In this document: piece after piece, positions 1 through 64,000 of the stretch | Numbering within the stretch: the first letter of the stretch is position 1 | Layout of the letters: each line of letters starts with the position of its first letter | Origin: Tausonia pullulans | Taxonomy: Eukaryota; Basidiomycota; Tremellomycetes; Cystofilobasidiales; Mrakiaceae | Direction: 5' to 3' | Assembly (NCBI GenBank): GCA_951802195.1 | Contig: OX637636.1 | Coordinates: 322,501-386,500 of the forward strand | DNA length: 64,000 bases | Notes under the pieces: model-generated | Seen by the model: only the letters and a program-made list of their open reading frames with translations | Databases searched by the model: none | What the model was told of the DNA's origin: nothing | Translations under genes and position numbers: made by a program

Positions 1-3000
1 AAGCTCATGGAAGTCGATCCGTCGGACATGGATTTCGACGACCTTTTCTCGGACGGCAATGACTTCAGCGGCTTTGGGAGGGTCGAGACGCCTCAGCCGA
101 AGGCTTCTTCCCAAATCCTTCGTCCTCGGTCTGTACCAGCACCGGCCCAAAAGGTGACCGTTGCGAGCCAGGCGCCCTCATCGAAGGAGGCAGCAGCGGC
201 GGCTGGGTCACCTTTGACACCCCAATTATCCTGCACCAACTCAATCAGCGACGCTCCCTTGCCACCTATTCCAGTTTCACAACATCCGTCGCAAACAAAA
301 ACAACCCCCGCCGCCGTCGCCTCTACACCTCATCCTCCATTGGCGCCCGTCCTGCTCTCGTCTTCGACTCCCCGTCGTCCTGTCTCTCAGTTCTCCGATA
401 CCGCCATCCGACCACCCCCCTTTCGCGCTCTTTCCTTCTCCAGCGCCTCTCGCCCCTCGCAGCCATCGCCTTCCGGCTCAGGCTCCTCCTCCATCGTCAA
501 CGGAACGCCCTCTCGAACCAAGAGCACCGCCCCCCGCACCGGCCTCGCCTCAACGCCCCTTCGAACGCCCCTTCTCTCTCGATCCAACACGCCCTCGGGC
601 TCATCCTCGTCTACCGCCCCGTCCGCCGCCACCGCCGCACCAACAGCGACGCCTCTCCGACGCATCGGCGTCGGCAACCTCGGCATGACCCCGCGCGGCA
701 GAGGAGGAGGAGGACCCGGCAGCGGGAGGAAGAAGTTTTCGACACCTTTTAAAGGGGGAGTCAAGCCACCTGTGGACGATGACGGCCGTGTTGTCTCGGC
801 TACAACGGCGACACCGGGGTCGTCGACCCGTCTGGCGGCGGGAGTGACAGGGCCGCAGCAGCACCTCCCACCGAGGTCGGCGATGATGTCAAGTGTCAAG
901 GGCAAAGAGCGGGAGACGCCGCGATACGATAAAGTGTTTGACCTGACGCGTGAGTCGCGTTCATCTTCTTCGTTGGGCGATAGTCGACAGCTGACTCCTT
1001 GCCCGCGATGCAGCGCCCGGGAAGCGCGTCTCGATGAGGGACTCGTTCGTCCGGCCTGAGTTCTACTCCATCAGCGAGCTTCGCGACATGCTCATGTTAG
1101 TCCCCTGTCTTCCTCTCTCTCGTCGTATTGTTGCCCTCTGACAAAGCTTCCTCTCCCTATTTGATCTTCAGCCCGGAAGAGATCTGGCAGATCAACCCTC
1201 AGAATGCTCACCTTTTCAGCTTTGTCCATCCAACCGACCCCTCCATTTCTCTGGGTCCCGAACTTGCCCTCGCGACCCTCGTCGACGCCGGCTGCCAGGG
1301 ACTCACTCGGATATGGGTCGACAACCACTGGGCACTCATCCTCTGGAAGCTGGCGAGCCTTGTGAGGAGCAAGCCAGCATGGTACATGGAGAACACTTGG
1401 AACTGGGAGGCGACGATCCGTCAGCTGAAGTATCGGTGCGCTGGGTCATTCCTGGGGTCACTCGTTTGGAGGAGCTGACCAAGCGCTGGACGACAGGTAT
1501 GAGCGCGAGCACAATCTCGGCCATCGCAGCGCCGTCAAGCGCATCCAAGAGGGCGACACTGCTCCGGGGTCTTCGATGATCCTTTGCGTCACAGCCATCA
1601 CTATGATCCCCGTCGAAACTCCTTTTGCAGCCAATAGCGCGGGAGGAGCAGGCGGAGGAGGTGAAGACGTCCCCACGCTCGAGCTCACCGATGGATGGTA
1701 CCGCATTCGGTCGGCCATCGATACTGTGCTCTCGCGGGCGGTTGCAAGGGGCAAGCTCCGTGTAGGCTGCAAAATCGCGATCTTTGGAGCAAGAGTACGG
1801 CCTTTAGTCTTTCTTCTTGTTTTGGAACCCTTCTGCTCACCAGTTTGTTCTTCATTTCCTACCTTCAGCTTGAAGGCGAGCCCGGATCGCCCGTCCTCCG
1901 TGCGTATGAGAAAACAACCCTCGTTCTCTCGGGGAACGGCACATCCCTCGCCCGGTGGGATGCCAAACTCGGGCTCCAGGCTTTACCTTTCGTCGCTGGT
2001 CTCTCGAGTCTCTCGCCCGAAGGAGGCGTCGTGCCCCGAATGGACATCGTTGTTGAGCGATGTTTCCCGCTGGGTTGGATTGACACACCCGCAGAGGTCG
2101 CTGGGGGTCCGCCCGCTGGTAAGACTGAGCCGAGCAAGGAAAGTGTGGGTGTTGGCGGCCCTGGTACGGCAGCTGAGCCGAGTATCCGTAGGGGGGAGAA
2201 GGAGGAACTCATTGAGCGGGAGAAGTGGGCGGTCAGTGGAGATGTTTATTCTCTCTTGTCGACTTCTCGGTCGATTGCGACTGACGATTGTTTATTGATG
2301 CAGGAGAATCACGACGCCGTCAAGTCTTCCCTCCTCGAGTCTATCGAGCGGCGCCTTGAGTTGCTTCTCTCACTCGCCGAACGTGTCGAACGGATGGCGT
2401 CGTCGTCGTCATTAACCGAAGCTGCTGCTAGCTTTGACCCAGACGACATCATCGACATCGTGCTGGGGCTCCCAACCTCTGCCACCCAAACGGACGACCT
2501 TCGCGGCCGGACGCTCTCGATGGCTCAGCTCAAGCAACTCGCGAGCACGGTCAAAGAGAGGTACCGGGAAAACCAGGCCGGTATTGAGACTGAAATTGAG
2601 CGCGAAATGGCCGTGCGTGCTCTCTACTCCTCTGTCTCTTCGACTGCGTCCCGCGCTGAACTCCGCATGCACGCATACTCTCAGATCCGCTGTCCTCCGC
2701 GCGAGAGCCGCTCGTTCCGGCTCATCTGGTTCCGGGACTTTCACCAACGGCCATCACTGGTGGGGTCGACGACGAGCGACGCAAAGCTTCCCCGGAGGGG
2801 CCAACTGACGCTCTGGGATGCCGCGGGCGGTGAGGACGGCCTCGACGGAGGATTTGGTGGCATGGATGGCGTGGGAGGGCTTGTGGAAGGGAAGCGGTAT
2901 ATTGTACGTTCCTCATGGGCAGGGTTGGAGCGAGGCAAAGAACAGCACTGACGTCTACACATGACCACAGGTGAGCAACCTTACACCCGGCCAGCGGTCA

Positions 3001-3081
3001 AGCTGGAGTCCGGCGGGAATGACCGGTGGTGAAGTGTACCTCAACACTCGCCGGGACTCACGGTGGAGATGTATCGGATGA
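1..3081 (+). CDS. BRCA2/Brh2-like recombination mediator (5' partial)
   Basis: C-terminal ~888 codons of a BRCA2/Brh2-type protein, which loads Rad51 onto ssDNA in homologous recombination. Exons 1-949, 1014-1095, 1172-1435, 1497-1794, 1869-2231, 2304-2903 and 2971-3081 sum to a multiple of three. The first third is Ser/Pro/Thr-rich and disordered. A helical domain follows (NPQNAHLFSF, RIWVDNHWALILWKLAS, RQLKYRYERE), then OB1 (ELTDGWYRIRSAID, WDAKLG, ERCFPLGWID), as in the BRCA2 DNA-binding domain. The charged stretch after OB1 falls where the BRCA2 Tower begins and leads to weaker OB-like sequence. I see no BRC repeat (FxTA), and the frame is open at base 1, so the start and any BRC repeats probably lie upstream. 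The ATG at 7 could be the start but I doubt it. Family assignment is firm; the last 250 residues are less recognisable. Confidence 0.88.
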
Positions 3082-3503
3082 GGGAGGAAGGGGCGGAGTA
3101 GTGGACTTCACGATGTATACACTACCATTCGCGCGCGCATGAAGAGATGGCGCGGCCGTCTCGAGAGTCCACAATCATCCGGGCGAGATATATTGACTGC
3201 CTCCTTCAGGCAGGCTTGACGTTGACCAATAGCTCAAGTGGTGCGTCTGTCGGCGAATCAATATATTGATGAAGAAAGCCAATAGACAGAGAGAGGAGAG
3301 GAGCTTCTTGCGGCCTGACCTTTCGTTCTATGCATCAACCACCACCGCTCTCCTTCTCCTTGTCAAGGGTTTCCTCACCCTTGATCTCTTCTCCATTGAC
3401 GTCTGTCACCCATAGACAGAGTGGAGACGGTCCGAGAGTCAATCCTTCACCGCGAGAGCCTCGGACAAGTCCTGCCCTACTCTCCTTGCATTCATTCCGG
3501 ACC

Positions 3504-6283
3504 ATGGACTCGACATCGACGCCTATCAGCGCTGATTCCACGCCGGAGACGAGTTCCCAAGTGGTACAATCCATGCTGGTGCCCTCGGACCCGTGAGATA
3601 CCCCGTTTATCTGTCGGATTGTCGACGTCACTCCTTCAACAGACGAGCTGACAGCCGTCTCCCTCTCGCGTGCGTTCTTGCTTGATCATCGTCTCGTCTC
3701 GTCCTTCCGCCCGGTTTACTTTCCCAGATCATCTTCAATGTCCAACTCTGCCCACCTCTTGGCTTCAGACCCTCCACCTCAAAACGGTCATGGCGCCGCC
3801 AGCCCCGACGCTACCCTCACGCGTTCGCGTCGTCCGGCAACCTCGCACTCCTCGCTGTCGCTCTCTCCCCTCTCGCCGCTCTCGTCCCCGCCTCCCGAGC
3901 TGGATCTCGATGGCCAGCCCCCCAAACTCACCGCCGCCCAAAAGGGCAAAGGCCGGGCGTCGGACCTGTCGTCGTCGGGCGCCCCGTTCAAGGGCAAGAC
4001 GGCCAAACGCCCGGAGCAGCAGCCGGCCCGCGTCGCGAGGGCGAGGCGATCCACGATGGGCGTGGGCAGCGGCGGCATAGGCGGAAGTGCGGAAAGGAAG
4101 GAGATTGAGGAGCTCGTCTGGGAGTGCAGAGACAGATTAGGTGAGTCTTGGCCTTCGTCTGTTGTCGCGCTTTAGCGCGTCTCGCTTTCGTCAGGGTGTC
4201 GGCGGAGTCGACAAAGCGTCTTCTCGGAGTTCTTCAAAAGCGTTGCATCCCTTCTCCGGAGGAAGACGGAGAGGGAAAGAGGGGAGATGCTTGCTGTGGG
4301 GGAAGCTAAGGTGGTTGTGACTGACATGCCCTTCCCAATCTCCTCAGCCAACCCGACCATCTCGGACGCTTCATCCCTTCCCCCTCTCCTCCTTACCACT
4401 CAGAGTCTCAGTTCACTCCATCCATTGGTCTACATTGTCGAGCAGGCCGGAATCTTTGAAGGAGCGGACCCGCCGCCGCGAGTGGCCGCCGCCCAAAAGC
4501 AAGCCATCATCGAGACGCCCTCGTTCCGAATTGTCCCCGAGGAGGAGGAGGAGGCGGCTCGTTCGTCTCTTGGTAGGCCGAAGCGGCATGTAGAAGAGGT
4601 CAGTCACTTCCGAGCGCAGTATCAGCTGAAGTGTTGACATATCGACGTTCTGTTCCACCCTCATCTCCAGCCCGAAGAGACGAGTGACGCCCACTACAAC
4701 CAGCTTCACAAGCGCTACGCTACGTTCGAAATTCGACAGCGGCGTCGCGAAAAGGAGCGTCTCCAGCACGAGCGGTACAAGATGAAGGAGCGGGTAGACC
4801 TGATCCGAGTCATGGACAGAAGATAGTCAGGATTCCCAGTTTCTCCCTAGGCGTTCACGAGGATCAAAATGCTGATGCTGCAATGCGGGCTTCTCCTCCA
4901 GCTTTGCTGCTCTCGCTGTCGCTGGTCTGGCGGAGGATGATCCTAGGCGCCAAGTCCCTCCGGAAGAGATCCGACGCAAGATGCTCGAGGAGGCCGACGC
5001 TGTCCTCGAGCGGTACGACCAGCTCTTGCCTGTCGAAAACCGGATGTGAGTTGCGAGTCAACAAATGACGACCTCTCAGGATCGGTACTAACAAGACCTT
5101 GATCCCCTCTCCCAGGAAGCAGAGGCGTTTCCATCTCGACGACGACTCAGCCTCCGACGCCACTCCTCCTCCCTCTTCCTCCTCCTTCGCCGGTTGCCGG
5201 CGTCAGAGTCACCACCTACACCACCACAGCATCACCGACGTCGGCCCTTCCTCTGCGTCTACGTCCGCTCTGCCTCCATACTCTCTCCAAGCTCCGCTAA
5301 CGAACGGCACCTCGGTCAACAAGCTCAGGATCCGTCTCAAGTTGCCGCCGGCGGTGCAAGCAAGGGCCACTATGGTCTCGGCTCCTGATCATAACATACC
5401 AGTAGTAGCCGTTCCGGCACGCCCGACAAAAATCACGCTCCGCCGCACCCCTATCTTTGTCGACCCAAACGCGACGGTCGAAATTGCTTTACCTCCTGAT
5501 CACGAACAGAAGTTTTCCCCCCACCTGAAGAGAGCCTCGCTCGATTCCGTCCCCGGCGAGAATCCAGCGGCATCAGGCGACGTCATGGCCTCGCCAAGGA
5601 AGCGTTCCCGTCGGCTGTCCGGCGCATCGGGCACGCTCCCAGACGACAATGCCGCTGGATCGTATTTACCATCAACCACCAATGGCCGGCCGGCGCGATT
5701 TCGGAAGGTGCGGCGGCCTCGCGAACCGGACGTCCCTTCCTCAGGAGACGAACGCGATTCCTCTCCGCCCCCTCCACCAACTGTTGCAGACGTAGTAGCA
5801 ATCGACGACCCGGTGGCCTTACCATTCGCTCTCGATCCGGCTCTCGCCCTCGATCCGACTCTCTACGCCGTCGATTCACCTTCGGCGTACTATCCTCGCG
5901 TTGCTCAGCCGCTGCTTGTCATCGAGGCCCTCAAACAATGGTTACCTTCCGTCGAGGATGATTTAACGAAGTCGGCGGAGGCAGTGGCACCAAGTGCTGT
6001 AAAGGAGAGGAGAGCCACGAGGAGCGAGCGGAGGAGAGGTGCCTTGCCATGGGGGGTGGAAGTGCCTGCGGCCGTGCGGTGGAAGAGCGACTTTGACCTT
6101 GACGGGGCGTGAGTACAATCGCTTCTGCCATTCTGTGTGCTTTCGTTGACGCTCTTTGTTCGTCTGTACCGCAGCGCTTGGCTGGTGCTTCTCAAGGAGA
6201 GGGAGGAAGTGCGCGCCGTAGAGGAGGAGGCGAGAGTCGAGGCGGCAGCAGCAATTTCGGAGATGGCTTGGAGGCCGATGTAG
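3504..6283 (+). CDS. SAS4-like chromatin/HAT-complex subunit
   Basis: Exons 3504-3592, 3728-4140, 4348-4598, 4671-4825, 4902-5045, 5116-6108 and 6175-6283 give about 717 aa. The conserved core is in exons 4-5: a basic coiled-coil block (HKRYATFEIRQRRREKERLQ, then YKMKERVDLIRVMD) typical of SAS4, the scaffold subunit of the yeast SAS histone acetyltransferase complex. The rest is low-complexity, with basic strand motifs (KLRIRLKLPP) and a Trp-containing C-terminus (WRPM). The start is uncertain. The ATG at 3504 has a good context and runs in frame through a strong donor (GTGAGA, 3593) and acceptor (3727) into the more conservative ATG at 3738. The donor at 3826+1000 (4826) splits an in-frame TAG, so retention of that intron would stop translation. 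Family call rests on the basic coiled-coil only. Confidence 0.68.
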
Positions 6284-6538
6284 GGTACTTAGCCGGTATT
6301 TAGCCAGGCCTGCCTGCTAGGCCCTGAACGGCGACAACGGAAGAGCTGCGCTGAGGAGAGATAGAAGGAAGCCGAAGCAGAAGAGATGCATGCATGCACA
6401 CAGTTACGTAAAGTTCTTGAAAAGCGAGACAACCCTCCACGAGGGCAAACAAAGCTCTAATTGTGCAATATGAATACTGTGATCTCTAATAATCCGATCT
6501 AAGCACCCTTCTCATAAACATCCGTTTCCTGCCCTGGA

Positions 6539-8465
6539 TTAGGCTTGGCTCGCCGCGCTCTCAGCCGTCACAGCCGCGAGGAAGTCATCGGCAACCTTCT
6601 GGTTGGCAAAGTCCAGGAGTGGCTGGTGGCTCGCCATGGCGGCGATCTGGCAGATCGCGGCGTGGATGTGGAGGGATGGGTCGACCTTGTTCTCCTTAGC
6701 CTTCGAGATCTTACCCTCGAGCAGCTCCTTGCAGAAGAAGGGCTCCGCAGTGAGGGGGCGACCGAGGCCGATAACTGGGATAACATAGACTCAGTATACG
6801 TCGAGGGAGACGGGGGATGTGTTGAAATGGACCATCCCGGCACGTACCATGGCAAGTCCCGTTGGCGATAGCCTCCTCCATGGGTCCCTTGGAGCGGAAA
6901 CCTCCAGTGACGGCAAGGACAGCGTCCTTGAGCTCTGGACGGATGCGTTCGGCAAACTCGACGAAACTGCGGGGAGGAAATGAAGAGATGTAGTCAATAG
7001 AAGGTAGAGTGGTGACAGGGGACCTAGGAGGCGACACACAATCCCTCCCTCTTAATCGTCGACTCCTTCTTGTGCTCGAAACCTCCAGACTCATAAGTGC
7101 CTCCAGAGAGTTCTGTTAAGAGAAACCCGTTCAAAATGTTTTTTTTCCTTTTAGAAAAAAGAAGAAAATCTCGGCGCGCGGTAAGAAATGAGAGCACGAA
7201 CCGATCAAGTCAAGACCAGCCTCGTCGAGACGCTTCGCAACGGTACGCGACTCCTCCTCAGTGAACCCGCCGTCCGAGAAGTCCGCGCTGTTCATCTGCA
7301 GTAAGCAAGTGTCAGTTTTCAGGGCGAAGAGGAGGATATGGCGAATAGATCGGGGCGCAGCAACATCGCTGGCATGACGACACTCACCTTGATGGCGAGG
7401 ATGAAGTCCTTGGGGACAGTCTTTTTGATTTCATCAATGATTTCGAAGACAATCCGGGAGCGGTTCTCAAGGGTTCCTCCGTAGGCGTCAGTGCGCTTGT
7501 TGACTCGGGCAGAGAGGAATTGCCTGCGGGAGGAATCAGTATCTTCGTCCACGAAAGCTCAACATCAGCAACCGATCTGAGGTACGAACGAAAGCAAGTA
7601 GCCGTGGGCGCTATGGAGCTGGATTCCATCTGCTCCAGCCTCATAAAGCACTTTCGCAGCGTGCGCAAACGCCTGGATGACCTCCTTGATCTCTTCGATG
7701 GTCATGGGAGTCGGCTTGTTGAAGACCATGCCCATCCCCGGCGGCGTCTGAATGTCCGACGACGATTTGGGGTTCGGGTTGACTGTGTTGGAAGTCTGAC
7801 GACCACCATGAGTGAGCTGGCCGATGACGACAGAGCCCCCAGCCTTCGCAGCGGCGATGACAGGCTTGAATGCCGCGACAGCGTCCCATGGAGACCGCTT
7901 GTCGATGATCGCGTTCTTCGGGGCCTCGAGATGGGTACGGTCGATAGGGATGTTGCCCTAAATGATGTGAAGTGATACAACGAGCAAACATGCATGGTGT
8001 CAGAATGGGCTGTGCGATGCGCGCATTGGTGTATCACGAGTGGCGAAAGGGGACAAGGATGGACTGACAAGAACGATGGTTCCGATGGCTCCCTGGCCCC
8101 ACTTCTTGTAAAGCTGTTTGGCCAAGAGACAAGACAGGTCAATACGTCGACCTTGGCACGAAAATCCAGACGGTGGGGAGAAGCACACGGAAGACCAACG
8201 AGGTGACGTGGGCCTCCTACCGCCGTTCAGGGCACGCACCTCAATGTACTCCGGCGTGGGCTTGCCACGCTCGTCGAGGTTGTCGCTACTGTATGTGCAG
8301 AGTCGCTCGGTCATAGCGCTCTTGAGAAAACTGAGAACCGAGGACAACTGTCAGGATTCGAGAGCAGACAGGACAGGACAGGACAGGACAGGACGGGACG
8401 GACCGGTTGGGAGCGATCTTGCCGCTGTGCTTATAGTGGACTGGCTCGGCGAGGATGGAAGTCAT
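6539..8465 (-). CDS. Old Yellow Enzyme-family NAD(P)H:flavin oxidoreductase
   Basis: FMN-dependent TIM-barrel ene-reductase of the OYE/NADH-oxidase family. First exons are 8465-8404, 8330-8240, 8113-8069 and one from 7957 downward, with further short introns near 7510, 7350, 7150, 7000 and 6800. The barrel is traceable: N-terminal IAPNRFLKSAMTER, GNIPIDRTHLEAP, GQLTHGGRQT, an AHGYLLSQFLS strand carrying the family's His, RTDAYGGTLENR, and DLIELSGGTYE. Near the end VTGGFRS and GLGRPLTAEPF supply the phosphate-binding region. The substrate cannot be told from sequence; relatives reduce activated alkenes or act as NADPH dehydrogenases. No signal peptide is seen, so it is probably cytosolic. It converges on the SAS4-like gene (255 bp apart) and diverges from RPS14. 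Intron 1 carries a GGACA minisatellite. Confidence 0.9.
8366..8403. repeat. GGACA pentanucleotide minisatellite
   Basis: Tandem GGACA units ending in GGACG variants, lying in the first intron of the OYE-type gene. Likely length-polymorphic. It is too short to say more. Confidence 0.85.
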
Positions 8466-9458
8466 GGTTGAAACTGGTATATGGGAAGTGAGTGAGAAGA
8501 GATGATGTGGTTGTTGGTGAGCAACAAGAGTGGGAAAAAAAGGGCCATTGAAGAAGGCCGGTATGCTTCAGTCAGCAGAGGAAGCTGCTTACCGATCTAG
8601 ATGCAATCGTTCAGCGGCAGGGATGACGCCCGCGGCAGACGTCGGTCGGTCCCTTCGAAGTTGCATCGATTATTCGTCGGCGTTTTCGCTTTTCGCTGAA
8701 TTCTTGGCTTTTCTGCTCGCTCAGCAGAAACCTATTTGCCTCCACCCTCCGTTTATTAAGAGAGTCCGCCATATGTCCGCGCAACACCTTGTCGAGACAG
8801 TCTTCTTGAAAAGGCGCTCTCGTCGTCTGTGTGCCTCGTTTTTGTAGTATTCTGGACGGACGCGGGCGTTGTCCAATATGTTGTTCTGTCTTTCTCTGGT
8901 GTGGCGCGGAAAGTTGTCCTGAGCACATGGCTGATGCATGGGCGTGAGCGAGGTGTTATGTCCTATACACAGGCAGAGTTGATCAATGGGTTGCAGGCCT
9001 GTGGCCGCGATTTGCTATCCAATGTTCAGCCGGACAGTTCGTGAAGAAGAGTTCGTCGGGCTTCATGGACTGAAGACGGGGGTGGTTCTGCGTGCGACTA
9101 TTGCCGTCGTCAGGGGATGTGTCCTTCCTCTGTGTGTCAGTGCAGAATTCTATGTCTCTCTCTCTCTCTGCCTCTCTCTTTAAAGCTGGTATGCATGCTC
9201 TCCAAGGTCTCGCAATGTTCACTCCCATTACCGTCGTCGAGGGAGGATGCAGGTGGTCCGTGGCGGTCACCTAACTTTTCCGCCGGGGGCTGGGCGTGGC
9301 TGGCGGGCGGTCTCGCGGCAGCTGGACTGGCTGAAGTCTTTTCGACCCGACCCCGACCTTCCTCTCTTCTCTCTTCCAGCAGCAGATCAAGGTACATCTC
9401 TCAGCCTCACATTCGGCGCCGATGTGGCAGGCTGTTGACTCCTTCTCTGTCTTTCTAG
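8466..9458. promoter_or_regulatory. Divergent promoter region, OYE gene (-) / RPS14 (+)
   Basis: About 1 kb between two divergent starts. The RPS14 side is pyrimidine-rich, with a CT-repeat at about 9151-9181 and C/T-rich DNA up to 9380. The RPS14 leader contains an intron: donor GTACAT at 9392, acceptor TTTCTAG ending at 9458, immediately before the ATG. I see no convincing TATA box. Confidence 0.5.
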
Positions 9459-10216
<758 letters not shown>

Positions 10217-11918
10217 GCGAGAGCGTTTCCTTCCTTCACTTCCCGAGGGGTCCTTTTCCTTTTGGTTGTGTCGTTTGGTTTCCTTCACTTGGTCGAACAC
10301 TGGTCGCTGGCCGCTGGCCTAAACCCCAGGCGTGCCCCTTTACAAAAACGGTGTTTCGTCGTAAGAGAGCCAGCCTTTTGAGAGCAGAGTGTGAATGAAA
10401 GGAGCCAAGCCAAAGCATGTGAACCAACAAGATCGCGAAAGAATATTGTCTCAACTCGACGTGTGATCGCTTGTGTTGCCTATGGCCTCACTCGCACTCA
10501 ACGTTAGACCGTGATGGTCTTGGAAAGCGCATGGAGGAGGACTTGCATGATCACGTTGACGTTGATCGGTCTAAAGAGAGGCTTCTGAACCTGATGACAT
10601 GCGCACGTCAGGCTTAGCTGACCGTATCCGGTGGGGCCAGACGAGTGGAATCTTTCACACGCACAACGCTGCAGCATACGAGCTCCTGCTCTCCGCTGGT
10701 CAATGCAGTCTAGATGTGAAACGACAGACTCAATGGAAACGAGGTCATGGATCCATGAAAGCGCAGCGCTTGGGCTCGCTAAGATGACAGACGAGCCGAC
10801 GGACCTCAAGAGGGAGAAGGAGCACGATTGGCTGCTAAGTTATCATTCTATTCTCCCTTACTTCGCTCCTCACCCAATTCATCTTTCGCAGCCGTCATCT
10901 TCCCTAACGCTGCCGGCCTCAACTGGAGCACCCCTCACCTGCCTCCTTAGACTCGTTGACCCTCAAGCCGTCATGCTTATCTCTCGAGACCCCTACAAGC
11001 GTGCGGAGTAAGCATGGAGAGACATCGTTCACCTGGCCAACTTGGACAGAAAGACAGGTTAACAAGCGGCGCTGCTGCATTTCACTTCCTTTTCACCAAC
11101 ACCAACACCCACTTTCGCAGCCACAGACGTACAAGCATGCCCTGCGTCAGCGAATGCCTTACTCTTCCAATACATGGGTGCAGTCGTTCTGTTTCACACG
11201 ACGCAGAGGGGAGAGAGAGTCGATTGATCCGCGTGGTGTGATGGATTCATCCGACGTGATCCGCGTGCCTGACTTCGATGCTGCTCACTGTTTCTTTTCC
11301 GGTGAGATCGTGGAATGTATGCTCGCTACTAGCCCTTGTCCCCCCTCCCCTCACTTCCCACCGGTGGCCTGCCTTTTCTCTCCTCCACAACCGGTCAATT
11401 GGTTCTCCTCAGTCCCCACCGACCCCAGCGAGCCTCCCTCCTCAACGACGCGCTGACGACCTTCGTAGACGACCGACCGGACCCGCCTCCGGTTCTACCT
11501 CGCTCTCATCACCGCCTGCCGCCCGCCACGCTGGCTCCTCCCGAGTCAGCATCCTCAGCAATGCCTCTACAAGCAACGATCCTCGGCGCGACGCTCTGGA
11601 CGGCATAGATGAGACGGGGACGACACGGAAAGTCTGGGTCATGCATGCATGGTCAAGTGGCGTTGGGGGAGTCTGACGTGAGCCTTTCAGGACGAGTCAC
11701 GACAGCTAGAGGAAGCTTTAGTTATTTCTTGCCCGAATGATTGATACACAACGACGACAGATGATAACAAAACGAAAAGGGGGAAGAGAGAGAGGGGGGG
11801 GGGGGGGGGAGGGGATTGGAGGAAAGGGGAAGGGGGAAGGGGGAAACAAAAACAGACTTAGGTAGACGGCACGCGGCGCCCTTCTCATTCACCCCAACCA
11901 CCCACTCAATCTCGCAGC
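10217..11918. other. 1.7 kb without a supported gene (RPS14/TAF2 convergent gap)
   Basis: Holds the 3' ends of RPS14 and TAF2. Short open stretches exist at 10784-11010 (+), 11110-11330 (+), 11460-11680 (+) and 10504-10620 (-), some flanked by plausible splice signals, but I could not link them into a protein with recognisable sequence. A TGCATGCA palindrome lies at 11642-11649 and a run of 16 G at 11794-11809. A small multi-exon gene cannot be ruled out. Confidence 0.4.
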
Positions 11919-14900
11919 TCAGCCAAGCTTCGCCTTCTTCCCCCCACCGCCGCCATCACCCCCCGTGGCCTTCCGCTTGCCGACGCCGTCCATCTCGCGC
12001 TTGAGGCTCCGGTAGTACCGCTCGAGCTCGCCTGCGAGAACGCCGATCTCGCTCTCGGTGCCGTTGAATCGCTGGGCGTTCTCGACGATGAGGTGCATAT
12101 CGCGCTCAAACTCCTGCTGGGTGTAGTGCGGGTTGTTCGCCAGCTGGTTCTTGATGGTCGAGAGCGAGCGCGGGTGGGAGACAACGTCGAAGTATGAGGG
12201 AATGCCCATCTGGACGGGGTCGACCTATGGGTGGGTGGGTTAAGGGGGACGACGGGTCAGTCTCGCATCCTGCCAACCAAACAAAATTTAAAAAAAAATT
12301 AAAAAAAATTGTCGGCCTGGAGAGAACGCACCGGCTCGCGGAACCAAAGGCTTCCGTCCCAGCGGATGATCTTGTTGAGCAAGCTGGTGAGCGCCTTCTT
12401 CTCCTCCGAGAGAAGCAGCTTGGAAATGGCCCGAGGCCACGCTTCGCGGAAGGCGTTTTCGACCGGCGCCGCCCAGAGGTTGTATGTCTCGCCGGGGCCG
12501 TTGAACTTGAGGCAGCTGAGTGAGAGGAGGAGGAGGGGGAGGAGGAGTAGGAGGAGGAGAAGAAGAAGAAGAATGAGAACTCGCTCGACTGAGACGGACG
12601 GAGCAGTTTGAGATACCCACTTGTCAAACATGAGCTGGACGTCGGCCGCAAAGTTGCCCATCGTCTTGTATGAGCTATTCCTGAGCTTTCCCTCGATTGT
12701 CGAGATGTCCATCGGGTGCTTGATCTCGTCATAGTAGCTGCAAAGGAGAGTCAGGTCAGCGAGAAAGCCCAGAGTAGCCTAGCACTGAGACGCACGTCGG
12801 GCAGCCATCGCGAATGGGGTCAACAGGCGTAAGGAACTAAAGGGGAGGGAAAGAGATAACAAAGGTCAGTCAAGTAATCACAACCCAGCAGGAGACGAGA
12901 GCCGTTCTCACCAGGAGCGATTGCTTCTGCTCCTTGAGCGCCGCGAGCACCGCCTTGGCCCTCCGGTAGTTGATCGGCGACGAGTTGTTGACCATTTGAG
13001 CCGTCGACAGGACCTTACCAGAGGACGACCCCGGTCCCGCTGAGGAGGGTCGGCTCGGAGGCTGAGCCGGTGCGACCGATGAATGCTGCGACGACGCTCC
13101 ACCACCCCCTCCAGACCCGGACCCAACCGAGACGGCCGGCGAGCCCGTGCGCTCCTTCTCGCGCCTTTCCCTGTCCTTTGTCTTCTCCTTCGTCTTGTCC
13201 TTCAGCGGCTTGTCCGCCGACTTCTCCTTCGTCGGCGGCGGCGCCGGAGTGGTCGACTTCTCCTTCGGCACTTTGGGCTCCTTGACGAGCGACTCTTTCG
13301 GCTCCTTGGACTCTTTCCTCGCCGGGTCCTTGGCTTCCTTCGGCTCCTTGGGCGGTTTGGTCTCCCTGGGCGGTTTGGTCTCCTTGGGCGGCTTCGTCTC
13401 CTTGGGTTCCTTCTCCTTGGCATCCTTCGCCTCCTTCACCTTGACCTTCTTCGCCGGCGGTAGGACAGGCGTAGACGCCCTCGAGGAAGCTTGCGAAGGA
13501 GGAGGAGGCGGCGTCGCGACTGACGAGGCCGAGGCGGACGGCGTAGGAGGAGCGGGCGAGGGCAAGGGCGTCGGCTTGATTCCACCGAGTCCAAACTTGA
13601 GTTTGATCGCCGGACGGGGAGGAGCCGTGGTAGAGGGAAGGGGAGGGGGAGGGGGAGGTGGAGGTGGAGGAGGAGCCGCGGCAGACGCTGGAGGAGGAAG
13701 AGGAGGTAGAAGGGAGGAAGGGGGAGGCGGGGGCGGTGGTGGAGGAGGGAGAGATGGCGGTGGGGGAGGGGGAGGAGGAGGAGGAGGAGGAGGAGGGGGG
13801 GGAGGCGCTGCCTCAGGAGGAGGCGGCGGCTGGGGCTGGGACTGCGGCTTCGACAGCTTAACCTTCGCCGGCTTGTGAGGGGGCAGCGGAGGTGACGGCA
13901 CACTACTCATGAGACCGAGCTCCTCCTCGAATGGATCGTCCTCGATAGCCGGAGGCGGAGGTGCCACAGGCTCCGGCGGAGGCAATGGTCGGGGGAGCGC
14001 TGTCTTCTGCTTGATCTTCTTCTCCTTCGCGAGGGGGTTGACGAACGCCGGCGCCTGCTCAAACGAGACGGACGGGGGAGGCATCGCCGGTGACGGCGGG
14101 GGTGGCGGCATGAACGCGGCCTTGGGGGGTGGTGGCATGAACGCAGCCTTAGAGGGCGGTGGAGGCGGCGGCGGCGGCGAAGAAGGTGTTGTCGCCGCAG
14201 CCTGAACCTTGGGCGTGGCGCTGAAGCTGAGCTTGATCTTTGGAGGTCCGGCAGCAGGCGCAAGGGCAGCGGTAGCAAGGGCAGGTGTAGGAGCGGGTAC
14301 AGGCGGGGGAGGCATGGCCGCGGAATTCGCGGCATCCGTAGGGGCAGCTGTAGTCGGGACATTTGAGTACGTTTCTGCGTCAAGCCAGCGAGGTCAGCTG
14401 TGAGTCCGTTTGCTGAAGAAGAGCAACGTGCCACGTACTGTTGACCTGAGTCCAGACTGGAAGATGGGAGACGCGGGAGGGTGCAAGTCAGTCAGAAGCC
14501 GAGGACAGACTAGAGAGCAAGCCGCTTCGGACGAACACTTCTGGAATTCAGCCAAGAGCTTGTCAGCCTGCTTCGCTACGGGCGACCCAGGCGCATTGTA
14601 GAGATTGGCGTTGTCGACGATGAGCTGGATGTCCCGCGCGAACTGGAACCGGTCCTCGTATTGCCCGTCCTGCAGCTTGGCTCGGATCGTCGAGAGGTCC
14701 ATCGGCTGGGCGATGACGGTGAAGTAGCTGTGGGAGCGGCTTCAGCGCGGTCCTACGAGCACGATGAGTGGAGCGCAGCGAGACTCACTCGGGTGCTCCG
14801 TCCCTGATCGGGTCGACAGGCTTGAGGAAGAAGTACGAGTGCTTGCTCGCCTCCTGTAAGAAAGAGTGTCATCAGCGCCAGGTCCTGGGGCAGACGGTCA

Positions 14901-17900
14901 AACAAAACATCGACGCACGAGCTTGGCGAGCATGAGCTTGCACGCAATGTGATCATGGCTCGAGAGACCCGTCCGCTGAGCCTTTTCGATCTTCTTCTCT
15001 TTCTTTTTCTTCTTCTTCTGCTCGGGGACGAGCAGCGGGTCCACTACCGGGGCAGCAGCGGTTGCAACTGGGGGGGCTCCGTTCGCGCTGGCGGCAGCAG
15101 TATCAGGGGTAGGAGGCTGACCGCCTGTCAAAGCAGTCGCACTCGGCGGCCGCGAGAGCGTGAGCTTGAGCGAAGGTATCGCGGGAGCCACGGGAGCCAC
15201 GGGAACCACGGGCGGTGGGACAGCGGTCGCCTTGGTGGGCTCGGGAGCGGCCGCCTGCGGGGTCGACGGCTGAGCAAGGTTGGTGTTGAAGTTGAGCCTG
15301 AGTTTGGGGGTCGGGAGCACAGAAGCCGTCTCGATGGCCGGGGTTGACGGGAGCCGGAGGACGAGGCTCGGGGGGGCGGCCTCTCGGAAGTAGTTTTCGA
15401 GCGAGTCCCTGGTTGGCTTGACGAGCATCTCGGCAACCTGGAGCATCGTCCAGCGGACCTCAAAGTCGACGTTTGGGGAGCTGGGGAGGGGAGCGTCAGC
15501 AAGCGGTCTAAGAAAAGGAAGCCATAGCGAGACGCACGAGATGACCGAAGCAAGCCCCTCGCGAACAGCGGGTGTCCTTCCAATCTCCTGCCTGAGCACC
15601 CGGATACCCGCCTCGACCTCGTCATCGATCGCCGCCCGCTTGGCTGCGAGGGCAGCAGTCCCATCGAGTTCGATGAGCTTGCTAGCTGCCGAGGCGTACG
15701 AGGCTCCGCCGCGAACCATGCCTGAGCCAATGGCCCAGATGAGCGCCTCGCAGAAGCCTTGGGCGACGTGTCGTCGGACAAGGCGCGAGGGGTCCGAGGT
15801 GATGACCGAAAAGAGGTAGTGTGTGATTGTGTCACGGGAGCCGGGGACGGAGACGATGTTGAGGCAGTCAAACGCCGTCAGACGAACGGGGGTATAGTTG
15901 CCCTCTCTGAAGGAATGAGCGAGCGATAGGTCAGAACCGACTCAAAGAGACAAAGGAGGAGGACCACCGCACCTTGTGTAACTGAGGAAGACCCGGATGT
16001 CGTTCGGGATGAGGTTCGAGAGCGTCGCCATGAGCCGCCACTGAGGAGAAGGTGAACAGATCAGTGCTGACTGACGGACTCTTCAAGCGATCCGCTTACC
16101 TCCAGCCCGGCGATGGTAACGACATTGTGGAAGGAAGGAACGAGTCGGTCCATCTTCATGTACCGGTCGACCTCCTGGATCGCCTCAGAAAGGATCGCAT
16201 TGTCGAGCTGGCGCTCGACCGTGTATGGCTTGGCGACCTTGTCCGGCTGAAGAAACTCATTCGTCGTGTGGATGACGAGCGCGTGGCCGAGGCACGTGAT
16301 GATGGTTGCGAGGTAACTGCCGTCGGAGAAGGCGTTTTTCGAGTTGTCGTTGTACTTCAGGAGGTCGAGGAGGAGGTGTCGCACAACCGGCCAGCTCTTG
16401 GCGCCCACACTCCGGTCGTAGCAACGCGAGATCCAAGTGAGAAGGGCCTGAAGAAGGAAGGGGGTGAAAGAAGGGGAAAGGGGGAGGGGGGGGGGGGGGG
16501 GGGGGGGAGAGGGGGAGGAGGGGGAGCGGTCAGTCGAGTCGATGAGGCAAAGGGCCGAAGGCAAGTCCTCCTCACCTTGCGCAGGAAATAGTCGGCAAAG
16601 TTGGAAAAGTCGTTCGGGCGCGGGATGCAGCGGAACTTGAAAGGGTCGAGCGTCTCTTCCTCGAGCGGATAGCAGAACTTAGTCTGGAAGATCTTGAGCA
16701 GATGGAAGAGACCGAGGTAGTCGTGCTCGGCCGTGGCGCCCTGAGATGACAACGTCAGCGAGAATCGACATGAGAATGCCTTGCTAGAGGAGGACAACTC
16801 ACGTCTACGAGCGCCTCGACCGCCTCGATCCGAACTCGGAAGAAGTAATTCTCGACAAGGACCGTCTTGGCAAACGTCGTGATGAGGACCTGGGAGGGTG
16901 CCTTGGCTACCTGCCCGCGGAGGACGCGGATGGCCTAAGAGAAAGGGCAAGGAAGCGTCAGTTCTGAGAAAGCGACCAAGCGCACGCCCCGATCGAGACC
17001 CACCTCGACCTGCGCAACAACATCTCGGTCTCGCTGCAGCTGATTGACCCAGTAGAAAGGCTCCTGCTCGAACCGCACGAACGCGATCCACTCGAAATCT
17101 GCATCGAGCCGGATCCACTCGTACGGCGCTCCAACCATGTCGTTCTCCTCCTCCTCCGTCCAGTCGGCGACGCGCCACCGATCTCGCTCATGCTCGTCCT
17201 CCCAGACGGGGAAGTCGAACCCGAGGTCGAGCATCCCCATGGCCTCGGCAGCCTCGACGTCACCAGCGGCAGCCTCGGCCGCGGCAGCCTTGCGAGCAAG
17301 GTAGCGCTTTGTGTTCTTGCGGACACGCTTGTACTTGGTGTTGAAGGGCACGTCGTACGTCTTGAAGCCCTCACGAATATCAAGAACGTGCTCGTAGGGC
17401 GTACCATCGGCCTCGTGGATTCGGACCGTCATTTGCCCCTGCACAGGATCAGTCAGCCTGGAGTCCACAGCGAGAGAGAAAAAAAAAAAGAGAAAAAAAA
17501 AAAAAAAAAAAAGGGTGAGATCCCACGACAGAAATGGGCTCTCACCTCAAAGTACGCCGTCGGCTTGAGCTCCCCGGCCCGCTGCGGATCGTTCGCGAGT
17601 CGATCCTTGGCCGGGACGTTCTGCCGACAGGTCATCTCGATGAGCATCTTCTTCTTGTTGAAGAAGGCCGTGACAAGCAAGTGCGGGCATCCGCTTCCGT
17701 GGATCCACTGCCTCGCGAAGGGACCCATGTCCGATCCAGACACCTTGCGACACGTCTTGAGAAAGTTGCCCGTCCCGAGGGCATTGTTCGTCAGTTCGCC
17801 CGTGATGGCTGAGAGGAAGAGCTTTGGGATGACGCGGGAGAGGGCGAGCGAGGTGCCCGTCTTGCCCAAACGACGGTCGAGGATGTGGAGGACAAGCGCC

Positions 17901-19152
17901 GACTTGAGGTTGACAAACGGCAGGAGCGTCGGGTCTGGGGGCTTATTCGAGGATGGGACACAGATGGGCGGCTTGGACCCATCGTCTTGGACGACGCAGA
18001 GATCGGCGTCCTTCTTGAGTCGGAAGCGGTACTCGTTGTTGCCGAGTAGCTTGCGAAGGAAGAGACCCGTGATGTAGAGGGAGAGGCCGTTGATGAGCCA
18101 GATGTCCGACCAAGCCTTGGGGATGATGCTGACGCCGATCCACTGGTACGCGAGTGCGTGCGAGAGCGCGTGACGTGTCTCGTACGCCTGGTCAATCTCC
18201 GTCTTTGGGTGGAGCAAGTCCGAGTCGAAAAGGACCATCCCCGCCGCAGGCGTCGATGGCGCCAGCGGGTTGTCGACGAAGACGGCGTTGAACGACGAGA
18301 AAGGGTACGAGCCGTACTCGGTCGCGTAATGGTCCATCGCCTGTCGGAGGAACGACGTCGACCCGAGGAGGCTCTCCTCCGAACCAGGGAGGCAGAAGAG
18401 GTGGATCGGCTGCGAGTCTTCCGCGGCGGTCCCGTCCTCCTTAACCTGGGCCATCGTCGGCGCGAGCGAGACAACGTGAAAGGGCGCGAGCGCAAAGGCG
18501 ATGTGCTGGACCGACGTCGGGATCGATTGGAAGTAGCGGAAGATGGACTTGCTTGAGCTATAGGGGTGGGTCACCTGGGGGAAGAGGGAAAGGGGGGGGG
18601 GGGGGGGGGAGGTGTTAGGGAGGGGGGCCAGGCTCTCAAAAGGAAGAGCGAGAAGGCGACGACGAGCGACCAACTTACGTGTTCGATGAGCTCTCCACTG
18701 CACGCGACGACGAGGGGTCGCGACAGGGCCCCATCAGCCTCGTCGGCGGCCTCTTCCCTGCCCTTCCCCTTGTCGCCGCCATTTCCGCCGCCCAGCGCCG
18801 CCAGGAGGTCGGCGTCAACGGCTGCCTCTGGGTCCGGAAGTCGGCGGTCGACAACAAAGTCGAGCTCCCACGTGCACCGGGCCCAGAGCGAGTCGACGCA
18901 GGGGATCCAGCATCGAGCTGCGTCCGGGGTTGTCGCAGACGTGTAGAGGTGAGGCGTGTTCTGTGACGGAGAAGGTCAGGTGGACTCCCGGGACAGAGGG
19001 TCTGGGGACGACGAGTCCGTCCGCTTCCATCGAACTCACGATGCCATCCTCGCCTGAGAAGAACGCCAATCCCTCGCCGCCAGCCCGCACCTCATATTCA
19101 ATCCTCACAACCACCGGCGCGTACTCCTCCTTGAGAGGCTCCGCTGGATCTG

Positions 19153-19196
<44 letters not shown>

Positions 19197-19699
19197 AGCT
19201 GAATGAGCTCCGGCGGGAGGCTGACGGCGAGCTCGCCCTCATCGCCCTCGGCGTACGCGCTGAACGCCTTGCGCTTCGCCTCGGGGAAGATCCTCGGGTC
19301 CTTCGGCGCCGAGAGCGAGATCTGCTGCGTTGGGTCGTTATGGCTGAAGGGGAGAGTCGTCGGCTCTGGCGGTGGTGGCAGGGCCGTGGCAGCGGCGTCG
19401 AGCGCGTCACCACCTGCCTCGGTCGTCGACAGCGGAGGGGTCGGCACGAACGCGACCGACTTGACGCGCCCGGAGCGGAAGTTCAAGTAGACCGTCCTCA
19501 GCTCTCCCGCCGCTGGCACAATGGTAAGCTCCGCGACGCCCTGGATGGTGCCCGTCGCGAGGTCGATGGCGAGCGTCGCTTTCTGGTGGGACAGCGTGAA
19601 GCCGCGCTTAACGATAGAGGAGAGCCGACCACCCCCACCGCCGCCGGCATCGCGACGAGTGCTGGGGTTGGCGGCCCCGTCGTCTCGCTGCTCGGGCAT
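11919..19699 (-). CDS. TAF2: TFIID subunit TAF2 with three C-terminal bromodomains
   Basis: Very large multi-exon gene, estimated at about 2,100 aa. Start at 19699, just after a leader-intron acceptor; exon 1 is 19699-19040. The N-terminal part is the TAF2 aminopeptidase-like fold: LSHQKATLAIDLATGTIQG, then RCWIPCVDSLWARCTWELDF. At the M1 zinc site it reads HALSHALAYQW, lacking the HExxH glutamate, so it is catalytically dead as in other TAF2. The TAF2 beta region (GQMTVRIHEADG, WIRLDADFEWIA) and HEAT-like helices follow. Then come bromodomain 1 (FFLKPVDPIRDGAPEYF, NANLYN), a ~480-residue Pro/Lys/Glu linker with long Pro runs, bromodomain 2 (FLTPVDPIRDGCPTYY, KCLKFN) and bromodomain 3 (LWFREPVDPVQMGIP, NAQRFN). 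Each keeps the acetyl-lysine-binding Asn. TAF2 binds Initiator DNA within TFIID; this tail could add acetyl-chromatin reading. Confidence 0.93.
12523..12575. repeat. GGA/GAA purine microsatellite in a TAF2 intron
   Basis: Run of GGA then GAA triplets on the + strand (TCC/TTC on the sense strand), inside the intron between bromodomain 2 exons. It forms a pyrimidine-only tract on the sense strand. Confidence 0.8.
19154..19192 (-). repeat. (CAG)13 trinucleotide repeat coding polyglutamine in TAF2
   Basis: Thirteen uninterrupted CTG triplets on the + strand, read as 13 consecutive CAG-coded glutamines in TAF2 exon 1. A pure triplet run like this is prone to length change. Confidence 0.95.
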
Positions 19700-20847
19700 G
19701 GGGTTGTCTCTGGGAACTGGTCGAGGAGAAGAGGGGGGGGAAGGGAGAGGCAAGGAAGGTCAGCACGAGGCGTCCGTCGGTCGCGCTCGACAGGCGGCAT
19801 GGGGGTGGGTGGGCGGCCGGCCCGACGGTCAGAGCAAGCTGACAGCAGGAGACATGCAGATGGTTGGTCCACGACCTATGCCTCCCCTCGTCTGAGAGCT
19901 CGGGGCGGTGAGGTGTGAGCCCCGGGAGGCGGGAGAACGACGCGTCGACCGTGGGGGTGGATGCAAGGTGGGGGGGGGGGGGGGGGGGAACGCGCTCTCT
20001 CGCTCAACGGAGGTCGGTCGGCCGGAGAGCCCGCCCTTCCTCGACGGGCCATGCCGGGGCATGCCCTGGCTGCATGCAGCTCGCGGTGTGCCTGGTAGGG
20101 CGGAAAGAGGGCAAGACGACGAGGCGAGGGAGTGTGGATGACGCGCAACCCACTCACAGGAGGGTCGGTTGCGCGCGGAGGAGGCTCCACCGGGCTGCTG
20201 CCTAAGGACGGAGGAGCGATCCAGCGAGTGGATGGCTGCCGAGACGGATGTTCTCTGCCAGAAGAACGGGGTGGGCGGGGCGGAGTCGAAGGATGCGGTG
20301 GGTGATAGGCTCCGGCGGTCGCGCGGCGTTGGTGGTCGTCGAAGATCAGAGACGCTCCGCGAGCGAACGGGCCAGGGCTGGCTCGCCGGACAGCTGGCTG
20401 GAGGGCGGGAGATGCCACCCAGTGCCCGCCCGCCCGGCCCCAGGCCGTCGGAGGCGCGGGTTTTCCTGCGGAGCGACAGCCGGCAGGCCTGCATGCATGC
20501 CAGCCTGCCCGCCGGCAGACCGCAGACCGCCCGGAGCGGGGGCGATGGCGCGCGCGCGAGGCGAGGCTCGTCGACGGCGGGACAGGGCCATCGCCGCCGA
20601 CGCTGAGCCCGGCGCCGTCCAGCGTCTCGCGCCCGGGGGATCCCAGAGGCCAGAGGCCGGCTCTCTCCGTGCCCGTGGGCGTGGCCAGGGGCCGGCAGCG
20701 ATGGAACCTTCGACGCTGCAGCGACGGGCGGTCCGGGCTGCCTCGTCCGCTCTGGCTGCTGCCGGGGCGGCGTCCCTGGATGACGAGTCGCCCGGCAGCC
20801 GTTCTTGGCTCTCAACCACCACCCAGTTTCTAAACCCACACCAGCCC
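19700..20847. promoter_or_regulatory. GC-rich divergent promoter, TAF2 (-) / GHITM (+)
   Basis: About 1.15 kb of very GC-rich DNA. Near TAF2 lies a likely leader intron (branch-like CTGAC, C-tract, acceptor before TTCCCAG, minus strand). A run of 19 G is at 19970-19988. TGCATGCA occurs at 20071-20078 and again at 20490-20497, the second inside an inverted repeat (GCCGGCAGGC at 20479-20488; GCCTGCC at 20503-20509 and GCCGGC at 20511-20516). Long open frames on both strands here are composition artefacts. Confidence 0.55.
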
Positions 20848-22500
20848 ATGTTTGCCCCTCGTCTCGCAGGCGCCCTCCCCGCCCTGGCAAAGGCCAGGGC
20901 CCCCGTCGGCACCCCCTTCGCTCTCCCTCGAGAGGCCTTCAAGCGCACCTACCGCGGCACACCGAGGTCCTCGCCCTCTCGGTTCGGGGAGGGCGGCGCT
21001 GGGGCTGGAGCCGGCGGCGGCTCGGCCTGGACGGACCAGTCGACCTCCGGCACGGCCTTCAAGTGAGTGCTGTCCAGCGCGGGATCGTCCTTGTGTCGCG
21101 CGTGAACGGCCGCTGACTGCAGGCCGCTCTTCATCTTCCGCCCGCCCCGCCGTGACAGCTGGAAGCGCGTCGGCGTCACCGCCGGAATCGTCGCCACCAC
21201 AGTCGTCGCCACCAACGGTGAGCGCCCGGGAGCCTTCTTTCCGATGGGGGGCCGACGACGCTGACTCCCTTCTCTCTTGTTTCTAGCCGTCCTCAACCGC
21301 GAGACCCGGGATGCGCTCTCGCCGTTTGAGCGGTCGCACCTCAACTCGACTTTCCGCTACACGTCAGTCCTGCCCTTCCCCCAGTGGCCTTGGACACCGG
21401 ACTGAAACCCCCTTTCCCCCCCCCCTCCTCTGCTGCCGAGCTAGTGGCCTCGGTCTCATCATCACCGCCGCTACCGCCTACTCGCTCCACAAGACCGGCT
21501 GGTCGGCTCGCATCATGATGGCGAACCCTTGGCTCGTCCTCGGTGTCGGACTCGTTGGAGGCATCGGCTCGATGATTGCGTGCCGCTCGATTGACCCGGA
21601 CAGTGAGTACCAGGCTTGGGCGATGTAGAGGTGTTGCCCGGGGAGGAGGCCACTTGGGATATCTTCCTAGTCCACACTTGGAACCAAGCACGCCTCTCGT
21701 AGGCAGGTCTTCGGACCTGGATGTGCTCGGGATCTGGCCCAATGGCTCTCAGGACGTGTAAAGCCGGAGACTCAATCGAGCTGGAAAAAAGAAAACGCTG
21801 GTCCGGGGGGGGGGGGGGGGGAGGGGGGGATCAACGTGTCCCGAGCGAAGACTGACGATGTTCCCCTCCCACCCAGACACCTTCCCCAAGCTCGCCATGT
21901 TTGCCACCTTCCAGGCCTCGCAGGCTGTCGCCCTCGCTCCGCTTCTCTTCCTCTCGCCGGCCCTCCTCGCCCGAGCGGGTCTCTACACGCTCGGCGTCGT
22001 CGGGTCGCTCGCCTACGTCGGAGCGACCGCGAAGCAGGACAAGTGTACGTCAGGACGTTCGTCGTCGTTGTGCTTGCGCGGCTGACCCACCCATTCGATG
22101 ATCGCAGTCCTCTATCTCGGTGGACCCCTTCTCGCCGGTGTGACCGTCGTCGCCCTGTCCTCACTGGCGCCCATGATCCTCCCGGTCACGGCCCTTAGGA
22201 CCCTCGCTCTCACGGAGGCGCTTTCCCTTTACGGCGGTCTTGCCGTCTTCTCGGCGTTCATCCTCTACGACACTCAAAAGATCCTCGCTCGCGCGCGCAT
22301 GGGGGCGATGGGCGGACGCAAGCTGGACCCGGTTTCCGACAGCATTTCCTTGACCCTCGACACGCTCAACATTTTCGTGCGCATGGTATGTACCCACCCA
22401 CCAACCCAAGGCAACCGAATGGCCGGTTACTAACCCCACGCGCCTCTCTCATCATCTGCTGCAGGTCCAGATCCTCTCGTCGCAGCAGCGCCGTCGCTAG
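20848..22500 (+). CDS. GHITM/MICS1-type Bax inhibitor-1 family protein
   Basis: Mitochondrial inner-membrane multi-span protein of the Bax-inhibitor-1/TMBIM family. Exon 1 is 20848-21062, exon 2 begins at 21123, and the last exon ends QILSSQQRRR at the TAG 22498-22500. The Arg/Pro/Ala-rich first 70 residues look like a mitochondrial targeting sequence. After an internal basic stretch (RRDSWKRVGVTAGIVATTVV) come about seven hydrophobic spans, including FRYTGLGLIITAATAYSLH, NPWLVLGVGLVGGIG and LYGGLAVFSAFILYDTQKI, the last being the family's signature final helix. In animals GHITM/MICS1 shapes cristae and carries ion/proton exchange; the fungal role is inferred. Introns contain long G and C homopolymers (21805-21821 and others). 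Confidence 0.9.
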
Positions 22501-22908
22501 GTTGTTCTCTCTTGATTTATCTTCCTTAGCTTTACCCGCTTGCTTGCACCATTCACCCCGTGTCCGTCCGATGTATGCACCCCATCGTGTTGTCTCCATG
22601 TGGCCTGGCGCCTCGCTCGTCGTGCTCCGGCTGCGAAGCCCTGCTTCAAGCCGCCTTCTTTCAGGCCATGTGCCTGAGAATGAAGCCAGCGAAGTGGTCT
22701 GATCGTGGAGCAAGAGGGCAAAGTTTCGTGGCACTATGCTACGTGAGTAAGGCTGCATTGCATGGGCGTGCGTTCGCAGCTGGCCCGTGCTCCGCGCCCA
22801 CCTCCACCCACCCTCGATGCCGTCTCTCCTTCGGTCCCCTGCCCCCTGCTCCCTCCTCCTCCCTTCCTTCCTCTGCCCCCCCCCCCCACCCCCCCCCCTC
22901 TTCCAGTC
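22501..22908. other. Short intergenic spacer, GHITM to Rso55-like gene
   Basis: 408 bp holding the GHITM 3' end and the leader of the next gene. The downstream end has two C-runs (22876-22887 and 22889-22898) followed by CTCTTCCAG just before the ATG, which looks like the 3' end of a leader intron. Confidence 0.4.
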
Positions 22909-24028
22909 ATGCCCCTCGCGCGGCTCCTCGCCCATCGACCGCTCCTCACACTTCTCTCACGCCATCCTCATGAACTGACGTCGTCCATCGCTGCGTGCTT
23001 CCCACTACCGGGCACGCGACGCGCGCTCGCGACGACGCGTCCGGCTCTCAAGAAGACGCCAAGTCCGTCGTCTCCCTTCCCTCACTCCTCCTCTTCCCCT
23101 CCTTCCTGACTCCTTTCCTTTTCCGCGCGTAGAGTCGATCCTCTTCGGCGAAGACGACGACCCTCGCTATCACGACGACGGCCCCTCGCCTGCTCCCGCC
23201 GTCGCGGCCTCCGCCGCCAGCGCCGACCCCCTTGACCTCATCGACCTCCCGCCCGCGTCCTCGGTCCCCATCCTCACCCACGAGGAGCACACTCTCCTCA
23301 CCGTTCGCGAGGCCCGCGTCCGAGGCCTCCCTCACTCCATCAAGGCGCTCAACAAGCTTCTCGGGACGCAGAAGCGGTTCGTTCTGAACGAGAAGGACCT
23401 CGTCGAGCGGTTCGTGCGAGGTGCGTTCGCCCCTCCCCTCCCTCCCCCCCCCCCCCCTTCTCTTGCCCTCCCTTGCCCAGGTTGATGGTTGCGGGGTGGA
23501 CGAGCTAGGGTCCGGCCCAGGCGGCCAAGCGATCAACAAGCTTTCGACGTGCGTCGACCTCTTGCACGTCCCGACCGGGTTGCGCGTCTCGGCGCAGCCG
23601 ACGCGGAGCCTGAGCCACAACCGACGGAGCGCGAGGAAGCTCCTGGCAGAGAAGGTGAGCGGGCGTGTATTCGTCCTCAATAGGGGGCGGGGGGGGGGGG
23701 GGGGGCGCGTGTGGATGGGTCCGAGGCTGAATGATGGTCGAGGGGGAACCGATTGCAGATCGCGACGGCGGACGAGGAGAGTCACGCGCCAAGTAGGCAG
23801 GAGGTGCTGGGGGCCAAGACGGCCTTGAGGAAGGCGAGGGCGCGAAAGAAGGCGCTGAGGAAGTACAGAGCCCTTGACGAGCAGCAGGCGCAGGAGGAGG
23901 GAGAGAAGGTGCTGGGGATTGAGGATCCGGAGACGTCGAGGGACGGGCGAACGGCATCGTTGTCGTCGAGGGGCGACAGGGAGAAGTACGTCGTGAGAGG
24001 CAGACCACGGCTGAAGGTTCGCTGCTGA
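22909..24028 (+). CDS. Mitochondrial RF-1-domain protein (Rso55/MTRFR-like), GGQ peptidyl-tRNA hydrolase
   Basis: Exons 22909-23062, 23133-23420, 23509-23654 and 23759-24028 give 285 aa. The N-terminus (MPLARLLAHRPLLTLLSRHP, later RRALATTRP) is an Arg-rich mitochondrial presequence. The core is the class-I release-factor catalytic domain: LNEKDLVERFVR, GSGPGGQAINKLST, LLHVPTGLRVSAQPTRSLSHNR, then a Lys/Arg-rich tail. The GGQ motif hydrolyses peptidyl-tRNA; lacking a codon-recognition domain, this family is thought to rescue stalled mitoribosomes. The intron ending at 23508 interrupts the glycine just before SGPGGQ, so missplicing would remove the catalytic motif. The first donor (GTCCGT) is weak. 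A possible extra splice at the 3' end is not favoured. Confidence 0.85.
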
Positions 24029-25325
24029 CTTGTTTCTCTTCAGATGAGACCGAGAGCCACGTTGCAAAGGTTGTGCGGGCAGGCCAGGCTCGTCTGACAT
24101 GACGCACGCCAGCCTGCACCTGACAGCTTGGGACCGGTTGTCCTTTGCTTGCTTGCCCGTGTGTTTTGTTTGTGTTCGGAACGCGCTCTCGGGGCGCCCT
24201 TCGTAGGCCAAAGGCGGTAGCAATGCTCGATGTCGAGGCGGCAGTCACCCGAGGGAGACCAGGACGGCTGGCCCCTGTGCCGCGCGCGCGCAGGGAGGAA
24301 GGAGCGTGGAAAAGGCCGTTCATTCTTCCTCCCCCCCCCCCAGGAGAGGCTGTCTCGCAAGGCTGTGTTGACGATAAGAGCTATTCACATGTTCTGACAC
24401 GAGCAAGCGAGGCGTGAAGGTTGCAAGATCGGAGACAACAGGTGGAGGCCAGCGACCACCTGTCAATTGTGTCAACAGCGCGTCGCCCGCTTGAAGCCTG
24501 CCAGGCGGCGATACCCGAAGAACTGAGCCAGGGAGTCAGTCCATGAGGGACTCGTCGGGGTTGTCGTTGATTTGAGTCTTTAGACACGCCAGCACAACGC
24601 TGTACGAGCGGGAACGAGGTCCTATTGGCTTCAGACCATGGGAAAGGAATGCAGAGTTGGCGGACGTCTTAGCGTGTTCCCCTTTTGCGCTTGTGCTTTC
24701 TCTCTCGCTCTCCCTTGTCTTCTCATCTCACCTGGCCTCATTCCACCAAACCTCACTCGACTTAAGGTATCACGGCCGTAGTCGATGGGAAAGAGCAGAA
24801 GGAAGGGAAGTGTTAGGATTGGCTCAAGGGTCAAGGGCTGAGTAGGAGGGGTGAGAGGGGGGACGCGGGTGGCGGATTGTGTTGAAGGTCTATGTTCGCC
24901 CTGGGGTCCAATGTGGTTGCAAGCTTATTTCATATACCCACTCGACTCTACCCGCTCATATAAGGTTAACCTAGTGGCGTAAAAAATACTACAAAGGGAG
25001 GACAAGGGATGAAAACTACTAGATTATAGGTCTCCGTGAATCGCTCCTTCCAACAGATTGGACTGAAGTGCTGGTAGTGACACAGATTCACTTCGAGGTC
25101 TTGGGCAGGTTTGTCGAATCCAAATGAGAGTCAGAGTACAAAACAAAATGCAAGATGAACTGTGTTTTTTTATTTATTGGCGAGCGTGAGAATATAGGGG
25201 GGAATGGGAAGGACCCCAGAGCACGGAATGTGTGACAGATGAGAGAGACTAAGGAGTGAAGAAATGGAAATGCTGGGTGAGCAAGGGAAAAGATATACCG
25301 GCGCCGAGTTGACCAGGCGTAGTAG

Positions 25326-25431
25326 GATCGAGGTGATAAATCCGAGAGTTCCGGGAGTTCCTGACTCAGGATCGAGGTGGCAATTCCGGGAGATCCGCAA
25401 ATCCGAAAGTTCCGGGAGATCCTGACAGGAA
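25326..25431. repeat. Imperfect direct repeat with TTCCGGGAG units
   Basis: GATCGAGGTG occurs at 25326 and again at 25370; each copy is followed by TTCCGGGAG units and a CCTGAC ending. Three TTCCGGGAG units are visible. It lies upstream of the dienelactone hydrolase and could be a remnant duplication or a cluster of binding sites; I cannot decide. Confidence 0.6.
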
Positions 25432-25510
25432 TAGGGAGGAAACCCGAGAGCGTCCCCTCTCAGGCACAACGCGAAATCACAAGTGAGCTTCCATCGAGCG
25501 TTCCCCCCTT

Positions 25511-25516
25511 TATAAA
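25511..25516 (+). promoter_or_regulatory. TATA-like box upstream of dienelactone hydrolase
   Basis: TATAAA in the context CCCTTTATAAAGTG. The long distance to the ATG implies either a leader of over 300 nt or a leader intron. Weak evidence. Confidence 0.25.
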
Positions 25517-25907
25517 GTGTTTCTATCGGAGATTTGGGTTGGGGTCTGCAGCTCGCCGCCGCCTATCCCAACGCCTGATGCGTCTCTCAAGCTTTGTCTT
25601 GCCTACGCTCTGCCTCTTTGGCCGAGTAACCAAGCTTTTTTTTTGTCTACCGCTCATCCCTTTCGAACGTCCGCAGCGAATCTTTCTTTCTTTCTTGTCG
25701 TCGGTATCGTCGTCTCCAGCTGAAGGGGCAAAGGATCTCGAGCCCTCTAACCCATGTGGGGTAGACTCACCGGTCGACTTACGTCATCTGTCTCTCGCTG
25801 GAGCCAGCAGGGAGGGTCCATAAGGGTCGATCCACACTCGCCCGTTCCATTTTCATCCTCACCATCACCTATCCCACTTTCCCCACTATCCTCAACACTA
25901 TTCCGCC

Positions 25908-27393
25908 ATGTCTGCCCCTCTCGAAGTCAAGTCCTGCTGTGTCTCCGGCCGTGAGTTCCTGCCCCCCTTGCACGCCGTTGCTCCTCCTCGAGCGAGCGAC
26001 TCGGAGGGGCTTGGCCTATCCTCTCCTACCCAGGCTCATCCCGACCCATCCTCAGACATCCACTCTGGAACGCCCAAGGGAACTGTCTCCAACGTCTACT
26101 CTCTCCCGACGTACATTGCTACCCCCGAGGGCGGCTCTAAGGCCAAGACCGCCGTCTTTCTCACGTGCGTGCTGCTCCTGCTGCCTTGCGCGCTTGGTAC
26201 CGTTGACGTGCATTGACGTGCGAGTCCTGACTATGCTCTTCTCCTCTCTCAGCGACATCTTCGGCTTTGATCTCCCCAACGTCCGCCTCCTTGCGGACGA
26301 GTGGGCCGAGAAGGGCTACTACGTGCTCGTCCCGGACATTCTGCAGGGGGACCCCATTCCGCACGACCTCCTCGTGCGTCCTGATCTCTCTGCCCCGCTT
26401 GTCAGGAACTTACTTCCGCTTGCCTCTCTGCCAGAATGCGATCGTCCCGAACTTGAACGAGCAGAAGCGCCAGAGCATCGTCACCAAGGCGTACGTGCTC
26501 GTCCTTTCTCCTTTCGCTCTCCTCCCTCTTCACTCAGAACCTCCTCCCCCTCCCTATCCTCCTCTTATTCCACAGTGCCAACGGCATCAAGGCTGGCGCG
26601 GCGTACGGCCCGTGGGCCATCAAGCACCGCGAGGCCGTGACCCTCCCGGTCGTAACCGAGTACCTCAAGGCCGTCCGCGCCGACTCGTCGGTTGGCAAGA
26701 TCGCCACCGTCGGCTTCTGCTTTGGAGGGCGCTACGCGATCATCGCTGCTGGAAAGGACAGTGTCGTCAAGTGAGTTGAGCGAGAAAAGGTTGAAACGCG
26801 CCTACATTGGTTGGCTGAACCCTTTTGCCATGATGCGCCGCCAGCGCTGCCATTGCGTACCACCCTGTAGGTCCTCTGTTCGATCGTTCAGGGACCAAGA
26901 GTGCTCTATGGACTGTTCGCTGATTCTTCTTTGGCCCACTCCAGTCTGGGGTCTCGATCCCCGACGACCTTACCTCCCTTTCTAGGCCTACCCTCATTGC
27001 TATCGGAGATGTTCGACCCCTTTATTCAGATCCGTCCATGTGATCTGCCAGCAACTGACTTGCGATCTCCTCCCATTCCCCCAGGTCGACTCCATCATGC
27101 CCATGTCCGAGGTCGAGAAGGCGATCTCCGTCTTCAACGACCTCAAAGAGAAGAACAAGTCGACCGGCCTCGAGGTCAAGGTCTACCCTCAGGTACGTCC
27201 CTCCTCCCTCTCTCAGCTCCTTGGCCGGTGTGCATGAGCTGACGAGATCCACATATTTGTGCGTGCGATGTGATACCCGCCTTAGGCCGTCCATGGCTTC
27301 TCGGTCCGTGGAGACCAGGAGAACGATGAGGAGAGGAAGCTCAAGGAGGACGCGTTCAAGGACGCCCAAGCGTTCCTCGACAAGTACCTATGA
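25908..27393 (+). CDS. Dienelactone hydrolase family protein
   Basis: Alpha/beta-hydrolase of about 250 aa in seven or so exons; exon 1 is 25908-25950 and exon 2 starts at 26056. Family landmarks in order: CVSGHIHSGTPKGT, TYIATPE, FLTDIFGFDLPNVRLLADEW, YYVLVPDILQGDP, the nucleophile elbow GFCFGGRYA (Cys), AIGDVDSIMP (Asp) and VHGFSVRGD (His), completing the Cys-Asp-His triad. The bacterial prototype opens dienelactones in chlorocatechol breakdown; fungal homologues are widespread and their substrates mostly unknown. No targeting signal is seen, so it is probably cytosolic. Introns are short and all consistent with the frame where checked. Confidence 0.92.
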
Positions 27394-30300
27394 TGATTGA
27401 GCTGAGCGTGCATTCCTGGCCACTGTAAAACAATATTATGCCTGCATATATTACCTCATCCTTGGACTTTTCAGCGTCAGTATCAACGACAATGACGGCG
27501 GTCGCTTTCACTGGTAGTGGCAAACAACCACCGCACGCCAGCGCGTCCATGGTTCCTCCTCTCTTGAAATTCCCAGTACTCGTAGATTGTCTATGGCGGC
27601 AAGTAATTGCTTCCTAAAATCGAACTAGGTCGATTTCTGGTGGCTCTAGTCTAAGACCGCTGCTGGAGGATGGCCACTCGTCTTGCCATTGAGGCCTGAC
27701 CCTCTTGCGCAAGCTCCGATTCATCCTATCTCCTCCCCTCTCTCTAATTCTTTACCACGCTGGAATCACCGGAAAAGCTAGACCACAAGCGTTCGCCCCT
27801 CTGAGGCTGGCAGACAGCGCGCCGCCTCGACTAAGAAGCTCGGATGACGAACCTCGCTGCACAGGGTCCCGCCCCACTCGACCGAAGGATATTGTCTGGT
27901 CTCTTGGGTGGCTGCCTGCCTGCCCTGAGCGAGGCTTGCACACGACACAAAGTCGGACTGCTTCCGGGCAGCTTGCTTGCGTATGAATGGACGGGCTAGA
28001 GAGTGCGTATCAGGCGGCTCGTGCAGGTCGCAGCCTGCCCGTCTGGCCGACCTAGCGATGCCTGCTCATCCATGGCCTCTCGGTATCGAAGAGACAGGGC
28101 TCCGAGATGCCTGATCTGCTGTAGAAAGGCAAGGTAGGCAGAAACACGGAGGGACGGAAGGGAGAGATAGTATAAGGGAAACCTGGGAGATGGAAACCGA
28201 AAGCGGAGCGCAAGGCGACGAGATCACGAGTCCAGGCTCTCCCACTCTCCCTCCTGAGAATGTCTTCGCCTTCCTCCCTCCCCCTCAGCGGTCTCGCCTC
28301 CATCTAGCCACGACTCACGCAGTCAGAAACGAACCCGAGCCTTGGAATAGCGTGCATAGAGCCGAATAGCGAGGGAGGAGCTGATGAATCGACGAGGTCG
28401 GACCAGGTTCCCAATTTCCCGTTTTGAAAGGTTCCTGGCTTTCCCTGAAAAAAGGGTTATCGATCTGACGACTACGAGGGCCTCCCTCTGGCTGTTGACA
28501 GGCTTCGCACGGTTGCCAGCCCGTTCCACAGACTCGGTGCAGTCATGTTGTGGGTCTTTCGTTCGATCTCTTGCTCGGTGATGGACATGCATTGACTTTG
28601 AATTACAAGTAGTTCAACGTGCTGTCTGAGCTCCCTGTGCCGATGCCGACCTTGATGAGCGGCCGGATATTACATCAAAGAGCTAATGACAACCGGGTGG
28701 CTGGAAGCAGACTTCACTCTCCTCGCTCGCCTTCACACCCCAGAATTTCTAATAGAGGATATGGCTTTCGATAGAAGCAAGAAGTCACGCGAGCACAACA
28801 CTTTGAGTTCGTTCGCACGGCCGCGGAAACGCCGAGCGGGCGGGCGTGTCTCAGAGTTCCCTCCGCGCGAGGATCGGCCGGCGTCATGGCCAGCTGTGGA
28901 GATCGGCGCAAATGCAGGCTCATCATCCTGGTGCCCCTTTCTTTGCTCTTCTCCCTCAGGCGCACCAGACGTCGCTGCTGGTGGGGCTCCCTCCTCCTTC
29001 GGCGTATACATGCCAGGCCTGGGCCATGGCTTTGTAAAGATCAATATATGCATGCACGCGGAAGAAAGGGAAGGCGGCAAGTTTAGGCAAACGGACCCGC
29101 GAGAGAGAATAGTCTCGTGCGCCGCCAGATGCATGCATGCACATGGGAATAAGCTCAGCCCTCCTCGACCTCCTCAGAAAGGGAAGACCGGCCGTTTCGA
29201 AAGCTGAGGCAATGCCTGGCCGATTCAGTGCCCTTCTCGCCGCGCGCGAGAGCGCGAGATCGACCATGCACGGGAACATACGATGGCATTCCTGCTTAGA
29301 AAGGCGTCGACTTTGGAAAATCAATGATGTGCTCGCTTGAGAAAGCTGTACTTGACTGTTGGTGCTTGTGACTTGAGGACGCGAGATGAGGTGACGGCGA
29401 CTATTGGACGTGATCTCCTCTCCGCACGGGCGCTCGATGGCCCTTGTCAAAGCTTGGGGCGAACATAACTTCTGTCTTCAGATGACCTCGCTAAGGTCTG
29501 CTCTTGAGTCAGGCCTCCCATAATTGGAACTAGTCTTTCCGCTGGCATGAGAGGTTCCGGAAGGCGCCCGCTGACCAGAGCGGGTTCAGCCCTTTCAAAC
29601 TCGCCATCTCTCTTTTTGGTTGATCTTCCGCAATTATGGAAAAATGTATATCCTGATTCGGCAGAGCTGTTGAGTTCTATGTCACCCTCGGTCTTTCTTG
29701 TTTCCCGGTTTCATGGAGCGACGATACCAGCAGGACCGTGAGCTTCGGGAGCGTGTTCCGCTTGCTTGCCGCTCTGTACTTGAGTCTGCTCTCGTTCCCC
29801 TTGCGGCCATGTCCTCTGCCCCGGCAAGACTTTGCTGGAGTTCAACTATTTGGGCGCAGCTTGAAGAATATGCTCAAATGCTCATCAGGCCGAAACCAGG
29901 ATAATTTTTGATGACTTCTTTGTTTCTCTAGCTCGAGTCATGAGGGTGGATTGTACGCAGGTGGGCGGGCGATGACAGCAACGGCGCAGCTCTGGAAAAG
30001 ATTTCAACTTAATCTGTAGCAGGACACATATCATGATTCTTCCTTTCACACCCTGCCACCTCCGTCTAGAATGAAAACAGCCCCTCTTCTAGTGAATCGC
30101 AAAGGAGTTTTATCGTGGTCATTCACCACCCGCATCTTTCCCCTCAACGCTCCTTTCCTGCTTTTTCTTCCCCTTCTCAACATCATGTTTGCCCTTGGTT
30201 TTCTCGTGCTCCTCCTCCCGGTCTTCAACATCTTCTGTGCCGCCTCTCCTATCGCTTTTACTCCATCATGAGGTGAGACTCTTGAGAAGCATATCGCGCT

Positions 30301-32978
30301 CAGCAGTTTTTGTTTTGCGGTTGTCCATCTTCCCTGCCTGATAATCAGAGGCCGACATTCTCTGCCGTTTCTCCCTTGAAAGTCAACATCGACGGCCCCG
30401 AGCATCCCGGACATTGTCTTCAACGTTCCCATCGTCTTCAGCCCGGGGGCGCCACTCATTGAAAATATGTGTATCTTCCTGCCCGTCCCCGACGTCCTCT
30501 GAGTATGCGCTGTACGTTGAGGTTGTCATCATCTTACTTCTCAGATCTCAAGCTACTGGTTGCTGCATGATCCGCTCTGTTACAAGGGACCGTCAACGGT
30601 ATCCCGACTCCTACTAACAGGGCATTATCGACTTGGTGGTCACGGCGCAGTTCAATACCCTTAATGCAAAAGCTTTGTCTTCCTCGATGCTATGTTCAGA
30701 AAGCCGGCCAATAGGACCTCGTCAACCAACGGGCATCAGTTTCTAATATATAGGCGACCAATGCATCCCCGACCAACTTTGATCGGTGGCAGGACTGAAT
30801 CTGCCGATACCCTGTCTATAGTAGGTCTCCACCTCGACTTGCGCTAACACCTAAGCTTTAAGCAAGATTCTCACCCGCCGCGCCTTAGCCCTCTATGTGA
30901 ACTCTTGGTCTGATGCTCTGTCTCTGCTGGCCAAACCTTCTAGCGTAGCGTCCCTTGTTACCGGTTGAGTATATCGATAATGCCTCAGATAGCCTATATT
31001 TTGAGAATATATCCATATCATAAGCCTCATTTAGTATTTCTGCATTGACTGTCGCTTTCTTTTTTTTTGTAGTCTCACCTAGTCTAGAAGAAGACGCTTG
31101 GCGATGCACGTCTGCGATTTCCCGGCTCTTGCCTGCACGTCTCCATTCGTCGCTCCCGAATTCTCCGTGCATTCCCTCCGAGGTTATCCCGCTATCGCTC
31201 GATGCGGCGGTGGATTTATGAATTATCCACTCCATATCACGTATGACGTTCAGACGGTCGAAGGACAGCTGAGATCTCATTCGACGTGCCGATCGATTTA
31301 GCTGTGGCTTTTTCTCGATTTGAGAGACTGTTACGGCAGAAAGTGAAGCTCCATCCTTCCCCTAAGACAAGCTTTCTTGTCATGTCCCCCTCCACTTTGT
31401 GTGTGTGTGTGCGTGTCTAAGGGCGAGCATCTGCTACGGGTCGGCAAGATGGCCCGCAAAGCTCGATCGATCGTCCTGAGATTCCGCCTAGATGAGCGCC
31501 CACGGTATGAACCTTTCGTGACCTCATCTTTTCGCTAGTCAATATGATGGTCTTCCTGACACCGATGACATTCGAAGAACTTGTTTTGTCTCTGGCACTG
31601 GGACAAAAAGAGAGAATGAAACAGAGAGGGTAGACGTCGTCGGTCGACACGCCACCCGCCTATCAGTAACGATGATGACGATCAGCAAAACAAGCATCCT
31701 CATAGTAGGTAGTTATGCCCATTCTTCAAAGGCATTTGGCTGGAAGAGCCAAAGGTAAGGGCCATTTCACGATGACAACGGACCCAGGACAGGTCCACGG
31801 CACCCTCAGATTAGGGGCAATCGGCTGACCCAGTGCCATGGATCACCCCTGGCTTGTACGGCGAATCAATTTGATGCTCGTCACATGAGAGGGGCTTCCT
31901 TGCACACGCCAAGCTGTGGTGCACAATACGATAGCGCCTGTGACGCACTGTGGAAGTGCCCAGGGATACTTCGTCCTCACGGACGGAAATGGAAGGGCAA
32001 ACTATCCACATTAGGGGCACAACCAAGAAGCCAATCTGGCCCTCCTTCGCTACTCAAAGTTGGTTCCTTGGCGGAACCGATGCATAGACCCACAGCGGAG
32101 GAAAACATGATTGATATTGAAACAGGATCGAGCAACAGTGCAAAGGAAAGTCGTTCCAGAACAACGCTGAACGAGTGACGTGGCGTTCCCAGCTTTCGGG
32201 CGAATATGAGCCTGAGATCGTCAAGGGGGGGCGGGGTTCTGTCTCAGGGAGATGGGAAGGCCGAGGCCGAACTTAAAATTGCTCCGGCTTCGCTTCCGTC
32301 AGCCCGCGCTCTCGCTCTTGCCAATCACCGGGCCTGCGCGGAGGTCGACTTTTTATCCCTGCAGCTGCTTGTGGCCTGTCAACAACGGAAAGGGTTCACG
32401 ATTGTGTGCTAAGGCTGCACAGATACATGTGCTCGCTGAAGACATGGGAAAAAGGAAGCGAGAAAGGAGAAATTCATTTGGCGAGATGAGGGAAGAAAGT
32501 CTACTGTTATTATCTTCCGCAAGTGTGTCGAGAACACGGCACGCGGCGGCTCCTTTACCTTTACCTCGGGGACAAATGGAAGCGGACGCCGAGGAAAACA
32601 ACGATCAGAGTGCGGAGACTGCATGACCGGTTCTTTGTGGTGGCTGAAAGCTGCTCGAGTCTAAATTGACTAGGCCAACTAACGGACCGGTGATGAGTGT
32701 CCAGTGCTCGCCGGCCTAATAAGGAAAAGCGTGGGAGCGAGAAGTGCCATGGTGCCATGGTGCAGCGTGCCAAACTTTCTTAAGGACGCACTACCCCGAA
32801 ACTTTCTTCTGAGACGTGAGCTGCGTAATTTCCTTTCTTTATGCAGGATCTTGCGCATAAAGGAATGATGAGGGCGCCCCACAGTGAGACACCCATCAAC
32901 ATTCACTTGGTCCTTGCTCTTTCCTGCTTCAATTGCCCCCACATTCCTTCAACTTCCCTCCCATCGACACTACACGCC
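27394..32978. other. 5.6 kb gene-poor region
   Basis: I find no gene I can support on either strand. Open frames are short and unlike the neighbours. Features seen: TGCATGCA at 29049-29056 and TGCATGCATGCA at 29130-29141, a GT-rich stretch near 31,399-31,416, a doubled CCATGGTG at about 32,748-32,763, and AT-richer DNA from about 29,900 on. An open stretch near 30,380-30,500 (+) reads PDIVFNVPIVFSPGAPLIEN but has no flanking gene structure that I recognise. No terminal repeats or transposon proteins were recognised. Confidence 0.5.
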
Positions 32979-33979
32979 ATGCGTTTCTTCACTCTCCTCA
33001 CCCTCGCTGTCCCTGCCATCTCGGCTGCCTTCGCTGAGGCCTCCCCCGTTGACCTCGCGCCTTCGTTGGTTGAGCGTTCGCCCCTGGAAAAGCGCATCGC
33101 GCTCTCCAACACCCAACTCTGCGTTCGTTTCTTTCGTTCCTCTGTCAAACGTTCCAATCCCTACCTGCAGGCATCCAACTGATCATTATACCGTTCCTAT
33201 TTTATTTTTCTTTCTCTCAGATCAACGTCGGCCCTACCACTCTCTCCACCAGTCTCTCGCTCCCCCTCGTCGGTAACCTTTTTTCGACTAACTTGGGCTT
33301 CAACGTTGCTATTCCTGCAGCAACCTGCGTTTGCGCCGTGTGTAGAATCTTTTTCTCTTGTCTCGGGGTTGCCGTCTTCGAACACACAACTAACCTTTGG
33401 ACATCCCACTCAGGCGACGGTCGGCGGTGTCCCTACCATCACTTCCGGCGGCCTCCTCACAACCCAAGTTTCTGCGAACTTTGACGCGGTTGTTGGCATC
33501 CTCGCACTCCTCGACAGGACTGCCGGTGAGCCATATTAGAATCAAGGTCTTCTGGAGGATAATCTCTGAATAAACTTGTTGTTATCTTAGCCCTTCAGAG
33601 TGTCACCGCTCTCCTTAATGCTCAGCTTCTCAACCTTGTCCAGACCACCCTCGGTCCTGTCAACTGCGTTTACCCCACGGGCTCGGTCCAGGCTTCGACT
33701 TGTGCAAACACTTGCGGTTTCAGTACGTCCTCTGTTGCTGAGTACGAAGGTCGTCCAACGCCTGACAGCCACTGACTGCCTTTTAAATGTGCAGCCTGCC
33801 CGTCTCCCCTTGTCATCAACCAGTCCAACACCGCTTGCGTCCTCACGGCTTCTCAGTTCACCAAGCGCTCCCTCAAGCGCTACAACAAGTCGGCTTCTTG
33901 GATCGCCAAGCGTAACGTCTCCCCTCGCCGTGCCGCTGCTCTCGCTGTCAAGCGTGCTGCGGTTCCCCCAGTCGTTTAG
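32979..33979 (+). CDS. Secreted eight-cysteine protein (paralogue A)
   Basis: Exons 32979-33122, 33221-33337, 33414-33525, 33591-33722 and 33795-33979 give 229 aa. An N-terminal signal peptide (MRFFTLLTLAVPAISAAFA) is followed by a short propeptide ending LEKR, a Kex2-type site. The mature part has eight cysteines: NTQLC, TCVC, VNC, then CANTCGFTC, then a final TACVL, with hydrophobic stretches between. The C-terminus is Lys/Arg-rich and cysteine-free. The pattern is C..CxC..C..CxxxCxxxC..C, not the C-CC-C pattern of hydrophobins, and I do not recognise the family. A paralogue with the same cysteines and shared intron positions is at 49339-50488. Probably secreted or wall-associated. Confidence 0.85.
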
Positions 33980-34337
33980 ATGGTTTCTCGCTTGTTATAA
34001 TTTTCTCGTTTCTCGGACTCTTCCTTTCCATATCATTCTCATCAGAAACTGCGCCTACATCCTCGCGCTTTTATCTTATAGTCTAGTCCTCCTACTTACT
34101 GGCCTTGACAGCATCATTCATTCCGTTCCCTTCCCGTTCCTTTGGATTCTGGCTTTTTAGTCTGCTTCTCACTCGTGTGTATGCCTGAACCCGGGAGCCT
34201 CCGCCCCGTACAATCGTGTTACAAATCTTATTTAGATATGGACATCGTCTAATGGTCGAGAGTAAAGCAGAGGCAGCCCAGCAAATCTGTCTGTCTATTT
34301 GGCGTGAATCTACAAGACAGGTGGCCAGAGGTGTCGG
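33980..34337. other. Convergent spacer between secreted protein A and phosphate carrier
   Basis: 358 bp of 3' flanking DNA for two convergent genes, T-rich on the left side. Nothing else is seen. Confidence 0.4.
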
Positions 34338-35979
34338 TCAGCCAGCTGAATTCTCTCGTCGTCGTTCCATTCCTTCACGTACCTCTATCCCCGGCTTCGC
34401 GCCGAGCATCTCCTTGACCTTGGCGTACATGAGGAACTGGCCGGAGACGAGTCCCGCGGCTGGTGTTCATGTTCAGCGATCCGTCGTGTCTTTGAGGACC
34501 AGGGCCGGCTCGAGCAAACTCACTCATCACCATCCTCGGACCGAGCCCAGCGAAAAGGCCTCGGAAGCCCGCCTGGCGCGCGAGCGTCGCGAGCCGGGAG
34601 AGCATAGGACCTCCAGGTCCGTGGCCCTTGTTGATTTGAGAGAGGAGGGTGTCTCCCGGCTGTCCCACATCATCAGCGACAAGCAGTGGGGGAAGGGGAA
34701 GAGGCACAAAGCACGAACGTGAGAAATGATGGCGGCTGCGAAACCGGAGATGATGCCGGAGCCGAGGGCGATGGACCACTTGGTCGTCGGGGAGACGTTT
34801 TCTTTCTCCTCAGGGGTATAGTTCTTGTAGGCGAGCTCGTGCATGAACTCGTTTGTAGCTGATGAAAGGATGGCGTGGAAGGGGGATGGGGATAAAGGGG
34901 GGGGGGTCAACGAGGATCCACATGGGACGGCCTCTCTCGTCGAAGAACGCTGAGGATCGCACCGAATTGTCCCTGAGATGCAGATCAGGAAGACATCAAC
35001 GCTAGTCTTTCTGGAAGCCGATCGCGAGCAAGGACTCACGATAGCATAAGGGATCTGCTTGCAAAGGATGGGGATCACTGCAAGAGACGCGCGGTCAGTA
35101 ACGCTATTTCATGGCTTTGAGATTCTCTTTATCCAAAATTCGGACATACATCCAGCATACAGGCCAGAAAGACCCTCCTGGGAAGCGAGCTTGGTGAATC
35201 CGGGGATGAGACCAGTCGCATACTTGGGGTTCGAGACGAGCCGGATGCGCGTCGCCTCAAGCGGGGTGAGAAGAAGGTCGGCAAAGAATTCGGCCACGGA
35301 GGCTCCAACAAGGTAGATGGCCGTTCGGTTTGCGATGGCGGCATCTTGCGACCCGGCGACTGAGAAAGACAGATTAACCGGCGTTAGGAGCCTGCGCGCG
35401 CGCAAACACCACTGAGTGACGATCCAGACTCACGCTCGACGAGTTGCTTCTTGAAGAATTCATATCCAGCAAACTTTGCTCCTCCTTGAACCAGGTATCC
35501 AACTGCCGTTGGTCCGAAGCTGGAAAAAGGAAAGCGCGCAAACGGGTTAGAGAAGGATGCGCGCGTCCAGTCCTTGGGACGGCTCACGCCTCCACCTACC
35601 CAGTGAGCAGTCCAGCTGCGCCCTCCTTGGCCACGATGCTACGGCCAGCTGAAATCATGTTCATCCGAGACAGAGAAGGGTCGATCTGAATACGCGTCTT
35701 GATGACGTCCAAGGCTGAGCGGAGAACGCGCGACGTCAGTCAACAAACTCCTCACCGTTCGGCGAACGGCCAGAGCGATGCAGACTGACGCGTGGCCATG
35801 CCATGAGTGATGGTGCAGCAGAGGGCTCCTGAGAGGAAGAATGTGCTGTCTGGAGAGTCAGAGAGTTTAGTCAGCGCTGGAAGGCAGTCGAGGGGAGGAG
35901 GGGGCTTACAGTCCCGAGCGGAGAAGGCCGGGGTCAAGGGGGTCGCCCTCGACGTCTCCTGGACGTCGGTCTTGGACAT
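34338..35979 (-). CDS. Mitochondrial phosphate carrier (MIR1/PIC type)
   Basis: Six-helix SLC25 carrier importing phosphate with a proton across the inner mitochondrial membrane for ATP synthesis. Start MSKTDVQETSRATPLTPAF at 35979; multiple short exons. The three carrier repeats are recognisable: ALDVIKTRIQIDPS (first signature, Px[D/E]xx[K/R]-type), GFGPTAVGYLVQGGAKFAGY (characteristic of phosphate carriers), TPLEATRIRLVSNP (second signature), QIPYAI, and HPGDTLLSQINKG (third signature). The C-terminus runs past GQFLMYAKVKEMLGAKPGIE to the TGA at 34338-34340. A run of 10 G (34897-34906) lies in an intron. Confidence 0.93.
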
Positions 35980-37204
35980 GGGGAACAAGAGTGAAAGGGC
36001 GAGAGAGGGAAAGAGAGAAGAAGCGGTAGGAGGATGGCTCAGGAAAAAGCAGGCAGGTCGTGGTTGGAGGTGATCGCTTTTAGAAGACACGCCGGCAGGC
36101 CTATGGGTGCGTGAAGAGGGGAATGACGTTTCTCCCTGATTGTCCTATCTGCCCTCCGTCCGTCGTGCCGGCCGGTTAGTGCCATGTCATGGCCGCCTTG
36201 TCAGCTTGACATTTGGACCAGTGCACATGCATATTGACACTCTCCCTTACTCAGCCGCCTGCACTTCCACGAGAAGTGTCACTCGAACGAGCAAGAGGCC
36301 AGCCAGCGTCTCTGGTCGAGCAACCAAATAGACGGAGAATCTGGGTTGCTCTCCGCTGGCCGCCACGTCCTAGCCTTCCTTCCATACCACCATTGCCGCC
36401 ACCATCACAGCAGCACGCCCATACCTTCCTCCCTCCCTTCGTCTGATTCAAGCACAGCAGTTGGCGAAGGCCTCGAACGGATATCACGCGTCTCGACCAC
36501 CGATCCTGCGGCCAGCCAGGTCGCTCGCATCGAGAACCCTCTCCCAGCCAGGGCTACGAAGATGATAAGCCCACAAGAAGGACGATATGACGAGCAACGA
36601 GCAAGTTGGGCAGACCTGCTCATAAGGATTCCTGATAAGAACCAACCCCTTGATACCTGAGGCACAACGAGCCTCAGGAAAAGCCCGAGGCAGAAAGAAA
36701 GAACAGCAGCGGCGCGCGCCCGCGATGCGCATTTAGTCAAGATTTGAGGGGCTTCGTCTACGAGGCGTCGAACAGTTGCCTGCCTTGGATCCCTCCATTT
36801 TCGCAGGCATGCGCTTGGACCTGAACGAGAGATGACGCCGCATACATGCGCAGAGGAGCGCGCGAAATAGCAGCCAGGCCTGTCCATATAGACTTTCTTT
36901 GAAAGCCTCTTCTCTGCAGCATATAGGTGAGTATCCGCAGCTTCCCCATGTGACCGCGTCAGTCCTTCTTGACTGTCACGGATGAAACCGTGCCAAACTG
37001 GTAAGCTGGCCTCCAAAAAGGGTGTCACGCTCGGCAATCAATCGGCTCAGGAGGAAATAGATACAGCTCATCCTCCCGGCACCGATGCATTGGGAGGAGA
37101 GAGCGAGGACACTATTGTTCTCTCTCCCTCCCTGTCTACCACTCTCTCTCCTGACCTCTCCTTCTATCTCCCGCCCTCTTCCTCTTTCGCTTGTCTTTGC
37201 CATA
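35980..37204. promoter_or_regulatory. Divergent promoter region, phosphate carrier (-) / chitin deacetylase (+)
   Basis: About 1.2 kb between divergent starts. The last 100 bp before the chitin deacetylase ATG are CT-rich (TCTCTCCCTCCC). No TATA box or clear motif is identified, and no gene is seen. Confidence 0.4.
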
Positions 37205-39816
37205 ATGCGCCTCCAGACCCTTACGGCCGCTGCCGCAGCGGCAGTTGTGACGAAGAGGCAGCTCGCCGTGTCGGACATGCCGTCCCTCGCCGACATTACC
37301 ATGGTGCGCTTGTTTACTCTGCCAGGACAGTGGGACGAGCAGAGCTGATCGCCTGACGATAACTACAGAACGCTCCGACGCTCCCGACTCCGTATGCATC
37401 TGGGGTCTTCTTGAGCCAAGCTCAAAGGTCGAGGCTAATGTTCTGCCCTATTGACCACCCACCAGCGCTGTCGCCACTGCGACTCCTGGCACCATCGGCA
37501 AGATCGTGAGGTTTCATTCTGCATGCCCTTCCTCAGTGCCGATGCTCATTCTTTCTTCTCCAGGCTGGAGCTCCTCCTCTCCCTGGAGCAATCGACCGGA
37601 GCAAGGTCTGTTGCCTCGCCTTCCCAAATCGAGCGCAGTGATCTGTCCGCGCTATACTTACACTGGCTCGGACCCTTGCAGTACCCCACCCCGAACGTCG
37701 TCCCTCCGACGAACTCTTCTCTCGTTAGTTCAGCAAACAACAGCCACTTTTGGGTTATGCTCACATTGTTTTGTTGCCCCAGGTCCAAGAATGGCTCGCT
37801 CGTATCGATCTATCTCAGGTTCCCGCCGTACCGCTGAACGGTATGCATGCTATAACTCTCCGTCTTGAACCCTGACCAACACTCAGCTCCGCTCAGAATG
37901 GAATGCTGGAGACCCTTGCGGCCAGGCTGCCAACGCCCAGGCAGTCCAGAACGGCGGCAAGGATGGGAACTGCTGGTGGGTTGGGCGACTCATCGGTCCT
38001 CCACCTCTGTATTCTAATACTGACTATGATATGTCCCCGGCTGGCCACTAGGTGGACCTGTGGAGGCGTGCGTGTCCATATCTCTTGATTTGAGTGGTCT
38101 CTTCTGACCTCTTTGCTTCCATAGTGCAACCGTGACACCGACACCGAGAAGGCCGGCGTCGGAAAGGACATCACCACCTGCCCCACGAAGGCGAGTAGTC
38201 CATCCCGAGTGGCGTTGTGTTCTGAACTAACGACTTCGCTTTCGATCAGGGTACCTGGGGAATCACGTAAGCCCTTGATCATCCTTTTCCCTACCGTCTT
38301 TTGCTCATGTCAGCTCAATCTTGTACAGCTACGACGATGGGCCTTCGGATTACACTCCTCTTATCGTGGACTCGCGTGCGTCTTGTTCTGCTCATTCATG
38401 GCTCATGTGCTCAATGCCCTCTCCTCACAGTTGCCACGAACAACCTTACGGCCACCTTTTTCGTCATCGGTAGCGGGGCATTCTACAGGCCGGACGTTGT
38501 TCAAGCGTGAATACCCCTTTCTGTTGCGACTCAAGCTCAGACATTGACTTTTTGCCGCTTCCCAATCGACGTGCAGAGAGATTCTCGCCGGTCACCACCT
38601 CTGCGACCACACCTGGTCCCACTCGGTCGGCCTCACCAGTCTTACGAATGAGCAAATCGTAGCTGAGCTAGCCTGGGGTATTGAAATCCTCAAGGAGTGA
38701 GTTCCACGGCTTGAAGACGTCGACCAAGTCGCTGACGACTAGCTGTCCCGACAGCATCACCGGCCTCACTCCTCTGTACATGCGGAGCCCATGGGGAGAC
38801 CAGGATGACCGAACGAGGGCCGTCGTTAAGGCGTAAGTTGGTTTCGGTTATGGCTCGAGAGAAATCTCTACTGAACCTCCTTCTCGTCCAGCATGGGTCT
38901 TCAGAGCATCGTGAGCTTCTTATCAAACGGGGATTCTCAGATGCCAAAATTGTGACTGATCTGGCGTCTATTTTCCAGATGTGGACCCAGTCCCCTTCGG
39001 GAGTCGATTATGACACAAACGATTGGAGGATCATGACTGGAACGAACAACGGTACCGGAGGGCTGGACATGTTCAACACTTATCTCCAGATGAGCAAGTC
39101 GATCGATACGTGAGAGCTGTATCTACTACGACGAATACGGCGACCCGAGTCTGACAGCCTGCCCACGACAGCGGCTTCATCACCCTCGAGCAGTAAGCAT
39201 TTCCATTCTGCGCTCTTTTGATAGCTTGGCGTTGATCATTAACTTCTTCGTCTCCAGTGACCTCTTCCAGCAGGAAGTCGGTCAGTACATCATGTGTACA
39301 ACGCCGCGCTTGCTCCTCAACGGCTCATCATTTTGCTGAACAACCCTCAGACCTCGCTGTCGGATACATTCTGCCTGCCGGTAAGTCCATCTTGTTCGTC
39401 TCTTCTAGACTTCCCGCTGACCCGCCGACTCTCTGCAGCCCTCGCCTCGAACGATCCAAAGATCAAGGTCCAGAACATCATCGAGTGCCTTGGCGAGCCG
39501 ATCCAGAATGCCTACAAGGAGACAGTACGCCGCTTTTTTGAAATTTTATCACACTGACAACGACTCGAGGTTAATCAAAGTCTCGAATTGTCGATAGTAC
39601 CTGAATGGCACCTCGTCTGCCTCGTCTGCCTCTTCCATCGTCTCGTCTACCTCGACGACCGGCTCGGCTGCCGCATCCGCTGCCTCTGGATCCTCTACCG
39701 CGGCCTCAGCCAATGCTGATTCGGCGGCCAAGACAAATGGCGGTGCCAGCTCTGTCAAGATTGCCTCGTTCGGTTGGCTCGTCGCATTTGGTGTCGGCGC
39801 ACTCGCTCTTCTCTGA
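37205..39816 (+). CDS. Chitin deacetylase, CE4 family, GPI-anchored
   Basis: Converts cell-wall chitin to chitosan by metal-dependent deacetylation. Many short introns. The N-terminus (MRLQTLTAAAAAAVVTKRQL) is a short Ala-rich leader followed by a KR site, then a Pro/Thr region. The NodB domain shows the five CE4 motifs: ITYDDGPSDYTP (catalytic Asp and metal Asp; Tyr replaces the common Phe), HTWSHS (metal His pair), MRSPWGDQD, DTNDWR and LEHDLFQQEVD. The tail is ~60 residues of Ser/Ala/Thr ending in a hydrophobic stretch (FGWLVAFGVGALALL), the pattern of a GPI attachment signal, so it should sit at the membrane or wall. Exon boundaries in the first 800 bases are less certain than in the catalytic domain. 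Confidence 0.92.
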
Positions 39817-40274
39817 GAAGAACCCTCTGTGTACAACCCGCCATACTGCGGCTTCCGTCTCTACGTTTGTCGGCGCAACGTGTCGCTTCCGCTCCTTAGC
39901 TTCTTCCTAGGGTACATATCGTCACTTGATATCGCTAGACCAATGGACATTCCTTCACCCTTAATATTGTATCTACCTCGAGGAACTACAATCATGCCTC
40001 GGGTAATGAGGCGTTCTTCACTCCGCATCTAAGTCTGGAAACCCTTCCAATTATCAGCGGTCTTTCCGTCTGAAGTCGTTTACCATAACGACTCCGGGAA
40101 ACACGCGCAATGTCGCTGTCAAAGATCCACGTCATGCATCGGTGGGAGACGCTCCCGGACGGCTGAATCACTCGCTCGACCTCCCTCGGATTCTCGAACG
40201 AGATGTCCCATCAACGTCCACTCCACCCTCTCCCAAACTACGGCATCTTCCCTGAACCACTCTCATCGTCAAAG
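39817..40274. other. Intergenic spacer after chitin deacetylase
   Basis: 458 bp carrying the 3' end of chitin deacetylase and the promoter/leader of the next small gene. Nothing specific is recognised. Confidence 0.4.
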
Positions 40275-40757
40275 ATGCTCACCTCTCGCCTTGCTGTGAC
40301 CGGATCGACTTCTGCGGCTCGCCAGGCGATGCTCGCCACCCCCTCCCTCGTCCGTGCCCTGCACTGCTGCTGTCTCCTAATCTCCCCTCAGCCCACATAT
40401 CCGACCGGCTTTGTCTATCTTCACAGTCCTCATCCATCTCTCGCCGCTCGGCCTCCCAGTTCCCACCTCCCGCCGGCAAGGATGCCAGGGCCTCAGACCA
40501 GCGGCGCACGACGAACAAGCTGCCCGAGACTCAGACGAGCAGTCCGGCCAAGTACGTCTTCATCGCCACCGCCGTCGGGCTCGTGGGTTACATCTTAGCT
40601 AGCAGCGGTGATACTCAAATCACTGGAAGCGACACCCACAAGGTGAGAACACTGGCTGCAGGCGATCGGCAGTGTACCCCCAAGCTCATTCCGCGTCGCT
40701 TCTTTTCTCTATCTCTTCCAGGGTCCCAAGGAGGGACAGACGAATGCTCGGGGCTAA
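40275..40757 (+). CDS. Small single-span protein, probably mitochondrial
   Basis: Exons 40275-40349, 40427-40642 and 40722-40757 give 108 aa in three phase-0 exons. The N-terminus (MLTSRLAVTGSTSAARQAML) is rich in Ser/Ala/Arg with no acids, as in a mitochondrial presequence. After a polar stretch there is one hydrophobic segment (KYVFIATAVGLVGYILAS) and a short polar tail ending EGQTNARG. I do not recognise the family. The first donor is GTCCGT, a weak form seen elsewhere in this window. Its neighbour 41159-41783 has the same size and layout but no clear sequence similarity. Confidence 0.6.
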
Positions 40758-41158
40758 AAGAAGGACGAAATATGTGTATTGATGAGATTTGAGCCTGTGA
40801 TGTGGTCGTCGATGATCGGGTGCATGTGCCAGCTGCCTCCGCCCGCCGGTCTAGCTGGTATCATCCTCTTACTTGCGAGCATACCAGAGTACGTGCAAGA
40901 TCTCTTTTTCCCTTTTCATTCACAAGTATCCTCGTTTGCTTCAGTTCCTCGATTCTTAGATCCCGATCTACGACGAAATGCATGGACCGACTGCACTCAC
41001 GTCATGAGGTCGTCTCGTGACTCTCCCACCCACCCTTGCTGCCTCGCCGTCCTTTGACTCTCGTCCCGACAAGGAAGGCAGACCTTCATCCGCCCTCGAC
41101 CACCATCTCTCTCACGCCTGTTTCTGCCACCCAGTCCAAGCCAGCCCTCTCGCCACCC
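40758..41158. other. Spacer between the two small genes
   Basis: 401 bp. Right half is pyrimidine-rich, consistent with a promoter/leader. No further feature is seen. Confidence 0.35.
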
Positions 41159-41783
41159 ATGCTCCGCACGCCCACATTCATCTCGCCTCTCGCTCGGCGT
41201 GCGCCGATGGCAGTCGTGCGTAGCATTCCCCCACCTCTCGCTTGTCCTCGCATCTCATCCTCCTTCCCTGATACTGACTTCCTTAGCCTCTCGTTGGCTT
41301 CAATCTCTCAGCTCACTCAGACCCGCTCCATCGGCCTGCAGGGCCACCGGGACATCCGCCGTGGCTCGGGAGAGACCCCGGACGCTCACCTCGTCCCTCG
41401 CCACGGTGCGTCTCGCTCGCTTCCTTGCGTCGCTGCTGCTTGTTTGGTCTTCGTCTCCTCCAGTTGGCTTCCGGCTGATAGCTTTTTTTTTTCTGTCGCC
41501 AGGTGCCAGCCGTCTCCCAAACCTCATCTTCGCCGTCATAACCGGAGGCGTCGTGTAAGTGCACCGTCGTCCCATCGCACGCATCGCGTGAGAAGGCAGG
41601 CGCACTCTTGCTCAGTTTGGCCTCGCGCTGAATGGTCTCTTACCACGCTCCAGCTTGATCAGCGGATGGACGTACTTCCGGTCTAGCGCCCGTGAGCGGG
41701 CTTACCGGGATGCGAATGCACCTCTGTCCGTCAGTAGGATCGTTTGCGTCTCTCGAGGGACACACCTGCTCGTGGCTGACTGA
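41159..41783 (+). CDS. Small single-span protein, probably mitochondrial
   Basis: Exons 41159-41215, 41321-41405, 41503-41554 and 41654-41783 give 107 aa; frame and phases agree at every junction. The N-terminus (MLRTPTFISPLARRAPMAV) looks like a mitochondrial presequence. A hydrophobic segment (LIFAVITGGVVLISGWTYF) is followed by a charged region (RSSARERAYRDANAP), as in small respiratory-chain or assembly subunits. I cannot name it. The last 20 codons after NAPLS are less protein-like, so a further intron near 41,728 and an earlier or later end are possible. Confidence 0.5.
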
Positions 41784-42662
41784 TTTGGCTGCCCGCCGTT
41801 GCTGCATGCACAAAGTGAAGAAGGCGATCAACGAATGAAACTTACCCCTCATGTTTCTTCCTCCTCCTCCTCGATCATCGTGTACTAGTATCCTTTTCTC
41901 CCATCCATTCCAAACCCGTCCTCTCTTGATATCTCGATGATTTATTTGGTGTCGCTCGCCGAGCGGGCCGTGGTCGACGTTAGGGAGACTGAGTTGATGT
42001 GTCTTTCCTTCGTCCTCCTCCTCCATCGTCTATCTTTTGATTGCCACAGACAGTGCCTCGGCGAATGGGCAATGAACTTGAGGTAGAGAGAGGGACTTTG
42101 ACCAAGACGGTTGAGCGAGCACAGGATGCCGCATCGAGTGAGGAGGTCGAGCACGTGAGAGCGACGACAGCGGCTGGTTGAAACCATTGCATTCCCTCAC
42201 CGATGCGAGTTTCTAGCCTGGGGAGATAGTCAGGAAGAGGGATCTTCTTATATCGGCCTGATTCTCAATTCAAGCTTCCTTCCGCCACGACTGACGCGAC
42301 TGCTAGAGATCATCAGCGCGTGCGGACGCACCTGCCCACCCTCCGCCTTGTTCATCGAGCCCCCTGAGGGGCTAAAGACTGCATACCTCTAAAGCCGAAG
42401 ATCAATACGACTAGACATACGTCACGACGGGAAATTGTGTCTCCCCAGTGGTGCATGCCACGTCGGTGAATTTCGCACCTCCACCAGACACCAGACCCCT
42501 CCACCTCAGATGGCTTCAAGACCTCCACACTTGCACGACCGGGGCGGCCAGATCAAACAGGAAGTAGCGAATAAAAGGCAGCCTCGCCATGTTATCTGTC
42601 GTTCTCCTTCCAACACACATCTTCACTCTCCCATCACTCGCGTTTCTATCCCTTCCATCATC
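41784..42662. other. 879 bp intergenic region upstream of aldo/keto reductase
   Basis: Contains TGCATGCA at 41803-41810. An 81-codon open frame on the minus strand (41942-42187) is not supported as a gene. The right end is the aldo/keto reductase promoter. Confidence 0.4.
42571..42577 (+). promoter_or_regulatory. TATA-like element of the aldo/keto reductase gene
   Basis: ATAAAAG, 86 bp upstream of the ATG and followed by a pyrimidine-rich leader. Spacing fits a core promoter, but the call rests on the motif alone. Confidence 0.35.
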
Positions 42663-44410
42663 ATGTCTACTTCCCCAACCGCCGTCGAGATCGTCTTTGG
42701 TTCGTGCTCCTCGCGCAGGTACATCCGGGCTCTTCCGTTCAAGTGCTGACTTAACGCACGCATCTATCTTTGACCCACAGGAGCGATGACCGTCGGAGAC
42801 CCTGGCTACGATGTTTGTGAGTCAATAAGGTCGGGAGATGTCACTGAACATGCTGCTGATTTTGAATCGCACGTCTACCTTGCAGCGCGTATCGACAATG
42901 TCGATTCCCTGCAGGCCATCCTCGACGTCTTCAAGTCGTACGGTCACTCTGAGATCGACACTGTGCGATAAATCTGCAGCTCTTGTCTGCCGTCGATATG
43001 GAAGGCTGACCTACTCCCCCCACTCCTCCTGGCCCCCTTCCCTCAACTCATTCGCGTTCGTAGGCCCGCGTTTACAACGGCGGGACGAGCGAGAGCCTCC
43101 TTGCCAAGGTCGGGGCCGAGCGCCAAGGATTCAAGATCGCGACGAAGGTCTTCCCGAACGCTCGCTCCTTGGTCGCTGCGGGAGCCAACCCGGTGAGTAG
43201 TTATCACTTGTTGACGCAAGAAGGGATCAAGACTGATGAGGAAACCGGCTTAAAGGATTCATACACACTCGAGGCGGCCGATGTGTACGCTCGCACGCAC
43301 ATGACCCGACAACGAAGATCTTGGCTGATTCATTTGCTCCTCCACAGTGCCCGGAGTCTTGATCAATCGCTTAAGGCTCTTGAGACGCAGAAGTGCGACT
43401 TGTTCTATCTCCATAGCCCCGACAGGCAGACGCCGATTGCCGAGACTTTGGGGGCTATTGACAAGGCCTACAAGGCTGGTCATTTCGAGCGCTTCGGCAT
43501 TGTCAGTCTTTTCCCAGCTCTGCAGTCCTATTCTTCTTTCTGAACATTGTTCTCCATTAGTCCAACTTCCGCGCGGACGAAGTCGAAGAGCTCGTCCGGG
43601 TCGCAAAGGAGAACGGTTACGTCCTTCCGACGGTCTACCAAGGTCTCTACAACGCCGTCGCCCGAAGGGCCGAGCCCGAGCTGCTCCCCGTCCTCCGCAA
43701 GCACAATATCTCGTACTATGTATTTAGCCCGCTTGGAGGCGGCTTCTTTACAGGCAACATTAAGAAGGACGCCGAGATCGAGAAGGGCACAAGGGTGAGC
43801 AGACAGAGCAGGTCTATTATGCCTGGCAACTGAAGCGACCTCAACGCTCTAACTCGCTGACCTTTATATGAAGTTCGACCCGGACAGCCGACCAGGCAAG
43901 ATCTACCGCGGCCGTTACTGGAAGGATTGTTACTTCCAGGCCTTCGACGAGATCCGCGTTGTCCGTCCCCGATCGTTCCCCAGTCCATTCGGTCTCCGTC
44001 CCTGACCCTCACCTTGCAATCACATCAGGCCGCAGAGAGGCACAATTTCACTCTGGCAGAGGTCTCACTTCGATGGCTCGTCCACCACTCTGTCCTCAAG
44101 CGCGAATACGGAGATGCAATCGTAAGCCCACCTCGACGCACATGCCTGTCGTCTCACGCAAACATAGCTCACCTACTGTTTCTTCCCAGATCATCGGCGC
44201 CTCCTCGACCAAGCAGCTCGAGCAGAATCTCGTGGACCTCGCCAAGGAACCTCTGTCTCAGGACGTCGTGGATGCGTGAGTCTTCTATAGTTTAAAGACG
44301 AATTCAAATCGAGTGGAGCGAAGTTGACATAAATGGACCCCCTTTCTATTGTCAGCGTCAACAAGGGCTGGGAGCTGGTCAAAGACGAGGCACCGGCTTA
44401 TCACCACTAA
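42663..44410 (+). CDS. Aldo/keto reductase (AKR7-like)
   Basis: NADPH-dependent reductase with a TIM-barrel fold, of about 330 aa and closest in layout to aflatoxin-aldehyde reductases (AKR7). The coding path is MSTSPTAVEIVFG, then AMTVGDPGYDVSRIDNVDSL. The catalytic tetrad is visible: Asp and Tyr in EIDTARVYNGG, Lys in FKIATKVFP, and His in DLFYLHSPD. Further landmarks are FERFGISNF, YVLPTVYQGLYN, YYVFSPLGGGFFTG, TLAEVSLRWLVHH and IIGASSTKQLEQNL, the last two binding the cofactor. It ends DEAPAYHH. About nine short introns; the second intron splits a serine codon before RIDNVD. The physiological substrate is unknown; no targeting signal. Confidence 0.93.
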
Positions 44411-44886
44411 ATCGAGATAGTCTTAGTCAAATGATTCATGGTGTGATTATCGTACGACAGGAGGAAACACTCGCCACGTGTCATGAGCACACCCTGACTG
44501 TGGCGATTCATTTCCAGCGCACACTACTGAAGCTTTGAACTCAAACATCTCAAGCATGCATGCAGTCAGAGTCGACAAAGAAAGGCGCGCGCTTGACGCC
44601 TTGCAGTCCCATGGTCCTATCGCTGACAAGATGTAAAGTTATTGGGACGTCGCCATAGTAATAGTAATATTAATTCACGGCGAAGGACAAGCCCGAGAAG
44701 CAGTGATCGAGCCGCCTCGCCTCGGCGGCCCCGGAGACTTGATGTCCGAAGAGACGAGAGGATGAGTCGATGAGTGAGCAAGCGCGCGGGAGAGCGAAGC
44801 GCCTTGGCTAAGCACTCGGCTCTGTCCTATCTCCTTCGCCTTCCCTTCCTCCGCCTAACCACTACCTTCCCTTCCATACCCAAACT
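44411..44886. other. Spacer between aldo/keto reductase and RING ligase genes
   Basis: 476 bp, with TGCATGCA at 44557-44564 roughly midway. The last 60 bp before the ATG are C/T-rich. No gene is seen. Confidence 0.4.
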
Positions 44887-47523
44887 ATGGCCACGATGAA
44901 CCGCCAACAAACAACAACCCCTACTTGGACCGGCGGCTGGGGGTCCTCCTCTCTTGCCCGCACACTCGCCCGCCGGTCGCCCTTCGCTGGTCGGCAGCTC
45001 CCCGGAGGGACCGTCCTCCCTTCGGGGCAGCAGCAGCCCACCAATGCCGCCCCTACGACGACGAGCAACACAGGTGCCGCTGGTGAGCCGCTCATCTCGA
45101 GCGACGGCAAGCGGCAGACACTTTTTGGCCCTCAAATCGGAGGGGAAGAGGACGACGAGGTTGAACAAGAGGTCGCTGCCGCCATGAGGGCTGCTGACGC
45201 GGGTCAGACGCCAAGGGAGACCGTCAGCGTGGAGACCGTCAAGGGCTGGATCGAGAGGAGCAAGAGTAGCGAGGTCGGTCCTTCTTTCTTTCTTCACACT
45301 TCAACTCTCCCTCTGGTTTGGTATCGCGAGAGAGCGAAGGTGAAAGAAAAGCGGTGTATGACGGACCCTGCTGACGTCCGCTCGCTTCATCGGATCCCTT
45401 CCCGCTTCTCCGATCTCGTCTCCCCCATCCACCCACTTCTCGCCTCCTCTACCCTCCTCTTCATCTGCTTGGCTTCATTATACGCCCCTTCCGCTTTCGT
45501 AGAACCCTCACCCGACCACGACTCTCCAATCCCTCGTCAACCTCAAGCGTCCCACACTCGCCCTCGTCCCGCTCGCTTCGACAGTCCCAGACTCATCTCC
45601 CCACACCCTCAAGTTCACCTATGACTCTTCGGCGCCCGCCGTGCAGGTCTCCATCCGGCTGCATCTTCCTCAGCCGACGGAAACCGACCCGCTCGCGACC
45701 GTCTCGGAGCTAGTTTGGGCTGGTCAAGTCCCTGGGGGGTTCGGAAAGCAGTTTGTCCTCCCGGAGCAGGGGACCCTCGACTTTGGGTTCGCCGCCCACG
45801 CTGCCAGCGCCAACGGCCCCAACGCCACCGATGGTGAGGAGCGCGAGTCGCTCGATTCAGAGAAGAAGCGCTCCTCCAATGAGGCTACTTCTGAATCCTC
45901 TGCGACTACTGCTGCGACTACTGCTGCTGCCGATGCTGGAACGACGGGCACAACCCCTGTCCTCGACTCCCGTCCGACTACCAATTCCTTCCACTCCACC
46001 TCGGGATCGTCGGTACCATCGGGCGGAGCTCAGTCTCATCACCATGTGCCTGCGAGGACCCGGCTCGGACGGTTCCTGAGGAGGCACGACAACTCTCCAT
46101 CTTCAAGAGATCTCGAAGCTCAGGTTGGCGGCGGTGTAGCGGGCGACAACGTCGCCATGACTGAGGTCAACGCTGGTACGTTCACTCCCTGCTTCTTTTA
46201 ACCTGATCTAGCCCTAATCGTTATTGTCCCTTCTTAGTCAACAACAAGGAATCCAAAAAATCCATCCGCGTTGTCATCCGCCTTGAGGCTCGCGGACCTC
46301 AGGGTGCGTTCCTGCCTAACCCCAATGTATGCGCTCATCTCATCTCGACGAATGATTTAACCGTTCCTCCCACTATTCCCCGTTCCCCAAGGCGAAGCCC
46401 TCGCCAGCCTTAACGCTCAGCAGACCCATCTTGAGATCTCCAACACCACTCGCCCCGCTCCGGCCGTAACCTCCTCTGGCTCGGGCGACATCGCTGATGC
46501 CTCTGCCCCCGCGGACGACGAGCACCCCCACTCGAGCGAGGACAACTCTGCCGTCGGAGGAGGTATTGTTGTCGTTGATGGCCAGAGGAGCACCTGGGCC
46601 GCCAAGGTTATTCGTCGGGAGGCACTTGTGAGTCTTCTCCCCATTTTTGTTCCTTCACAGACTTTCATCATTGACCTCTCTCTCGCAGATCGGCACCCAC
46701 GTCTTCCACCTCCGCGAGATCTTCGGTCTCACCTCTGCTGCGACTGCCGCTGCGGCCTCTGCCACTCCTGCATCGGCGACCTACCCTCCCCAGCCCGAGG
46801 ACGATCCCTACGCCTCCACTCCGAACGAGTGTATTGTCTGCCTTGTCTCCCCCCGGGACGTCGTCCTCCTCCCCTGCAGGCATCTCGTCGTCTGCAAGGA
46901 ATGCGCGGTCGGGATGGTTGAGTTTGGCGCTGGCGGCAAAGTCTCGAGGAGGGAGGACGGCGCCGACCTCAATACATCGGAGGCTAATACTGGTGGAGAG
47001 GGTGGTGCCGAGGCCGGAGTGGTACCAGTCCCTGCTCCTGCGGCGCCTGCCGCGACGACGGGCAGGACTCGCAAGAAGAAGGCCAAGGGGTGGTTCTGCC
47101 CTGTTTGCAGGCAGCGTGCGTCTTCCCCTTTCCCTTCTCACCCTTGACAGCAAATTGATCACTTTCACCTCCTCCGCAGCTTATACCTCCATGCTCCGCA
47201 TTGCTCTCCCCACGACCAAGCCCGGCGTTCTTTCGCACGATGACGATCATCTGGACCACGCGCTCACGACCCTTTCCCTTTCGGACGACAAGGCGTCCCA
47301 ACCGGAGCACATCCACGACGCCCATGAGGTCCCTGCCCGCCCTGCGAGCCCGACGCCGACGCTTCCGGGCCGGGCGGAGAGCGTACTTTACCCTGATGAC
47401 GTCGAGCAGGAGCAGGAGCTGGAACAAGAGAGGGAACAAGAGAGGCCGCAATTTGTGCTGGGGCCGGAGGAGACGGAGGAGGTTGATGAAGAGAGGAGGA
47501 GAAGGGTCGAGGCGAGCGTCTGA
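44887..47523 (+). CDS. MGRN1/RNF157/LOG2-like RING-finger E3 ubiquitin ligase
   Basis: Ubiquitin ligase of the Mahogunin family, about 680 aa. The N-terminal part (TLQSLVNLKRPTLALVPLAS, LKFTYDSSAPAVQVSIRLH, LPEQGTLDFGF, then KSIRVVIRLEARG) matches the family's DAR2-like substrate region. It is interrupted by Ser/Thr/Ala-rich and acidic disordered segments (e.g. DADA/SED-rich at about 46,480-46,560). The RING begins NECIVCLVSPRDVVLLPCRH and VVCKECA at about 46,826-46,906 and closes GWFCPVCRQPYTSMLRI after an intron near 47,117. About 60 residues of low complexity are inserted between the two halves. The tail is acidic and Glu/Gln-rich with a coiled-coil look. Relatives act in endosomal sorting and turnover of membrane proteins. 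Neighbours give no further clue. Confidence 0.88.
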
Positions 47524-49338
47524 GCGCGAGGGTGTGAGGTGATCTTTTTTTTTTTTTCATTTGGTTCTATTTTGTTGTGTTCTCTTATTCTGTTTTTTAC
47601 TTTCCTTCTTTGCGCTTTCTCTCACATGTACTCTCTCTTCCTCTTTTCTTTCGCGCGTGAGCATGGACAGTCAGTCAATCTCTTTGTTTGCCTTCTGCCA
47701 CTGCCTCGCTTGTCGTTCGCTACCGTAGCAAACCTCTAGTGATTTTCCCTTTCTCGAATTATGATGCTTGACGGGATGTTTGCCAGCTTTGCTGATGAGT
47801 CGGCCAGGGAGCGGACTAGGATGAAGGACTGAGAAGAACGGCGGACCGATCCCCGCCCCTCGCTTAGACGCTCAAGATTTCGCGGGTGGGTCGATCAGCC
47901 GACCTCGCAGGGATTGAGACAAGAGAACCTAAGTACCCAATACCCAAGTTGAGAGATACTGACTCAAGCCCGCCAAGAATATGTACGTTGATCGGATCAC
48001 AGGATGTGGAAAGGAGGGTAGAGTTCTGAAGCTCCGAGCGACCTCGATCTGGGCCTGCTTGCATAAGACGGTTCATGAATCATGCAATCCCTGGCTCTCA
48101 CAGCATCCATCATTTCAATTCAATTCAGCAGGAAGCAGAAAGCCTCGGGTCGAGCGTTGCCAAGCCATGAGACATGAGAGTTACGGCGAAAGATCAGGGT
48201 TAGCTAGCGACTGGAGTGAAACTCTGGAGGTTAACCTTAGGTCTTGGCATTTTGATATACCTCCTCTGTCCATCTCGTCTTCAACAGCGATATGGTTCGC
48301 AGTATGGATAAACCGCTGGCTCGATCTGGAAATTCACAGGTGAAACGGGCCGTATCTACATTGAACGAAGTCAAACTTCCACGGAAGAGCGATTCAAAGG
48401 GAGCTAGCTAGCTGGGAAGCAAGCCTCTGCCAGACAAGCCTGCACGCCTTTCAGACTCGCACTCCCAGTCATCTGGTCCAGTTTCGGCTTAGACTTCAGT
48501 GGGCCCAGCTATCTTGAACGCACGAGGAGCCAGAGAGGCTTTGGCCTTTGGAATCTGGACGGACGAGACATCTCCGGGAAATTCCGAGAGTGTCGACGGC
48601 AGCGAGGTAGGCCCCCTGGTGATCTCTTGATTTAACTCTCCAGTCTCCTGGGTGCTGGAACATGGGCCAGAACCACTCTCTGCCTGGTGCAACAGAGACA
48701 AGCATCAGGATCAGGATATGCCCTTGACAAGAGATCCCTGTGCTATGTGTTAGCGCGAAAGCAAGCCCACGTCTCTAAGATTGAGGCATACTTTTTGTAC
48801 GATTACGATTCTCACTCTATCTTTCCCTAGAAGGTGGCATGAAAAAGTGTTCGAGATGGTCGAAACCATAAAACCGGTCCACAGGGAGGTGATCGATCAT
48901 CTGCGCGAGCGCGGAGAAGGAAAGATCGAGTCGAGGCCCAGAGATCATCAGAGGCAGAGGTGGCCGAATCCCTAACTCTGGGTGAGCAAGTAGCCAGCGC
49001 ACTCTGCGCATCGAGCCGGCGGCGGTGGCCGGAGTGAAACCACTGGCAACCTTACCCCGTTGGATTGGGCCAAATGCTACTTTGTCTGTCTCACTCCAGA
49101 GCCCAGGATCTCGGTCATCAGACGACAGGTGCCGATTCCTGACCTGTCCAAGCATGGATGAGACAGTCGCTCTTATGCACTGCCATCTTGCTTCCCCGCT
49201 TACAACCCCGTCAACTTTTCTCTGAACCTCCATCCGATCCCCTGAACATCCTCTCATCCACCACCCACCTCCACCACCTTTCGACGATAGCCCTCTCTAC
49301 TCCAAATCTCGGCCTCTCGCAGCGACGACAGCCGCGGC
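47524..49338. other. 1.8 kb intergenic region, RING ligase to secreted protein B
   Basis: Starts with T-rich 3' flanking DNA (T-run at about 47,544-47,558). From about 47,750 to 48,850 I see only short, unconvincing frames on either strand. The last 200 bp are C/T-rich leader for the secreted protein. No RNA gene is recognised. Confidence 0.4.
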
Positions 49339-50488
49339 ATGCGCGCTCATGCAGTACCAAGATTCTATCAGCACCTTACGCTCCAGCTCGCCTTCCTTTG
49401 CATCCTCCTCCTCTCCCACACACCACACGTCTCCGCCAAAACAAGCGGGGACGTGGCGTGGATCCAGCCGTCAAAAACGAGAGGGCTCCTCAAGCGAGTA
49501 GTGCCCGTCCTCGGAACGGGCCAGCTTTGTGTGCGCCTTTCGAAGTCTCCGGCGAGAATCTCTCTCCAGTGCTGACGTCGTAAATCATGATCAATCATGC
49601 TGCAAATTAGGCCACCACGGTAGTGGCGGCGAAGTTGACCATCGTTCTCACCCCGCAACTGCTTCTGGTGCCGGCAATCACGTTTCCCATCGACACATCC
49701 GTCACAACGTGCCTCTGCGCCGTCAGTACTGGTGGTTCCGACTTCAAGCTCAAGCTTGTAGAAGGATACTAATCTGCTGCCATGCTCACTGTGGATCTTG
49801 CAGACGTCGGTTAGTGGCGTCGAGAGCCTCACCAGTGACTCATTGACGACGTTGGACAACGCCGTCACCGCAAGGTTCAACTCTCTCTTGACCAATGTGA
49901 TATTCTTCAACACAGCGGCCAGAGACAACGGTGAGCCTCGCTCTCTCATGAAATGCTCGCTCAACTGTGAGACTCAGACAAAAGTCTGATCCTTCTCTGA
50001 AGCGCTGGCCGACACAAAGATCGCCTTCCGGGCCGCCGCTCTCCCAGCCTTGAAGGCCAAGCTTTCAACGACAGACTGCCCGGTGATCCTGCAGTCGACG
50101 ACCATCACTCGGTTGTCGACGTGCGTTAACACCTGCGCCTTCAGTGAGCGCCGCCCATGACTTGGCCGTCAGCGCCCGTCAGTACTGACGCCTGTTTATT
50201 CTAGAGTGCAATGATCCGACGCTCGTCCCGAGCCGAAACAACGACGCCTGCGTCTTGTCCGTCTCGGGACAGCCTATCAGCAAGCGAAAGGCGTATAAGG
50301 GTCAGGCTGGTGGGTCCCGATCGCTGGCGACATGCCGTCCTCTTGGAGTAGCCAGCTGACACGACACGATCTTTCGTACTGTCTTGCCTACAGCCTGGCT
50401 TAGAACGCGGAACTACAAGCCCAAACAGCCGAAACAAAAGAAGTTGCGACCGTATGAGCCTATATCAGACCCTATCTCAGTATTATAG
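49339..50488 (+). CDS. Secreted eight-cysteine protein (paralogue B)
   Basis: Exons 49339-49530, 49611-49721, 49804-49930, 50003-50143, 50205-50309 and 50394-50488 give 256 aa, all phases consistent. The signal peptide is LQLAFLCILLLSHTPHVSA after a basic start; the propeptide ends at a KR site (RGLLKR). The mature part has eight cysteines (GQLC, TTCLC, TTDC, CVNTCAFKC, DACVL) in the same order as the protein at 32979-33979. Similarity extends to STCxNTCxFxC and to a C-terminal W..RN motif in a basic tail. Four introns fall at equivalent positions and phases, including the phase-1 intron just before the seventh cysteine. This copy has one extra intron near the 3' end and a longer Lys/Pro tail. 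Function unknown; probably extracellular. Confidence 0.82.
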
Positions 50489-50652
50489 CATTTCCCATAG
50501 ATGTATTTGCTTAGACCGAGAAGAAAGAGCAGACAAAGAGACGGAAGGACAGTAGGAACAGAGCGCGCGGGTCTCGCCGTCGCTTTCCGAGAGTGTCTCG
50601 GTCAACCTCCACCCTCTAACCAGCACACGACCACACCACCCATACCGACGCA

Positions 50653-51765
50653 ATGTTTTCAGCAGCTGCTTCTGCTTCCTCCTGGCTTCCTTCTCGTTCG
50701 TTTCGCTATTGAACGGTTCTTGAGCATCTAGACGCGACCTCTGACACGGCTCCAACTACCTGTCATCCCATTCGCCCGGCCTTCTCTCCTGCGGCCTGCC
50801 TCGCATGCAGTGCCATCGTATCTTGGCGGGGGTCCATCCTCCTCTGTCGCTCCCAAAACCAAAGAGACCTTCGAAGAGGAGGAGGATGACGACCTGCCTC
50901 CCTCATTCCCTCTCCTAGACTCGGCCCAACGTTCCTCAGCCCGGCCCTCCTCATCCAACCTCGCTCCTCCTGCCTCCTCTTCAGCAGGTCTCATGCCCCC
51001 ACCAAGCTTCACCATTACTGCTCCTCCCCTCCGGTCCATCGAAGACCTCGATGATGATGACACCGAAATTCCGCGGAAGACGGCTGTTTCGAAGAAGAGC
51101 CTCCAGGAGCCGACCAAGACCGAGCGCGTAATCAAGAGCCGGGAGAAGGTCGCACTTGCGCCGGGTCACTCGGCTTTGGATTGGGCGAGGATCAAGGGCT
51201 CGGGCCAATATGAGGGCAAGAGCTTGAAAGTGCGTCAAGTATGGACTGAGCGTCTCGCGTCGCGTCGCGTCGAGGAAGGAATGGTGGTGGGGGGTACATG
51301 TGCATGGAATCACGCGAGTGTTACCCTCACACGACCCAGCTTTCGTTTATCGCAACGGCGTGGCATCTGGAGCATCATTGCATATCTCTTGCTGATCATC
51401 TATTCTCTCAACTCGTTTGCCAGGGCTCGATTGAGTCCTTCCCCCTGAGGGTCACTCCGTCGGAGCTCAAGCGCCACAACGGCCGTAACGGCGTTGACGC
51501 CTGGTCTTCCTTCAACGGTAAGGTATACAACATCACGCCTTACCGCAATTTCCATCCGGGTGGCGAGAAGGAGCTCATGCGGACGGCCGGCCGAGACGGG
51601 ACGAAGCTGTTCAGTGAGTGGCCATGTGAGAAACTCCGACCGTGTGTGCAAGTCTGATAAGTATATTCTGCCTCATTCTCGCTTGCATTAGTGGCGACGC
51701 ATGCCTGGGTCAACATCGACATGATGATGGACTCCTGCCTGGTAGGGATTATGGTCAGCGAGTAG
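50653..51765 (+). CDS. Cytochrome b5-fold heme-binding protein (IRC21-like)
   Basis: Exons 50653-50695, 50811-51229, 51424-51613 and 51692-51765 give 241 aa. The start is set by a small first exon (MFSAAASASSWLPS) spliced to LPSYLGGG; no ATG precedes the second exon in its frame. About 110 disordered, acidic/Ser/Pro residues lead to a cytochrome b5 domain: RVTPSELKRHNGRNGVDAW, SSFNGKVYNITPYRNFHPGG (heme-ligand His of the HPGG motif), ELMRTAGRDGTKLF, and MATHAWVNIDMMMDSCLVG, whose His is the second heme ligand. This arrangement resembles yeast Irc21 and relatives rather than membrane cytochrome b5, as there is no membrane anchor. The redox partner is unknown. It lies 165 bp after secreted protein B. 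Confidence 0.85.
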
Positions 51766-52246
51766 AGCCCGCAGATCTGCGGCAGACCGAGTCGAATGGG
51801 GTCGATATAGATATAATAGATGGCCGCCAGATCAGCGTCGCCACTGTCGGCTACCCTGATTGCACGCTTAGTCCGCTCTCCTTTTCTCGCGAAAAAGCAG
51901 TATCTCCGCGCGAGAAAGCGCTCGGATGACGGGCAAGAGGTTCGGGAGCGCCCAGTCCGTGGGGATGACGGACACGGATGAAGCCGAGAAAGAAAGCGAA
52001 TATATCGAATATTACTAGTATTTCTTGCCTCCTTCCTTTCTCTCGTCTTACAACCACCATCAGCACTTCTCTCATACACCTGCCCTTCTCAGGCCTGGCT
52101 CATAGAGGCCCTCCAATCTAGCAGGCTACCTCTGTTGTCGAGGCTCGCCGCTGCCCTCCCCCCCTCCCGGCCCGCACGGCGAGTTGTCGCGTGCGAGGCT
52201 CATCGTCCTAGTTAACCAGCCGACGCTGCAGACTCGTCGTCTCGTC
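51766..52246. other. Spacer upstream of the AT-hook gene
   Basis: 481 bp with the cytochrome b5 gene's 3' end and a pyrimidine-rich leader (52,020-52,200). Nothing specific is recognised. Confidence 0.4.
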
Positions 52247-54856
52247 ATGTCCGGTGAGTGCTTCAAATACATTACTTGAACCGACTTGGTCTGATCTCAT
52301 CTACGGCACGCAGACCCGATCCTTTCCCTTCTCCTCGCTGCCAACTCGACGTCCTCATCCTCGTCCCCATCGGCCTCCGCCGCCCCGGGCCCCTCTGCTG
52401 CTCCTCCTACCGCCTCTCGCTTCCCTCCACCTGTCACCCGCGAGCAGCCCACGCCTGAGCCGGGGTACAAGGCGAACGGTCGCCCGCTGGGCCCGCTGAA
52501 GCGGCCGCCTGGTCGACCGAAGGGCTCCCGCAACAAGGGCAAGAGCGACGAGCCTGTCGTGAAGCGGCCTCGAGGCCGACCAAAGAAGGTCCGTCCGCGT
52601 TATAGCAGAGTGCACGTCCGAGGCTGACTGTGCATGCATGTCCTCGCTGTTCAGATCCGATCAGAGGAGGAGACGCGGTTGATTGAGCAGCGTGAGCGAG
52701 ACAGGGCTGCAGGGCTCATCAAGCGGGGTCGCCCGCCTAAGAAGAAGCCCGAGGTCGTCGTCGGGCAGCCTCGTGAGCCAGCGCTGCCGGCGCCAGGGTC
52801 TTCCTCCCCAAAGACAACTCCAGAATTAATCAAGCGGTCCGTTAGGGAGGCAGACCAAGCTCCCCGCAAGCGGCAGAAGACGGACAGCGTGTCGGTGAGT
52901 TGCCTCGTCCCTTCAGCGTGTCTGCCTTCTCGCGTCGCTTACACAAGCGTGCCTCTTCTGTATCAGACCTCTGTGCTGTCATCCTCTTCGACAAGCTCGA
53001 GACAGTCCGAGATCTCTCCATTGTTTAACATTGACTCGTTTATCAGCGTCCCATCGTCTTCGTCGTCCATCAACGTTCGTTCCTCTCGAATCTTAAAGCT
53101 TCACTCAACTCCGCTTACCCTGCCTGCCCTCTTCCTTCAGCACGCCCTCGAGCATCAGCGCCTCTGTTCTCCCCTCGACCCATCCTCCACGACACCCAAC
53201 TTACTACGCGAGATCCAAGAGTTCCATCAACGTCGGACGGCCGAGGAGCTATTGCGCCTCCACGACTCGGAGCCATCACGCCAAACACAAGTGAGCCTAT
53301 TTCCTGTTCGCTCAGTCTCAACTTCTGACAGCGTATTGTGTCGCGATCTCTTCAGTCTGCCGTCGAGGTCCCTCTCCAGCAGTCAAACGCACCACAGACA
53401 CTGCTGCCGACCTTGACGCCCTTCACCGCGGACACCGTCTTCGAACCGTTCTCGCCACTCTCGCTCAATTTCGACTTTGCAAGCCTCTTTAGGGATATCG
53501 AGTCGCTACCTGCTCTGAAGTCGTCGAACGGTAACGCGATCCGACGATCGGGCTCGGCACTGGGTCGAAAGCGGCCGGAGCTGAAACCGACGAGTGGGGG
53601 AGCAGCTGAGGTTTGTCTCAGCTTCTTCCTTTTTCTATCTGCAAGAGACTCACGGAACTCTCGCTCGCCTCGGCCTCAGACGGTCTCGAATCCTCCTCTC
53701 CCAACGGAGTTCTTCGATTACTCGAGCCTGCTCCGCGAGATCGAAGCCTATCCGCAGACGAGGCGACCTCGCGAGGATCACCCCCCTCCTCCCGTGCAAA
53801 CGACGGTCGACACAGCGCTCCTCATGCAGTCAGGTAACGATCCATCATCACCGACGATGACCTCGTTCGATACTACTTGGATTTCACCGGCCCCCGACGG
53901 TAGGCAGCAGCGGCAAAGCGACAACGCCCACCAGCACCAGGATGCCGCGACGGCGGCACTGTTCCCGCCCGATTTCGATATCAACCAGCTCCTTCGGGAG
54001 ATCGAAGAGTACCCCATTCGCAAGCACGGCCAATCGGGACCATCATCATCCTCTGGCGAGACTGTGCAGAACCATCCCAAGTCTTTCGTCAGTCAACCTC
54101 TCTCTTCTTGTGAATGCCGGGGGCTCAGTCGTTGCTTCTTCTATGCAGATGACCGAGCACCTCGATTACTCACGGCCGCACTTCACGCCGGACGCCATCG
54201 CCTCCTTCGTCGACCTGCCCGCGCTGCTCCGCGAGATACAAGAGGCCGGTCGACGCTCGCCGCACCCTCCAGAGCTGAGACGCATTTTCAGCGAGGAGGA
54301 GGGCTGGTTGGCACTTCATCACGAAGAGGCCGGTATAATGTCATCCTCCACCGGCGAGCAGTGGCTCAATGAGGGGGCGTTCGCAACGAGGGTGGCGGAT
54401 CATGGCCAAGTTCAGTCGACAAACGAAGTGCATTCCTTGTTGCTCAGCTCTGTCCGACCGGGATGGCTAATTGACCCAAACTCGCGTGCTCCTTACCAGA
54501 CCGCCTCCCATACCACATCCACCTTATCCTCTCCCCCCGCCCCCTCAGTTCCAATTCCCTCGTCTTCTCCTTCTTGCGACCCGCCGAGCCCAATTCTCCT
54601 TCTGCTACCCACTGCCGTCACCACACCAGCCCCATTACATCTTCCCACCACTTCTCCCACCCACCTCTCCTCCAGCCCTCATCGACCTCGTACGCCCTTC
54701 GAATCAGCGTCGTCGTCATCGACGATAGCGGCCGCCGTCAACCTTGACCAGTTCGCCTTCGACATGCAGACGTTCCTGAGGGAGATCCAGTCCCGCAGAC
54801 GGTGGGACGCCGATGGCGACGGGGACTTGGGTGCTGGCGGCGGGGGATGGTGCTGA
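52247..54856 (+). CDS. AT-hook protein with six LLREIE-type repeats
   Basis: Exons 52247-52253, 52314-52588, 52655-52894, 52967-53074, 53141-53290, 53356-53610, 53680-54087, 54149-54409 and 54500-54856 sum to 687 codons (686 aa). Exon 1 codes only ATGTCCG. Three AT-hook cores lie in the first ~130 residues (RPPGRPKGSRNKGK, KRPRGRPKK, KRGRPPKKK), implying minor-groove DNA binding in the nucleus. The rest is Ser/Pro-rich with six copies of a motif [FDV]D[FYILM]xx[LF][LF]R[ED]I[EQ]: LLREIQEFH, FASLFRDIESLP, YSSLLREIEAYP, INQLLREIEEYP, LPALLREIQEAG and MQTFLREIQSRR. They are spread over five exons and every intron after the first is phase 0. I do not know this repeat. A role as docking peptides for a partner is inference. 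Confidence 0.82.
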
Positions 54857-55493
54857 GCTTGGACAAGTTGGTTCCCTCAATGATTTCTCGTCCTTCTCTT
54901 CTCTTTTTGTAGCCTACCGCATTTCCCATAATTGTACTCACACCCATCCCTCTTGCATTTTTCTGGACATTCTCATTGAACGCGGCCGATCACTCACGAC
55001 AATTTTGGACCCTATTTTGCCAGTCACGGCTCATTTGTGATTTGCACTGTTTCAAGGCATGACGATTGCTCATCACTCGATGCAATCATTTTTATTTGGG
55101 TGTGGCGGCGCATGAGGATCGAAGAGTGATCGAGGTCCAACGCGTTCACGGCCCGAAGAACCTCGACACCCAAGCTAGCCCGCCATGTCTAACTGAAGTC
55201 ACACTTCGACCCATCTTCTTCGCTCTTCTTTACCCACATACCGACAGTCCTATATCTTTCAACAATTCAAGATATTCCTCTGTCAGTTCACTGACCTCTG
55301 TTGGCTCTCGAGTGAGCAAGAGTGATTGTTTTGAAAACTCATCATCTCTATATTATCCTCTAGACTGCCCAGCTTCACAAGTCTTTTCATATTCGCCCTG
55401 TTCGTTCATTTGTTATGTACCGATCTCGCTGGTATCTGAAGTTTGAATACATAAATCTCCAGGCTCGTCCGCAGACAGCACTCTACCTTCTTC
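54857..55493. other. Spacer between AT-hook gene and two-span membrane protein gene
   Basis: 637 bp, AT-richer than the flanking exons. An open frame at 55066-55446 (+) has no similarity I recognise and is not annotated. Confidence 0.4.
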
Positions 55494-56470
55494 ATGGATG
55501 ACGAGCCGCTGCCGTTCAAGCCAGCAGACAGCGGAAGTAGCGAGCTACTCAACTCAGCAGTACCACGGAAGGCCCGGAGAAAGCGATATCGCCTTAATAC
55601 GCCGCTTGCGGAGAGAAGAAGTACTGGAGAAAGAGGCGAAGGGATGATATCTCATCAGCACCGATCCAAGTCGTGCAGCCAAGGCTAGGCGGGTCGTCGT
55701 CAGTGCGTTTGTGGGCTTGCTCTTGGCGACGTGAGTCCATCGCTTGCCTGAGATCACTTCCTCCCTTTACTGACTGGCTTTCATCATATTCAAGCGTGAT
55801 CATGTCCCTCCTCGACATCTCTCGCCTAGCTGTCTCCCACCGATGCATCGGTCTCCTCGCGTTCGTTCTCGTTCCCCTACTTCTCGCCGTCGGAACCCTC
55901 GTCTTCAGCCAACTCAGGCTGCACAACACGGGATTCGTTGTACTGTTCATGCTGTACTTGGCTGCATGGCCGTCGGCGTTGGCGTCAAGACGCACGCACT
56001 CAGGAGGTTAGACAGTAGAAACATCGCTGAGCTGTCCGCAGTTTTGGACCAAGAAGCGTGCATGTGACTGAGCACCTCTGCTCTCGAACAGTTAAGACGT
56101 CCGGTCAGCAAACGAGCTACAAGCCAGTGAAGGAACTCAACGACCAAACCGTGCGTGTTGGGGCTCCTTGTCTTCTTTTGATCCCTTCGAACAAACCCTG
56201 ATTATCTCCCTGCACCGCTACAGCTCGACGACACGGTCATCGCAGCTCTTGATACCGTCCTTGTATCCCTTGAGCTCAAACTCGCGGCCCTCCATTGCCG
56301 GTAGAGTCACGACGTCTCCTTTCGATCCTTGGCACCACCTCGGATCGCTTGTCTCAAGTTCCTTTGTTGTTGTATCGGTCTCCCTGTTGGTTGTTATGCG
56401 ACGCAGCGAAACAAACGGATCCTTGCCAGGCTCTTTCAAGAGAGCAAGTGATAGCTCCGCTGATGCGTGA
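55494..56470 (+). CDS. Hypothetical two-span membrane protein
   Basis: Exons 55494-55620, 55679-55730, 55795-56006, 56092-56150, 56224-56300 and 56407-56470 give 196 aa; every junction keeps phase. A polar, basic N-terminus (PRKARRKRYRLNT) leads to two or three hydrophobic segments: VVVSAFVGLLLATVIMSLL, CIGLLAFVLVPLLLAVGTLV and FVVLFMLYLAAW. A polar tail follows, with an amphipathic stretch LDDTVIAALDTVLVSLELKL. Basic residues before the first span favour a cytosolic N-terminus. I do not recognise the family and no neighbour suggests a role. The last exon is the least certain part. Confidence 0.6.
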
Positions 56471-57017
56471 CACATCAATCCGTCCTCGGATCGCTTGTTC
56501 CAGACCATGGTCAACAAGTCCAGCACTCGTCACCAACGAGATCCGTATTCTGTCCATCACCCCCTAACTTCCCCACACACCCCGCGTCCCCACACCTTTC
56601 TGCTTCCCACACCAGACTGGATACCCAAATGCGTCGGCTCCCTCAGAAGTGAATAATGCATACACGGAAGCAGAAGCGACGACGTGCCCTTTCCTGTATG
56701 TCGCCGTTTCTTCCTCTTGACCCTGGTCCCTCAAATTGCAGATTTAAAATTGCCAACAGATTCTGTGTTTAGAATAAGAGATGAACAGACAGACAAGCAG
56801 AGGGAGAAGCACGAGCACGAGGGGGGAGGATAGAAAGGTGAGGGAGGTGGGAGATCGGGATTAAGGAACAGGAGATTACGGCTTGCACTTGATTTGATGA
56901 AATGGGTGGAAAGAAGGGAGTAGATAAATTTGCTTTAGTCGGAATAGAAGGAATCGGTGGACCCGCAGTCCGAAGGAAGCACGTCCGCTGTCTGACTGGC
57001 GCTCGAGTGAGAGACGT
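56471..57017. other. Convergent spacer, two-span protein (+) / MARVEL protein (-)
   Basis: 547 bp of 3' flanking DNA for two convergent genes; purine-rich toward the right (GAGGGGGGAGG near 56,820), as expected for the antisense of a pyrimidine-rich 3' region. No gene is seen. Confidence 0.4.
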
Positions 57018-57942
57018 CTAGACGAGCTGGCCCGAGACACGGTCGCCCTTGCGGACGGAGCGGGCGGCGAGGAAAATGACGGAGAAGAGGGCGACGGTGA
57101 ATAAGATCCACTCAACCCAGGCTGCGAGAGTGAAGGAAGCAGGGCAAAATCAGTCGCGAATTCGGCTGCCTTCCGAACCGAAAAGACTCACCAAAGCCCT
57201 CGAGAGCGTTGAGTTGGCCGCAGTGAGCACCATGGAAGTTACCACAATTAAGGCCTCCCCCAAGAGCGGCAGTGATAGAAGCAGCACCAGCTGTCCAGAA
57301 GATCCACTGGGAAGAGAGAGCAGGGCGTCAGTAGACTGAAAGAAAGGCCTGCGTCATCCCAAAACAGGATGAGGCCAAAGAGGAAGCACGACGCACCGTG
57401 ATGGAGATCCAGGTGAGATGCGAGGCGATGGACGTGACGAACGAGCCTGAGGCGATCTGGAAGAGGACGAGGTAGGCCGCCGAGCTGGTTGGAGGCAAGA
57501 GTGAAGGACAGGTGTCAGACGAGACGGCTGAGACAACCTCTCGCCTAGGACGCGCGGGGGCTGACGTCGTTGCCCTCGCCAGCAAACACCCAGCAAGTAC
57601 TCACAAGAGGAAGGTCCACCAAGAGGTGAAAAGGAGGAAGCGGGTCCGGTCCCGGATGGCAGCCGACGGGTAGTTGTGCTTGTTGTTATAGGTATTCTGA
57701 GGGAGGGAGAGACGGCGGTCAGCGGCAGTAGCCGACAAACAGGCCGGACGAGAGGAGACATGGACGCACGACGAGCCATGTCGAGATAGCGACGGCAATG
57801 ATGGAAAAGAGGAAAATGAGTCCGAAGATGACTGGGGGAGCGGACGATCCGGGTCAGCAACGAAGAAGCGATGGTCCTTCTTGGAGCTAACGATCGGCCA
57901 CGCACTCGGATGTCCTCGGCGAACGTGGTCCTCGACAGCCAT
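57018..57942 (-). CDS. MARVEL-domain four-span membrane protein
   Basis: About 175 aa in five or six short exons, start MAVEDHVRRGHP at 57942, stop 57020-57018. Four membrane spans in MARVEL order: IIFGLIFLFSIIAVAISTWL, FLLFTSWWTFLLSAAYLVLF, ITWIFWTAGAASITAALGGG, and VEWILFTVALFSVIFLAARS. Between spans three and four lies a loop with two cysteines (NCGNFHGAHCGQLNALEGFAW), a pattern common to fungal MARVEL proteins such as Nce102 relatives. The tail is short and basic (RKGDRVSGQLV). Fungal members organise plasma-membrane domains (eisosomes) or traffic vesicles; which applies here cannot be told. It diverges from URB1. Confidence 0.85.
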
Positions 57943-58787
57943 TGTGTATGAGGGGAAGAGAGGAGGTGAGGGTGAGGGTGAGGTAGAGGAAGCTGGGTTG
58001 TCGGTTGAAGGTGGTGGTGGTTGGCGCAGAAAGAGAAGGGGGATAAAGACGCCCGAAGGCCGCGAGCCGGCAATCAATCCCAGCGAGCAAGCCCGCGGTT
58101 TTCTCGCCCATTGACAGAGACCGCAAACGTCAGCGGGAGCTACTGCCAAACCACCGCGTCATCTCGAGCAAGCCCGGGGAACGGGGAGGAGAAAGCATCC
58201 GCTCGATGGCTCATTATTTTCTGCTGGCTGGCTGCTGATCGTCCGCTCTCGTCGTACGATGGTGCCACATTTGCTGCCAAGTCACCTTTGGGGTCGCGGC
58301 TTGACTGCCTGTATGTGATTCCGCGGTTGGTCTGGCATCGATGAAATGTGGACCCACGGGACGATAGCAACCGCCCGGCTACCGGGTTTCTGGCCGCCAC
58401 TCACCTCACAGCTCGCAAGATTTGATCCTGCCAAAGCCGCGAGGATTGCCATTTGTGGAGCACAACAGGGAGTCAGCACTGGCTGGCACTTCGTCCGTGA
58501 GGGAGCAGGTATCTCTCCTGCTGCACGTAGCTGGACAGCAAGTTCAGCCATATGAGGCAATCCTGCTTCGTGGCCGAAAAATTGCTTCCCAAGCTGCACA
58601 GAGCTGAGCAGAGATGATGAATATGCGAGTGACTTATGTACTTTCAATCCGCAGGTCGGTCAAAGGTCTCACGGTCGGCTCGCCGCATGTCTGTCGTGAC
58701 AGGTCGGAAGTCGCCGCCTCCATCCTCGCACATCTTCAACGACCATCATCATCACCCAGCCTCCCCCTTCTTGGCCCCATCACCAGC
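57943..58787. promoter_or_regulatory. Divergent promoter region, MARVEL gene (-) / URB1 (+)
   Basis: 845 bp between divergent starts. On the sense strand of the MARVEL gene the leader is C/T-rich. No TATA box and no palindromic motif stand out. Confidence 0.4.
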
Positions 58788-61700
58788 ATGGCGCCGCCCT
58801 CTCACCTCGGTAAGCGAAAGCATACCGATCAAATCATCAAGGCCACGGCCAACAGCGGCACGCCCCCTCTAAGGTTCGCCAACGCCCAAGAGTTCCGACA
58901 CGCGATCAGGGACGCCGAGCCCGAGACGGCCAAGGAGGGTGAGTGACTGCTCTTGAAGAGCGCCTAGAGGAACATTGTATCATTAAGGGTGGTGGGGAGA
59001 CAGGAAAAAGCCCAGATCGCGAAGGTGTATGCGCGCGCATGTCGTGGACTTCTGTCGGCGCTGTGTGACCTGCCGCCATCCTCTCGGTCGGTCAGCACCA
59101 TCATTCCTAGAGTATCAGTCTTTCCCTCCATATTGTGTACTGCTGGAGAACCTTCAGGCTTTCCTGAAGAAAGGACAGTGGACGCGTTCCAGGTTTTTTG
59201 AAGACACATGCACTGGCCCCCTACCCTCTGTCTTTCAGTCTGTCGTTGCGGCTTCAGCTATCAGGTGATCGAGGACTAACTATATGCATCCTGAATTCAG
59301 TCCTTATCGCTTTTCGCAACCAGCTTACCGTCAAGTACGACGAGCCGCCTGTATCGGCGACGGACGCGCGCGTCAAGCTCGCGCACGAGTATCTCGAGAA
59401 GAGCCCTGGAGCGGAGGAGATCTTTGATGCTTGGGATCTTGCCTTCACAGTGAGTCGCAGCTCCTCTAGTCACGCCGACTCTCAGCTCATCTGCCGTCTT
59501 TGCTCTCCAGTCTGGCCACGCCCTTCTTCTTCCTTTACCCCTGACGGCGATCGCCTCGCTCCTCGCGCTCCTCTCCCCGCTCTCCTTCTTTCACCCTCAC
59601 CTTCAACCGATTCTCACCCGGCTCCTCTCCCCGACAATCATCCGCTCCGTTGCCCAGTACCTCGCGGGCACGAGAACGGACCTCATTCTCGTCGCGCTCA
59701 AGGCGCTCGGCGAAGCCGTCCGCGTTGGAGAGCGCTGGGCCGGTCGCGTCTGGGAGGCTCTCGCGGGAGCCGGAGGCGTCAACGCTAAGGTCTGGGGCAA
59801 GCTCCTCGCCATGAAGCGCAAGATGTCTGGCGCTGGCGCCGAGGCGGGAGGCAGGCCGAAGAAGGGTAGCGTGGGCAACCCGTTCGCGACGCCCGATATC
59901 CGGGTCCTCACCCTCAACTTCCTGCTCTCGCTCCTCCTCGCGCCTCACCTCCCAACCAAGCTTGCTATCCTCGGCCAGTCGTCGGTCGTCAAGGCTATGT
60001 TCAAGCCAATTATCGAGGACCACCCGGCGGTCGTCCAGAGGCTCCTGCAGGGCTGGTGGGAGGTCTGGTTCCTCGAGAAGCGCATCGCGAGGGGTACCAA
60101 GCTCTCTGCTTTCGGGGCAGACGTTGTTGGCGAGATCGTCAAGCTCTACACCTCCTCGGCCGCAAGCAACAAGACGACCGGACCGGGCGAGGGCGAGGGC
60201 TATACGTCAAGGGAGCTCGCCCACCACTTCTTGGTTGCCATCCTCACCAAGCCTGGCGAGGGACTCTGCTTCAAGGATCAGGGATGGTATCCGCGCGGAA
60301 CCGAATCTGTCGACTTGCTCGACGACGAAGACCAGGGCGCTGGCTCAAAAGGTAGGGGAGGAACGGCCGCCGCTCACACGAGCGGAGTTCATAACAAGGT
60401 CATCCGCGAGGTCCTTCGGTCCATTGGCTCAGACGGTCTCGTTGGCGACGAGGACGGCGTCGCGCAGCTCGTGCTTAAAGTCCTCGAGAGTTGCCCGGAG
60501 CTCGTTGCGGGCTACTGGGCCTCGTCCGGCATCACCCTCGACCCCCGGCTCTCGTCCAAGTTCCTCATCTCCACGGCCCACCTCTGCTCCATTGTCTCAC
60601 TCCCGATCCCCACCTCAACGTTCCTCCTCCCGGCGTCGAACTCTGCGGCGCCCTCGACGTCGTCCTCCGTGGTGTCGCCCACCTACCGCGCGACTCCGCC
60701 GCCTCTCACGGCTATCATCGAGAACGTCCTGCCTTCCATCTTCCCGAAGCAGTTCTCAACCAAAGGTCTCCTCTCCAAGCACCCGCTCGTCCAGCAGACG
60801 ACTGCCGTCACCCTGTCCCGGTGCCTCGCCAAGCTTCACGCCGTCCTGACTACTTTCCAAACGATCGAACGCACGCTCGAGGAGAACCCGACCAAGGGCG
60901 CCTGGGCCGTCCGGAGGAGCGAGGTCGAGTGCGAGATGAGGAAGCGCATCCCGGATGTTGCTAACATCGTCGGATTCGCGCTCGCGGTTGCGAGGCAGGT
61001 CTCCGAGGCAACCACGTCTGAGGAGTCGTCCCGTGGTGTCATCCTCACCGAGGCGGCACTTCGCCTGCTGAGCCTCTACCATCTTACACTTCCAGGACTC
61101 ATCGCTGAGGCGCGCTTTGACGTCGGCAAACTCCTCGTCCCCGGTGCGGCCGAGGGCGCCGGAGGAGGCAAGGGCAAGGCCCGCGAGGAGGATGGTTCGT
61201 CGGCTCTTGCTGCCACCACCGCTGGCGATGGATGGGGCTTTGCGCGCGCGGATCTTGAGGGGGTCGAGGCTCTTAGTCAGCTGCATGTTCTCCGCCTCGT
61301 CGGCGAGGGAGGCAACTTTGCTTGGTCCTCGAAGGCTGGGTCTCACTCGCCGCACACCTACATGTACCACCTCCTCCGGCTCTACCTCGCCACACCTCAC
61401 CCGGCCACCAGGTCGACGACCTCGACGCTCATCACTCGGCTCCTCAGCTCGTCCGTTCTCTTTGAGCACGACCCTTCCGAGATTGCCATCTGGCTCACGA
61501 GCCTCCCCGCATGGGCTGCGGTGGACGGCGCCGCGAGGGAGACGCTCGTTGACTTCCTCGACGATTCCATCCGGCGATGCATTAAAACGCCATACAAGTA
61601 CCTCGAGGCCTCACTCCACTTTGCCCCCTCCCCCGCCGGCAGCCTCACTCCGGCCTCAGCGACCCCTCCCGCCGAGGCGTCTTCGCCTCTGCTCATGACG

Positions 61701-64000
61701 CTCCTCGAGCAGTTCGCCGCCAAAGTCAAGGCGGGACTTCTAGTCGACCACGAGCAAGTTGCCCTCGTCGCGGCGTACGTTCGTCGGCTGGCGTTCGCAC
61801 TCGTCGGGAAGCAGACTGGTCTCACGTACGCCAGGGAGGTCGCGCGGAAGCTCGATGAGACTCTTCGCGCGGCTGGAGAAGCTGGCGAGGAGGGCAAGCT
61901 CGGCAGGGAGTTGGATCTGCTTGAGACGGCAGGTCTCAGCAGTGAAATGGAGTTCGATCAGGGTGCGCTGTCAATCTTACCAATTTGACGAACAAGGACC
62001 GCCGGACTGATGACCGATCTCTTGGCCTTTTGTATCATTCCAGCTTCCGACCCCCTCGCCTTCGATCTCTCGCTCCTGACCTCGACTGCTGACATCCGCT
62101 GCCAGACTCGCCTGGTTCTCCATCGCGTGAACGGTCTGCTCCGCCTCCCGCGTGAGAAGGCTGCGAAGGAGTCCAAGAAGTCCAAGAAGAGCAGTAACCC
62201 CTCATCGTCGTTGGCCGGAACCAGGGACGACGTCTCCGATGCCCTCATCCGCTGTGTTCGCTTGCTGGAGACACTAGTTTGTGCGAGGGACGTGACGACC
62301 GACATCAAGCGGCTCATCCTCATGGATAAGGCAGCCATGGAGCTGCTCATGCTCGAGAAGGTCTCGTCGGAACTCCGCTCCACCATTGGAGCGTTCATTA
62401 GGGCGGGCTTTAACCCTCTTTCGGCTGCCGACTGCGAGGTTACCCAAGCCTATCAGGACTGGACGACTAGTGTCCTCGCCTCGTCGTCTGCGAAGTCCCT
62501 CGGCAAGGTGAGAAATCACGCACTTCTCGACTCTCTCTGATGCAACCATTGACGAATTCTTCCCTCTTCGCAGCACGCTTCGAGTGTCCTCCCCTGGATT
62601 CCCTTCCTTGAAGTCTCCTCGCTTGTCGCCAATGCCGACGCTGTTCTCGCGGCGCTCTCGTTTGCCTCATCCGACAAGTCTCGTGCCTCGCTCGAGTCCC
62701 TCCTCGGCGCCCTTTTTGGCGCGCTCCGCTCGCACCCTCCAACAGCTGCGACGCTCGCGCTTGCTCAGCGCTCGCTACCGGTCCTCCTCCCGCTTGGGAT
62801 GCTCTCAACTGTCGTCGACCTCCTCGATGTCTCTCTCCCGCCAGGTCACACTGCTAGCTCAGCGGCCATACACGCTCAGCGCTCGATTCGAGACCTCACC
62901 GTCGCGGTGGACTCGACCTGCTCCGAGGCGTTCAACCCAGTTTTTTCGACTGTCAGCGGTGCCACAGCTGCTGCCACATTTGGGTCGGATCTTCTTACCG
63001 GAGGCAGCCTCTCCCTCGACAAGGCCGCCCTCTTCACCCCCTTCATCTACCAATCTGGTTTAGCGCGCGACATCTTTGGCGCATGGCTCAAGGAGAACCT
63101 CGCGGGTCTTGCCCAAGCGGATCTTGAGTCGATCGTCAGCCCAACCGCCGCCTTTGTCGAGGTCGCTGCGGTCCAGGAGGACCCGTCGCTGTCAATACCC
63201 GGCTGGTCGACGGTCGTCGAGGCGCTCCCACGGCTCATCAAGACCTATCTCAGCTCAAACGATGCCAAGCAGGCCGTCGCTCTTGAAAGGTCAATCGCCC
63301 TCCTCGCTCATGGCGGGGACGAGGCGTCCGTCGTGGCCAGTCTCGCCGTCGAAGGCCTGCCTGCGCTCCACCTCCCTCGACTCGCCCCGATCTTTGCGGA
63401 TCTCGCCGTCAAAGGCCGCAAAGAGCTCATTAAGCCCATCGATGCCTACGTTGACGCCAGTCTCGAGTGGCTCGTCCGCAAGCTCTCGGACACGGGGTCC
63501 ATCGACGATGCCACGATCACTTTGATGAAGGCTCTTGGTCAGTTACTCTACCCTGTTCTTGATCACCCACTGCGCTGAATTCTGACGCCTCTTCCTCCTG
63601 ACAGCCAAGCTCGTCCGGACTCGTCCCTCTGGCTCGCTGAAGGCGCATCTCGTCGAGCCGGTCTTTACTGTCATTCTTCAGGACCGCATGACGTGCCTTC
63701 CGGCGCTTGAACTCGTCCCGGTCTGCGCTGCGAAGACGACCATGAAAGTGAGAGGATCGCTGGTGCCCTGTCTCAGACCAACAATTGTTGAATCCTCCTC
63801 TTTCTTCCCAGCCCGCTGTCGTCGTCAAGCAGCTCCAGACACTTCTCGCCAACCGGAACTTTTCCGCCTTTTCTTCTTCGTCCGCCGAGGCCGTCGCCCT
63901 CCGGCCAGTTGTCGTCGCAGCCATCCGTGCCCTCTTCGACATGTCCCCCGCGACGTGTTGTCAGCCAGCCCACATCGAGCCCCTCATGACGCTCTATCGA
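58788..64000 (+). CDS. URB1: URB1/NPA1 nucleolar pre-60S assembly factor (3' partial)
   Basis: N-terminal part of a very large helical-repeat protein of the Npa1 complex, which acts in the earliest nucleolar pre-60S particles. Exon 1 is 58788-58938 (MAPPSHLGKRKHTDQI...), followed by an unusually long intron (58939-59300). Later introns fall near 59,451-59,511, 61,963-62,042, 62,508-62,574, 63,529-63,604 and 63,748-63,812. Recognisable Npa1 N-terminal features are FANAQEFRHAIR, AHEYLEKSPGAEEIF, HPHLQPILTRLLSPT, RSVAQYLAGTRTDL, KVWGKLLAMKRKM, RVLTLNFLLSLLLAP, and AYRR-like helices through to the edge. The frame is open at base 64000, so the C-terminal domain lies outside. The assignment rests on the N-terminal block and overall character. 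Confidence 0.85.

What the first reader, a model, noticed from the sequence alone, without database searches (positions are those of the whole stretch)
53192..54796. Six-fold LLREIE motif in an AT-hook protein
The AT-hook protein at 52247-54856 carries six copies of a 12-15 residue motif at 53192-53227, 53470-53511, 53713-53754, 53974-54015, 54209-54247 and 54758-54796. The core is D-[FYILM]-x-x-[LF]-[LF]-R-[ED]-I-[EQ]-x-[YLF]-P. Spacing is irregular and the DNA between them is low-complexity, so these look like short linear motifs or amphipathic helices kept by selection, six times over, in a DNA-tethered protein. I know of no named family with this repeat. It could be a multivalent docking scaffold placed on AT-rich DNA.
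Basis: partly seen in the sequence, partly recalled or inferred. Interest (0 to 1): 0.75.

Follow-up and report, generated by a model that had tools for sequence, protein, structure and literature searches.

The report
AT-hook protein with six docking helices
A fungal gene encodes a probable DNA-binding protein that repeats one short, probably helical peptide six times in an otherwise floppy tail, most likely so that several copies of one unidentified partner protein can be gathered on AT-rich DNA.

Summary
The observation largely holds. The gene at 52247-54856 reads best as eight exons; the conceptual 716-aa product puts all six copies in one frame and has three AT-hook-like stretches. Between copies, silent sites are as different as random codons (pS 0.77) while amino-acid change is low (pN 0.15; flanks 0.70-0.71), so the peptide is old and constrained, or was reinvented. 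AlphaFold2 on bare exons draws helices on copies 3 and 4 (confident) and 5 and 6 (weak). Of 24 core hits in the genome, six are these; none of the other 18 has F-D before it. Best reading: a DNA-tethered, multivalent array of docking helices for one globular partner, probably a chromatin co-regulator. The partner is not identified; Tup1 (eh1-like), Sin3, Mediator and PP2A-B56 readings fit in part or poorly. Orthologues, on which the claim hangs, could not be tested: no fungal genome collection is on hand and the protein search may miss multi-exon genes. Moderate interest.

The parts
52247..54856 (+). whole gene, 8 exons, 716-aa spliced product (conceptual)
   Evidence: gene model, phases, exon list
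52254..52313 (+). intron 1, 60 nt, needed (in-frame stops)
52589..52654 (+). intron 2, 66 nt, needed (in-frame TGA)
52895..52966 (+). intron 3, 72 nt, in frame without stop, could be retained
53075..53140 (+). intron 4, 66 nt, in frame without stop, could be retained
53291..53355 (+). intron 5, 65 nt, needed (frame shift)
53611..53679 (+). intron 6, 69 nt, in frame without stop, could be retained
54088..54148 (+). intron 7, 61 nt, needed (frame shift)
52499..52531 (+). AT-hook-like 1, KRPPGRPKGSR (aa 65-75)
   Evidence: sequence; no Pfam hit at E up to 1 for the protein or this exon
52562..52588 (+). AT-hook-like 2, KRPRGRPKK (aa 86-94)
   Evidence: sequence; no Pfam hit
52721..52747 (+). AT-hook-like 3, KRGRPPKKK (aa 117-125)
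   Evidence: sequence; no Pfam hit
52865..52879 (+). basic RKRQK, possible nuclear localisation signal
   Evidence: sequence only
53024..53044 (+). possible decayed copy FNIDSFI in exon 4 (keeps F-x-I-x-x-F-I, lacks REI); not counted
53192..53227 (+). copy 1 TPNLLREIQEFH (lacks F-D half), exon 5
53470..53511 (+). copy 2 FDFASLFRDIESLP, exon 6
53713..53754 (+). copy 3 FDYSSLLREIEAYP, exon 7; predicted helix
53974..54015 (+). copy 4 FDINQLLREIEEYP, exon 7; predicted helix
54152..54172 (+). possible half copy TEHLDYS (first 20 nt 80% like 53704-53723); not counted
   Evidence: repeat D4
54209..54247 (+). copy 5 VDLPALLREIQEA, exon 8; weakly predicted helix
54758..54796 (+). copy 6 FDMQTFLREIQSR, exon 8; weakly predicted helix

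Best explanation
A nuclear AT-hook protein whose long disordered tail carries six copies of one short docking helix (F-D-hydrophobic-x-x-L-L-R-E-I-[E/Q]; D as helix cap; hydrophobic face at positions 3, 6, 7, 10 and, in four of six copies, 13). The AT-hooks tether it to AT-rich DNA; each helix folds on, and binds, the same groove of one globular partner, so several weak contacts add up to strong, tunable recruitment. Most likely the partner is a chromatin co-regulator (Tup1, Sin3 or Mediator class). Shown here: the six copies, a gene model with them in one frame, constraint at peptide level between copies, predicted helicity of four copies. Inferred: DNA binding, nuclear location, docking, multivalency, partner class.
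For: Six cores versus 0.00035 expected. Over the 15 copy pairs, core pS 0.77 and pN 0.15, while upstream and downstream flanks have pN 0.71 and 0.70, like random sextets (mean 0.73, lowest 0.58 of 2000). R8 and I10 are 6 of 6, position 9 is E or D in 6 of 6, D2 5 of 6, F1 4 of 6. Exon 7 fold: only two helices, residues 14-23 and 101-110, on copies 3 and 4 and starting just after the D; the 10-residue blocks holding most of them average pLDDT 82 and 92; of all 136 residues 62 are under 50 and 41 at 50-70. Exon 8 fold: the 23 residues at pLDDT 50 or more all lie within 22-35, 177, 203-215 and 227-229, that is mostly copies 5 and 6. Hydrophobic moment at 100 degrees in the 90.9-99.0 percentile for all six. 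Three AT-hook-like stretches. Of 24 core hits in the genome the five with [FV]-D at positions 1-2 are copies 2-6 of this gene.
Against: Exon 8 is a poor model (mean pLDDT 41, no residue over 70) and draws four more helices away from the motifs (14-18, 44-47, 70-84, 91-100). No alignment depth, no control fold of a shuffled exon; copies 1 and 2 were not folded. Copy 6's moment is as high at 160 as at 100 degrees (0.48, 0.50). No orthologue seen, so constraint is inferred between copies only, and the copies were chosen by peptide likeness. Copy 1 lacks the N-terminal half, copy 6 is basic after the core. AT-hooks were called by eye and pattern; Pfam gave none. The core pattern has 18 other hits in the genome, more than the 6 of its backward control. 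No expression evidence.
Confidence: 0.6

Rival explanations
1. Specific version of the best explanation: an eh1-like array that recruits the Tup1 corepressor WD40 propeller (F-x-hydrophobic-x-x-L-L), as eh1 peptides do for Groucho/TLE (recalled).
For: A relaxed eh1-like pattern of my own hits 6 places in the protein: copies 2-6 and the decayed exon-4 copy. A Tup1-like gene is in the genome (Tup_N over cut-off on profile positions 1-36 of 77; WD40-like sequence beside it, read by eye).
Against: The eh1 regular expression as I recall it fits only 1 of 6 copies. It does not explain invariant R8 and I10, and copy 1 has no F. A search for tup1, eh1, wd40, motif and fungal together gave 0 papers.
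Confidence: 0.18
2. PP2A-B56 docking: LREI[EQ]E is the LxxIxE motif (recalled), used in several copies to bring the phosphatase to chromatin.
For: L-x-x-I-x-E is present in copies 1, 4 and 5 and nowhere else in the protein. A B56 subunit gene is in the genome.
Against: Copies 2, 3 and 6 lack the final E (S, A, S); F1, D2, L6 and R8 are unexplained; LxxIxE is bound without a long helix (recalled), whereas helices are predicted.
Confidence: 0.12
3. Tandem transcription activation domains that contact Mediator (Med15) or a like coactivator; hydrophobic-xx-hydrophobic-hydrophobic-xx-hydrophobic as in KIX ligands (recalled).
For: That spacing is in copies 2-6 and nowhere else in the protein.
Against: The tiles round the copies (53 aa, one of 51) are hardly acidic (net charge +1 to -5), while in budding yeast acidic residues were needed in all but one of the tested activation domains and strength followed composition, not motifs (PMC8137143, passages seen). 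Strict residue conservation is not expected of such fuzzy binding. The spacing alone is not rare: 5 or more in 415 of 20,000 shuffles. No KIX domain was found, but the control rang nowhere, so this says nothing.
Confidence: 0.13
4. Sin3 docking: the helices bind PAH domains.
For: Seven PAH hits over cut-off in the genome, two clusters of three plus one; amphipathic helices are the usual PAH ligand (recalled).
Against: The two Sin3-ligand patterns I recall fit 0 of 6 copies.
Confidence: 0.08
5. The helices bind each other (self-association of the protein on DNA).
For: Identical amphipathic helices in one chain could pair (inference).
Against: The helices predicted on copies 3 and 4 are only 10 residues long, short for a stable coiled coil; nothing computed here supports pairing (pTM 0.20 and 0.21), though these models are too poor to exclude it.
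Confidence: 0.07
6. Chance or recent neutral duplication.
For: Some DNA likeness remains: three copies are 79-89% like copy 3 over 19 nt.
Against: Chance excluded by shuffles; recent neutral duplication disfavoured by pN 0.15 with pS at the level of random codons.
Confidence: 0.02

Closest known systems
eh1 / Groucho-Tup1 recruitment motif (recalled)
   Same: F-x-hydrophobic-x-x-L-L short amphipathic helix in a DNA-binding protein
   Different: strict recalled pattern in 1 of 6 copies; conserved R-E-I extension; six copies in one protein
PP2A-B56 LxxIxE motif (recalled)
   Same: LxxIxE in copies 1, 4, 5
   Different: three copies lack the E; helix and F-D half have no role in it
Sin3-interaction (SID) helices (recalled)
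   Same: short amphipathic helix
   Different: two recalled patterns fit 0 of 6
KIX-binding activation helices (recalled)
   Same: spacing of hydrophobic residues in 5 of 6
   Different: surroundings not acidic, strictly conserved residues
HMGA-type AT-hook proteins (recalled)
   Same: three GRP-cored basic stretches
   Different: long tail with repeated helices; no Pfam hit

Membership tests
AT-hook proteins | G-R-P core in basic surroundings (recalled) | tested here: met
   three stretches by eye and pattern
AT-hook proteins | match to a Pfam AT-hook model | tested here: not met
   0 families at E up to 1 for the protein and for the two exons that hold them; the model is very short (recalled), so weak evidence
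AT-hook proteins | binds AT-rich DNA | not testable with these tools
   needs a DNA-binding assay
eh1 motif | ELM-type pattern (recalled) in the copies | tested here: not met
   1 of 6; my relaxed version 5 of 6
eh1 motif | partner of the Tup1/Groucho class in the genome | tested here: met
PP2A-B56 LxxIxE | L-x-x-I-x-E | tested here: inconclusive
   3 of 6 copies
PP2A-B56 LxxIxE | B56 subunit in the genome | tested here: met
Sin3 SID | two recalled SID patterns | tested here: not met
   0 of 6
Nuclear-receptor box LxxLL | recalled pattern without P | tested here: not met
   0 of 6
Acidic activation domain | high acidic plus hydrophobic content of about 53-aa tiles | tested here: not met
   net charge +1 to -5; criterion from passages of PMC8137143; no predictor was run
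Any Pfam-A family | match of the spliced protein | tested here: not met
   0 families at E up to 1
Any docking-motif family | copies conserved across orthologues | not testable with these tools

The most novel reading that the evidence does not exclude
A new kind of docking helix (F-D-hydrophobic-x-x-L-L-R-E-I-[E/Q]), multiplied within a single AT-hook protein of a basidiomycete lineage, that defines an undescribed recruitment interface: the partner carries a groove reading R8 and I10, and copy number sets the strength with which it is held on AT-rich DNA.
Probability: 0.3. Interest if true: 0.6.

Novelty: new variant of a known kind. Interest (0 to 1): 0.42.

Why it matters
If the six helices bind one partner, this would be a naturally graded multivalent recruiter in which copy number can be cut step by step, making the link between docking valency and gene control directly testable; finding the partner would either place a known co-regulator in a new arrangement or reveal a new recruitment motif.

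Tried and rejected
Protein database: residues 170-716 (only the 7987 candidates sharing most words were scored, none at E 0.001) and residues 435-520 (307 candidates, none at E 1). A coverage test with the neighbouring Npa1-like frame found 19 proteins at E 0.001 among the 7997 candidates scored, one at 99% and five at 54-66% identity, so this or a very near species and relatives are held. But hits must be 0.55-1.75 times the query's length; if introns cut genes into single open frames there, as I suspect, an eight-exon orthologue would be missed. The two negatives therefore do not show an orphan. That test used the third and last search, so I could not repeat with exon-sized queries.

PDB: one copy, none at E 10; six-copy profile, 13 sequences at E 0.13-3.5 (EH-domain protein, enoyl reductases, gp41 constructs and others), taken as chance. 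Exon 7 alone (136 of 716 aa) against viral contigs: 4 pattern matches, none confirmed; against prokaryote genomes: 85 pattern matches, none confirmed. Paralogue in own genome: nine matches at E up to 1 with 15 candidates scored, seven are this gene's own exons; L009 (E 7e-4) read by eye as low-complexity without the motif; L010 (E 0.29) was not examined. Rfam 0 and tRNA 0 in the window.

Papers (all 10 searches used): LLREIE 0; AT-hook, amphipathic helix, repeat, Rhodotorula 0; tup1, eh1, wd40, motif, fungal 0; AT-hook, Tup1, corepressor, fungal 0. Listings with starts of abstracts only, in which I saw nothing on this protein: 2 of 2; 13 of 13; 12 of 13; 15 of 79; 8 of 28. No paper was read whole.

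Rejected: acidic dileucine sorting signal ([DE]xxxL[LI] in 3 of 6 copies), because the protein looks nuclear (inference); FFAT-like pattern (0 of 6); corepressor-box pattern recalled for nuclear receptors (0 of 6).

Full report
What is there. The window lies in a 23.9-Mb genome of 21 contigs. Neighbouring frames include a cytochrome b5 domain upstream and an Npa1-like ribosome-biogenesis protein downstream. Two of the latter's 19 relatives carry organism names, Athelia and Steccherinum, at 37% and 35% identity; both are basidiomycetes (recalled), so a basidiomycete is likely.

Gene model. The raw frame from 52247 is broken by stops. Removing seven GT-AG introns of 60-72 nt gives an uninterrupted 716-aa protein. 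Six of the seven introns are phase 0, intron 1 is phase 1. Four introns are forced by stops or frame shift, three are optional. I chose the splice sites by eye; no RNA evidence was available. Third-position GC in 40-codon blocks is 0.60-0.85 except at codons 601-680 (0.55 and 0.57), so the Ser/Pro/Leu-rich stretch before copy 6 is the least certain part of the model.

The repeat. The six cores start at residues 231, 304, 362, 449, 507 and 690 and fall in exons 5, 6, 7, 7, 8 and 8. Position by position: F 4 of 6, D 5 of 6, hydrophobic 5 of 6, free, free, L or F 6 of 6, L or F 6 of 6, R 6 of 6, E or D 6 of 6, I 6 of 6, E or Q 6 of 6. A decayed copy (FNIDSFI, exon 4) and a half copy (TEHLDYS, exon 8) may exist; they are suggestions, not counted.

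Selection. Over all 15 pairs of copies, synonymous differences in the core are as high as between random codons of the gene (pS 0.77 against a mean of 0.72), while non-synonymous differences are 0.15 against a mean of 0.73 and a minimum of 0.58 in 2000 random sextets; the flanks show 0.71 and 0.70. The copies were picked by peptide likeness, so low pN is partly built in; the informative point is the saturation of silent sites, which speaks against recent copying. Old duplication with lost flanks and repeated reinvention of a short motif fit equally well.

Structure. Two AlphaFold2 runs without alignment, the two allowed. Exon 7: two helices only, on copies 3 and 4, each starting just after the conserved D; 33 of 136 residues reach pLDDT 70, 62 are under 50. 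Exon 8: helices at copies 5 and 6 of low confidence; the 23 of 235 residues at 50 or more lie almost all there, and four other low-confidence helices are also drawn. Copies 1 and 2 were not folded, and no shuffled control was run.

Uniqueness. The core pattern gave 24 hits in the genome (17 forward, 7 reverse) against 6 for the same pattern read backwards; six of the 24 are these copies. I read the context of the other 18 (11, 7), without regard to introns: none has F-D at positions 1-2, one (L015) has D-L at 2-3, five encode S where the motif has R (the pattern allows it), and 12 have a stop within 40 codons. The pattern would miss looser variants. No paralogue was found (L009 read, L010 not examined).

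How it most likely works. The AT-hook-like stretches hold the protein on AT-rich DNA; the disordered tail offers six short helices to one partner. The hydrophobic positions 3, 6, 7, 10 (and 13 in four copies) make one face, D2 caps the helix, and the invariant R8 and near-invariant E9 point to a specific contact, not to fuzzy binding. Tiles round the copies are not strongly acidic, which speaks against an ordinary acidic activation domain (criterion from passages of PMC8137143). Candidate partners exist in the genome: Tup1, PAH proteins, B56; KIX was not found, but the control rang nowhere. None of the motif patterns tried fits all six copies. The partner therefore stays open.

Known or new. 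No Pfam family, no PDB relative beyond what I take as chance and no paper in the library with the literal LLREIE. DNA-bound proteins with several copies of a docking motif are a known kind (recalled); this motif in this form was not found in the libraries searched. Hence: new variant of a known kind, with the orthologue test, on which the claim hangs, not run.

Noticed in passing
window 51400-51654 (+): Cytochrome b5-like domain (Pfam Cyt-b5, E 5e-17) in the gene just upstream.
   Followed up: no
window 59454-61988 (+): Npa1-like ribosome biogenesis protein in one long frame, with a 99% relative in the protein database.
   Followed up: partly
window 1695-2951 (+): Weak match to the BRCA2 OB1 domain (23.4 bits, below the 25.6 cut-off).
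   Followed up: no
G000 C4:794488-795667 and C7:40591-42053: Two clusters of three PAH hits each, suggesting two Sin3-like genes, plus a single hit on C15.
   Followed up: no
window 52254-54148: Six of the seven introns of the AT-hook gene are phase 0 and three are stop-free multiples of three, so retention would add peptides without breaking the frame.
   Followed up: no
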